Positions 1 to 45,898 of a stretch of DNA of 45,898 bases are shown here, piece after piece. Position numbers and translations under genes: made by a program. The stretch is taken from the NCBI GenBank assembly GCA_937969415.1, contig CALBWK010000115.1, positions 1 to 45,898 on the forward strand. Reading direction: 5' to 3'. The stretch is from an uncultured Saprospiraceae bacterium (GTDB taxonomy: Bacteria > Bacteroidota > Bacteroidia > Chitinophagales > Saprospiraceae). The notes beneath the pieces were generated by a model. It was given only the letters and a program-made list of their open reading frames with translations, was not told where the DNA came from and ran no database searches. The number at the start of each line of letters is the position of its first letter. Position 1 is the stretch's first letter.

Positions 1-1401
1 CCAGGCGTTATCAAAATCTATCAAGACGATGATTTTATAGGTGTTATTGCAGAGACCCATATCCAAGCGGAAACTGCTCGTAAGAAAATAAAATTTGACT
101 ACAGCAAAAATGCAGATTGGAGCCTTGAGGATATTGAAGAAAAAATAACTGTAGGCAACGGAAATAAAACCATCGTCCAAAAAGAAGGGCCCATTGTAGA
201 GGATATTGATGAGGATGCTGAAATCATAGAATTATCATTTCGATCGTCCATAGGGGCTCATGCGCAAATGGAACCCAATGGCGCAGTAGCCAATTATCAA
301 GATGGTCATCTGGAGATAAAAGTCTCTACACAAGTCCCCCAATTAACACAGTCCGAAGTAGCTAAGGCGATGGGAATGCCTAAGAAAGAGGTCAATATCA
401 TCCCGACTTTTTTAGGCGGAGGCTTTGGTAGACGTCTGCATACACCCAATGCCATCCAAGCGGCTAAGTTGTCTAAGTCTATAGGTAGACCAGTCAAATC
501 ATTCTTTGATCGGCAACAAGAATTCCAGAACGATATGTTCAGACCACCAACTCACCACGTGATGAAGGCTGCTGTCAAGGATGGGGAGATATTAGGCATC
601 GAGCACCAGTTTGCGAGTGGGGATACTTTGTTCAATTCTGCAATGGACCCGGGAGTAGAGCGGGTTGTCAGAGCGGATATAGGCTCAGTCAGAGGCGGCA
701 CAATCATCTATGACGGGATGCCTAGACGATCGACCTACTACCACGTGGACTTGCCATTTGCTACCAGCTTCTGGAGGAGTCTCGGCTTATTGGCCAATGC
801 TTTTGCCATCGAGAGTTTTATCGATGAATTAGCTCTCAAGACCAAACAGAGTCCAGTAGATCTAAGACTCAGCTATATGAAAGATGACAACCCGTATATC
901 GTCAGAGCCAAAAAGGTACTAGAGACCTGTGCAGAGAAAGCGGGCTATAGAGATGAGGTGAAAAATGGAAGGGCAATGGGTATCGCCTTGACCATAGATA
1001 CAGGCAGTCCTTGTGCACATGTTGCAGAGGTTTCCATAGTAGATGGTAGTATCAAGATACATAAAGTCACTGCTGTACTAGACTGCGGCATAGCCGTCAA
1101 TCCAGATCAAGTGAGAGCACAGGTAGAGGGCTGTGTGTGTATGGGTATCAGCGCGGCTCTATACGAGAAGATGGAATTAAAGGACAACAAGCTGTTTCCT
1201 ATTAACTACGGCTCCTACGATATGGCACTGATGCGTGATACGCCTAGAGAAATAGATGTCGTACTTATTGAGGGTATCGATAAACCTGGGCCTGTGGGTG
1301 AGCCACCTCTTGGGCCTATCGGCGCTGCTATAGGTAATGCGCTGCGTAGATTGACTGGAGAGCGATTGACTGAGATGCCTTTGTCACAATTTATCACCTA
1401 G
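1..1401 (+). CDS. Molybdopterin-binding subunit of a xanthine dehydrogenase/isoquinoline oxidoreductase-type enzyme (5' end outside window)
   Basis: The reading frame is open from base 1, so this is the C-terminal ~466 residues of a larger protein. Visible family motifs are HAQMEPNGAVANY (Mo-cofactor domain), the glycine loop GGGFGRRL, and GEPPLGPIGAAIGNAL near the end, whose Glu matches the catalytic Glu of xanthine dehydrogenases. The family hydroxylates aldehydes or N-heterocycles and passes electrons to a 2Fe-2S subunit. The layout fits the IorB-like single-chain form, usually about 700-750 residues with a Tat signal; that part is not in the window. An internal ATG at 268 exists but lies inside the conserved domain and is not the start. 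The substrate cannot be told. Confidence 0.88.
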   Translation, partial: PGVIKIYQDDDFIGVIAETHIQAETARKKIKFDYSKNADWSLEDIEEKITVGNGNKTIVQKEGPIVEDIDEDAEIIELSFRSSIGAHAQMEPNGAVANYQDGHLEIKVSTQVPQLTQSEVAKAMGMPKKEVNIIPTFLGGGFGRRLHTPNAIQAAKLSKSIGRPVKSFFDRQQEFQNDMFRPPTHHVMKAAVKDGEILGIEHQFASGDTLFNSAMDPGVERVVRADIGSVRGGTIIYDGMPRRSTYYHVDLPFATSFWRSLGLLANAFAIESFIDELALKTKQSPVDLRLSYMKDDNPYIVRAKKVLETCAEKAGYRDEVKNGRAMGIALTIDTGSPCAHVAEVSIVDGSIKIHKVTAVLDCGIAVNPDQVRAQVEGCVCMGISAALYEKMELKDNKLFPINYGSYDMALMRDTPREIDVVLIEGIDKPGPVGEPPLGPIGAAIGNALRRLTGERLTEMPLSQFIT

Positions 1402-1410
1402 GTAATCAGG

Positions 1411-2310
1411 ATGACAAGTAAATTATTTTTGCTACTTATTTTTCTAAGTTGTTCTAGCACTCAGAAGAGCAATACAAAGGAGTTAGAAAACAGCTCTGAC
1501 AAACATCCCGTGGCTAGCTGTCCTTTCAATTTTGAGATCCCCGATCGCACTCAAGTACTGGATCGTCAGCTAATTGAAATATCAGGACTGGCTTATGATT
1601 TTCACACAAATCAATTTATCTGTCACAATGATGAGCAAGCCAAGGTGTTTTACCTAGACAACAATCTTGAGTTAGTCAAGTCTAAGAAGTGGGGTAGAAG
1701 CGGAGATTTTGAAGCTATAGAAGTAAAAGAACAATATATATATTCTCTAAAAAGTAATGGGACACTTTATATATTTAATCAAGAAACTGAAAAGGTAAAA
1801 AGCCAGCCTACACGACTTAAAACTGTACAGAACCCGGAAGGATTATGCTTTGATTATAAGTCTAACAACATACTTCTGATTGCCTGTAAAGGAGAACCAT
1901 TAAGTAAAACAAGTACAAAAAATTCAAAATACATCTATAGTTACGAGCTCAACAATCAATCTCTAAATGTGGATCCAATGATTGAAATAGCTATTGACTC
2001 ACTTATTATTTTCACTAAAAACAAACTCAATAACTCTGGAAGCTCTAAAGAAATTTCCAAGCTGAAAAAATTTGCTCCATCAGCTATTGCCGTAGATCCT
2101 TTTTCTGGAGATTATTATATATCATCTGCAAAAGGCTCCTCCCTCATTATCTATAATCAGCAAAGACAACTCAAAGATGTTATCTTTCTCAATTCCAGAA
2201 CCCTCCCTCAGCCAGAAGGTCTAACCTTTGACAAGGCAGGCAATCTCTATATTTCTACTGAGGGGCAAGGGAGCAGTGGAAAAATATTTAAGTACGTGCG
2301 ACAACAATAG
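1411..2310 (+). CDS. Lipoprotein with SdiA-regulated-like beta-propeller
   Basis: This 299-residue protein begins with MTSKLFLLLIFLSCSS, a short hydrophobic segment ending in a lipobox (LSC), so it should be lipidated and envelope-bound. The body contains repeated blade-like motifs: SGLAYDF, GDFEAIEV, NPEGLCFDY, PSAIAVDP and QPEGLTFDKAGNLYIS. The pattern 'xPEGLxFD' followed by 'LYIS' is typical of the SdiA-regulated / NHL-like six-bladed propeller family. No catalytic residues can be named. It begins 9 bases after the oxidoreductase stop, so it may be co-transcribed with it. Its 3' end faces a convergent dehydrogenase gene 15 bases away. The role is unknown; it could be a hydrolase-like or binding propeller. 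Confidence 0.7.
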   Translation: MTSKLFLLLIFLSCSSTQKSNTKELENSSDKHPVASCPFNFEIPDRTQVLDRQLIEISGLAYDFHTNQFICHNDEQAKVFYLDNNLELVKSKKWGRSGDFEAIEVKEQYIYSLKSNGTLYIFNQETEKVKSQPTRLKTVQNPEGLCFDYKSNNILLIACKGEPLSKTSTKNSKYIYSYELNNQSLNVDPMIEIAIDSLIIFTKNKLNNSGSSKEISKLKKFAPSAIAVDPFSGDYYISSAKGSSLIIYNQQRQLKDVIFLNSRTLPQPEGLTFDKAGNLYISTEGQGSSGKIFKYVRQQ

Positions 2311-2325
2311 CTGACTCTATTATCC

Positions 2326-3090
2326 TTAAGCCAACATATATCCACCATCAGCCGTGTAGCTAGCTCCAGTAACATAACTAGAAGCACTTGAAGCTAAGAA
2401 CAGAGCGAGTCCTGAGATCTCATCCGGCTGTGCCATCCGTTGTGAAGGCAGCTGCTTCGTAAATGCTTTCAACATTTCTTCATTAGCCCAGATCGCTTTA
2501 CTGAACTTGGTTTGTATGAGACCAGGGCAAATGGCATTGGATCGAATACCCAATCGTCCCCATTCTTTGGCCTGAGACTTGGTCAGCATAATCAATGCCG
2601 CCTTAGAAATGGAATAAAGTCCTAATCCAAATGAAGGCTTGAGTCCTTCTACAGAAGCAATATTAATAACGGAACCACCGCCTCGCTCTTTCATCATTGG
2701 TTGACATAAATTGGACAAGGTAAATGCAGCACGTACATTCACATTCATTATCTTATCAAAAACTTCTGTCGAGCTTTCAGAGAGCTGCCCAAACACAGGA
2801 TTAGTTGCAGCATTATTGATCAATATATCGACGCCTCCACAATTGTCCTGAGCAAACTGAGCCAATGCTCTAAGCTGTTCCTCATCCCCTACATTGCAAG
2901 CTTGGGCAAGAGCTTGCCCACCAGAAGCATTAATCTCCTTAGCTACACTATCGATTGCATCTTGAGAACGACTACTTACAATCACTTGTGCACCACTTGC
3001 TGCTAGAGACTTAGCGATACTGGCGCCTATACCTTTAGAAGAGCCTGTAATCAGTGCTACTTTTCCTGTTAGATCAAACTGTTCCTTCAT
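2326..3090 (-). CDS. Short-chain dehydrogenase/reductase (SDR)
   Basis: This 254-residue protein is a classical SDR. It has the NAD(P)-binding TGSSKGIG at residues 15-22, NNAA at 92-95, catalytic Ser146, and the YxxxK pair Tyr159/Lys163, followed by the NAICPGLIQT loop. The Ser-Arg after beta-2 (VSSRS) favours NADP(H), which is inference. It would oxidise or reduce a hydroxyl/keto group, plausibly a 3-hydroxyacyl or ketone intermediate given the CoA-linked genes nearby. It is transcribed divergently from the SDR at 3179, with 88 bases between the two starts for both promoters. The substrate is not determinable. Confidence 0.9.
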   Translation of the reverse strand: MKEQFDLTGKVALITGSSKGIGASIAKSLAASGAQVIVSSRSQDAIDSVAKEINASGGQALAQACNVGDEEQLRALAQFAQDNCGGVDILINNAATNPVFGQLSESSTEVFDKIMNVNVRAAFTLSNLCQPMMKERGGGSVINIASVEGLKPSFGLGLYSISKAALIMLTKSQAKEWGRLGIRSNAICPGLIQTKFSKAIWANEEMLKAFTKQLPSQRMAQPDEISGLALFLASSASSYVTGASYTADGGYMLA

Positions 3091-3178
3091 AGTTCTACTT
3101 TTTCTTAATCCCGAGTAAAGAAAATGCTAATTTGGACTAATCAAGAAAAAACCCAATAATAAGATTAGCGAATAGCCT

Positions 3179-3925
3179 ATGCCACAACCCAAGATTGTCG
3201 TTATTACTGGTGCTGCCTCAGGGATAGGTGCTGCTACTTCAAGAATATTTGCCGACCAAGACTATAGATTGGTACTCTTAGATGTTGCTTATGAACAGCC
3301 TCAACAAGCGTCCAATAATAAAAATGACACGTCTACTTTGCATCTTAAAGTCGACGTCAGTCAAGCCCAAGAGGTAAACGCAGCTTTCCAACATATCGTT
3401 GATACATATGGTCGCATTGATATCCTTGTCAACAATGCAGGAGTAGGGACAAAAGAATTTGTAAAAACTGAACATCACGATCTAGATGACTGGCAACGAG
3501 TTATCGCAATAAATCAATCAAGTGTCTTTTATTGTATGAAGTACGTTCTTCCGCAGATGACTCAACAAGGATTTGGCAATATTATCAATGTTGCCTCTTT
3601 GGCAGGACTCAAAGCCTCAGGCTATAACTTGGCTTATTCTGCCAGCAAATTTGCTGTGGTCGGTATGACCAAGTCCGCAGCTCTAGAATATGGAAGTCAA
3701 AATATCCGTATCAACTGTGTTTGCCCAGGATACACCAAATCACCATTATTGGATTCTTTATTTACGATGAAACCCAAGCTCAAAGAAAGATTTCTTCAAG
3801 CAACACCGATGGGTCGATATGGGCAACCAGAAGAAATTGCAGAGGCCATTTTGTGGCTCGCTTCAGAAAATTCTAAATACATAACTGGCCAATCCATCGT
3901 CATCGATGGTGGCCTATCTCTATAA
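3179..3925 (+). CDS. Short-chain dehydrogenase/reductase (SDR), first gene of a four-gene operon
   Basis: This 248-residue classical SDR has the cofactor motif TGAASGIG at residues 10-17, NNAG at 86-89, catalytic Ser140, Tyr153 and Lys157 (YSASK), and an IDGGLSL C-terminus. An Asp after beta-2 (LLDV) suggests NAD(H) preference. It resembles 3-hydroxyacyl/acetoacetyl-type or cyclopentanol-type SDRs, and I cannot choose between them. Its stop codon is one base before the next ATG at 3927, so it is almost certainly co-translated with the downstream medium-chain reductase, DUF4442 protein and quinone reductase-like gene. Confidence 0.9.
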   Translation: MPQPKIVVITGAASGIGAATSRIFADQDYRLVLLDVAYEQPQQASNNKNDTSTLHLKVDVSQAQEVNAAFQHIVDTYGRIDILVNNAGVGTKEFVKTEHHDLDDWQRVIAINQSSVFYCMKYVLPQMTQQGFGNIINVASLAGLKASGYNLAYSASKFAVVGMTKSAALEYGSQNIRINCVCPGYTKSPLLDSLFTMKPKLKERFLQATPMGRYGQPEEIAEAILWLASENSKYITGQSIVIDGGLSL

Positions 3926-3926
3926 T

Positions 3927-4931
3927 ATGAACAGACAAATTATTCTCAAACAAAGACCTGTAGGTCTTCCTGATGCAACAACTTGGGCCTTGCAAGAGCA
4001 GCCTATTCCAAAAGCTACTGAAGGTCAAGTTATCATCAAAACGCATTATGTTTCCTTAGACCCCGCTATGAGAGGATGGATCAGTGATCAGAAATCGTAC
4101 ATACCTCCAGTAGAATTAAATGCTGTGATGCGTGCAGGGACGATAGGCACAGTAGTAGAAAGTCGCCATCCAAAATTTGAAGTCGGTGATGTTCTCTCAG
4201 GTTGGGGTGGCGTACAGCAATATATCGCTACAGATGGCGAAGGACATTTCAAAGTGGATACCGCGTTGGTGCCGATGACCAAATATCTCGGCGCTCTTGG
4301 TATGCCAGGGATGACAGCCTACTTTGGTATTCTAGATGTAGGCAAAATAAAAGAGGGAGAAACAGTCTTAATTTCTGGCGCAGCAGGTGCCGTAGGCAGT
4401 GTTGCCGGACAGATAGCAAAGATCAAAGGTTGTAAAGTCATAGGTATTGCAGGTGGGCCAGAGAAGTGCACCCACGTTGTCAACAACTTAGGCTTTGACG
4501 GTTGCATCGACTACAAAAATGCTTCCGTGAGTAAGGGCATCAAAGAGCATTGTCCCAAAGGAATTGATGTCTACTTTGATAATGTAGGAGGAGAAATTCT
4601 AGATGCTGCTCTAGCAAAATTAAGGATGCGAGGCAGGGTAGTTCTTTGTGGCGCCATCTCGCAATATAATAACACAGAACCTGTTCAGGGTCCAAAAAAT
4701 TATCTTTCACTGCTCGTCAATAGAGGTGTGATGCAGGGACTAATTGTTTTTGACTATGCAAAGAGATACCGCGAGGCTGGCCTCGAAATGGGACAATGGA
4801 TGATGCAGGGTAAACTAAAAACTGAAGAAACTGTAGAGACTGGAATAGAAAATTTCCTCCCAACTTTCGCTAAGCTTTTTAATGGACAGAAGAAAGGAAA
4901 ACTCCTTCTAGACATTTTAGATAAATCGTAA
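3927..4931 (+). CDS. NADP-dependent medium-chain reductase (CurA / leukotriene B4 dehydrogenase type)
   Basis: This is a 334-residue zinc-independent MDR protein. The start at 3927 (MNRQIILKQRPVGLP) is preferred because that N-terminus is typical of the family. An in-frame ATG at 3906 would lie wholly inside the end of the preceding SDR and add seven odd residues. Motifs include LDPAMRGWI, GMPGMTAYFG, and the nucleotide-binding ISGAAGAVGS. The family reduces the C=C bond of alpha,beta-unsaturated ketones or aldehydes with NADPH (prostaglandin reductase, curcumin reductase, alkenal reductase). No structural zinc cysteine cluster is seen, in line with the family. Confidence 0.88.
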   Translation: MNRQIILKQRPVGLPDATTWALQEQPIPKATEGQVIIKTHYVSLDPAMRGWISDQKSYIPPVELNAVMRAGTIGTVVESRHPKFEVGDVLSGWGGVQQYIATDGEGHFKVDTALVPMTKYLGALGMPGMTAYFGILDVGKIKEGETVLISGAAGAVGSVAGQIAKIKGCKVIGIAGGPEKCTHVVNNLGFDGCIDYKNASVSKGIKEHCPKGIDVYFDNVGGEILDAALAKLRMRGRVVLCGAISQYNNTEPVQGPKNYLSLLVNRGVMQGLIVFDYAKRYREAGLEMGQWMMQGKLKTEETVETGIENFLPTFAKLFNGQKKGKLLLDILDKS

Positions 4932-4949
4932 ATCGCAGCCCTCTATAAA

Positions 4950-5414
4950 ATGAATTATCTCCTCAAGCTACAACAGAAAGTCCAAAGATATCCACTCGGG
5001 AAAACGATATTCTCAAGATTGGTTGCTAGCAAAGCGCCTTACTTCAAAACTATAAAACCACAGATTGAAGAGCTAAGACACAACTACCTGCGTGCTTCTA
5101 TGAGGAAAAGGAGAAGTGTAGAAAATCATTTAGGTACTGTACACGCTATCGCCAGTTGTAACCTCTGCGAATTTACAGCAGGCATATGTATGGAAGCTTC
5201 CATCCCTAAGCACCGTCGATGGATACCAGTTGGGATGGACGTACAATATCTAAAAAAAGCAGAATCAGATGTGGAAGCTATTTGCGATCTCAATGCCGTA
5301 GAATGGGAGACTACAGACTCTGTTGATTGCCACGTATCCGTCTTAGACAAGAATAAAGTAGAAGTGGTCAAAGCCATTATCACAATGAAAGTATCTGACA
5401 AAAAGAAAAAATAA
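4950..5414 (+). CDS. DUF4442 hotdog-fold protein (thioesterase-like)
   Basis: This 154-residue protein matches the DUF4442 pattern: a basic N-terminal helix, MRKRRSVENHLGTVHAIASCNLCEFTAG, and a C-terminal strand pair ending in Lys-rich residues. 'NHLGTVHA...CN..E' is the hotdog central helix equivalent of acyl-CoA thioesterases of the YiiD/PaaI superfamily, so a role on acyl-CoA thioesters is likely (inference). It lies between two MDR reductases. Its TAA stop overlaps the next ATG by one base (TAATG at 5412-5416), indicating translational coupling. Confidence 0.75.
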   Translation: MNYLLKLQQKVQRYPLGKTIFSRLVASKAPYFKTIKPQIEELRHNYLRASMRKRRSVENHLGTVHAIASCNLCEFTAGICMEASIPKHRRWIPVGMDVQYLKKAESDVEAICDLNAVEWETTDSVDCHVSVLDKNKVEVVKAIITMKVSDKKKK

Positions 5415-6388
5415 TGAAAGCCATTCTCTGTGAAACACTAGGGCCTCCCAGCAAGCTTGTCTATAAAGAAGTTCCTGATCTTACTCCAAGCAATAATGAG
5501 GTACTTATCAAGGTAAAAGCTTGTGCTGTAAATTTCCCCGATACCCTTATAATCCAAGGCAAGTATCAGTTTAGACCAGATCTTCCTTTTTCTCCAGGTA
5601 GTGACATTGCAGGAGTAGTACAGGCTGTAGGACCAGAAGTAAAGAACTACAAAGAGGGTGACGAAGTATTTGGTATCACAAGGTATGGTGGAATGGCAGA
5701 ACAAATCTTAGTCAACGAAGGCAATGTCTTCCCCAAACCGCCCGGTATGGACTTTAAGATAGCAGCTTCATTTCTCTATGCTTATGGCACATCCTTACAT
5801 GCGCTTAAAGATAGAGCACAAGTTAAAGAAGGAGAAACAGTCGTCATTATGGGTGCTGCAGGAGGTGTTGGCCTAGCAGCTGTAGACCTTGCTAAGAGAT
5901 TGGGTGCTAGGGTAATCGCTTGTTGCTCTACACAGGCTAAGCTAGATCTATGTCAGACCTATGGGGCAGATGAAATGATTAACTACACCAACGAAGATAT
6001 CAAGTCGAGAATCAAAGAACTCACCGGCGGAAAGGGTGCTGATGTCATCTATGATCCAGTAGGAAGTCATTATACCGAACCTGCTCTTAGGGCAATGGCT
6101 TGGGGAGGTCGATATTTAGTTGTCGGTTTTGCCGCTGGGGAGATTCCCAAAATCCCTCTCAACTTAGCACTGCTTAAAGGCTGCTCTATAGTTGGTGTCT
6201 TCTGGGGCAGATTTGCACAAGAAGAACCACATAAGAATATGGCCAACAGCTTACAGATTTTAGATTGGTTCAGCAAAGGCGCAATCAAGCCTCATATCCA
6301 CAAGATATTTTCTCTTGAGCAAGCACCGCTAGCCATCCAAGAACTGATGGATAGAAAAGTCTTAGGGAAGGTGTTGATTGAAATATAA
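5414..6388 (+). CDS. NADPH:quinone oxidoreductase-family medium-chain reductase
   Basis: This 324-residue zinc-free MDR protein of the QOR type has CAVNFPDTLIIQGKYQ, PFSPGSDIAGVV, the cofactor loop MGAAGGVGLAAVDLAK, and YDPVGSHYTEPALR. QOR-type enzymes reduce quinones or conjugated enones/enoyl thioesters with NADPH. The length is normal. It is the last gene of the 3179-6388 operon and is coupled by a 1-base overlap to the DUF4442 gene. It runs convergently into the dienoyl-CoA reductase gene with only 8 bases between stops, so no terminator hairpin fits there. Confidence 0.88.
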   Translation: MKAILCETLGPPSKLVYKEVPDLTPSNNEVLIKVKACAVNFPDTLIIQGKYQFRPDLPFSPGSDIAGVVQAVGPEVKNYKEGDEVFGITRYGGMAEQILVNEGNVFPKPPGMDFKIAASFLYAYGTSLHALKDRAQVKEGETVVIMGAAGGVGLAAVDLAKRLGARVIACCSTQAKLDLCQTYGADEMINYTNEDIKSRIKELTGGKGADVIYDPVGSHYTEPALRAMAWGGRYLVVGFAAGEIPKIPLNLALLKGCSIVGVFWGRFAQEEPHKNMANSLQILDWFSKGAIKPHIHKIFSLEQAPLAIQELMDRKVLGKVLIEI

Positions 6389-6396
6389 TCCTTGTG

Positions 6397-8412
<2,016 letters not shown>

Positions 8413-8423
8413 CTATTGTTTGT

Positions 8424-8843
8424 CTATTTTCTATACCAATATTGAGTTCTACCCAAGAATGGCGTCCCTATATAGCCTCTCACTTTAAGTTTGTCATTAC
8501 CCTCCAATTTGATGACACATCTGTATTCTTTGCCAGAGGCAGGGTCGAGTATGTATCCTCCAGACCACTCTTTGCCATCTTTTTCCATATCTCGCATAAG
8601 CGTCATACCTACTATTGGTGCATCTTTTTTATCGCCCTTACAAGCTTCGCAATGGGTCTTATCAGCTGCAGGTAATAACTCTCTGACTGTAGCAAAGAGG
8701 TTTCCATCTATTTCGTGGATTTCTATATAGGACTTCTCAACACCGTCTGTATCGTCTATAGTTTTCCATAGGCCTAGAGGCGATTGGGCAGAGAGATAAG
8801 AAGTAGCAATTAATATCGCAATACAGGTTGGTAAAAATTTCAT
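8424..8843 (-). CDS. DUF2147 secreted protein
   Basis: This 139-residue protein starts with a signal peptide (MKFLPTCIAILIATSYLSAQ) and then PLGLWKTIDD, the usual opening of the DUF2147 family. Other family features are a central CEACKGDKKD segment with two cysteines that could form a disulfide, IVGMTLMRDM, WSGGYILDPASGKEY and YIGTPFLGRTQYWYR. Members are small exported beta-rich proteins of unknown function. It sits 11 bases upstream of fadH on the same strand, so the two may be co-transcribed. Confidence 0.8.
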   Translation of the reverse strand: MKFLPTCIAILIATSYLSAQSPLGLWKTIDDTDGVEKSYIEIHEIDGNLFATVRELLPAADKTHCEACKGDKKDAPIVGMTLMRDMEKDGKEWSGGYILDPASGKEYRCVIKLEGNDKLKVRGYIGTPFLGRTQYWYRK

Positions 8844-9170
8844 ATCACTTTTTAGTGCAATTTAAGTTGTATCAAAACATTATTCAGATATATAACGGCT
8901 TATTAACCAAATCCCAAGCGTGTATATCAGAGATAACCCTAGGGTATTCAAATGTATACTTTAGGGGGATTCAACCATATACACATGTACTAGAAACAAA
9001 TATCAATTAGACCTAACTAGACTAGAAGATTATTGGCTATCTTCAATTTAACATCTTAAGGATATGTTATGGTCGCAGCGCAGCACAGAAATACATCGTT
9101 CTCTGAACACCAAGACTTGCCACACACTGTGCTATTCAGTGCCTATCGAATTAACAAACAAATAAGGTAT
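8844..9170. other. Intergenic region between divergent genes
   Basis: About 330 bases separate the DUF2147 start from the PorP/SprF-like start. I see no convincing gene. A 10-bp palindrome (ACCCTAGGGT) lies at 8936-8945. An in-frame ATG at 9069 would lengthen the downstream protein by 34 residues that look neither like a signal peptide nor like family sequence. The region presumably holds both promoters, but I cannot point to a clear TAnnTTTG box. Confidence 0.4.
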
Positions 9171-10169
9171 ATGTCAAAAAGAGCCTTAGCACTCTGTCTA
9201 AGTATGGTATTCTTATTGAAGCTTAGCGCTCAGGATATCCATTACTCCCAATTCTTTAACTCACCACTCAATCTCAATCCTGCATTGACAGGAATGTATA
9301 ATGGAGATGCCAGAGTACACGCCAACTTTAAAAATCAATGGGAGAGTGTGCCTGTGGGGTACAACAGTGCAGACCTTGGTTTTGATCTCAAGAAAAGGGT
9401 GGGCAAAAAAGCCAACTACCTAGGTTATGGTGCACTACTCAATTATGATACGGCTGGTGATCTAGATCTCGGTTGGACAGGAGCCAATGCATTTCTTGCC
9501 TTTGGGCTCAAAATAAAAGATCACAGTTACCTTTCGCCCGGTGTAACTGTTGGTTATTACCAAAGAGCCTTTGACCCAAGTCTTGCTACAACTGGTAGCC
9601 AATGGAATGGCAAGGTTATCTCAGCAGGCACACCACCAGAAGCCCTAGCCAATGAGTCTATTAACTTCCTAGATGTAGGTGTAGGGTTAAATTACAGATG
9701 GCAAAAGAATTATAGGAAACATTTAGATTTGGGTGGAAGTCTTCTCCATCTCAATACACCAAGTCAATCTTTCTCTGACAACCAAAATTTTATCGTCGAA
9801 AGACCACAAAGACTTTCCTTCTATGGAATGCTTAACTATCAAATCCTTGACGATGTAGATCTTGTTGTCAATGGGTTATATAGTACACAAGCCACATATG
9901 ATGAAATTGTCCTTAATGCGCAAGGAAAGATCTATCTAGGAGGTAACAAAGACAAAGCTCTATTCTTAGGGGCTGGCTATAGATTTAACGATGCTTGGTA
10001 TCCGATGATCGCTATTCAAGTAGGACAATTCTATGGCGGATTTTCCTATGATCTCAATATCTCCAATTTTGATGTAGCGACAGGAGGACGAGGCGGTCCG
10101 GAACTAGCCCTTAGATATATCTGGGCCAGAGTACCAGAGACAGCATATGAACCTTGCTTAATTTTTTAA
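9171..10169 (+). CDS. PorP/SprF family outer-membrane protein (T9SS-associated)
   Basis: This is a 332-residue protein. The ATG at 9171 is chosen because it gives a clean signal peptide (MSKRALALCLSMVFLLKLSA|QD). The mature start, DIHYSQFFNSPLNLNPALTGMYNGD, is the hallmark of PorP/SprF proteins, which form an outer-membrane beta-barrel. SprF is needed for secretion and attachment of the SprB adhesin in Flavobacterium, and homologues tend to sit beside type B-CTD adhesins. Here the OmpA-PD40 gene and a giant type B adhesin follow immediately, so it probably serves that adhesin (inference). Confidence 0.9.
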   Translation: MSKRALALCLSMVFLLKLSAQDIHYSQFFNSPLNLNPALTGMYNGDARVHANFKNQWESVPVGYNSADLGFDLKKRVGKKANYLGYGALLNYDTAGDLDLGWTGANAFLAFGLKIKDHSYLSPGVTVGYYQRAFDPSLATTGSQWNGKVISAGTPPEALANESINFLDVGVGLNYRWQKNYRKHLDLGGSLLHLNTPSQSFSDNQNFIVERPQRLSFYGMLNYQILDDVDLVVNGLYSTQATYDEIVLNAQGKIYLGGNKDKALFLGAGYRFNDAWYPMIAIQVGQFYGGFSYDLNISNFDVATGGRGGPELALRYIWARVPETAYEPCLIF

Positions 10170-10188
10170 ATATCACACTATCATCACT

Positions 10189-12609
10189 ATGCGTAAAATA
10201 AAATACCTCATAGTCCTCTCAGGGTTGATAATGTGTATCAACAATGTACAAGGACAATACTATTCTTTTAAGGATCTTGTCAAATCAGCAGATGAGGCTT
10301 ATAACAACAAACATTATTACAAAGCTTTAAACAACTATACTCAAGCAATTGAACAAAATGAAGATGCGAAGCCTCAGGTATTCTTTGCAGCAGCATCGGC
10401 AGCCCAAGAGGTCAATGCCTTAAACTATGCTAAAGAATATTACCAAAAGTATATCGACAGTGGAGATACAGAATTCGAGTCAGTAGTACTATATCAACTG
10501 GCTAAGTTAGAGCATCAAATCGGGGAGTACGATAAGGCCATCATCAATTATAATTTGTACTCTTCTGAGTATGGTGGACAGGATGCTAAAATTGATATGG
10601 ATATAAGCCAACAGAAAGAAGCAGCACAATGGGCATTGAGTAACGAAACGGAAGAATCCATAGAATACACAGAAAGGCTGAGCGACACAATCAACACCAA
10701 TAGTTCGGAAAATGCTCCAGTTTTACTTGGGGAGGACTTGATATATGCATCACTTAGGTTTCCCATAGAAGATGATGAATACCAAAGATCAAGGACCAAG
10801 ATTTTGAGAAACGGCGACCTTGTAGATATACCTAATATAACAGAGGAACAGCTCACTTCTAATTCAGCGTTCAACAGTGAAGGCACTAAGATGATATTTA
10901 CAATCTGTGATTACGTCAACACGTATAGCATTCATTGTAAATTATACTCTGCTGATGTAGGTCCTAACTTGACAATAAGAAATGTGCAGCCATTGCCGAG
11001 TCATATTAATCAGCCCAACACCAATTCTACTCACCCAACTATAGGTGAAGTGAATGGCCAAACATTTATGTATTTCTCTTCTGATAGAGCAGGTGGCAAA
11101 GGACAATACGACATATACAAAGTACTGGTCGACGAAAACAATGTAATGGGCGCACCTACAAATGTGCTAGAAGTCAATACGCCAGGAAATGATATGACAC
11201 CATATTTTCACAATGCTACAGAGACGTTGTATTTCAGTACAGATGGACGCAATGGATATGGAGGTTATGACATATTTAAAACAAATAAGGAAGCGTCTGA
11301 ACCTGTTAATCTTGGCAAAAACATCAATAGTTCTTACAACGAACTCTATTACACACTAGCACAAGATGGCATTAGAGGACACTTTACTTCCAATAGGCCA
11401 GGATCAAGTTTTGCTGAAGACAAATATGAAACCTGTTGCTATGACATCTATTCTGCAAAGAGTAAAAAATGTATAGTAACTCTCAATACACTAACCTTTG
11501 ATGACACAACAAAAGAAAGCTTGGATCAGGTTATGATCAAAGTCATCAGTACTAAAGACAACACTTTACTCTACGAAAAAAGCTTAGCGGGCAATGAAAA
11601 TAATATTGAGCTGCCTTGCAATGAAGATCTCAAACTAATAGCAAGTAAGGACGGATATGATGACTATGAGCTAAATCTAACTGAGTTACTCAAAGGTCAA
11701 AAAGGTGATGAAGTCATTTCTAAAGACCTCTTCTTGATACCAAATGTTATTGGTCTAGAGTTGGCTGTGTTTGAGGAAGTAGCAAGAGCGCCATTGACTG
11801 GTGCGACGGTTTACTTGACCAATCTAGCTACGAATGAAATCCAGACTCAAGAAATGAACCCAGGTCATATTTTCAACTTCGATATCAGACCAGATACAGA
11901 CTACCTGATAGAAATAAACAAAGATGGTTTCAAAGAGGAGACTATAAAACTCAATTCGGGTAAAGCAGATGTAAAGATCACAAAAGAAGCCATTCTAAAA
12001 TATGTGGATGTCGTAGAGAAATCTATCGTGTCTTTAGAAAATGCTATTCCAGTCAGTCTATACTTTGATAACGATCGACCTAAGATAGGCAGCAATAAGA
12101 ATGAGTCGGCTCAGACCTACTCCCAGATTTATGGCGACTATTATAGCCAAAAGCCAAAATTCAGAGATGCTTATCTAGCACTATTTAGTGGGTCAGATCG
12201 TGTGACGGCCTTTCAGGAAGTGGATTATCTTTTTGAAAATCTAGTGAAGGCAAGCTTTGATAAGTACGACACTTTTAAGAAGCAATTGCAGATTGTACTA
12301 GAAGCTGGTCAAGACGTCAATGTTTATCTAAGGGGATATACTTCTCCATTGGCACAAGGTGATTATAATACAGCGCTAGGTAAAAGAAGGGTTGACAGTA
12401 TTAGAAAGGAATTTGACACTTGGAATAATGGCGTCTTAGTCCCTTATATCTTATCTGGACAACTAAAAGTAACGGAAAGGTCCTTTGGAGAGACAACAGC
12501 ACCAGCTAGTGTAAGTGATGATCCGAGCGCACCGAGTCGATCTATCTACAGCCCAGAAGCCAGTAGAGAAAGAAGAGTAGAAATTGATGAAATAAAAATT
12601 CAACGTTAA
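10189..12609 (+). CDS. OmpA-family protein with TPR, PD40 and carboxypeptidase-regulatory-like domains
   Basis: This 806-residue protein has a signal peptide ending VQGQ. An N-terminal TPR region (AYNNKHYYKALNNYTQAIEQ and following helices) is followed by PD40/TolB-like propeller repeats (YFSSDRAGGKGQYDIYKV, YFSTDGRNGYGGYDIFK, HFTSNRPGSS...YDIYSA). Two beta-sandwich segments come next. The C-terminal OmpA-like peptidoglycan-binding domain (YLRGYTSPLAQGDYNTALGKRR) carries a long insert. This architecture is standard beside SprF-type proteins in Bacteroidota and probably anchors the secretion/adhesin complex to the cell wall. It starts 19 bases after the porP/sprF-like gene and ends 15 bases before the adhesin, so the three form one operon. 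Confidence 0.88.
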   Translation: MRKIKYLIVLSGLIMCINNVQGQYYSFKDLVKSADEAYNNKHYYKALNNYTQAIEQNEDAKPQVFFAAASAAQEVNALNYAKEYYQKYIDSGDTEFESVVLYQLAKLEHQIGEYDKAIINYNLYSSEYGGQDAKIDMDISQQKEAAQWALSNETEESIEYTERLSDTINTNSSENAPVLLGEDLIYASLRFPIEDDEYQRSRTKILRNGDLVDIPNITEEQLTSNSAFNSEGTKMIFTICDYVNTYSIHCKLYSADVGPNLTIRNVQPLPSHINQPNTNSTHPTIGEVNGQTFMYFSSDRAGGKGQYDIYKVLVDENNVMGAPTNVLEVNTPGNDMTPYFHNATETLYFSTDGRNGYGGYDIFKTNKEASEPVNLGKNINSSYNELYYTLAQDGIRGHFTSNRPGSSFAEDKYETCCYDIYSAKSKKCIVTLNTLTFDDTTKESLDQVMIKVISTKDNTLLYEKSLAGNENNIELPCNEDLKLIASKDGYDDYELNLTELLKGQKGDEVISKDLFLIPNVIGLELAVFEEVARAPLTGATVYLTNLATNEIQTQEMNPGHIFNFDIRPDTDYLIEINKDGFKEETIKLNSGKADVKITKEAILKYVDVVEKSIVSLENAIPVSLYFDNDRPKIGSNKNESAQTYSQIYGDYYSQKPKFRDAYLALFSGSDRVTAFQEVDYLFENLVKASFDKYDTFKKQLQIVLEAGQDVNVYLRGYTSPLAQGDYNTALGKRRVDSIRKEFDTWNNGVLVPYILSGQLKVTERSFGETTAPASVSDDPSAPSRSIYSPEASRERRVEIDEIKIQR

Positions 12610-12624
12610 AAAAGTTAAGCACCC

Positions 12625-15600
12625 ATGAAATATAATCAAGCATATATCAAGCTTATCATAGGTCTGGCTTTCTGCCTCCAGGGTTTTTCTCTGATGGCCA
12701 CACACGTGGCGGGAGGTACGATGACTTATAGATGTCTAGGAAATTCTCAGTACGAAATCTCAATGGAATTCAGAAGAGATTGCCTCAACGGTGATGAAAT
12801 TGCACCCTTTGATGACCCAGCACTTTTTGGCGTCTTTGATTCGAATGGAAACTTAGATGTGAACGTAGAGCAATTTGGAGCATTTAGGATTCCGCTTACT
12901 CAGAATGATACACTGTTCGAAATATTGACAACAGAATGTAATGTTATTTCTGGAGATGTCTGTGTACAAACGACACTCTACAGAGATACGATTACTTTGC
13001 CGCGCAAACCAGGTGGCTACATTATCGCATACCAGCGTTGCTGTAGAAATATAACACTTAACAATGTTGTCGATCCCCTCAATACTGGGGCAACTTATTT
13101 TGTACGTATTACAGATAAGGCACTTGAGGAATGTAACAGTTCTCCAGAATGGAGAGCTTGGCCGGATATATTTATCTGTGCAGATGATACACTAAACTTC
13201 TTGCACAATGCCTTTGATGCAGATGGAGATTCTCTGGTTTATGAATTATGCAGACCCTCAGATGGTCTTACTGCTGATAACAATATCTGGAATACACCTC
13301 CAGCTACATTAGATATACCAGGCGTAGCTTTTAGGGACGGATTTGGTGTAGATAATTTATTTGGTGGTGGGGACCCGCTAACGATAGATCCTGTCACAGG
13401 ACAGATGTTTGCTGTTCCTCTACCACTAGAATCTCAGTTTCTAGTTGGTGTTTGTGTCAAAGAATACAGAGATGGAGTGTTACTATCAGAAGTCAGAAGA
13501 GACTTTGAATACAATGTAAGGATTTGCGGTAGAGCACCTATAGCAGAAGCTGCACCAGATGCCTTTGTGAAGTGTAATAGTTTAGAAATTGAGTTTACGA
13601 ATAATTCAGTTTCTAACTTTCTAGAATTTGATAGCTTAGAATTTACTTGGATTTTTGATTTTCCAGATACCAATCTAATCTCTAATGAAATCAATCCTAC
13701 ATTTACTTATCCGCAGTCTGGAAATTATGAAGTGGCGCTTGCTGTTTTTGATGGCACTTGTACTGATACAACTTTTCTTAATGTCTCGGTTGCCACAGAG
13801 GATGATCCCGAACTGAGTTTATTCTTTACAGCAGAAAATTGTAATCCCAACACAACTGTCACCTTAGAAGCCTTTGAAAGCTTTACAGAAACAGTACCTG
13901 ACTCCAACTACACTTGGATAGTTACCGATGCGGTTGGCAACACAAGTACACTTATAGGGCCAGCAACCTCCTTGGATATCGGACCAGATCAAATGATTTC
14001 TGTCAGACTAGAAGTTATAGGACCTACTGGCTGCTTGAGTACTTATAGTGAAGAAATAAATGTTGTCACCATACAAGAACCTCAAGCTGATTTTAACTTG
14101 TCATCGTTCAATTGTAATTCTATCACCTCGATTGCCTTAGATGGTACAGTGATGACCAACACTGCTGTGCCAGACGAAAATTTTATTTGGACAATTACAA
14201 CAAATAGCGACACCTTAAATGCAGTGGGCAGCAACCCAACTGTAGACATAGGTGCCGATCAGACAATACAAGTCTTACTGCAAGTAATGACAACAGAAGG
14301 CTGTATTGATACGATAAGTCAAAGCTTCGACATAGAAACCGCAGCAGACCCATCAGCGTCTTTTACCTACACGGCAAGAAATTGTAATGGGTCGACAGAA
14401 ATATTACTGAATGGTGATGCGCAAGGCGTAATGCAAACCGTAGATGCAAGTTCCTATGTCTGGAACATAATTGCTAACAATGCAATGCAAACTGCCAATG
14501 GACAAAATGTTGTCGTCGACATTAACTCAGATCAAGTCGTCATCGTTGAGATGCAAGTGTCAAGTATCGAAGGGTGTACGACTACTATAAGAGATACCAT
14601 TCAAGTATCTACCGTACCGTTTGCTCCTGTATTTACAAGTTCTGTTGTGTGCCCTGGAGAATCAGCTGTTATATTTACAAACTTGGATCCTAGCACGTCT
14701 ATTGATGTGCAACCTAGCACCAATTTAATAATAGACAACGGGAACTATATTATTACCAATAATACGATAACACAAACCTATTCTATCACAGTAGACAACG
14801 GTGATTGCCAGCAAACTGGTTCTGTAACTGTTACCGTAGATTCTAATCCGAGCTTTGCAGAGCTAGCAGATGTAATACAATGCGGTGATGAGACTATTCA
14901 ACTTAATCCAAATGGCAACACAGCTTACGTTTACAATTGGGAGGGCCCAGCTGGTGTAAACTTTGACCAATCAGCTCCGAATCCAACTGCCTCTGTTCCT
15001 ACTTCTGGATTATTTTTTGTCACGATATCTACCAGTGCACTTAGTGACTGCTTTGCTTTTGATACCTTACAAGTTAATCGAGTAGAGCTACCTTCTATAA
15101 TCATCTCACCTTCCAATCAATTGATCTATTGTGAAGGGACTGAAATAACAATAGGCGCAACAAGTAGTGGAGAACTAACCTGGTTTGATGAAAATGGATT
15201 GGTTATTAGCAATGGAGCAACACCAATAACTATAGACGGCTTAACGGAATCTGTAGTCTATACGGTACAATCCGTTGATCAATTTGGATGTAGCTCGACA
15301 GAAACTTTAGAGATACAATTTATACCGGCACCTACTTTTGGATTTACAGCAGACTCCGAATTCAATGCTTGTTTTGGCGAGCCAGTAACCGCAGCAGTTA
15401 ATTCTCCAGCTGCTATTACTTGGACAACGTTAGATGGTACTGTAATTTCTAATACGAGTGTCTTGAATATAGATGCGCTTACACAAGACTCGACCTTTAT
15501 AATCACGGCAACCAATGACTTAGGTTGTCAATCTGAGCAGATGGTTACTCTAGAAGTCCTACCGCTACCGCAGACAAGTCCAGTTCCTCTTCAGTTAGGA

Positions 15601-16812
15601 ATATGTTTGGATGCAGAAGTAAGCTTCAGTATTTCATCACAAGACTCAGTTACTTGGAGAGATGAGACTGGGATGATTCTCTCGACAGATACAACTCTGC
15701 TGCTATCTAATCTAATAGAACAAACTACTTACTTTGCTGAGTATATCAATTCTAATGGTTGTGTGAATTTTGACACCTTAACAGTGGATGTATTTGATGA
15801 AGTCGGTTTGGAAATAAACTCAGGAGATGAGGCGCAAGTCTACTGTCAAGGCTTTAGCCCCGAAATAACCACCACTGTTAATGTGGCTTCTGATATAGAA
15901 TGGTTTGTTAATGGTGTGCTTGTGGGAAGTGGATCCGAATTGATAGACTTCTTTCCAGACGGTGACTTCGAACTTATTGCTGTAGCATCTGACGCTTCTG
16001 GCTGTACAGAATCTGATACAATATCAGTAATGGAATCGTTTGCTGAAGGTGATATAACAGGTCCCGACTCGCTGTCGCTTTGTTTGGGTGAAGAAACTGT
16101 GTTGACTTATAATCCCAACTTCGCTTCAGACTTTGAAATAGAATGGACACCTACTGATTTCGTAGATCAGATCGGCACCTCTATAGTCATTAGTCCAAGT
16201 GAAACAACAACCTATACTGTCATATATACAAATGGTGATCGATGTAAGGACACAACAAGTATTGACATAGCCGTTGGTGGGTTTCCCCAACAACCCATTG
16301 CCACAACTTCGCTTGACGAAATCTGTCTCCAAGAAAGTGTGAACCTTGACATAGTCAATATCTCAGGAAATGAAGATATTATATGGACTCCGAGTAGCAC
16401 ACTAGATGATGCTTCTGCGGTTGATCCTATTGCAACGCCTACAGAGACAACGACCTATGAGGTGTTGGTTACAGACGACCTTGGTTGTACCTCAGAGAGT
16501 AGTGTAGAAGTAAGAGTCATTTTGCCCACTTGTACTGAGGCGGATGTTTTCATACCTAATATGTTCACACCTAATGCAGATATGCTTAATGACATCTTCA
16601 AACCAGAATCTAATTTTATCGAATCTATGACACTAGTTGTCTACGACAGATGGGGAGAAGAAGTATACTCTACAACGGATGTTAACGGCGGATGGGACGG
16701 CACCTATCTAGGAGAAGAATTGACTCCAGATGTGTATGGTTACTATTTTACGGCAGTCTGTATTAATGGCTTTACATATGAAAAACAAGGTAACGTTACC
16801 TTGATGAAATAG
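12625..16812 (+). CDS. Giant surface adhesin with gliding-motility-associated type B C-terminal domain (T9SS substrate)
   Basis: This 1395-residue protein has a signal peptide ending FSLMA, then THVAGGTMTYRC..YEI, the N-terminal signature of SprB-like Bacteroidota adhesins. A PKD-like domain follows near residues 340-395 (WIFDF...NPTFTYPQSGNYEVALAVFD). Next are three ~90-residue repeats and several Ig-like domains with paired cysteines. The C-terminus (IPNMFTPNADMLNDIF, VYDRWGEEVY, GWDGTYLGEELTPDVYGYYF) is the gliding-motility-associated type B sorting domain. The protein should be exported by T9SS and displayed or released at the surface. Whether the cell glides cannot be told from this window. 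Confidence 0.93.
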   Translation: MKYNQAYIKLIIGLAFCLQGFSLMATHVAGGTMTYRCLGNSQYEISMEFRRDCLNGDEIAPFDDPALFGVFDSNGNLDVNVEQFGAFRIPLTQNDTLFEILTTECNVISGDVCVQTTLYRDTITLPRKPGGYIIAYQRCCRNITLNNVVDPLNTGATYFVRITDKALEECNSSPEWRAWPDIFICADDTLNFLHNAFDADGDSLVYELCRPSDGLTADNNIWNTPPATLDIPGVAFRDGFGVDNLFGGGDPLTIDPVTGQMFAVPLPLESQFLVGVCVKEYRDGVLLSEVRRDFEYNVRICGRAPIAEAAPDAFVKCNSLEIEFTNNSVSNFLEFDSLEFTWIFDFPDTNLISNEINPTFTYPQSGNYEVALAVFDGTCTDTTFLNVSVATEDDPELSLFFTAENCNPNTTVTLEAFESFTETVPDSNYTWIVTDAVGNTSTLIGPATSLDIGPDQMISVRLEVIGPTGCLSTYSEEINVVTIQEPQADFNLSSFNCNSITSIALDGTVMTNTAVPDENFIWTITTNSDTLNAVGSNPTVDIGADQTIQVLLQVMTTEGCIDTISQSFDIETAADPSASFTYTARNCNGSTEILLNGDAQGVMQTVDASSYVWNIIANNAMQTANGQNVVVDINSDQVVIVEMQVSSIEGCTTTIRDTIQVSTVPFAPVFTSSVVCPGESAVIFTNLDPSTSIDVQPSTNLIIDNGNYIITNNTITQTYSITVDNGDCQQTGSVTVTVDSNPSFAELADVIQCGDETIQLNPNGNTAYVYNWEGPAGVNFDQSAPNPTASVPTSGLFFVTISTSALSDCFAFDTLQVNRVELPSIIISPSNQLIYCEGTEITIGATSSGELTWFDENGLVISNGATPITIDGLTESVVYTVQSVDQFGCSSTETLEIQFIPAPTFGFTADSEFNACFGEPVTAAVNSPAAITWTTLDGTVISNTSVLNIDALTQDSTFIITATNDLGCQSEQMVTLEVLPLPQTSPVPLQLGICLDAEVSFSISSQDSVTWRDETGMILSTDTTLLLSNLIEQTTYFAEYINSNGCVNFDTLTVDVFDEVGLEINSGDEAQVYCQGFSPEITTTVNVASDIEWFVNGVLVGSGSELIDFFPDGDFELIAVASDASGCTESDTISVMESFAEGDITGPDSLSLCLGEETVLTYNPNFASDFEIEWTPTDFVDQIGTSIVISPSETTTYTVIYTNGDRCKDTTSIDIAVGGFPQQPIATTSLDEICLQESVNLDIVNISGNEDIIWTPSSTLDDASAVDPIATPTETTTYEVLVTDDLGCTSESSVEVRVILPTCTEADVFIPNMFTPNADMLNDIFKPESNFIESMTLVVYDRWGEEVYSTTDVNGGWDGTYLGEELTPDVYGYYFTAVCINGFTYEKQGNVTLMK
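13807..14616 (+). repeat. Three tandem ~90-residue PKD-like repeats inside the adhesin
   Basis: Units begin at 13807 (PELSLFFTAENCN), 14080 (PQADFNLSSFNCN) and 14350 (PSASFTYTARNCN), 273 and 270 bases apart. Each unit has an early Cys-Asn, a central Y/F-x-W-x-I strand, an IGADQ-like turn (IGPDQ, IGADQ, INSDQ), and a closing cysteine (TGCLST, EGCIDT, EGCTTT). They have diverged enough not to be recent duplications at DNA level. They probably form stacked Ig-like domains that extend the adhesin. Confidence 0.75.
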
Positions 16813-16847
16813 TCGTATAAGGAATTGAGCCTTAGTGCCAAGAGAAG

Positions 16848-16855
16848 TATCTTTG
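16848..16855 (+). promoter_or_regulatory. Bacteroidota -7 promoter box of mnmA
   Basis: TATCTTTG matches the TAnnTTTG consensus of the Bacteroidota primary sigma factor, and a TTG at 16825-16827 lies 20 bases upstream as a -33 element. The start codon at 16862 is only six bases after the box, so the transcript would have almost no leader. Confidence 0.6.
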
Positions 16856-16861
16856 TGGCCT

Positions 16862-17956
16862 ATGAGCAAAAAGGGTAGAGTATTGGTAGCAATGAGTGGA
16901 GGTATAGATAGTACTGTCACTGCTATGATGCTGCACGAGCAAGGATATGAGATAGTAGGCATTACAATGAAGACTTGGGATTATGCCTCATCAGGCGGAT
17001 CAAAGAAAGAGACAGGCTGTTGCAGCTTGGATTCTATCAATGATGCTCGTCAGATTGCTGTCGAGAAAGGCTTTCATCATTTCATTGTGGATATCAGAGA
17101 GGAATTTGGAGATTATGTTATTGACAACTTTGTCGATGAATATATCGCGGGTAGGACACCTAATCCTTGCATCCTTTGCAATACGCATATTAAGTGGAGT
17201 GCCTTACTCAAGAGAGCGGATGCAATGGATTGTGAGTTTATAGCAACTGGTCACTATGCTAAAATCAAAAATTCCAACGGCCGATACTACATATCCAAAG
17301 GTGTAGATCCTCGTAAGGATCAGTCTTATGTACTATGGGGCTTATCGCAAGAGTGTATGGCAAGAACGATCTTCCCGCTTGCTGATTATACTAAAGAAGA
17401 AATACGCCAGATGGCTTTTGACTGGGGGTACGAAGCCTTATCGAAAAAGCCAGAGAGTTATGAAATATGTTTTGTACCCGATAATGACTACAGAAACTTT
17501 CTAAAGCGTAGAGTACCAGAACTTGAAGAGAGTGTAAAAGGTGGACAGTTCGTCAACGCTGCTGGTGAGGTACTGGGCACACATGATGGTTATCCGTTCT
17601 ATACTATAGGACAACGAAAAGGACTCGGTGGAGGATTTGACACTCCAATGTATGTGACAGATATCAAACCAGAAACGAACACCATCGTACTCGGACAGTC
17701 AGACGAATTGCTCAAAAATGCGATGTATGTCGGTGACTTCAACTTTCATAAAGACACTCAGTTAGATCCTAACAAAGAGTATGTCACAATGGTACGTTAT
17801 AATGATCCTGGCGTCCTTAGCAATGCAAAAGTTACTGATGACTTAGAAATCAAAGTAGACTTCTTGGCCAATGTACGCGGCATCGCTCCAGGTCAATCAG
17901 CTGTATTGTATGATGGTGAAGACGTAGTTGCAGGTGGCATTATCTTAAGGAAATAG
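16862..17956 (+). CDS. mnmA: tRNA-specific 2-thiouridylase MnmA
   Basis: The protein has 364 residues from the ATG at 16862. An upstream in-frame GTG at 16835 is rejected because a promoter box lies between the two. SGGIDST is the PP-loop that adenylates U34. The catalytic cysteines are in NPCILCNTHIKW and SYEICFVPD. GHYAKI and the C-terminal beta-barrel with IGQRKGLG complete the family pattern. It installs the 2-thio group on U34 of tRNA-Lys, -Glu and -Gln. It follows the adhesin operon but appears to have its own promoter. Confidence 0.96.
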   Translation: MSKKGRVLVAMSGGIDSTVTAMMLHEQGYEIVGITMKTWDYASSGGSKKETGCCSLDSINDARQIAVEKGFHHFIVDIREEFGDYVIDNFVDEYIAGRTPNPCILCNTHIKWSALLKRADAMDCEFIATGHYAKIKNSNGRYYISKGVDPRKDQSYVLWGLSQECMARTIFPLADYTKEEIRQMAFDWGYEALSKKPESYEICFVPDNDYRNFLKRRVPELEESVKGGQFVNAAGEVLGTHDGYPFYTIGQRKGLGGGFDTPMYVTDIKPETNTIVLGQSDELLKNAMYVGDFNFHKDTQLDPNKEYVTMVRYNDPGVLSNAKVTDDLEIKVDFLANVRGIAPGQSAVLYDGEDVVAGGIILRK

Positions 17957-17992
17957 GTCAGTTAGCTACTTTCAACTCATTCTTTTTTCGTC

Positions 17993-18000
17993 TAATTTTG
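17993..18000 (+). promoter_or_regulatory. -7 promoter box of the lipoprotein-rimM pair
   Basis: TAATTTTG fits TAnnTTTG and lies 18 bases before the lipoprotein ATG at 18019. A pyrimidine-rich stretch lies upstream, but I see no clear -33 TTG. Confidence 0.45.
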
Positions 18001-18018
18001 TAGGCATCACGCTATCAT

Positions 18019-18777
18019 ATGAAACAGATTAACAAATACATACTGGCTACATTCATTGCTGTCCTTGGACTTTTTGCCTGCCAAGACGAAACCCTAACCT
18101 TTTCTGATACTCTATTGGGGCTAGAGTTTTACCCAGTAGAAGAAGGCCGTTCTTGGACCTATAGAATGGATTCCACAATAATCATTGGTGGAGGCAATAC
18201 AATTGCTAATACCTCCTCTTTTTTAAAAGAAGAGATTATAAGCAGTTTTATTAATGGGAGTGGTGATACAACTTTTGTATTAAATATTTCTAAATCTCCA
18301 TCACTAGGTGGACCATTTAGAACTACCAATACTTGGGCTATAGAAAAGTCAAATTCCCGTGTCGTCAAGATTGAAGAAAACCTCGGCTTCCTTAAATTGG
18401 CTTTCCCTATCAGAGAGGGTAATGAGGCAGATAATACTTTCTTTGACCAACAAATAAAGGTCGATATCGCTCAACAGCAAATCCAACCTTACAAAGGGTG
18501 GCGTTACAAAGTACTGAGCAGAGGTAATCAAGTCAATGTAGCCGGAGAACAGTTTATCAATGTTACGACTATCAGACAGGCAGATAATCAAGTTGACTTT
18601 GTCAATGATCTGGAACAACGCTATGTTATAGAACAATATGCACCTAACGTCGGACTATTGAGTCGTACCATGGAGATATTCAATACGCAATGCGGAACGC
18701 CTTGTCGTGACGAACCTTGGATAGATAAGGCAGAAGAAGGCTTTTCTGTTGTCCAGACTTTAGTAGAGTACAATTGA
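18019..18777 (+). CDS. Lipoprotein of unknown function
   Basis: This 252-residue protein opens with a lipoprotein signal (ILATFIAVLGLFAC, lipobox LFAC). The body is beta-rich, with PVEEGRSWTYRMDS near residue 40, an opening common in Bacteroidota lipoproteins of unassigned role. A C-terminal pair of cysteines (TQCGTPC) could form a disulfide. I recognise no catalytic motif. Its TGA overlaps the TTG start of rimM by three bases, so translation of rimM may depend on ribosomes finishing this gene. Confidence 0.7.
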   Translation: MKQINKYILATFIAVLGLFACQDETLTFSDTLLGLEFYPVEEGRSWTYRMDSTIIIGGGNTIANTSSFLKEEIISSFINGSGDTTFVLNISKSPSLGGPFRTTNTWAIEKSNSRVVKIEENLGFLKLAFPIREGNEADNTFFDQQIKVDIAQQQIQPYKGWRYKVLSRGNQVNVAGEQFINVTTIRQADNQVDFVNDLEQRYVIEQYAPNVGLLSRTMEIFNTQCGTPCRDEPWIDKAEEGFSVVQTLVEYN

Positions 18778-19277
18778 TAGAACTCATCCACATAGGCCAT
18801 TCTCGCAAAGCCAGAGGTATTGAAGGCAGCTTTAGAGTGTATGTAGAAGACAACTATATTGAAGATTTGAAGAAGGCACGAGCACTATTTATATCTATAG
18901 ATGGCTCAGAAGTACCCTTCATTATAGAATCGGTAACTGATCAGAAATCCTTATTAGTTAAGCTAGAAGATATAGACAATCCAGAGGATGTACAACCACT
19001 CTTGGGTAATGAAATATCCTTGCACATCGACGAAGTATCTGAAAAAGAAAACTTAGAATCGCAACATCCATTAACCGGATACAGGGTAATAGATCAAGAC
19101 GATCAAGTGATAGGCGTTATAGAAGAGCTGATAGAATATCCAGACCAACTGTTGGCAAAATTATTAATAGAGCAAAAGGAAGTGTTACTCCCTATCCACG
19201 AAGACCTGATCATAGACCTTAACGAAGATGAGCAACAGATACAGATTACAATTGCAGAGGGGCTACTCACTCTCTAA
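18774..19277 (+). CDS. rimM: Ribosome maturation factor RimM
   Basis: This 167-residue protein has the RimM layout: an N-terminal barrel (LIHIGHSRKARGIEGSFRVYVED, compare the usual IGKIxKxHGxxGE) and a C-terminal PRC-like barrel (LTGYRVIDQDDQVIGVIEELI, LLPIHEDLIIDLNEDEQQIQI). It helps 30S head assembly and 16S rRNA processing together with ribosomal protein S19. The start is a TTG at 18774 in a TTGA overlap with the preceding lipoprotein stop. No ATG is available at a sensible position. In many genomes rimM sits with rpsP and trmD; here it does not. Confidence 0.88.
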   Translation: MIELIHIGHSRKARGIEGSFRVYVEDNYIEDLKKARALFISIDGSEVPFIIESVTDQKSLLVKLEDIDNPEDVQPLLGNEISLHIDEVSEKENLESQHPLTGYRVIDQDDQVIGVIEELIEYPDQLLAKLLIEQKEVLLPIHEDLIIDLNEDEQQIQITIAEGLLTL

Positions 19278-19282
19278 TTCTC

Positions 19283-20071
19283 TTAGCTAAAGAAGCCAAA
19301 TTGCCAGGGTTTCAATAGACGAGGTACTATTTTTTTGTGTAGAGAAGTCTTGATATCTGGTCGCTTCACTACTAGTCCCATTTTATAAAAATCAACAGTA
19401 TAGCAAGGGGCAAAAGCTTTAATATCCTCCCAAGCTCTACGCATCTCCTGAGACCAATTGATATCATCGAGAACAAAGAACATTTCCTGTGGGCCTGCCT
19501 CCCAGAAAGTTGTAAAATACCTCATCGTCCCCTCATAACTGTGATCTCCATCCAAATAGAAAAAATCACAAGTCTCTAATGCCTTGTTATGCGAAAAGAG
19601 AAAATCATCGAAGGTCATCGTCATAAAGTCTGCAGTATAACCAAGTATTTTAAAATTGGCTTGGGCTATTGTACTAAGCTCCTTGGCGGCCTCCACCGTT
19701 GTAAATAGAGATTTCGTTCGAGCAGATCGCATATAGGCACTACTGATGCCGAGATTAGTACCAAACTCTATAAGATGATCTGGCTGGTAATGAAGGACTA
19801 AATTCCGCAAGAACCGGCACTTCCATTTATTAGAGACAGCAGTAGACAGGAGTTTGGAGATTTTAATGGTCTTGGTTTGACCTGTTCCTTTAGCGCCATA
19901 ATCAACATAGGTCAGTGTATCTGTTCTATCCTCTAACTGAGCTCTCAAGGCTTCGATTCGGCTATCTGCATAGTAAGTTTTCCCCATATCGCTAGCAGCT
20001 CTTATAAGCCCATACAACAAAGGAGAATGAATCTTATTAATAGTCTCCGCTCTTAAGTAGAAATCAATCAA
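19283..20071 (-). CDS. Class I SAM-dependent methyltransferase (start uncertain)
   Basis: The motif I glycine region is HLIEFGTNLGISSAYM, then a motif II acidic residue (FTTVEAAKE), and YLDGDHSYEGTMRYF with a DxDH-type signature of the Methyltransf_24-like family. It ends with VLDDINWSQEMRRAW. The substrate is unknown. Family members begin near 'YLRAxTxxxIHSPxVY', here FYLRAETINKIHSPLLY, so I place the start at a TTG at 20071. TTGs at 20092 and 20140 are alternatives, and there is no ATG before that conserved stretch. The stop lies five bases from the rimM stop on the other strand. Confidence 0.75.
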   Translation of the reverse strand: MIDFYLRAETINKIHSPLLYGLIRAASDMGKTYYADSRIEALRAQLEDRTDTLTYVDYGAKGTGQTKTIKISKLLSTAVSNKWKCRFLRNLVLHYQPDHLIEFGTNLGISSAYMRSARTKSLFTTVEAAKELSTIAQANFKILGYTADFMTMTFDDFLFSHNKALETCDFFYLDGDHSYEGTMRYFTTFWEAGPQEMFFVLDDINWSQEMRRAWEDIKAFAPCYTVDFYKMGLVVKRPDIKTSLHKKIVPRLLKPWQFGFFS

Positions 20072-20091
20072 TGAATAGAGTGCTCTGGTCA

Positions 20092-20865
20092 ATGAAAATT
20101 TTAAATTTGATTCTGGATTCAAAAAAACCAAAATTGGCAATAGCGAACTACATACTTGGCTTCATATTTCGGATAATATTTATTTTCTGTGCGCTGATTT
20201 TTCATCCAATTCAGTGGATAGCTTATAATCTAATAGGGGAGAATGCACAACAAAATACAGTTATATGGATGAATGGTATCCTTACCAAAGCTATTGGGTT
20301 CTGTGGTAATAAACTAAAGTATACAAATAGGTATGAAGTGCCAGCAGATCGACCTATTGTCTTTGCTGCTAATCATCAAAGTATGTGGGATATAGTAGGT
20401 ATCTATTGGTATTTACGAAAGTATAGACCAGTATTTGTTTCTAAAGTAGAACTAAAGAAGGGCCTACCCAGCATATCCTATAATCTCAGGAAGAGTGGAG
20501 CTGCCTTTGTAGACCTCAAGGATAAGAAAACAACAATTAAAGAAATACTCACCCTCAGCCAAAAGATACAAAAAGAAAGGAGAGCCGCCGTCATCTTTCC
20601 TGAAGGACGCAGATCTCGTGATGGTGTGCTTAAAGACTTTGCAGCGGGTGGACTAATAGCTTTATTAAAGAAGGCTCCAGATGCACTAGTTGTTCCTATA
20701 GCTATTGATGGCACTGGTGCAATAACTGCTAAGAAATATAAAATCAATGCTTTTAAGCAAGTAAGTTGGACAGTGCTAGAGCCCATCGATCCTAAGAAAA
20801 TGGATGGCGAAGCACTTGCAAATCGCATAAAAGCTATGATTGCTCAGGAGCTTGGGCAACTCTGA
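20092..20865 (+). CDS. 1-acyl-sn-glycerol-3-phosphate acyltransferase (PlsC-like)
   Basis: The family motifs are NHQSMWD (NHx4D catalytic motif) and FPEGRRSRDG (the EGTRS phosphate-binding motif), followed by VVPIAIDGTG. An N-terminal hydrophobic segment (ILGFIFRIIFIFCALIF) anchors it to the inner membrane. It would acylate lysophosphatidic acid to phosphatidic acid in phospholipid synthesis. The start could be 20092 (257 residues, MKILNL) or 20071 (264 residues, MNRVLW). The former leaves 20 bases to the divergent methyltransferase start. Other lysophospholipid or ornithine-lipid acyltransferases share the motifs. Confidence 0.85.
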   Translation: MKILNLILDSKKPKLAIANYILGFIFRIIFIFCALIFHPIQWIAYNLIGENAQQNTVIWMNGILTKAIGFCGNKLKYTNRYEVPADRPIVFAANHQSMWDIVGIYWYLRKYRPVFVSKVELKKGLPSISYNLRKSGAAFVDLKDKKTTIKEILTLSQKIQKERRAAVIFPEGRRSRDGVLKDFAAGGLIALLKKAPDALVVPIAIDGTGAITAKKYKINAFKQVSWTVLEPIDPKKMDGEALANRIKAMIAQELGQL

Positions 20866-20885
20866 TATCCTGACTCGAGAAACTG

Positions 20886-20893
20886 TACTTTTG
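20886..20893 (+). promoter_or_regulatory. -7 promoter box immediately before the tesB-like start
   Basis: TACTTTTG matches TAnnTTTG and ends four bases before the ATG at 20898, predicting a leaderless or nearly leaderless mRNA. No TTG is seen about 20 bases upstream, so the -33 element is weak. Confidence 0.5.
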
Positions 20894-20897
20894 CAAT

Positions 20898-21758
20898 ATG
20901 GAGCATATAGATCAGGTTATCGACCTATTAACTTTAGAGGAAATTGACTACTGTTTGTACCGAGGGCAATCTTACAAAACACCTTGGAATATCGTATTTG
21001 GAGGGCAGGTACTCGGTCAGTCATTGCACGCTGCTTACAGAACTGTTCCTAAAGATCGGATCCTTCACTCTATGCACGCCTATTTTATTTTACCTGGCAA
21101 TTGTGACATTCCTATTATCTACGAAGTCGATACCATAAGGGATGGAGGAAGCTTTACAACACGTAGGGTCGTCGCTAAGCAAAAAGGTAAAGCCATCTTT
21201 AATATGGCTGCCTCATTTCAACTAGATCAGCCGGGACTAGAACATCAAATTACTATGCCTGAAGTACAGGCTCCAGAAGATACCAAAAGTGTAGAGGAAA
21301 GGCTCAAACCGATAAAATTTTTGTCACCTAAAACTTACAAGAAATTAATTGGTATCGATCCCAATGCTTTTGAGTTCAGACCAGTAACAAATCCCTACGC
21401 TTTGCCTCCAAGGAATCACGAGCCGTATCTTAAAGTATGGTTTAAATCCATTGTAAAGGCCAATGTGGATAAGCCTATGCAACAGCAGTTGTTGGCTTGT
21501 GCTTCTGACTTTGGTCTGTTGAGGACCGCTGCACTTCCACATCAAACTAAGATTATGATGAAGAAAATGCTCTTTGCCAGCTTAGATCATGCGATGTGGT
21601 TTCACAAAGACTTTAAAATTGATGAATGGATGCTTTTCGAAACTGATAGTCCGACAGCTGGTAACTCAAGAGGATTTACTAGAGGCAGTATATATAATAG
21701 AGAGGGAGAACTTATTGCCAGTGTTGCCCAAGAAGGTTTGATGCGGATAAGATCCTAG
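20898..21758 (+). CDS. tesB: Acyl-CoA thioesterase II (TesB-like)
   Basis: This 286-residue double-hotdog thioesterase matches TesB throughout: DYCLYRGQSY, WNIVFGGQVLGQSLHAAYRTV, HSMHAYFILPGN, IPIIYEVDTIRDGGSFTTRRVVAKQ, FNMAASFQ, then a second hotdog with ASLDHAMWFHKDFKIDEWMLFETDSPTAGNSRGFTRG and a Gly-Gln-rich end. It hydrolyses medium/long acyl-CoA to free fatty acid and CoA. The length equals that of E. coli TesB. It lies just after the PlsC-like gene, so two lipid genes are adjacent, but it has its own promoter-like box. Confidence 0.9.
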   Translation: MEHIDQVIDLLTLEEIDYCLYRGQSYKTPWNIVFGGQVLGQSLHAAYRTVPKDRILHSMHAYFILPGNCDIPIIYEVDTIRDGGSFTTRRVVAKQKGKAIFNMAASFQLDQPGLEHQITMPEVQAPEDTKSVEERLKPIKFLSPKTYKKLIGIDPNAFEFRPVTNPYALPPRNHEPYLKVWFKSIVKANVDKPMQQQLLACASDFGLLRTAALPHQTKIMMKKMLFASLDHAMWFHKDFKIDEWMLFETDSPTAGNSRGFTRGSIYNREGELIASVAQEGLMRIRS

Positions 21759-21903
21759 TATTCCATCTAAGGTAAATTTACAGCGACCCACAACTTGCTT
21801 TCTATAGCCATAAAACTAACTATCGCTTGTAGAGAATTCAGTTAGACGCATTGATCTAGAACCTGCCTCTCAGAACAGAAAGGAACTTGACAGAGTGACT
21901 TCT

Positions 21904-23412
21904 TTATCGTTGATCTAACTGATTATCTGCTGTAATACTCACTTTCAGGATTCTCCCTTTATCCTCAACTCCTACATACAAAAAGCCATCTGCGCCCATC
22001 TCGATAGCCCGCACTCGACCAATATCCTTAAGTATGCGCTCTTCTTCTACAAGTTGGTCTCCATCCACCCGCACTCGGCTGATATAATTGAATCTAAGAG
22101 AACCAGACAAAATGTCTCCCTTCCAATGCGGATAATGTTCATCGACTTGTGCCATTCCACTAGGTGCAATAGATGGAATCCAGACGTTGACGGGATGTCT
22201 CATTCCTTCCATTTCAGACTTATCAGTGAAGGCAGTTCCGTTATAATTAATACCATAAGAGACTGTAGGCCAACCATAATTGACGGCTTTTTCTACTAGG
22301 TTAAGTTCATCTCCTCCGCGTGGCCCGTGCTCGTGCACCCAGATCTTATCGTTCTGAGCATCATAGATCATCCCTTGCTGATTTCGATGGCCATAGGACC
22401 ATATAGATTGTATAGCTTCTGCTTCGTTATAGAATGGATTATCCTGAGGTATCCGACCGTCTTCATAAAGTCTATGCACCTTGCCACAAGCATTGGTCAG
22501 GAACTGGGGGTGATCATCTCGCTTACCTCTATCACCGACAGTGATATACATATAACCCTCTTTATCAAATACTATTCTAGACCCAAAATGATACTTAGTA
22601 GAGACATAAGGAAGCGCTTCAAAAATGTCTTCCTGATCTACAAATTGGTTATCCTTAATCTTACCCCTCACAACTGCAGTAGTATATTTTAATCCATTGG
22701 CTTTGGTATAACTTAAGTAGATCCACCCATTCTCTTCATACTGTGGATGTAAGGCTACATCCATCATCCCACCTTGGCCGTGTGCTTTAGCGTCAGGTGC
22801 ACCTTGAATTTCAACTGCCTCCTCTCCGGGGCGCTTAATATTAAATGTTCCTTTCCTTTCGGTAAAAAAGATAGTGCCGTCTGAAAGCACTTTAATACCC
22901 CAGGGGATTTCAATTCCCTCTACGATAGTGTCTACTTGTACATTGTAGTAATCGGTTATATAATGCTTCGGCGTGGAGTCTTCTACAATATCATAGGTGT
23001 TTCTATCAGCTATACCTTGCAAAATGTATTGAGCCAAGATTGTTATCTCCTCTGGCTTTAGCGTTTGCTCATAGGCAGGCATACCTTCATTGACCATTCC
23101 CTTAGCTATTGATCGCTCTATATCTTGTTGAGTAGAACCATACTCCCATTTACGATCGACAAAAGTCTTCATTCTCTGTCCATGGCAACCAGAACAGAAT
23201 TTCTCAAAGTACACCTTAGGATTAAAGCCTGTCGAATGCTCCTCGGCTTCAATTTCCATATCTGCGGCTTTGACTGTAGCTTTCTTCGGTGATAGCGCTT
23301 GCTCAAGATGAGCAGCCTTCGCCAGTGTATCGCTACTCTTGTTGTTGCAACTCATTGCAACAGCTATACACGCTACAAGAGCTAATAGAATATAGGACTT
23401 GATTTTATGCAT
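21904..23412 (-). CDS. Lipoprotein fusion of cytochrome c and PQQ-dependent sugar dehydrogenase-like propeller
   Basis: This is a 502-residue protein. The start at 23412 (MHKIKSYILLALVACIAVAMSC) gives a lipoprotein signal; the longer ORF start at 23454 would bury it. Residues ~45-130 form a c-type cytochrome with a single heme site, CSGCH. The rest is a glucose/sorbosone dehydrogenase-type six-bladed propeller: VDTIVEGIEIPWGIKVLSDG, ERKGTFNI, GQGGMMDVALHPQYEENG, SRIVFDKEGYMYITVGDRG, IWVHEHGPRGGDELN. The fold binds PQQ and oxidises sugars or alcohols, with the attached heme as electron acceptor (inference). A catalytic His-Arg pair is plausible but not verified. Confidence 0.85.
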   Translation of the reverse strand: MHKIKSYILLALVACIAVAMSCNNKSSDTLAKAAHLEQALSPKKATVKAADMEIEAEEHSTGFNPKVYFEKFCSGCHGQRMKTFVDRKWEYGSTQQDIERSIAKGMVNEGMPAYEQTLKPEEITILAQYILQGIADRNTYDIVEDSTPKHYITDYYNVQVDTIVEGIEIPWGIKVLSDGTIFFTERKGTFNIKRPGEEAVEIQGAPDAKAHGQGGMMDVALHPQYEENGWIYLSYTKANGLKYTTAVVRGKIKDNQFVDQEDIFEALPYVSTKYHFGSRIVFDKEGYMYITVGDRGKRDDHPQFLTNACGKVHRLYEDGRIPQDNPFYNEAEAIQSIWSYGHRNQQGMIYDAQNDKIWVHEHGPRGGDELNLVEKAVNYGWPTVSYGINYNGTAFTDKSEMEGMRHPVNVWIPSIAPSGMAQVDEHYPHWKGDILSGSLRFNYISRVRVDGDQLVEEERILKDIGRVRAIEMGADGFLYVGVEDKGRILKVSITADNQLDQR

Positions 23413-23572
23413 TCTATCAATTTGATTCGAAGAAACAACAAGTTTTTGAATCAATGAGAATTATAAATGTAAGAAAATCAATAAATCGAAATTTCGTATG
23501 TAGGCTATGTCCGTTCATCTAGGTATGTCGCATCAGTCAGAGAGCATTGTTACAGATTGTTTATTAAGGTAT

Positions 23573-23580
23573 TATCTTGC
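23573..23580 (+). promoter_or_regulatory. Promoter-like box upstream of the TlpA-like gene
   Basis: TATCTTGC is a near match to TAnnTTTG, 30 bases before the ATG at 23611. The same eight bases plus GTC also occur upstream of the Fic gene at 32303, which supports it as a used variant box. Confidence 0.3.
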
Positions 23581-23610
23581 GTCTCATTACTGTACTAAAG
23601 ACTTCTAAGT

Positions 23611-25931
<2,321 letters not shown>

Positions 25932-25973
25932 TTAGCAGTCTTCTTACTACCTTGCAACTTAAGTATCATCCTT

Positions 25974-26837
25974 ATGAAACAACTATTTATAACAGCAATT
26001 ATTACAATTGTAGCAATCCATCAAACTGATGCACAAGAAGAATTAGAATGGAACTGGGATACAACAATCAGGATCCAAAAGGGCTTTTCTTCTACAATTA
26101 GGGACTATGGGGAGGCATTAATTATCCCTGTCGATCCACCTACCAAGCATTGTCTTACAGAAACATATAGAAATAGATATCGCAAAGTCACGGATACCTT
26201 GGGAGTCTTTGATATTACAGATGAAATTCCAGAGAGATATTTTACAGATTCACGGGTGATAGAACCAGGCTATCTTATACGCTATGACAGTGTATCTACC
26301 ACAAAAATCATTCAACGGAAAAAGGAGTATATAAGAGCAGTAAAACCCGTATATGGATTACCGAGACTGGTTACTGACTATGACGCTGGCATTAACTACG
26401 TTCTACTTAATAGGATTAATGTCCACAAATATGATCTCATAGAAACTATCTGTTGGGATTCAGTTGACGAAGAATTTATAGATCTAGTCATTTCCAAATT
26501 GGATTCTATGGGTTATCCTGTCAGTCAAGATTATGAATTTCTAGATGATGAATATGAAGAATCTAGAACCGATAGCAGATATGATCAGAGAGCTGCAGAC
26601 GTTGACAACAAAGTGGGTACCTATAAGCAGCGCAATGAGATCAGGCAACCAAAACCTAAACCACTCTCTAATCTGGCTGACCCAGATATAAATCAAAAAA
26701 TCCTTGAGCTAAAAGAAAAGAGAATGTTCAGTGCATTACGTGATTATCAGTACGATAGACTCTTGCGTACGGGATATCTAGACATAGAGACTCTACGATC
26801 CCTTGAAATAGATCTGCAACCTTACGAATTAGATTAG
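25974..26837 (+). CDS. Exported protein with a putative peptidoglycan-binding-like C-terminus
   Basis: The protein has 287 residues from the ATG at 25974, chosen because it begins a signal peptide (MKQLFITAIITIVAIHQTDAQ). The middle is beta-rich and strongly acidic (FLDDEYEESRTDSRYDQRA). The last ~50 residues (ILELKEKRMFSALRDYQYDR, LRTGYLDIETLRSLEI) resemble the 'xLxxYQxxxGLxxGxLDxxTLxxLGI' pattern of PG_binding_1 domains in Bacteroidota; this is a weak match. I recognise no enzyme motif. The gene lies divergently from the ABC-F gene, with 117 bases between starts. Confidence 0.6.
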   Translation: MKQLFITAIITIVAIHQTDAQEELEWNWDTTIRIQKGFSSTIRDYGEALIIPVDPPTKHCLTETYRNRYRKVTDTLGVFDITDEIPERYFTDSRVIEPGYLIRYDSVSTTKIIQRKKEYIRAVKPVYGLPRLVTDYDAGINYVLLNRINVHKYDLIETICWDSVDEEFIDLVISKLDSMGYPVSQDYEFLDDEYEESRTDSRYDQRAADVDNKVGTYKQRNEIRQPKPKPLSNLADPDINQKILELKEKRMFSALRDYQYDRLLRTGYLDIETLRSLEIDLQPYELD

Positions 26838-26927
26838 TCCTAGACTACCTTAGCAACAGCTCACTTTTAACTAATGAAATACTAACTTTAGTGCCGATTT
26901 AGAAATTTACATTCACCTTCAAAGCGT

Positions 26928-28262
26928 ATGGTTTCACAAATTGCATTTGCATCTATCCTAGGGTTAGTAGCTTCTAGAGCATATAAGTCCTACAGCCATA
27001 TATATCAATCTATCAAACTAGGAAAAGATGAAACAATCTCGGGGGATAGTGGGACCAGATGGAAGAATGTATTGCTGGTGGCATTTGGGCAGAAAAAGAT
27101 GTTCAAAAGAATTATACCGGCTGTATTGCATCTATTCATCTACGTGGCCTTTCTCTTTACACAGATTGAGCTCATAGAGATCATATTGGATGGCCTCTTA
27201 GGAAAGCATAGAATCTTTGCCTCTCTCTTAGGAGGATTATATACGCTGATCATTAATAGCATCGAGTTCCTTTCATTGGGTGCCTTGATATCTACTGTCA
27301 TTTTCCTGTGGAGAAGAAACCTCCTTAAGGTCCCGCGATTGGTGATGCCAGAGATGAAAGGTTGGCCGACGCTAGATGCTAACTATATCCTCATTGCAGA
27401 GATCGTATTGATCACCGCTATATTCACTATGAATGGTGCAGATGGTCTACTCCAGAAGTTGGATCCAGTACATTACCCTGATACGGGGACATTGGTCTTA
27501 AGCTCTGCAGTAGGTGGCTTGTTTTCAGGATTATCAGAAGGTACTTTACATTTTCTCGAGCGGGCAGGCTGGTGGCTACATATATTGGTTGTATTTGGTT
27601 TTCTTCTTTATCTGCCTATATCCAAGCATCTCCATATTATGTTGGCCTTCCCTAATGTGTATTTCTCCAAGCTCAAGTCTAGAGGAGAGATGCCCAATAT
27701 GCCAGAAATAATGAACGAGGTAAAATCTATGATGGGACTCGGCGATCCTAATGCTGAAGAACCACCAATGTCTGAGGAGTTGCCCAATTTTGGATCTAAA
27801 GACATTATGGATCTTAGTTGGAAAACAATCCTTGATGCCTATACGTGTACGGAGTGCGGCAGATGCTCTTCAGTATGTCCCGCTAATGGCACTGGTAAAA
27901 AACTTTCTCCTAGAAAGATTATGATGGACATCCGAGACCGGGCAACTGAAGTCGCTGAAGTAGTTAAGGAGCAAGACTATAGTACTGAAGCGTTCGATGA
28001 TGGGAAGTCCTTATTTGACTATATATCAGATGAAGAGCTCTTTGCTTGTACGACCTGTAATGCCTGCGTCGAAGCGTGCCCAGTTATGATTAATCCACTG
28101 GAGCCAATTCTCGAGCTCAGACGCTATAAGATATTAACGGACTCTGCGGGCCCAGCAGATTGGATGCCGATGTTTACCAGTCTTGAAAATACTGGGGCAG
28201 TATGGCAGATGCCTAATGAACGTATAGAATGGGCCAAAGAGCTGAATGAATCTAAATCCTAA
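26928..28262 (+). CDS. Membrane-bound (Fe-S) dicluster protein, HdrD/GlpC-like electron-transfer subunit
   Basis: In this 444-residue protein the N-terminal half has about five hydrophobic spans (AVLHLFIYVAFLFTQIELIE, LGALISTVIFLW, YILIAEIVLITAIFTM and others), resembling a nitrate-reductase-gamma-like cytochrome b module. The C-terminal half holds two 4Fe-4S motifs, CTECGRCSSVCP near residue 307 and CTTCNACVEACP near 374. The next gene encodes the CCG-domain partner 22 bases later. Together they look like an HdrDE/GlpBC-type quinone-linked oxidoreductase pair. The electron donor is unknown; lactate, glycolate or a disulfide are options. Start is the first ATG in frame. Confidence 0.82.
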   Translation: MVSQIAFASILGLVASRAYKSYSHIYQSIKLGKDETISGDSGTRWKNVLLVAFGQKKMFKRIIPAVLHLFIYVAFLFTQIELIEIILDGLLGKHRIFASLLGGLYTLIINSIEFLSLGALISTVIFLWRRNLLKVPRLVMPEMKGWPTLDANYILIAEIVLITAIFTMNGADGLLQKLDPVHYPDTGTLVLSSAVGGLFSGLSEGTLHFLERAGWWLHILVVFGFLLYLPISKHLHIMLAFPNVYFSKLKSRGEMPNMPEIMNEVKSMMGLGDPNAEEPPMSEELPNFGSKDIMDLSWKTILDAYTCTECGRCSSVCPANGTGKKLSPRKIMMDIRDRATEVAEVVKEQDYSTEAFDDGKSLFDYISDEELFACTTCNACVEACPVMINPLEPILELRRYKILTDSAGPADWMPMFTSLENTGAVWQMPNERIEWAKELNESKS

Positions 28263-28284
28263 AATCCCTCAATAAGAAAAGAAG

Positions 28285-29070
28285 ATGAAAGTATATACAC
28301 TAGCAGAATATGCAGGTATGGATACAGAGCCAGAAATCTTATTCTGGGTCGGATGTGCAGGAAGTTTTGATCCACGAGCACAAAAAATAACACAAGCCCT
28401 TGTCAAAATATTACATCACGCAGGCATCAAGTATGCCGTACTGGGTAATGAAGAATCTTGTACTGGTGATCCAGCACGTAGATCTGGCAATGAGTTCATC
28501 TTTCAGATGATGGCTCTCCAGAACATTGAGGTATTGAATATGTACAAGGTCGAGAAAATAGTGACGGCTTGTCCGCATTGCTTCAATACGCTTAAGAACG
28601 AGTATCCAGAGCTTGGAGGCAATTACACGGTTGTACACCATACGCAACTTATCCAAGAGCTTATTGATGAAGGCAAAATCACTATAGAAGGTGGAGCCTT
28701 TCAAGGTAAGAAAATCACCTACCACGATTCTTGTTATCTAGGTAGAGTAAATGATATCTACGAAGCGCCGAGAAATATCCTGAATAAACTTGATGGTACT
28801 CTTCAGGAAGCCAAGCGATCGAGAAAGAATGGCTTTTGCTGTGGAGCTGGCGGGGCACAAGTCTTTAAGGAAGAAGAAAAAAGCAGCAATGATAAGAAGG
28901 TCAATGTGGAGAGGGTAGCCGAGCTGTTAGAAACCGATCCTGACATAATCGCTGTCAACTGTCCATTCTGCACAATTATGATGAATGATGGTATCAAAAA
29001 TGAAGGCAAAGAAGAGGATGTTATGATCTATGACATTTCAGAGCTCATCGTCCAAGCCAATAAGTGGTAA
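28285..29070 (+). CDS. CCG-domain (cysteine-rich) Fe-S oxidoreductase, HdrB/LldE-like
   Basis: This 261-residue protein has two cysteine-rich (CCG) domains: FWVGCAGSFDPRAQ, EESCTGDPARRSGNEF, TACPHCFNTLKNEYP, then HDSCYLGRVN, GFCCGAGGAQVFKEE and VNCPFCTIMMNDG. CCG domains bind an unusual 4Fe-4S cluster used in heterodisulfide-type and LutA/GlcF-type enzymes. It is the soluble partner of the preceding membrane Fe-S protein; the short spacing and fixed order support one complex. The 3' end overlaps an unused extension of the following frame. Confidence 0.88.
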   Translation: MKVYTLAEYAGMDTEPEILFWVGCAGSFDPRAQKITQALVKILHHAGIKYAVLGNEESCTGDPARRSGNEFIFQMMALQNIEVLNMYKVEKIVTACPHCFNTLKNEYPELGGNYTVVHHTQLIQELIDEGKITIEGGAFQGKKITYHDSCYLGRVNDIYEAPRNILNKLDGTLQEAKRSRKNGFCCGAGGAQVFKEEEKSSNDKKVNVERVAELLETDPDIIAVNCPFCTIMMNDGIKNEGKEEDVMIYDISELIVQANKW

Positions 29071-29074
29071 TAAG

Positions 29075-29488
29075 ATGGTCGTCTTATCTGTATTCCTTTC
29101 TTTAGTATTTCTCATTCTCGCTACGATACATTTGAGCTGGGCCATCGGGAGTACTTGGGGTTTAGAGAGTGCCTTACCCTCTGATACAGCTGGCGAAAAA
29201 GTTTTCACGCCATCAGCGAGTATGACCTTATTGGTGGCTTTGGGATTACTGATTTGTGCTTTTATGTATTTCATTAATCCAGAACCAGGTAATCCTAAGA
29301 ATTGGATATTTGAGTGGGGTAGACTGATAATTCCAATACTGTTCTTCTTCAGAGCAATAGGAGATTTTAAATACGTCGGACTAACCAAGAAAATTAAAGA
29401 GACTAGGTTTGCTCAAATGGATACAAAGTATTTTACGCCTATTTGCCTAGCTATCAGCCTTATGGGTTTCCTAATAAGGTTTTTCTAA
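29075..29488 (+). CDS. DUF3995 membrane protein
   Basis: The protein has 137 residues from the ATG at 29075, five bases after the previous stop. The earlier in-frame ATG at 29030 would overlap the CCG gene and add a polar tail before the first helix. Four hydrophobic segments are visible: VFLSLVFLILATIHLSWAIG, SMTLLVALGLLICAFMYFIN, RLIIPILFFFRAIGDFKYVG and YFTPICLAISLMGFLIRFF. HLSWAxGxxWG and RxIGDFKYVGLTK are typical of DUF3995. The function is unknown. It is the last gene of the 26928-29488 operon. Confidence 0.78.
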   Translation: MVVLSVFLSLVFLILATIHLSWAIGSTWGLESALPSDTAGEKVFTPSASMTLLVALGLLICAFMYFINPEPGNPKNWIFEWGRLIIPILFFFRAIGDFKYVGLTKKIKETRFAQMDTKYFTPICLAISLMGFLIRFF

Positions 29489-29559
29489 GCAACCTTTAAT
29501 ATGGTCAGCTCGTCATTTACCACCAATAATGCAATCTTCAGCACCTGGGCAATTATATA

Positions 29560-29571
29560 ATTAGTACTAAT
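29560..29571. promoter_or_regulatory. 12-bp perfect palindrome upstream of the type III PKS gene
   Basis: ATTAGTACTAAT reads identically on both strands. It lies 169 bases before the PKS start in a 250-base non-coding stretch and could bind a dimeric repressor. Confidence 0.3.
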
Positions 29572-29661
29572 AATTCTACACTGGGACATACATTTAGGAG
29601 GGCCGTAGACTTCCTACTATTCATAATCTACTGACATTCAGAGGTTTAAACAACCAACTAT

Positions 29662-29681
29662 ACTTATATATAAATATAAGT
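29662..29681. promoter_or_regulatory. 8-bp inverted repeat with 4-base spacer before the type III PKS gene
   Basis: ACTTATAT / ATATAAGT are perfect arms separated by ATAA, ending 58 bases before the ATG. The very AT-rich dyad is operator-like or could be part of the promoter. Confidence 0.35.
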
Positions 29682-29739
29682 GGACCTCGACTTTGGTCTT
29701 ATTTCCCTATATTGCTTCGAATACCCTAATACAATTCCA

Positions 29740-30861
29740 ATGGCACATATCCATTCAGTTATTTCTGAAGTACCGCAGTACAACATCTCACAAATGGAAT
29801 TCTACGATCACGTAGCTCCTAAGATTAATCCAAGGTTACATAACATCTTCAAGAAGATTCTGAATGGCAGCCAGATCAGAAAAAGACATTTTAGTATAGG
29901 CTTGGATCAGATGACAGGATTGACTGAGCAAAAACAAGTCGGGGACAAGTTCAGTATATGGAAGGAAACGACTATGGAATTTTGGACACGACAAGCTAAC
30001 GATATTATCAAAAAGGCTGGATTGAGACCAGACGAAATAGATGGCATCTGCACCTCGACTACTTCAGGATTCATTACACCAGATCCAGCAGTTCTCATAC
30101 AACATGAACTCGGCTTACGTGGTGACATTATTAGAATGCCCCTGTTTGGATTTGGGTGCTCTGGTGGACAAGCTGCTATACATAGAGTAGATGAATACCT
30201 AACTGCCTTTCCAGATCGTGCATTCCTCGTATTTGTGGGAGAAGCACTTAGTACTCAATATGAAGAAGCGCAATCTGTTTCCACACTTGTATCAAATAGT
30301 ATTTTCGGAGATGGATACGCGACAATGTTGATGGTCGGGAAAGAGCATAGACTAGCTTCTAAGTCGCAAATAGAAATAATGAATATCAAGAGTATTATTT
30401 TTCCAAATTGCGATTTTGCCATAGGTCAGTGGATGACCGATGAAGGCATACATACTCATCTGGACGCAAAATTACCTCGTCTGGTAAAGAGTAGTATAAA
30501 AGCACCATTAGATGCTATGTTCAATGAGGCAGGCGTAGAGTCTTCTGATGTCGACTACTGGATATGTCATGCTGGAGGTCCTAAGGTAATGGAAGTATTT
30601 GCAGAAACGATGCATCTAGGAGATGATGCGCTTCACGATACTATGGAGACCTACAGAAACTATGGAAACCAGAGTTCAGTATCTGTCGTCACTGCTCTAG
30701 ATAGAATCCTAAGTAATAACACAGAAGCTGGCCTTGGATATATGATGGCATTAGGCCCTGGAATACATATGGAATACTCCCTATGTAAAGTGACGCCTAG
30801 GCCAAAATCTGAAAAAATGACGCATGCAAAATCCCGAATAGAAGAAACTATAGAAATTTAA
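29740..30861 (+). CDS. Type III polyketide synthase-like (chalcone/stilbene synthase family) enzyme
   Basis: The protein has 373 residues from the ATG at 29740; an upstream in-frame ATG at 29680 adds 20 residues overlapping a dyad. The Cys-His-Asn triad is seen as Cys140 (FGFGCSGGQAA), His277 (WICHAGGPKVME) and Asn310 (NYGNQSS). The spacings of 137 and 33 residues closely match chalcone synthase (139 and 33). The C-terminal ALGPGIHMEY matches the family's GFGPGLTVE loop. The enzyme would extend an acyl-CoA with malonyl-CoA units without an ACP, giving pyrones or alkylresorcinol-like products (inference). No tailoring methyltransferase or oxidase is adjacent. KAS III is the alternative family, but GNQSS and CHAGGP favour type III PKS. 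Confidence 0.85.
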   Translation: MAHIHSVISEVPQYNISQMEFYDHVAPKINPRLHNIFKKILNGSQIRKRHFSIGLDQMTGLTEQKQVGDKFSIWKETTMEFWTRQANDIIKKAGLRPDEIDGICTSTTSGFITPDPAVLIQHELGLRGDIIRMPLFGFGCSGGQAAIHRVDEYLTAFPDRAFLVFVGEALSTQYEEAQSVSTLVSNSIFGDGYATMLMVGKEHRLASKSQIEIMNIKSIIFPNCDFAIGQWMTDEGIHTHLDAKLPRLVKSSIKAPLDAMFNEAGVESSDVDYWICHAGGPKVMEVFAETMHLGDDALHDTMETYRNYGNQSSVSVVTALDRILSNNTEAGLGYMMALGPGIHMEYSLCKVTPRPKSEKMTHAKSRIEETIEI

Positions 30862-30937
30862 CCTCAAATAACTTTCCCAACTTACCCCTAATCTTACATA
30901 AAGTAGCCTACATCGTAAGTTACTTAAAGGAAAGATT

Positions 30938-31063
30938 ATGAAAGCAGTATTAAAGAGGCTGACTATGCTTATCGCATATGTCAGCCTTTTTTATGTACAG
31001 TGTTGTACAATTAACATTTACGATAGAACCTATTCTACAAATAATACGTCTTACCTAATGTAA
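30938..31063 (+). CDS. Possible small lipoprotein (41 residues)
   Basis: A short frame starts at ATG 30938 with AAAGGA just upstream. It encodes a Lys/Arg-rich start (MKAVLKRL), a hydrophobic core (TMLIAYVSLFYV) and a QCC lipobox-like site, then about 17 polar residues. This is the shape of a small lipoprotein. However, its codons 7-18 coincide with a hairpin plus T-run that looks like the terminator of the PKS gene, so the frame may be accidental. Confidence 0.3.
   Translation: MKAVLKRLTMLIAYVSLFYVQCCTINIYDRTYSTNNTSYLM
30955..30995 (+). terminator. Hairpin with T-run after the type III PKS gene
   Basis: AGGCTGAC pairs with GTCAGCCT, with further pairing of TATGC to GCATA above a small bulge and a short TTATC loop, followed by TTTTTT. 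This is a good rho-independent terminator shape about 95 bases after the PKS stop. It overlaps the small possible lipoprotein frame. Confidence 0.55.
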
Positions 31064-31158
31064 GAAATTACACCCTTGCTATAAGCCATCCTGGTTTGAT
31101 AATTATAGGCTCTCTAGCCTGAATTCCTATCTATTTATTTAATGATTAAAAGAGATTA

Positions 31159-32058
31159 ATGAGTAAGAAGTTATTGTGTATTCTATGTGTATGGTTTTCT
31201 ATTGGTCAAGCGATTAGCCAATCCAATGAAACCTATCACACTTTTGCCCAAATTTTTAATGACAAAAATGAATTGGTTTCCTCCCTCTCCCAGAACAATG
31301 AAGAGGCGAAAGGATTTGATTTTGAGCGATATATACTTGATAATAAGGAAGTTGCTAAACTAAACCTGATGCATACCACTAAGTCCGAATTAGAAGTAGA
31401 AAGACATATCTATCGTACGGTACAAGGAGCGCAAGGAGAACACTTATGTAAATCAACTGAAGTATCAGCTTCTCCTATACTTGGTGTTGCGGTTACATCA
31501 ACACCAAATTTTCACGGTGTCAAAGTCCTAAGGGTCGTAGACGGTGGACCAGCAGATCAGCTAGGTATCCGAGTAGATGATGTATTGTACACGTTTGAGG
31601 ATACAGAACTAAGTTCTCACTGTGACCTACAGATGGCAGTAAGAAAGACGTCGATTGGGACTGCCGCATCTTTGCAATACTCAACAGATGGGATTTCTAA
31701 GAAAGATAACATTATCGTGGGTGCTCAGACGATTAATACCCATAACTATACACTATGTGATAAAGAGGAAATAGCTTCAGAGCAAGAGGTGGAATTAGAA
31801 AGTACCTTAACGACCTATCCTAATCCCACTAGAAGTTCAAGTTTTATCAACTATAAGTCTGAAGATTTGAGTCCTATTCAGTTTAAGATAATTGATATGA
31901 ATGGTGCTGTTATTCATTCAGAAGAGTTTGACCACTTCTCTAGTGAGATAAGACTAGAATATAGATTTGAGGGCAGTGCGCAACCAGGTGTCTATCTGTT
32001 TGTGATAGAGCAAGGTGCGGCCAGACACTATAATAAGGTCCTATTTGTAAAGGAATAG
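31159..32058 (+). CDS. Secreted PDZ-domain protein with T9SS type A sorting domain
   Basis: This 299-residue protein has a signal peptide (MSKKLLCILCVWFSIGQAISQ). A PDZ domain covers about residues 112-185 (LGVAVTSTPNFHGVKVLRVVDGG, then ADQLGIRVDDVLYTF). The C-terminal ~85 residues are a type A T9SS sorting domain: TYPNPTRSSSFINY, FKIIDMNGAVIHSE and PGVYLFVIEQGAARHYNKVLF. No protease domain is present, so the PDZ may tether or recruit another exported protein. It ends 28 bases before a strong terminator. Confidence 0.85.
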   Translation: MSKKLLCILCVWFSIGQAISQSNETYHTFAQIFNDKNELVSSLSQNNEEAKGFDFERYILDNKEVAKLNLMHTTKSELEVERHIYRTVQGAQGEHLCKSTEVSASPILGVAVTSTPNFHGVKVLRVVDGGPADQLGIRVDDVLYTFEDTELSSHCDLQMAVRKTSIGTAASLQYSTDGISKKDNIIVGAQTINTHNYTLCDKEEIASEQEVELESTLTTYPNPTRSSSFINYKSEDLSPIQFKIIDMNGAVIHSEEFDHFSSEIRLEYRFEGSAQPGVYLFVIEQGAARHYNKVLFVKE

Positions 32059-32086
32059 AACTTATAAAGGCCATCAGAATAATATG

Positions 32087-32110
32087 AGCCCGCGAAAGCG
32101 GGCTTTTTTT
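32087..32110 (+). terminator. Rho-independent terminator after the PDZ gene
   Basis: AGCCCGC and GCGGGCT form a perfect 7-bp GC-rich stem closed by a GAAA tetraloop and followed by seven T. This is the clearest terminator in the window and marks the end of the backbone segment before the Fic patch. Confidence 0.9.
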
Positions 32111-32166
32111 ATGACTAGTCTTAAGGAAGGATGTAAAGAAGATTAAGGACGTTCCGGTTCTCAAGA

Positions 32167-32202
32167 CTCAACAATCTTCACGGTAACAATCTCTGAATCA
32201 AG
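32167..32202. repeat. Left copy of an imperfect direct repeat bounding the Fic patch
   Basis: The core GTAACAATCTCTGAATCA at 32183-32200 matches the sequence at 34570-34587 in 17 of 18 bases. Similarity extends to the left (CTCAA-AA--TCTT) with a 2-base gap. The two copies flank the Fic gene and the debris genes. Confidence 0.45.
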
Positions 32203-32302
32203 CTGTTTTATGTGTAGTTTATATGTTTCCGTTCGGTTTTCCACAATTGCTCCTAAAGCGGACGAATTTCATTAATGCCAGCTCTATTTCAATAACAATT
32301 CT

Positions 32303-32310
32303 TATCTTGC
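32303..32310 (+). promoter_or_regulatory. Promoter-like box upstream of the Fic gene
   Basis: TATCTTGC (near TAnnTTTG), followed by GTC as at 23573. It lies 67 bases before the preferred ATG and 25 bases before the alternative TTG start. Confidence 0.3.
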
Positions 32311-32376
32311 GTCAATTTTTCACAAAAAACAACATTGAGCAGAAGTTTTTCAATAGATACGGGTGGATTTCACGAA

Positions 32377-33882
32377 ATGAGCATTCCAGAGGAAGGGTAT
32401 GTAGTTGGATATGCTGCCTTACGAGACTACTATGAGCTACCGATACCAAACCAGTACCCGATTACAATAGTAAGTAAGAAGAACAGAAAGTACAAGGATG
32501 AAAAATTTCAAGTATTAACTATACGATACTTGCCAGAAGATAATCTATATAAGCACCTAACATTTGCCCTAAAGTATGAAGGTGTAAACCTATTGGTACT
32601 AAAAAAAATATTTGAAAAAATTAATGGAAATGTAATTGAAGATATAGTTAGAAAAGAGCCTACGAGCCAATATGCCAGAAAAATTTGGTTTTTATATGAG
32701 TGGTTACTTGAAAAAAAGCTTCCAATAGAAGATGCAGACATAAAAGTAAAATATGTCAAATTAGTCAATGAACGCATACAATATGCGTTAAGCAAAGGCG
32801 AAAAATCTGCCAGACATAGAATTGAAAATAATCTACTTGGGTCTATAGAATTTTGTCCTCATGTTTTTAAATCGAAAAGGCTTTTAGAATTTGAAAATAG
32901 GAACTTAGATACTCAACAAGAACAATTTGAAAATAAGTTTGGGAAAGGACTAATGCAAAGGGCGTCATCATTTCTATTATTAGCGGACTCTAAAGCATCG
33001 TTCACAATTGAAGGAGAAAGTCCAAAAAGTCAGAGATTAATAGGATGGAGTCGAGCCATCGGTCAAGCTGGTAAAAATGAATTGAATATTGAAGAAATAA
33101 AAAGGCTTCAAAAATTAGTTATTGAAAAGAAAAAGCATATTCAGTTAGGTTTAAGAGAAGAAGGTGGATTTATCGGAGAACATGATAATGATACGTTTGA
33201 ACCTGTCCCAGAACATATATCTGCAAATGCAGAAGATTTAGCCAGCCTGATTAATGGACTTGTGAACTCAAATGAAAACTTGGTTAACTCGAAGAGCTTT
33301 GATTCAGTAGTTGCTGCTGCAATAATTTCTTTTGGCTTTGTTTTCATTCATCCTTTTGTCGATGGTAATGGAAGAATACATCGTTATATAATTCATCACC
33401 TACTGGCGAAAAAAAAATTCTCTCATCAAGGAATAATATTTCCAGTTTCTGCTTCAATTTTAAATAAAATAAATGATTATCGAAAGGTATTAAAATCATA
33501 TTCAAACCCTCTTTTGGATTTCATAGAATGGGAATCAACTTCGAAACACAATGTTAAAGTATTGAACGATACTAAAGATCTATATAGATACTTTGATTGC
33601 ACCCAACAGGCTGAGTTTTTATATGAATGTGTAGTAGATACCATAGAAACGATAATACCAGCAGAGATAGATTATTTACAAAAATATGATGAGTTCAAAA
33701 CTGAGGTAGAAAATGAAATTGGACTCCCAGATAACCAAATAAATTTATTGGTAAAGTTTATGCAACAAAACAATGGTAAGATTTCGAAGCGAAGATTGAA
33801 AAAAGAATTTGAGAATTTTGATGAAAAAGAAGTCTTGATTTTAGAAGAAATATTTAGAAACGTATTCAGTGTAAAAAACTGA
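32377..33882 (+). CDS. Fic family AMP-transferase, class II (N-terminal inhibitory helix)
   Basis: The protein has 501 residues from the ATG at 32377 (MSIPEEGYVVGYAALRDYY); a TTG at 32335 would add 14 residues. The full catalytic motif HPFVDGNGRIHR is at residues 325-336, with the catalytic His, phosphate-binding loop and Arg all present. An (S/T)xxxE(G/N) inhibitory motif is at Ser208-Glu212-Gly213 (SFTIEG), upstream of the Fic core as in class II proteins. A C-terminal winged-helix-like segment follows (NQINLLVKFMQQNNGKISKRRL). Such enzymes AMPylate Ser/Thr/Tyr of target proteins and are held off by the inhibitory Glu. The gene is much richer in A/T and Lys codons than its neighbours, suggesting transfer. 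Confidence 0.92.
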   Translation: MSIPEEGYVVGYAALRDYYELPIPNQYPITIVSKKNRKYKDEKFQVLTIRYLPEDNLYKHLTFALKYEGVNLLVLKKIFEKINGNVIEDIVRKEPTSQYARKIWFLYEWLLEKKLPIEDADIKVKYVKLVNERIQYALSKGEKSARHRIENNLLGSIEFCPHVFKSKRLLEFENRNLDTQQEQFENKFGKGLMQRASSFLLLADSKASFTIEGESPKSQRLIGWSRAIGQAGKNELNIEEIKRLQKLVIEKKKHIQLGLREEGGFIGEHDNDTFEPVPEHISANAEDLASLINGLVNSNENLVNSKSFDSVVAAAIISFGFVFIHPFVDGNGRIHRYIIHHLLAKKKFSHQGIIFPVSASILNKINDYRKVLKSYSNPLLDFIEWESTSKHNVKVLNDTKDLYRYFDCTQQAEFLYECVVDTIETIIPAEIDYLQKYDEFKTEVENEIGLPDNQINLLVKFMQQNNGKISKRRLKKEFENFDEKEVLILEEIFRNVFSVKN

Positions 33883-33884
33883 TT

Positions 33885-34139
33885 AAAGCAGCCAACATAT
33901 CAAAAGAATCTTCAACTGATGGCAATGATGTCTTATCAGTATTAGACAATATTAACCTCTCAGTAACTAAAGGAGACAAAATTGCAATACTCGGCCCGTC
34001 TGGATGTGGAAAAATTACCCTGTTAAAAATCCTTTGCCAAATTATTCCGCCATCTATTGGCTTAATATCTTATTCAACTAAAAGTTTGAAGTTGGAATTA
34101 GAAAAGAGATTGCCCACAATGTATTCGAAGAATGTCTAG
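33885..34139 (+). pseudogene. Truncated ABC transporter ATPase N-terminal fragment
   Basis: A frame open for ~85 codons encodes VLDNINLSVTKGDKIAILGPSGCGKITLLKILC followed by PPSIGLISY. This is the first ~70 residues of an ABC ATPase with Walker A GPSGCGKIT (Ser changed to Ile). LLKIL..IIPPS.G resembles polysaccharide-export (Wzt/TagH) ATPases. No start codon of its own is apparent, and nothing of the Q-loop, signature or Walker B follows before the TAG. It begins three bases after the Fic stop, so a deletion or rearrangement joined the two. Confidence 0.7.
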
Positions 34140-34231
34140 GTATGATAAAGCCAGCCTTTGGTCAAGATGAAATTAATAAGATCAAGTTATACACGTTCTA
34201 TTCTGAAAGATCAACAAGGAGAAAGAAGTAA
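34082..34231 (+). other. Unassigned short frame in the debris region
   Basis: A 49-codon open frame without a clear start overlaps the end of the ABC fragment in another frame. It contains VGIRKEIAHNVFEECLGMIK and LYTFYSERSTRRKK. The sequence looks protein-like but I do not recognise the family. It may be another gene fragment or chance. Confidence 0.2.
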
Positions 34232-34527
34232 GAGAAGCTTTATCTAAGGTTAACACTAGAATGGATAAGATAGATGCTGACTACTTTGACGGCAATCTCG
34301 ATGCAGCTATATACAACCAACATAAAAAAGGGCTACTGACTAATAAGATGAAGTTAGATCTTGAACTTGAGCGGTACAAAGCCAATTCCGTCAGCTATCC
34401 TCAACTTGATAACGATGCAATATTAAACCTATGCAATCTGGAGGTGGTTTACAAAAGGTCGTCTTCCAAGACTAAGAGAACAATTGTCAAAAGTCTATTT
34501 CCAGAAGGTTTTACTATTAATAAGTAG
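34207..34527 (+). pseudogene. C-terminal remnant of a large serine recombinase
   Basis: The frame is open from 34207 to the TAG at 34527. It encodes a Lys/Glu-rich coiled-coil (EALSKVNTRMDKIDADYFDG), then LDAAIYNQHKKG and a terminal YKRSSSKTKRTIVKSLFPEGF. The order 'D.dYfdG.ld...Yn', a long helix, then 'K..iv.slFPE...' is the characteristic tail of Bacteroidota site-specific serine recombinases. The catalytic N-terminal domain (with its Ser) and the zinc ribbon are missing upstream, where other fragments lie. It is therefore a decayed mobile-element gene; an ATG at 34261 exists but is unlikely to make a functional protein. Confidence 0.6.
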
Positions 34528-34551
34528 ATTAGAACCCTACAAACCACAAGG

Positions 34552-34589
34552 CTCAATAAATTCTTTACCGTAACAAGCTCTGAATCAGG
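34552..34589. repeat. Right copy of the imperfect direct repeat bounding the Fic patch
   Basis: Pairs with 32167-32202. The core GTAACAAGCTCTGAATCA at 34570-34587 differs at one base. It lies 25 bases after the recombinase remnant stops and 58 bases before the 3' end of tRNA-His. Confidence 0.45.
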
Positions 34590-34647
34590 TAATTACAAAA
34601 GAATTCAAACAAAAAACGAGACAAGTTTTGCAACCTGTCCCGCTTTG

Positions 34648-34722
34648 GGTGAAAGACCGGATTCGAACCGGCGGCCCTCGGAACCACAAACCGATGCTCT
34701 AACCAACTGAGCTACAATCACC
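34648..34722 (-). tRNA. tRNA-His (anticodon GTG)
   Basis: The 75-base cloverleaf has D arm GCTC/GAGC, anticodon loop TTGTGGT with GTG, variable loop GGGCC, and T arm GCCGG-TTCGAAT-CCGGT. An extra G at position -1 pairs with discriminator C73, the tRNA-His identity element. CCA is not encoded. Oddities are U-U mismatches in the acceptor stem (5:68 and 6:67) and at 31:39. A perfect promoter box upstream argues that the gene is used. Confidence 0.85.
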
Positions 34723-34749
34723 ATTTTATCTTATTCCGCAATTGGTGCG

Positions 34750-34757
34750 CAAAGATA
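34750..34757 (-). promoter_or_regulatory. -7 promoter box of tRNA-His
   Basis: On the minus strand this reads TATCTTTG, an exact TAnnTTTG match, 27 bases upstream of the tRNA 5' end. A short CGCA/TGCG dyad follows. Confidence 0.55.
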
Positions 34758-34797
34758 TATTCTATTCCAATTTATGGACTAGATATTATATGTTTTT

Positions 34798-35346
34798 TTA
34801 GTGCTCGTGACTATGAAAGTAGAGGCTTTCAAATCTTTTGATTGCCTTCTCCAATTTGATGATGACATTAGTATCTGTGCCTTGCTTAGCTTTCATAGAC
34901 CAAACTTGAATAGCATGTAAGCTCTGTAATAGACCATTATACTTGTCATTAGCAGCCATACTGTCTTTTTTATTGAGTTCAGGTTTAGGCATCTTGACCC
35001 TCTGATGTAAAAAATACTTAGCAACAATCTCTTGTATTTCTGCTGCGTGACTTTCCTTATTCATCACCCATCTAACGATCTGGTTATAATTTGGAGAGGC
35101 CTCTTCAGAAAGAGCATTAATTTGATCCATAGCCTTTTCTACAGTTTTGACATGCTCTTTGATTAGCGAAACTCTTAGGGAATCACCATATATTCCGCAG
35201 GGCACTTCACAATGCTCGTCTTCATCAAGAGCTGAAATCAATGAAACCAGTTGATTTATTTTATCAGACTCAGGAAAGCTGTCCCCTTGTCCAAAACCTA
35301 GGCTAGCTACAAGGCAAAAGAATGTTATTGATACTATAAGCTTCAT
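34798..35346 (-). CDS. sodN: Nickel superoxide dismutase, exported form
   Basis: This 182-residue protein carries the nickel hook HCEVPCGIY at residues 45-53. It matches HCxxPCxxY of NiSOD, whose mature His1, Cys2 and Cys6 bind Ni and whose Tyr9 guards the site. The following helices (LRVSLIKEHVKTVEKAMDQI, NYNQIVRWVMNKESHA, EIQEIVAKYFLHQRVK) match the four-helix NiSOD fold. A Sec signal peptide (MKLIVSITFFCLVASLGFGQ) and ~24 further residues precede the His, so export plus a second cleavage is needed to free His1. No SodX-like protease gene is in the window. It dismutates superoxide, presumably in the periplasm or outside the cell. Confidence 0.9.
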   Translation of the reverse strand: MKLIVSITFFCLVASLGFGQGDSFPESDKINQLVSLISALDEDEHCEVPCGIYGDSLRVSLIKEHVKTVEKAMDQINALSEEASPNYNQIVRWVMNKESHAAEIQEIVAKYFLHQRVKMPKPELNKKDSMAANDKYNGLLQSLHAIQVWSMKAKQGTDTNVIIKLEKAIKRFESLYFHSHEH

Positions 35347-35562
35347 AATTGTAATATTAATTTAAGCAGCTAATGTAACCAATAATAACAAGAGCAGTCT
35401 CAATAAGGCCTTTACGAAGAGTGGGGTAGTGTAATCGAAATTCAAAACTTTAACTATTGGTTGGAGTGCCAAATCAAGGCAGTTGGATTCATTTTTGTAA
35501 TAAGAGAGTGTAGTAAGCGACTCTTACCCACGAAATAAGACCTAGCTTACTGATAATGAGAC

Positions 35563-35588
35563 AGTTACGTAATATTTTTATTGCGTAG
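35563..35588. promoter_or_regulatory. AT-rich dyad upstream of the ECF sigma gene
   Basis: ACGTAATA and TATTGCGT form a 7-of-8 inverted repeat around TTTT, about 30 bases before the sigma factor start. It may be an operator or part of the promoter. The rest of the 35347-35618 gap shows nothing I can name. Confidence 0.25.
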
Positions 35589-35618
35589 GAGATTTTGTAA
35601 CGCTTAACCGCATATCTG

Positions 35619-36182
35619 GTGTCATATACTGACGAACATATTTTGTCAACTTTTAAAGAAGACGGTTCTAAAGGAATAGAACTCATCTTCCACCAGTACT
35701 ATGAGGTTATGTGTCGTTCTGCAATGAGAATCACCAAAACAAGATCGTTAGCTGAGGATATAGTACAAGAAGTCTTTTATGAAATGTTCCGCAAAAGAGA
35801 CACGCTTAATATTACGTCCTTATCTGGCTACCTAAAGCGTGCTGTTTTTAATAGGGCGATTAATAAGGTGAAATCAAGCAAGGATATATTTGATTCTGAC
35901 GATTTAAATATTGAACTTACCGACAATTCCATTAGTTCTCAACAAGAGTTAGAATATAAGGAATTAGAAGACTACCTGAATGAAGTGATTGATAGACTCC
36001 CTGAAAAGTGTCGTTTAGTCTTTGTTCTCAACAGATTTGAAGAGTTATCCTACAAAGAAGTGTCTAAAAAACTTGATATTTCCGTGAAGACGGTAGAAAA
36101 TCAAATGTCTAAGGCCCTTAGAATTTTGCGGGAAGAAATGGCTTCTTATAGAAATCTGCTAGAAAACGAAGAAATGCGATAA
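35619..36182 (+). CDS. ECF RNA polymerase sigma factor (FecI-like, Bacteroidota type)
   Basis: This is a 187-residue two-domain sigma-70 protein. Region 2 is FHQYYEVMCRSAMRITKTRSLAEDIVQEVFYEMFRKRD. Region 4 is IDRLPEKCRLVFVLNRFEELSYKEVSKKLDISVKTVENQMSKALRILRE, with the helix-turn-helix at SYKEVSKKLDISVKTVENQM. The start is a GTG at 35619; no ATG precedes region 2. A FecR-like anti-sigma, an STN-type TonB receptor and a DUF4249 lipoprotein follow, the classical cell-surface signalling arrangement in which outer-membrane ligand binding releases the sigma factor. Confidence 0.93.
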   Translation: MSYTDEHILSTFKEDGSKGIELIFHQYYEVMCRSAMRITKTRSLAEDIVQEVFYEMFRKRDTLNITSLSGYLKRAVFNRAINKVKSSKDIFDSDDLNIELTDNSISSQQELEYKELEDYLNEVIDRLPEKCRLVFVLNRFEELSYKEVSKKLDISVKTVENQMSKALRILREEMASYRNLLENEEMR

Positions 36183-36223
36183 TAGCATAGGGGTATTACT
36201 TCAAAAAACTGTCTTAATAATAC

Positions 36224-37207
36224 GTGGGTAAGGAACAATACATATCGTTAATAGCGAAGAAGCTAAATAATGAACTCAATGTCGCCGAATTGAGAGAGTT
36301 AAATGGCTGGCTATCAAGCAATTCGGAGAATCCAGAATTGCTCTCCGACTTTCAGCACATCTGGGAATCGGTTTCGTCGTATAAGGCTGCGGAAACCTTT
36401 GACTCCTCTGCCGCTTTTAATAAATTCTCGCAGAAATACGACCTTACCACACCTCCGGCACAAGTAATTGCGCCAAAAACTACTTCAATTTCTAAGTTTG
36501 TCTTAATCGGCCTAACCGCCGTACTATTATTCCTAGGTGGTTTTATGTTATCAAGCAGATTAACACCAACCTTCAGCAATGATCAGATGGCAGCGTTACC
36601 AGTACAATTAACTGATAATGCCTCTGCTACACTCAAGCCAAATACTTCTATGAAATTTAACGCTAACAACCTCGTTGTCAGCAACTTAGAGGGTGGCGCT
36701 TACTTCAATCTAGAAAAACAAGCCGAGCCAATAAATTTTGATCTATCTAAGACCAAAATAATGGCTAATTCTGCCAAAATGAACGTCCAGAACTATGATG
36801 GAGAAGATCTTATTGCAGATGTCGAAGAAGGTGCAGTGACAATAGAGTTGAATAATAAAAAGGAAATTGTCGAAAGTGGACACAAGATTATCATTTCTAA
36901 GGATAATGGGTCTTATTCAGTAATTGCTGGTAATTCTATCAATGCTTTTGCTTGGTCTAATGGTGTACTTTCATTTGATAATACACCCCTCTATGAAGTT
37001 TTCAATACGATAGAGCAATTCTATGGTGTTAAGATAGAAGTGACAGATGATTCAGACGTCAAAACACACTTTACAGCTATTAATATGGAACCTCAAAATC
37101 TCGAAGAGGTCCTAGAGCTATTATCATCCTCTATCGATATGCGTATAAAGCAATCTGGGAAAGAGGGTAGAGATATAGAAATCTCTGAGATCAAAAACGT
37201 TAATTAG
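36224..37207 (+). CDS. FecR-family anti-sigma factor
   Basis: This 327-residue protein has a short cytoplasmic N-terminus (IAKKLNNELNVAELRELNGWLSSN), one transmembrane helix (FVLIGLTAVLLFLGGFML), a FecR beta domain (ATLKPNTSMKFNA, EGGAYFNLEKQ) and a C-terminal DUF4974/STN-like domain (LSFDNTPLYEVFNTIEQFYGVKIEV). It holds the adjacent ECF sigma factor and responds to the TonB receptor. The start is a GTG at 36224; the next Met is inside the membrane helix. Confidence 0.9.
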   Translation: MGKEQYISLIAKKLNNELNVAELRELNGWLSSNSENPELLSDFQHIWESVSSYKAAETFDSSAAFNKFSQKYDLTTPPAQVIAPKTTSISKFVLIGLTAVLLFLGGFMLSSRLTPTFSNDQMAALPVQLTDNASATLKPNTSMKFNANNLVVSNLEGGAYFNLEKQAEPINFDLSKTKIMANSAKMNVQNYDGEDLIADVEEGAVTIELNNKKEIVESGHKIIISKDNGSYSVIAGNSINAFAWSNGVLSFDNTPLYEVFNTIEQFYGVKIEVTDDSDVKTHFTAINMEPQNLEEVLELLSSSIDMRIKQSGKEGRDIEISEIKNVN

Positions 37208-37281
37208 TCCTCCTAAGAACAACTAAGGTCTTATTTACAAATCATATTGTCGTAACTTTATTCTAAGTTACCAAACTGATT

Positions 37282-39951
37282 TTGATAAAGATTTTCCGAT
37301 ACACGTGCCTTTGCGCACTCTTTCTTCTATCTATAACATCTATGCAGTCGCAGGATGTAATACCTGATGAAATTATCATTGATTATTCTGGGATCGACAA
37401 AACCCTGAGAGAAGTCATCTTCGATCTGAGCAATATCAGTGGTGTAACTATTGCCTTTCAAGAGGAGATTATTCCAGGAGATTCTCTAATTAATTTTTCT
37501 GTAAGACAACAAGAAGTCGGTACTGTTCTTAACTACCTACTCGATCGTCACAGCGTAGAGTATAAAATAATAGGGGATCAAATTGTTTTAGTTAAAAATC
37601 GGTATCGACGTAAAGACGAATCTGTTACTGTCTCTGGTTATCTGACTGATTTGCAATCTGGAGAAGCGCTTATCAGTGCAAATATTTTTCTCTATGACGA
37701 ATCGGCGGGAACAGTCTCTAACGACTATGGTTTTTATAGTCTTACTGTACCCAGTGGAACCCAACAGATATACTATTCCTACTTGGGTTATATGACAGAT
37801 ATTAAGGAGTTGCCTTTGCGGTATGATACAATAGTTAATATAAAACTAGATCCCAATAATCTTCTCGATGAAATAGTCATAACAGATACAAGGAAAATAA
37901 AAGTCAATGAAGAAGTAGAAATGTCTCAGAATGCTTCACTCAACATCTTACCACTAGATAGAATTAACTCAAGTCTCCCAGTAGGAGGAGAGCCAGATGT
38001 AATGCGCTTGGCTTATACGATGCCAGGCGTAACTTCAGGATCTGATGGCTTTGGAGGGATGAGTGTGAGAGGTGGTTCAACAAATCAGAATTTAATTCTT
38101 TTTGATGGTATACCTGTCTACAATTCCAATCAACTCTTTGGAATGTTTAGCATCTTTAATTCCAATGTGGTTAAAAGCGCTAAGCTGTACAAAGGCGCTT
38201 TCCCATCACACTATTCTGGACGTCTATCTTCTGTTATGGATATCAGAACAAGAGATGGTAACAATCAGAGATTGGCAGGAGATGTTTCTATCGGTCTGCT
38301 TACAGCAAAGGCTTCAATAGAGGGGCCTATTATTAAAAATAAGGCTTCTTTTTTAGTATCGGCGAGGCGAACAACTGTCGATTCTTGGTTAAGGTCTTTT
38401 AACAATTTTGTCAATAATGATCCGCTAATAGATAGAGATACACGAATTAGTTTTTATGATGTCAATGCGAAACTTAACTTTAATGTAGGGGCCTCTTCAA
38501 AAATTCATCTGAGCTATTACAAGGGAAGAGATAATTTTGACAACTCTGTGTCGACACTTACGTCTGATATGTTGTTTGACGACCTAGATGAGTTGAGCTG
38601 GAATTCTGGAAACCAGTTGCTTTCATTAAGATGGAATGGGCAACTGGGTGCAAAATCTTTTTACAACTTTACAGCCTATAAATCCTCATATGATTTTGCA
38701 TCATTTGACCATGATAGGGTAGATCAACTTGGGGCAGCAGGAAACTTTATAAGCACAACTTATGATGCAGGTTTTTACGAGACTATCATTGAGGATTTAG
38801 GATTAAGATTAGATATTGATATCGATCCGAATCCTAAGCATAAAATAAAATTAGGCGGTGGCTTTATTGCACATGATTTCAAACCACTCTTCATCTTTGC
38901 CAATGATAGAGACAATCTCAGGCCCGCAGAGGAACTTCTCACGCAAGAGATTTTGGATGAGGAGGGAGACAATGTAAATATCCAAGGGTCGGAACTCGAT
39001 TTCTTTGTAGAAGACGAAATTAAGCTCGGTCAACATACAACTGTAAATATTGGGTACAACCAAATGGTTATTTCAGCTGGCAAAACTTTCTTTATTCCAC
39101 AACCAAGATTCCTATTTAAAACTGGTTCAGAAAAATATACTTTCAAAGCATCCTGGGGTAGGATGGGTCAGTTTCTACATTCTTTATCCAATACTGGTCT
39201 CGGTGTTCCATCAGATGTTTGGTTGACATCTACAGAGCGGCTAGCTCCAGAAATTTCTTGGATAGGAACCATTGGGCAATTCTTCCAGACAAAAAACCAA
39301 ACAGTTATTGGTGTCGAGGCATTCTATAAGGAACTCAAAAATGTAACGCGGTATGGGACTGGTATTTTGAGACTTGAAGAGGGTACGAATTGGGAAGATG
39401 ATATCCCATTAGGAACAGGAACATCCTATGGTCTTGAAACATCAGTATCCAATAGTAGAGGTAAAACCAATATACTTGGCTCCTACACCTTGTCTTGGGC
39501 CAACAGAAGTTTTGAAGCCATCAATAGAGGAGAATCATTTAGGTTTCGTTACGATAGGAGGCACGTGATCAATTTCAGCCTAATTCACAAATTCAATGAA
39601 AATGTAGAGTTTTCTACAAACTGGGAGTTTGGCTCTGGTACACCTATTACACTACCTTCCAGAAGCAGTTACAATTATATAGATGATAATGACAGACTGA
39701 CAGTAGTACGCGTATTTTCCGAGATTAACAATGATGAATTACCAGCGTATCATCGCCTAGATCTTGGGTTCAATTTCTATAGTGACTATAAGTGGGGTAA
39801 AACAAAATTAACCCTTGGATTATACAATGTATATGGACGTATAAATCCACTTTATGTTGATGAAATAATCAACTCTGACCTTACAATTAGGTATGAACAG
39901 TTCTTTCTGTTCAAATTCTTACCGACTTTTAGCTATGGCATTAGCTTTTAA
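37282..39951 (+). CDS. TonB-dependent outer-membrane receptor with N-terminal STN signalling domain
   Basis: This 889-residue protein starts with a TTG and a signal peptide (MIKIFRYTCLCALFLLSITS). Next is an STN domain (residues ~30-105: IDYSGIDKTLREVIFDLSNI to YKIIGDQIVLVKN), which contacts the anti-sigma factor. A carboxypeptidase-regulatory-like domain follows (VSGYLTDLQSGEALISANIF), then a plug domain (MRLAYTMPGVTSGSDGFGG, SVRGGSTNQNLILFDGIPVYN) and a 22-strand-type barrel ending in FLPTFSYGISF. It imports a ligand with TonB energy and signals to the FecR/ECF pair. The ligand is unknown; no SusD is present, so iron or another small molecule is as likely as a glycan. Confidence 0.93.
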   Translation: MIKIFRYTCLCALFLLSITSMQSQDVIPDEIIIDYSGIDKTLREVIFDLSNISGVTIAFQEEIIPGDSLINFSVRQQEVGTVLNYLLDRHSVEYKIIGDQIVLVKNRYRRKDESVTVSGYLTDLQSGEALISANIFLYDESAGTVSNDYGFYSLTVPSGTQQIYYSYLGYMTDIKELPLRYDTIVNIKLDPNNLLDEIVITDTRKIKVNEEVEMSQNASLNILPLDRINSSLPVGGEPDVMRLAYTMPGVTSGSDGFGGMSVRGGSTNQNLILFDGIPVYNSNQLFGMFSIFNSNVVKSAKLYKGAFPSHYSGRLSSVMDIRTRDGNNQRLAGDVSIGLLTAKASIEGPIIKNKASFLVSARRTTVDSWLRSFNNFVNNDPLIDRDTRISFYDVNAKLNFNVGASSKIHLSYYKGRDNFDNSVSTLTSDMLFDDLDELSWNSGNQLLSLRWNGQLGAKSFYNFTAYKSSYDFASFDHDRVDQLGAAGNFISTTYDAGFYETIIEDLGLRLDIDIDPNPKHKIKLGGGFIAHDFKPLFIFANDRDNLRPAEELLTQEILDEEGDNVNIQGSELDFFVEDEIKLGQHTTVNIGYNQMVISAGKTFFIPQPRFLFKTGSEKYTFKASWGRMGQFLHSLSNTGLGVPSDVWLTSTERLAPEISWIGTIGQFFQTKNQTVIGVEAFYKELKNVTRYGTGILRLEEGTNWEDDIPLGTGTSYGLETSVSNSRGKTNILGSYTLSWANRSFEAINRGESFRFRYDRRHVINFSLIHKFNENVEFSTNWEFGSGTPITLPSRSSYNYIDDNDRLTVVRVFSEINNDELPAYHRLDLGFNFYSDYKWGKTKLTLGLYNVYGRINPLYVDEIINSDLTIRYEQFFLFKFLPTFSYGISF

Positions 39952-40075
39952 CACAATTTAGCTATTCTTCCTTAGTTAATATAGTTAAAAAAAAAGCCAA
40001 TTAGTGGGCAATATATTACCTTTGAAGCGTTACTAATTTGGTTCATTCACGTCTAAATACTGATACTCTTTACAA

Positions 40076-40963
40076 TTGAAGCCAACCACTTACATATTTG
40101 CTTTAGTCATAATGTTACTTTTTGTAACATCTTGCTCAGAAGACTTCACCCCTCAAAATGAAGACACTGATAAGCAGGCTGTCATATTGTCAGAATTTGA
40201 AGTTGGCGATAATGAAATAGAGATGACTCTGACGACAACCTTTAGTCTCAATGAAGGTCCTTCAGATCCAGGACAGCAACTCAGAGATTCAAGTAACGAG
40301 CCTTTTCTTTCCAATTTAGATAATGGAGCTACAAACAAGACTTTCAGATACTTTTCTGAGAGCCAAAAGTGGATAAATGATGGTTTCCAATTTCAACCGG
40401 GTCACACCATAAGTCTAACAGCAAATCTCAGCGTTGTAGGTTTGGATAATATTTACGCAGAAACTACTGTACCTATCGCTGGTGAAATCAATGTTCCAAC
40501 TGAGGTTGCCACTGATAATGGTGATACATATGATTTCTCAGTAGAGCTATCTATTCCTGAATTAGAAGACAACTTTTATCATATCACACCATATATTTCG
40601 GAGGATGCTAATTCTAGTTCTAAGCAGTACCTGAATGTAACTGGATCCACTTTTGGAAACGCCACAGTTTTCGGGCTTTCGCATGTGGATGGCATACTTA
40701 TTGATATTGATAGAATGGATAATACGAATACATTTAATCTAAGTATTAAAAAATCAGAATTATCCTCCAATCCATCTAAAATCTACCTTCAAGTTAAGAC
40801 TGTCGCCAAAGAGTATTATGATTTTCATAGATCATTGACTCTACAATCTGAATCTGACCAAGGACCTTTTGATGCTCCGTTTCCTACGGTAACAAACATC
40901 GAACGAGGTCAAGGAATTTTTACGGCATACACAGTTACTTTGGATTCCATCAGAGTGGAATAG
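40076..40963 (+). CDS. DUF4249 lipoprotein, partner of the TonB receptor
   Basis: This 295-residue protein has a lipoprotein signal (YIFALVIMLLFVTSC) from a TTG start at 40076. The body matches DUF4249: paired beta-domains with PGHTISLTANLSVVGLDNIYAETTVP, a SVELSIPELEDNFYHITPYI strand and a C-terminal LQVKTVAKEYYDFHRSL. DUF4249 proteins usually follow TonB receptors of this STN type and probably sit on the outer membrane as ligand-binding partners, analogous to SusD. It lies 124 bases after the receptor; that gap holds no clear terminator. Confidence 0.82.
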   Translation: MKPTTYIFALVIMLLFVTSCSEDFTPQNEDTDKQAVILSEFEVGDNEIEMTLTTTFSLNEGPSDPGQQLRDSSNEPFLSNLDNGATNKTFRYFSESQKWINDGFQFQPGHTISLTANLSVVGLDNIYAETTVPIAGEINVPTEVATDNGDTYDFSVELSIPELEDNFYHITPYISEDANSSSKQYLNVTGSTFGNATVFGLSHVDGILIDIDRMDNTNTFNLSIKKSELSSNPSKIYLQVKTVAKEYYDFHRSLTLQSESDQGPFDAPFPTVTNIERGQGIFTAYTVTLDSIRVE

Positions 40964-41015
40964 TGTAGGTTCTTTTTTCTTTATCCATCTTCATTTTATT
41001 CATCGTCTACCTAGT

Positions 41016-41030
41016 TATGGTCTAACCATA
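41016..41030. promoter_or_regulatory. Inverted repeat upstream of the Crp/Fnr gene
   Basis: TATGGT-CTA-ACCATA is a perfect 6-bp dyad 38 bases before the start codon, a plausible operator for autoregulation or for another dimeric regulator. Confidence 0.3.
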
Positions 41031-41068
41031 GCCTTAAACGATTAATTACAAATACCGAAAACTGAAGA

Positions 41069-41749
41069 ATGGATTTAAATGCTAAGGCCCAATACTTATC
41101 AGAAGTATCACTATTTGAAAGCCTACCACAAGAGGACTTACTTGATTTAGCTTCTCTATCAACCATTAAGAAGTACAGCAAACATCAGATTATTTACCGT
41201 GTAGAAGATGAGCCAGAAGAAGTATTCATCTTGATAAATGGGATAATCAAGATTATATCAAAATCTGGAGAGGGAAGAGAGGTTATAAAGACAATCATAC
41301 ATCCTAAGACACTGTTCGGAATGGAGTACTTATCAGGACAAGGTCAGAGATTGAATACAGCCAAATCTATAGATAAGGACATAATTTGTTTCTCTATTAA
41401 CTCTCAAGAGTTTAAGGCGTATTTGAAGGATAATTGGCAATTGACTGAGAAATTCATCAAAATGCTAGGTCGTAAGCTGAGCTACCTAGAAGATAGATTC
41501 GAATCCCTGGTATTTAAAGATGCTAGAGAGAGAATCATTGATTTCCTTAAGGACAACGCTAAGACTAATGGCAGACAAGTAGGACTGGAGATGCTTATCA
41601 AGCACAGCCTTACACAGCAAGATATAGCCAACTATACCGGGACATCTAGACAGACTGTTACCTATGTCCTAAATGACCTAAAAAGGCAAAATCAGATCTA
41701 CTTCAAGAGAAAGAGCATATTAATTAGAGATATCGCAAATCTTTCTTAG
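41069..41749 (+). CDS. Crp/Fnr family transcriptional regulator
   Basis: This 226-residue protein has an N-terminal cyclic-nucleotide-binding-like barrel (SLFESLPQEDLLDLASLSTIKKYSKHQIIYR, EEVFILINGIIKIISKSGEGREV), a long dimer helix, and a C-terminal Crp-type winged helix (HSLTQQDIANYTGTSRQTVTYVLNDLKRQNQI). The phosphate-binding cassette lacks the canonical RxSxxxE of cAMP-binding Crp, and there is no N-terminal cysteine cluster like Fnr, so the signal is unknown. A possible operator dyad precedes it. Confidence 0.9.
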   Translation: MDLNAKAQYLSEVSLFESLPQEDLLDLASLSTIKKYSKHQIIYRVEDEPEEVFILINGIIKIISKSGEGREVIKTIIHPKTLFGMEYLSGQGQRLNTAKSIDKDIICFSINSQEFKAYLKDNWQLTEKFIKMLGRKLSYLEDRFESLVFKDARERIIDFLKDNAKTNGRQVGLEMLIKHSLTQQDIANYTGTSRQTVTYVLNDLKRQNQIYFKRKSILIRDIANLS

Positions 41750-41779
41750 AAGTAAGTTTCAGATTATAAGAATACATCA

Positions 41780-41787
41780 TACATTTG
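41780..41787 (+). promoter_or_regulatory. -7 promoter box upstream of tRNA-Ser
   Basis: TACATTTG matches TAnnTTTG, with a TTTC 19 bases upstream as a partial -33 element, 37 bases before the tRNA. A hairpin follows at once. Confidence 0.5.
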
Positions 41788-41788
41788 C

Positions 41789-41817
41789 AGTCGCTTCTGA
41801 AGAGGAGCGACTTTTTC
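41789..41817 (+). terminator. Hairpin with T-run between the Crp/Fnr gene and tRNA-Ser
   Basis: AGTCGCTTCT pairs with AGGAGCGACT (one G-U pair) around a 4-base loop, followed by TTTTT. It has the shape of a rho-independent terminator for the Crp/Fnr gene 40 bases upstream. It starts two bases after a consensus promoter box, so it could instead form at the 5' end of the tRNA transcript. Confidence 0.6.
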
Positions 41818-41823
41818 AATAAA

Positions 41824-41909
41824 GGAGGAATGGCAGAGCTGGTTTAATGCACTAGTCTTGAAAACTAGCGTGCGGCAACGTACCGGGGGTTCGAATCCCT
41901 CTTCCTCCG
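41824..41909 (+). tRNA. tRNA-Ser (anticodon TGA)
   Basis: This 86-base class II tRNA has acceptor GGAGGAA/TTCCTCC with discriminator G, anticodon stem CTAGT/ACTAG around CTTGAAA (TGA), a long variable arm (CGTGCGGCAACGTAC region) and T arm GGGGG-TTCGAAT-CCCTC. The long variable arm and the discriminator fit serine. CCA is not encoded. Confidence 0.95.
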
Positions 41910-41914
41910 CTTCC

Positions 41915-41949
41915 AAAAAGCTCTAAATAGGAATATTTAGGGCTTTTTT
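41915..41949 (+). terminator. Terminator after tRNA-Ser, likely bidirectional
   Basis: AAAAAGCTCTAAATA and TATTTAGGGCTTTTT form a 15-bp stem with one G-U pair and a short loop, ending in TTTTTT. The A-run on the left allows it to serve the convergent hydrolase gene (stop at 41967) on the other strand as well. Confidence 0.75.
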
Positions 41950-41966
41950 GATTTAGGGCTAATTCT

Positions 41967-42815
41967 CTACCCAAGTACTTCGTTGACTTCACAAGCTCGC
42001 ATACTATACCTGCCCTTCTCGTCTCGTTCTAACTGACCGAATGCTTGATCCTTATCGTGCTCAAACATCACATACGTCTCCTCATTTAATATTTTCTCAT
42101 AGAAGACACCCTTTTCTTTGAGTGTCACTAGAGGTCTGATATCATAAGACATTACATACGGCATTCTTACGTGTCCAATCGAAGGCAAAAGATCTGCCGC
42201 ATAAACAATCCTTTTATCACCAATCATAATCGTTGGGACCATCATAGCAGTCGTGTGACCATTATAGAAGTCTACAGTAATGTTTTCCGAAAAGTGAATG
42301 CCGTCCTGAACATCTAAGTATTTCAACTTCTTATGCTCTATTAAAGGCACGATGTTCTCCTTAAGGAAAGAGGCTTTTTCTCTGAAATTAGGCTTTAGAG
42401 CTGATTCCAAATGAGCCTCATTGGTCCAGTAGGTAGCATTGGGAAATACGGGTATAATGTCGCCAGTCTCTGACCGCATCAATGCACCTCCACAGTGATC
42501 AAAATGTAAATGTGTCAGAAACACATCTGTGATCTCCTCTAGAGCCACTCCTGCATTCTCCAATCCTCTTACTAACCCAATAGTATTATGTGGCTGAAAG
42601 TGAGATCTAAACCGCTCGTCTTGCTTATCGCCCATACCCGTATCAAACAACATCACTCTATCACCTTCCTTTACCAGTAAGCACCGCATCGCCCAAGTAC
42701 ACAAATTATCTTCATCAGGAGGATTCAGTTTGCGCCATAGTTTCTTGGGTACAACGCCATACATCGCACCACCATCAAGTTTGAAAAGACCTGTATTTAT
42801 AATCTTTAGTTCCAT
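41967..42815 (-). CDS. Metallo-beta-lactamase-fold hydrolase
   Basis: This 282-residue protein has the zinc-binding HxHxDH motif in VFLTHLHFDHCGGAL, with further ligand candidates His (NGHTTAMMVPT) and Asp (VYAADLLPS) and a C-terminal FEHDKD. The order resembles lactonase/alkylsulfatase-type MBL-fold hydrolases such as AiiA-like quorum-quenching lactonases, but the substrate is unproven; many family members act on other esters or lactones. It lies two bases after the T9SS type B gene and ends the minus-strand operon. Confidence 0.88.
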   Translation of the reverse strand: MELKIINTGLFKLDGGAMYGVVPKKLWRKLNPPDEDNLCTWAMRCLLVKEGDRVMLFDTGMGDKQDERFRSHFQPHNTIGLVRGLENAGVALEEITDVFLTHLHFDHCGGALMRSETGDIIPVFPNATYWTNEAHLESALKPNFREKASFLKENIVPLIEHKKLKYLDVQDGIHFSENITVDFYNGHTTAMMVPTIMIGDKRIVYAADLLPSIGHVRMPYVMSYDIRPLVTLKEKGVFYEKILNEETYVMFEHDKDQAFGQLERDEKGRYSMRACEVNEVLG

Positions 42816-42817
42816 TT

Positions 42818-44170
42818 CTATTTTATTAATATCAGTGTCCCGACACTTATATCTGCTGCCAATTCTGGATAGGTAATGTGGTATTGATAACTATAAGCTC
42901 CTGATTCTAATTCCGAACCACGAAAGCGGCCATCCCACCATAATGTAACTTCTCTTAATGGAGTATCTTGAATCTGAAAGAGTAAAGAGCCCCATCTGTC
43001 ATACACTTCAAATCTCTCTAGATGACCAATATTGTCGGGGTCATATTGTAATCCAAATGATCCATCAGAACCAATACCACCCGGATTAAATATTGTAGGA
43101 ATATAGACGCGAAATCTCTCAGGGCAACTCTGGTTAAATAAAGGATCTGTTGCTAATAAACAATCACCACACAAATCAATGATATGCGGACCTTCTGGTA
43201 TGCCCATACAATCAAAACATGACATCCCAAATTCAGGATCGAGCGGATCCAAACAAACACCGCAAGTATCTATCAACGAAGGACCATTTAGTACGCCAGC
43301 ACAATCAAGGCAACTTAGATTAAACTGTGGGTCGCTAGACTCTAGACACAGGCCGCAATCATCTACAGTTGCCAGTCCATTAAGTACACCAGCACAATCA
43401 CAAGTGGATAAAGTCACTTGATAATCAACAGTATCTACCGGACAGACTGGATGACCATCATTGACTAAATATTGTAGTGTGATAGTACCCTCTAGCCCTA
43501 AGGGATTGAAAAAATTATCTTCAACCCCAGGACCAATCCACTTGCCAGGAGTGCCTTGTTGAGGTATACTCTCTAACGATACGACAGTATCTTGATTACA
43601 CAATTCGAAAGGAAAAGGAGCTAACTCTGCACCGCAAAAACAATTAGCACCTTCAACCCCAAAAACTCTTGAGATATCAAGACCAGGAATACAACCACCT
43701 GTATTACCTCCGACGATTCGTATTGCCTTGACGACATCATCGTATGCATAATCATTGAGATCAAAGCTGTTGAGAGTGGCTCCATTGATCATATCTAGAA
43801 AGGTAAAGTTTATACCATCCGGACTTACAAACAGTTCTCCGAATTCCTGACCACCACCTATCTCCTCAATGAAGAGATCATCTTGATCTTCAGCATCGAA
43901 TACAAGATTGTCGGTAAAAGCCAGAGTTATAAAGCTGTTCTCAGTTATAGCTACAAGAGAATCATTATTGCCAAGTATAAAATCAGTTATATCAACTAGA
44001 TATACATTGCACAAGTCTGTCGTGCCATTATTGCCGTAGAAATCGCTAAAATTGGGATTAGCGTTACTATAAAATTGATCTATCACTTCATCAGCAAATT
44101 CTATCTGAGCACTTGCTATAACGGGCAGAGCTGTCAATAAATAGTACAAATAAAGCTTAAGCTTAGGCAT
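42818..44170 (-). CDS. T9SS type B secreted protein with Cys-rich repeats
   Basis: The protein has 450 residues from the ATG at 44170, giving signal peptide MPKLKLYLYYLLTALPVIASA; the ORF start at 44194 is rejected. An N-terminal region (IEFADEVIDQFYSNANPNFSD) looks like a secreted beta-sandwich. Residues ~255-350 contain three 31-residue Cys-rich repeats. The C-terminus (YIPTIFNPGGIGSDGSFGLQ, RFEVYDRWGSLLF, WWDGRFRGSELESGAYSYQY) is the gliding-associated type B sorting domain. It should be exported by T9SS; its role is unknown. Its ATG overlaps the cutA stop (TAATG), tying it to glycolytic and metal genes. Confidence 0.85.
   Translation of the reverse strand: MPKLKLYLYYLLTALPVIASAQIEFADEVIDQFYSNANPNFSDFYGNNGTTDLCNVYLVDITDFILGNNDSLVAITENSFITLAFTDNLVFDAEDQDDLFIEEIGGGQEFGELFVSPDGINFTFLDMINGATLNSFDLNDYAYDDVVKAIRIVGGNTGGCIPGLDISRVFGVEGANCFCGAELAPFPFELCNQDTVVSLESIPQQGTPGKWIGPGVEDNFFNPLGLEGTITLQYLVNDGHPVCPVDTVDYQVTLSTCDCAGVLNGLATVDDCGLCLESSDPQFNLSCLDCAGVLNGPSLIDTCGVCLDPLDPEFGMSCFDCMGIPEGPHIIDLCGDCLLATDPLFNQSCPERFRVYIPTIFNPGGIGSDGSFGLQYDPDNIGHLERFEVYDRWGSLLFQIQDTPLREVTLWWDGRFRGSELESGAYSYQYHITYPELAADISVGTLILIK
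43127..43405 (-). repeat. Three tandem 31-residue Cys-rich repeats
   Basis: Each unit follows C-x-D-C-x-G-x(3)-G-x(4)-D-x-C-G-x-C-L, with the variants CAGVLNGLATVDDCGLCL, CAGVLNGPSLIDTCGVCL and CMGIPEGPHIIDLCGDCL. The three units span exactly 279 bases. They resemble DCxGxxxG/DxCGxC repeats found in secreted Bacteroidota and other marine bacterial proteins and probably form disulfides. Confidence 0.8.
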
Positions 44171-44475
44171 TAATTGAGTTGCTGGTCCATCCAAGCAAGG
44201 TAAGAGTTATTTACCTCTGACACTTCTGAAATAATCATCGGTATGTCATAAGGGTGATTTCTCTTTAGAAATTTAACAGCTTCCTTTTTTCTGCTTATAG
44301 ATGTCTTAAGCACAAGCGTATACTCTGACTCTTCGTGAAACTTACCTTTCCAGTAATATTGGCTTATTGATTTCGAAATTCTAGAGCAAGCTGCTAGACG
44401 TTGGTCAAGGAGCTTTTTGCCAAGAGATAGAGCATCTTTTTTTCTTGATAGGGTAGTCGTGATAATTGCAATCAT
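44170..44475 (-). CDS. cutA: Divalent-cation tolerance protein CutA
   Basis: This 101-residue protein matches CutA over its whole length: LLDQRLAACSRISKSISQYYWKGKFHEESEYTLVLKTS, HPYDIPMIISEVSEVNNSYLAWM. CutA forms a stable trimer with a ferredoxin-like fold and is linked to copper or divalent-metal tolerance, although its biochemical role is unsettled. Its start overlaps the pfkA stop by four bases (ATGA), and its TAA overlaps the next start by one base. Confidence 0.93.
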   Translation of the reverse strand: MIAIITTTLSRKKDALSLGKKLLDQRLAACSRISKSISQYYWKGKFHEESEYTLVLKTSISRKKEAVKFLKRNHPYDIPMIISEVSEVNNSYLAWMDQQLN

Positions 44476-45446
44476 AGGGAGAGTATTTCTGCCATCTGAA
44501 TAATACCTTCTTCTGGTTCCTTTTTCTTTGTAATGGCTTCTATAAGTGGAGTATAGACTATCTTCTTATCTACCAGGCCGATCGCCACACCAGTTAGTCC
44601 ATCTATCAAAGCTCTTACCGCATTATACGAAAGCTTACTCGATAGATATCGGTCTGATGCCGTAGGTGCTCCCCCTCGCTGCAAGTGGCCGATGACCGCT
44701 GTACGGACATCCATATCTACAACTTCTTTAACCTTTTCGGCCATCTCGGCAGCACCACCGTTGGTATTCCCTTCAGCAACTATAACAAGATTAAATAATT
44801 TATTTCTTCTTCCTGCTTCTTTCAGATATGCGATGAACTCATTGATATCATCGTCTTTTTCTGGCAAAAACACCTTAGTTGCTCCACTCCCTATCCCTGT
44901 ATACAGTGCGATATAGCCACTATGTCGTCCCATCACCTCGATGAAAAACAAACGAGAATGAGAGTCTGCAGTATCTCGAATCTTGTCCACCGCCTCTACT
45001 GCAGTATTGATGGCTGTATCAAATCCAATGGTATAATCAGTACCATAAATATCATTATCAATAGTACCAGGTACCCCGACGACATTAATGTTGTGTTCTT
45101 CACCCAACTTCATAGCACCGGTATAACTACCATTCCCGCCGACGACAACGAGTCCCTCTACATTTTCATCTTTCAAGACTTGAGCGGCTTTGGCCCTACC
45201 TTCTGTGGTCATAAACTCTTCACTTCTTGCCGTCTTTAGTATCGTTCCTCCTCTGTGTATAATATTGGCTACATCACCCTTACGTAGGATCTTGACATCT
45301 CCATTAATAAGCCCATCATAGCCCCTATAGATGCCAAGCACTTCATACCCATAATAGATGGATGTCCTCACTATCGCTCTTACCGCTGCATTCATTCCAG
45401 GTGCATCTCCACCCGAGGTTAATACGGCTATTCTCTTCTTTGCCAT
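44472..45446 (-). CDS. pfkA: 6-phosphofructokinase
   Basis: This 324-residue protein is a bacterial PFK by length and motifs: LTSGGDAPGMNAAVRA, GIYRGYDGLI, PGTIDNDI (catalytic Asp130), GFDTA and MGRHSGYIAL. The nucleotide-binding loop reads GGNGSYTGAM; Gly106 at the specificity position favours ATP over pyrophosphate. Asn105 replaces the Asp (E. coli Asp103) that helps bind Mg. It phosphorylates fructose-6-phosphate in glycolysis. Its start overlaps the upstream kinase-like stop by one base (TAATG). Confidence 0.94.
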   Translation of the reverse strand: MAKKRIAVLTSGGDAPGMNAAVRAIVRTSIYYGYEVLGIYRGYDGLINGDVKILRKGDVANIIHRGGTILKTARSEEFMTTEGRAKAAQVLKDENVEGLVVVGGNGSYTGAMKLGEEHNINVVGVPGTIDNDIYGTDYTIGFDTAINTAVEAVDKIRDTADSHSRLFFIEVMGRHSGYIALYTGIGSGATKVFLPEKDDDINEFIAYLKEAGRRNKLFNLVIVAEGNTNGGAAEMAEKVKEVVDMDVRTAVIGHLQRGGAPTASDRYLSSKLSYNAVRALIDGLTGVAIGLVDKKIVYTPLIEAITKKKEPEEGIIQMAEILSL

Positions 45447-45898
45447 TAGTTATTGTGATAATCCAACAACCCATTTATCGGATTGCCTTCTATAATTGAA
45501 ATTTCTAATTCATACCTGCTGGCCACTCGCCTCAAGTCTTCTTCAAATACAGCCGCAATAGAGCCTACAAAATTTAGTGGATATGCCTTATAACCCTCGA
45601 TGGGCAAAATTTGATGCTTAAAAAAGCGCTCAAAGCACTCATCCAATATGTTCCTCTTCAACGCCTCAGATGCTTGATCTAAGAATCTGGATAACTGAGC
45701 TGTTTCAAAATTTGGACGAGGTGAGTTATATATCCTGAAAAGCAAATCATCCTTTCCCTCAAGGTAGCTTTTCTTGAAATTACCAGCGTCTTCGCTGCTC
45801 ATCTTGTTCCCATAATAGGCTCTTAACAACTGCTTTCCTATATGAAAGCCAGACCCATAATCGGCAAACATATAACCTAACGCCTTAAATGATTGAGT
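45446..45898 (-). CDS. BadF/BcrA-type ATPase, N-acetylglucosamine kinase-like (5' end outside window)
   Basis: The C-terminal ~150 residues are seen, and the frame stays open to the window edge. LGYMFADYGSGFHIGKQLLRAYY corresponds to the 'GxxLGDEGSGxxIG' motif of GlcNAc kinase / BadF ATPases of the ASKHA fold. AYPLNFVGSIAAVFEEDL matches the 'VxFxGSVAxxF' adenosine-binding loop. It probably phosphorylates a sugar such as N-acetylglucosamine; coupling to pfkA by a TAATG overlap supports a sugar-catabolic role (inference). A Met at 45871 lies inside the conserved motif and is not the start. Confidence 0.8.
   Translation of the reverse strand, partial: TQSFKALGYMFADYGSGFHIGKQLLRAYYGNKMSSEDAGNFKKSYLEGKDDLLFRIYNSPRPNFETAQLSRFLDQASEALKRNILDECFERFFKHQILPIEGYKAYPLNFVGSIAAVFEEDLRRVASRYELEISIIEGNPINGLLDYHNN

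What the first reader, a model, noticed from the sequence alone, without database searches (positions are those of the whole stretch)
34798..35346. Exported nickel superoxide dismutase with an unexplained maturation step
The Ni hook HCEVPCGIY starts at residue 45, after a Sec signal peptide and a ~24-residue acidic spacer. NiSOD needs His at the free N-terminus. In cyanobacteria and actinobacteria a dedicated protease (SodX) does this in the cytoplasm. Here the protein seems to be exported, so signal peptidase alone would not expose His45. A second protease, or an unusual cleavage at Glu44-His45, is required, and no sodX lies in the window.
Basis: partly seen in the sequence, partly recalled or inferred. 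Interest (0 to 1): 0.6.

Follow-up and report, generated by a model that had tools for sequence, protein, structure and literature searches.

The report
Exported nickel superoxide dismutase with propeptide
This bacterial gene encodes a nickel-dependent antioxidant enzyme sent out of the cytoplasm, and unlike most of its relatives, which become ready when the export tag is cut off, it and its nearest kin carry an extra conserved segment that must presumably be removed by an unidentified second cut before the enzyme can hold nickel.

Summary
ORF 34798..35346(-) is a NiSOD (PF09055 over cut-off) with a Sec-like signal peptide, a 24-residue acidic spacer, and the hook HCEVPCGIY from residue 45. 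No SodX (TIGR02754) passes its cut-off in the window's genome or in 23 other NiSOD genomes.

Comparison with 81 related proteins splits the interpretation. In 67 (type A) the signal peptide ends in A/S/G directly before His1, so signal peptidase I alone should expose His1: for most exported relatives there is no puzzle. The window protein belongs to a minority (type B: 15 sequences, mostly Saprospiraceae/Chitinophagales, plus two Flavobacteriaceae) that keeps the signal peptide but inserts 15-27 residues. There the residue before His is never A/S/G, the hook is intact in all 15, and 10 of 15 spacers carry an amphipathic IxxLxxxIxxL motif. The spacer evolves under constraint.

Best reading: an exported pre-pro-NiSOD that needs a second, non-SodX cut. 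The protease is unidentified; S46 dipeptidyl peptidases are disfavoured as the general answer. New variant of a known kind; the second cut itself is inferred, not shown.

The parts
34798..35346 (-). NiSOD gene, type B (pre-pro form), 182 aa
   Evidence: ORF; PF09055 over cut-off; Foldseek best matches are NiSOD structures
35287..35346 (-). Predicted Sec signal peptide, residues 1-20 (MKLIVSITFFCLVASLGFGQ); exact cleavage site uncertain by a few residues
   Evidence: hydropathy; same layout in 15 of 15 type B proteins; no SignalP run
35215..35286 (-). Acidic spacer / putative propeptide, residues 21-44 (GDSFPESDKINQLVSLISALDEDE)
   Evidence: constrained by dN/dS
35224..35271 (-). Predicted amphipathic helix in the spacer, residues 26-41 (motif IxxLxxxIxxL)
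   Evidence: AlphaFold2; motif in 10 of 15 type B spacers against shuffle mean 0.37, maximum 4
35188..35214 (-). Nickel hook HCEVPCGIY, residues 45-53; His45 is His1 of the expected mature enzyme
   Evidence: intact in 15 of 15 type B sequences
34801..35214 (-). Expected mature NiSOD domain, residues 45-182, four-helix bundle
   Evidence: PF09055 match 45-178; AlphaFold2

Best explanation
The gene encodes an extracytoplasmic NiSOD made as a pre-pro-protein. Step 1: the Sec signal peptide (about residues 1-20) is removed by the ordinary LepB signal peptidase (inferred from pattern). Step 2: the 24-residue acidic, partly helical propeptide is removed outside the cytoplasm by a protease that is not SodX, freeing the alpha-amine of His45 so that Ni can bind through His1, Cys2 and Cys6 (inferred). 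Because the residue before His is variable while the residues after it (HCE[VI]PCG) are fixed, the cut is more likely set by the prime side and by the unstructured junction between pro-helix and bundle, or by aminopeptidase trimming that stops at the metal-loaded hook, than by a P1 motif. The enzyme probably serves as the cell's extracytoplasmic SOD next to a cytoplasmic Fe/Mn SOD. Shown here: gene, architecture, recurrence, constraint on the spacer, no SodX over cut-off. Inferred: both cuts, nickel loading, activity and location.
For: Type A relatives end in A58/S8/G1 directly before His1 and type B never do (0 of 15). All 15 type B proteins keep both a signal-like N-terminus and an intact hook. 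Spacer dN 0.175 against a mature-domain dS of 1.10 between the window protein and its 82% relative L009. Amphipathic motif in 10 of 15 spacers; the spacer is predicted helical in the window protein and in L011. Low-confidence, coil-like junction at residues 42-50. No SodX over cut-off in 24 genomes and one LepB-type signal peptidase frame in the own genome. The own genome has one Fe/Mn SOD without a signal-like N-terminus and no Cu/Zn SOD. N-acetylation of a NiSOD hook peptide abolished its activity (PMC5722923), so a free amine is expected to be needed.
Against: No protease is identified and none sits next to the gene. There is no P1 consensus. S46 dipeptidyl peptidases are missing from 4 of 15 type B assemblies. 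Cleavage, nickel content and activity are not observed. The signal peptide was judged by pattern, not by a trained predictor. Draft genomes may lack genes (own genome 95% complete).
Confidence: 0.6

Rival explanations
1. No second cut: the spacer stays on, and the extended enzyme works with a bis-amidate nickel site, works poorly, or serves another role such as metal binding.
For: No protease found; no conserved P1 residue; the spacer itself is conserved as a predicted helix, as a permanent part of the protein might be.
Against: His1 and the whole hook are kept in 15 of 15 type B proteins; an acetylated, bis-amidate hook peptide was inactive (PMC5722923).
Confidence: 0.2
2. No dedicated maturation factor: LepB removes the leader, then unspecific periplasmic aminopeptidases trim to the resistant Ni-bound hook. 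This is a sub-case of the best explanation, so its probability is not additional to it.
For: Variable P1 residue; no linked protease; L106, a relative of the same order, has only Asn-Pro between a VLA signal peptidase site and His, which looks like a small remnant for exopeptidases.
Against: A conserved helix is not needed for mere trimming; S46 dipeptidyl peptidases are absent from several type B assemblies, so that particular trimmer is not general.
Confidence: 0.3
3. The true start is the internal TTG in the spacer (Leu-Ile-Ser-Ala-Leu-Asp-Glu-Asp-Glu-His), giving a cytoplasmic protein with a short propeptide like those of actinobacteria and cyanobacteria.
For: A TTG or ATG lies at that column in 5 of 15 type B proteins.
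Against: Absent in the other 10; the upstream ATG and a signal-like N-terminus are present in all 15; no SodX over cut-off in the genome.
Confidence: 0.04

Closest known systems
Cytoplasmic NiSOD with SodX maturation protease (Streptomyces, cyanobacteria)
   Same: Same fold and Ni hook (Foldseek); an N-terminal pro-sequence must be removed to free His1.
   Different: Here a Sec-like signal peptide precedes the pro-sequence and the genome has no SodX over cut-off; the sequence falls below the TIGR02753 sodN cut-off.
Exported NiSOD whose signal peptide ends directly at His1 (type A; the layout used as bait in the signal-strapping paper PMC12537917, Roseiconus lacunae)
   Same: Signal peptide, hook and mature domain; type A rows are 41-53% identical to the window protein.
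   Different: Type A has no spacer and its residue before His is A, S or G in 67 of 67; the window protein has 24 extra residues ending DEDE.
Ubiquitin-fused NiSOD of green algae (from memory, not tested)
   Same: His1 would be freed by a protease other than SodX.
   Different: Different leader and compartment.

Membership tests
Nickel superoxide dismutase (Pfam PF09055) | Profile match over the curated cut-off | tested here: met
   91.9 bits against 25
Nickel superoxide dismutase (Pfam PF09055) | Hook H-C-x-x-P-C-G-x-Y | tested here: met
   HCEVPCGIY at residues 45-53
Nickel superoxide dismutase (Pfam PF09055) | Four-helix bundle fold of NiSOD | tested here: met
   AlphaFold2 mean pLDDT 88.2; best Foldseek matches are NiSOD structures, probability 1.00, though E-values are 0.02 or weaker
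Nickel superoxide dismutase (Pfam PF09055) | Nickel content and SOD activity | not testable with these tools
   needs protein
SodN/SodX-type NiSOD (TIGR02753 with TIGR02754) | Scores over the sodN equivalog cut-off | tested here: not met
   33.7 bits against 90
SodN/SodX-type NiSOD (TIGR02753 with TIGR02754) | SodX protease in the genome | tested here: not met
   best 18.8 bits against 63.25, on a 534-aa LepB-type signal peptidase frame; no positive-control genome with SodX was run
Directly processed exported NiSOD (type A) | Small residue (A/S/G) directly before His1 after the signal peptide | tested here: not met
   Glu44; none of 15 type B sequences has A/S/G

The most novel reading that the evidence does not exclude
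A separate extracytoplasmic maturation route for NiSOD: a constrained helical propeptide keeps the hook blocked during export and is removed by a yet unknown periplasmic protease, with nickel loaded outside the cytoplasm, replacing both SodX and direct signal peptidase processing.
Probability: 0.35. Interest if true: 0.65.

Novelty: new variant of a known kind. Interest (0 to 1): 0.5.

Why it matters
NiSOD activity depends on a free N-terminus at the histidine, so removal of the leader is the activation switch of the enzyme. The comparison gives three layouts: the SodX type of the literature, and two exported forms seen here, one exposed directly by signal peptidase and one with a propeptide. 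It makes a testable claim that a second, SodX-independent activation step exists in Saprospiraceae/Chitinophagales and some Flavobacteriaceae. Relatives with and without the spacer, in one case (L042) within the same family, offer natural controls.

Tried and rejected
SodX elsewhere in the genome: none over cut-off, nor in 23 other NiSOD genomes. An extra signal-peptidase-like enzyme specific to type B: several type B genomes, the own one included, show a single LepB-type frame. S46 dipeptidyl peptidases (DPP7/DPP11) as the general trimmer: absent from 4 of 15 type B assemblies. A protease conserved next to the gene: none; the shared neighbours are an ECF sigma/FecR/TonB-receptor/DUF4249 set in the closest four loci only. 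Internal start: rejected (see rivals). One or several origins of the spacer: unresolved; trees cluster type B but one clade is not rejected (p-AU 0.25). NicO-type nickel transporter: none found; other nickel importers were not searched. Viral and phage collections: no relatives; plasmids: one type A relative, in Ilyobacter. Literature searches for nickel superoxide dismutase with signal peptidase, with sodX and signal peptide, or with Saprospiraceae gave no paper; the subscription paper Dupont et al. 2008 on NiSOD diversity, known from memory, was not seen in the searchable library and may already describe some N-terminal variants.

Full report
Observation. The ORF 34798..35346 on the minus strand encodes 182 aa and starts at an ATG a few codons after an in-frame stop. 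It matches Pfam Sod_Ni from residue 45 at 91.9 bits against a cut-off of 25 but is below the cut-off of NCBIfam sodN (33.7 against 90). Its AlphaFold2 model has mean pLDDT 88.2 and its best Foldseek matches in the PDB are Streptomyces NiSOD structures (probability 1.00, TM-score by target 0.71-0.77, E-values 0.02 or weaker). The hook HCEVPCGIY begins at residue 45, after a hydrophobic N-terminus (Kyte-Doolittle 12-mer maximum 2.78) and a spacer GDSFPESDKINQLVSLISALDEDE.

Relatives. A scan of public genomes with an alignment of five proteins returned 499 relatives, of which 80 loci were kept. With the window protein and sequences from held genomes, 82 distinct N-termini were compared. In 67 (type A) the residue before His1 is A (58), S (8) or G (1), and position -3 is A, S, T, V, L, I or G: a signal peptidase I-like site directly before His1. 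In 15 (type B) the residue before His1 is D (5), E (3), V (3), P (2), M or F, never A, S or G. All 15 type B proteins have a signal-like N-terminus and then 15-27 further residues, and all 15 keep HCE[VI]PCGIY. The split into A and B was drawn from the sequences themselves; what is tested is that the layouts are discrete and not graded. Type B comprises Saprospiraceae, Chitinophagales and unclassified Bacteroidetes bins, and two Flavobacteriaceae bins. L106, from another family of the same order, has a two-residue spacer (VLA, Asn-Pro, His) and may be an intermediate. That a NiSOD signal peptide can end directly at His is already implied by PMC12537917, which used the signal peptide of a Roseiconus NiSOD plus His as bait. 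The spacer form was not found in the papers that could be searched.

The spacer is not filler. Between the window protein and L009 the spacer has dN 0.175 with synonymous sites saturated, against dN 0.049 and dS 1.10 in the mature domain: less constrained than the mature domain, more than neutral. Ten of 15 spacers match [ILVM]xx[ILVM]xxx[ILVM]xx[ILVM], where shuffled spacers gave a mean of 0.37 and a maximum of 4 in 5000 trials; the ten are related, so this is not ten independent events. AlphaFold2 predicts a helix at residues 26-41 with moderate confidence and an unstructured junction at 42-50; in L011 the spacer is again helical, merged with the signal peptide helix. D and E make up half of the last five residues before His.

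Maturation factors. SodX (TIGR02754) reaches 18.8 bits against a cut-off of 63.25 in the own genome, on a 534-aa LepB-type frame, and no genome of 24 passes the cut-off, type A or type B. Several type B genomes, the own one included, show a single LepB-type signal peptidase frame. None of the window proteins scanned matches a peptidase family in Pfam. S46 dipeptidyl peptidases are present in the own genome but missing from 4 of 15 type B assemblies. The own genome has one Fe/Mn SOD (202 aa, no signal-like N-terminus), no Cu/Zn SOD and no NicO-type nickel transporter. An extracytoplasmic role for the NiSOD fits this but is not shown.

Mechanism. In NiSOD the alpha-amine and imidazole of His1 together with Cys2 and Cys6 bind nickel; acetylating the N-terminus of a hook peptide made it inactive (PMC5722923). 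Conservation of the hook in type B therefore argues that His45 is exposed in the end. Signal peptidase is not expected to cut at DEDE-His, and SodX was not found, so a second cut by another enzyme is the best inference. The lack of a P1 consensus and the fixed prime side (HCE[VI]PCG) fit either an endoprotease that reads the prime side or the flexible junction, or an aminopeptidase that stops at the nickel-loaded hook. I cannot choose between them. The main rival is that the spacer stays on.

Evolution. Trees of the mature domain cluster the type B sequences far more than shuffled labels, but with 134 columns many forks are unresolved. In the first tree the two Flavobacteriaceae fall with Prolixibacteraceae type A proteins on a well supported branch; in the second this support is weaker, and one clade for all type B is not rejected (p-AU 0.253). 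The number of origins is open. NiSOD is rare in the group: 4 of 395 genomes of the class (one of them below the family cut-off) and 9 of 298 of the family.

Verdict. The enzyme is an ordinary NiSOD domain in an uncommon exported pre-pro form. Interest 0.5.

Noticed in passing
35619-41749: Divergent from the NiSOD gene lie an ECF sigma factor, a FecR, a TonB-dependent receptor, a DUF4249 protein and a Crp-family regulator. Three relatives (L009, L010, L014) share the first four of these next to their NiSOD gene.
   Followed up: partly
L106: A NiSOD of the same order with only Asn-Pro between a VLA signal peptidase-like site and His1, a possible intermediate between the two layouts.
   Followed up: partly
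34647-34721: tRNA-His gene (minus strand) just downstream of the NiSOD gene.
   Followed up: no
L011, L013, L024, L037: A related neighbour of about 2.1 kb lies beside the NiSOD gene in these four type B loci; its start looks like a heavy-metal-associated domain of a transporter, judged by eye only.
   Followed up: no
29680-30861: Type III polyketide synthase-like protein (chalcone/stilbene synthase families).
   Followed up: no
32335-33882: Fic/DOC family protein, with a short ORF without Pfam match following at 34261-34527.
   Followed up: no
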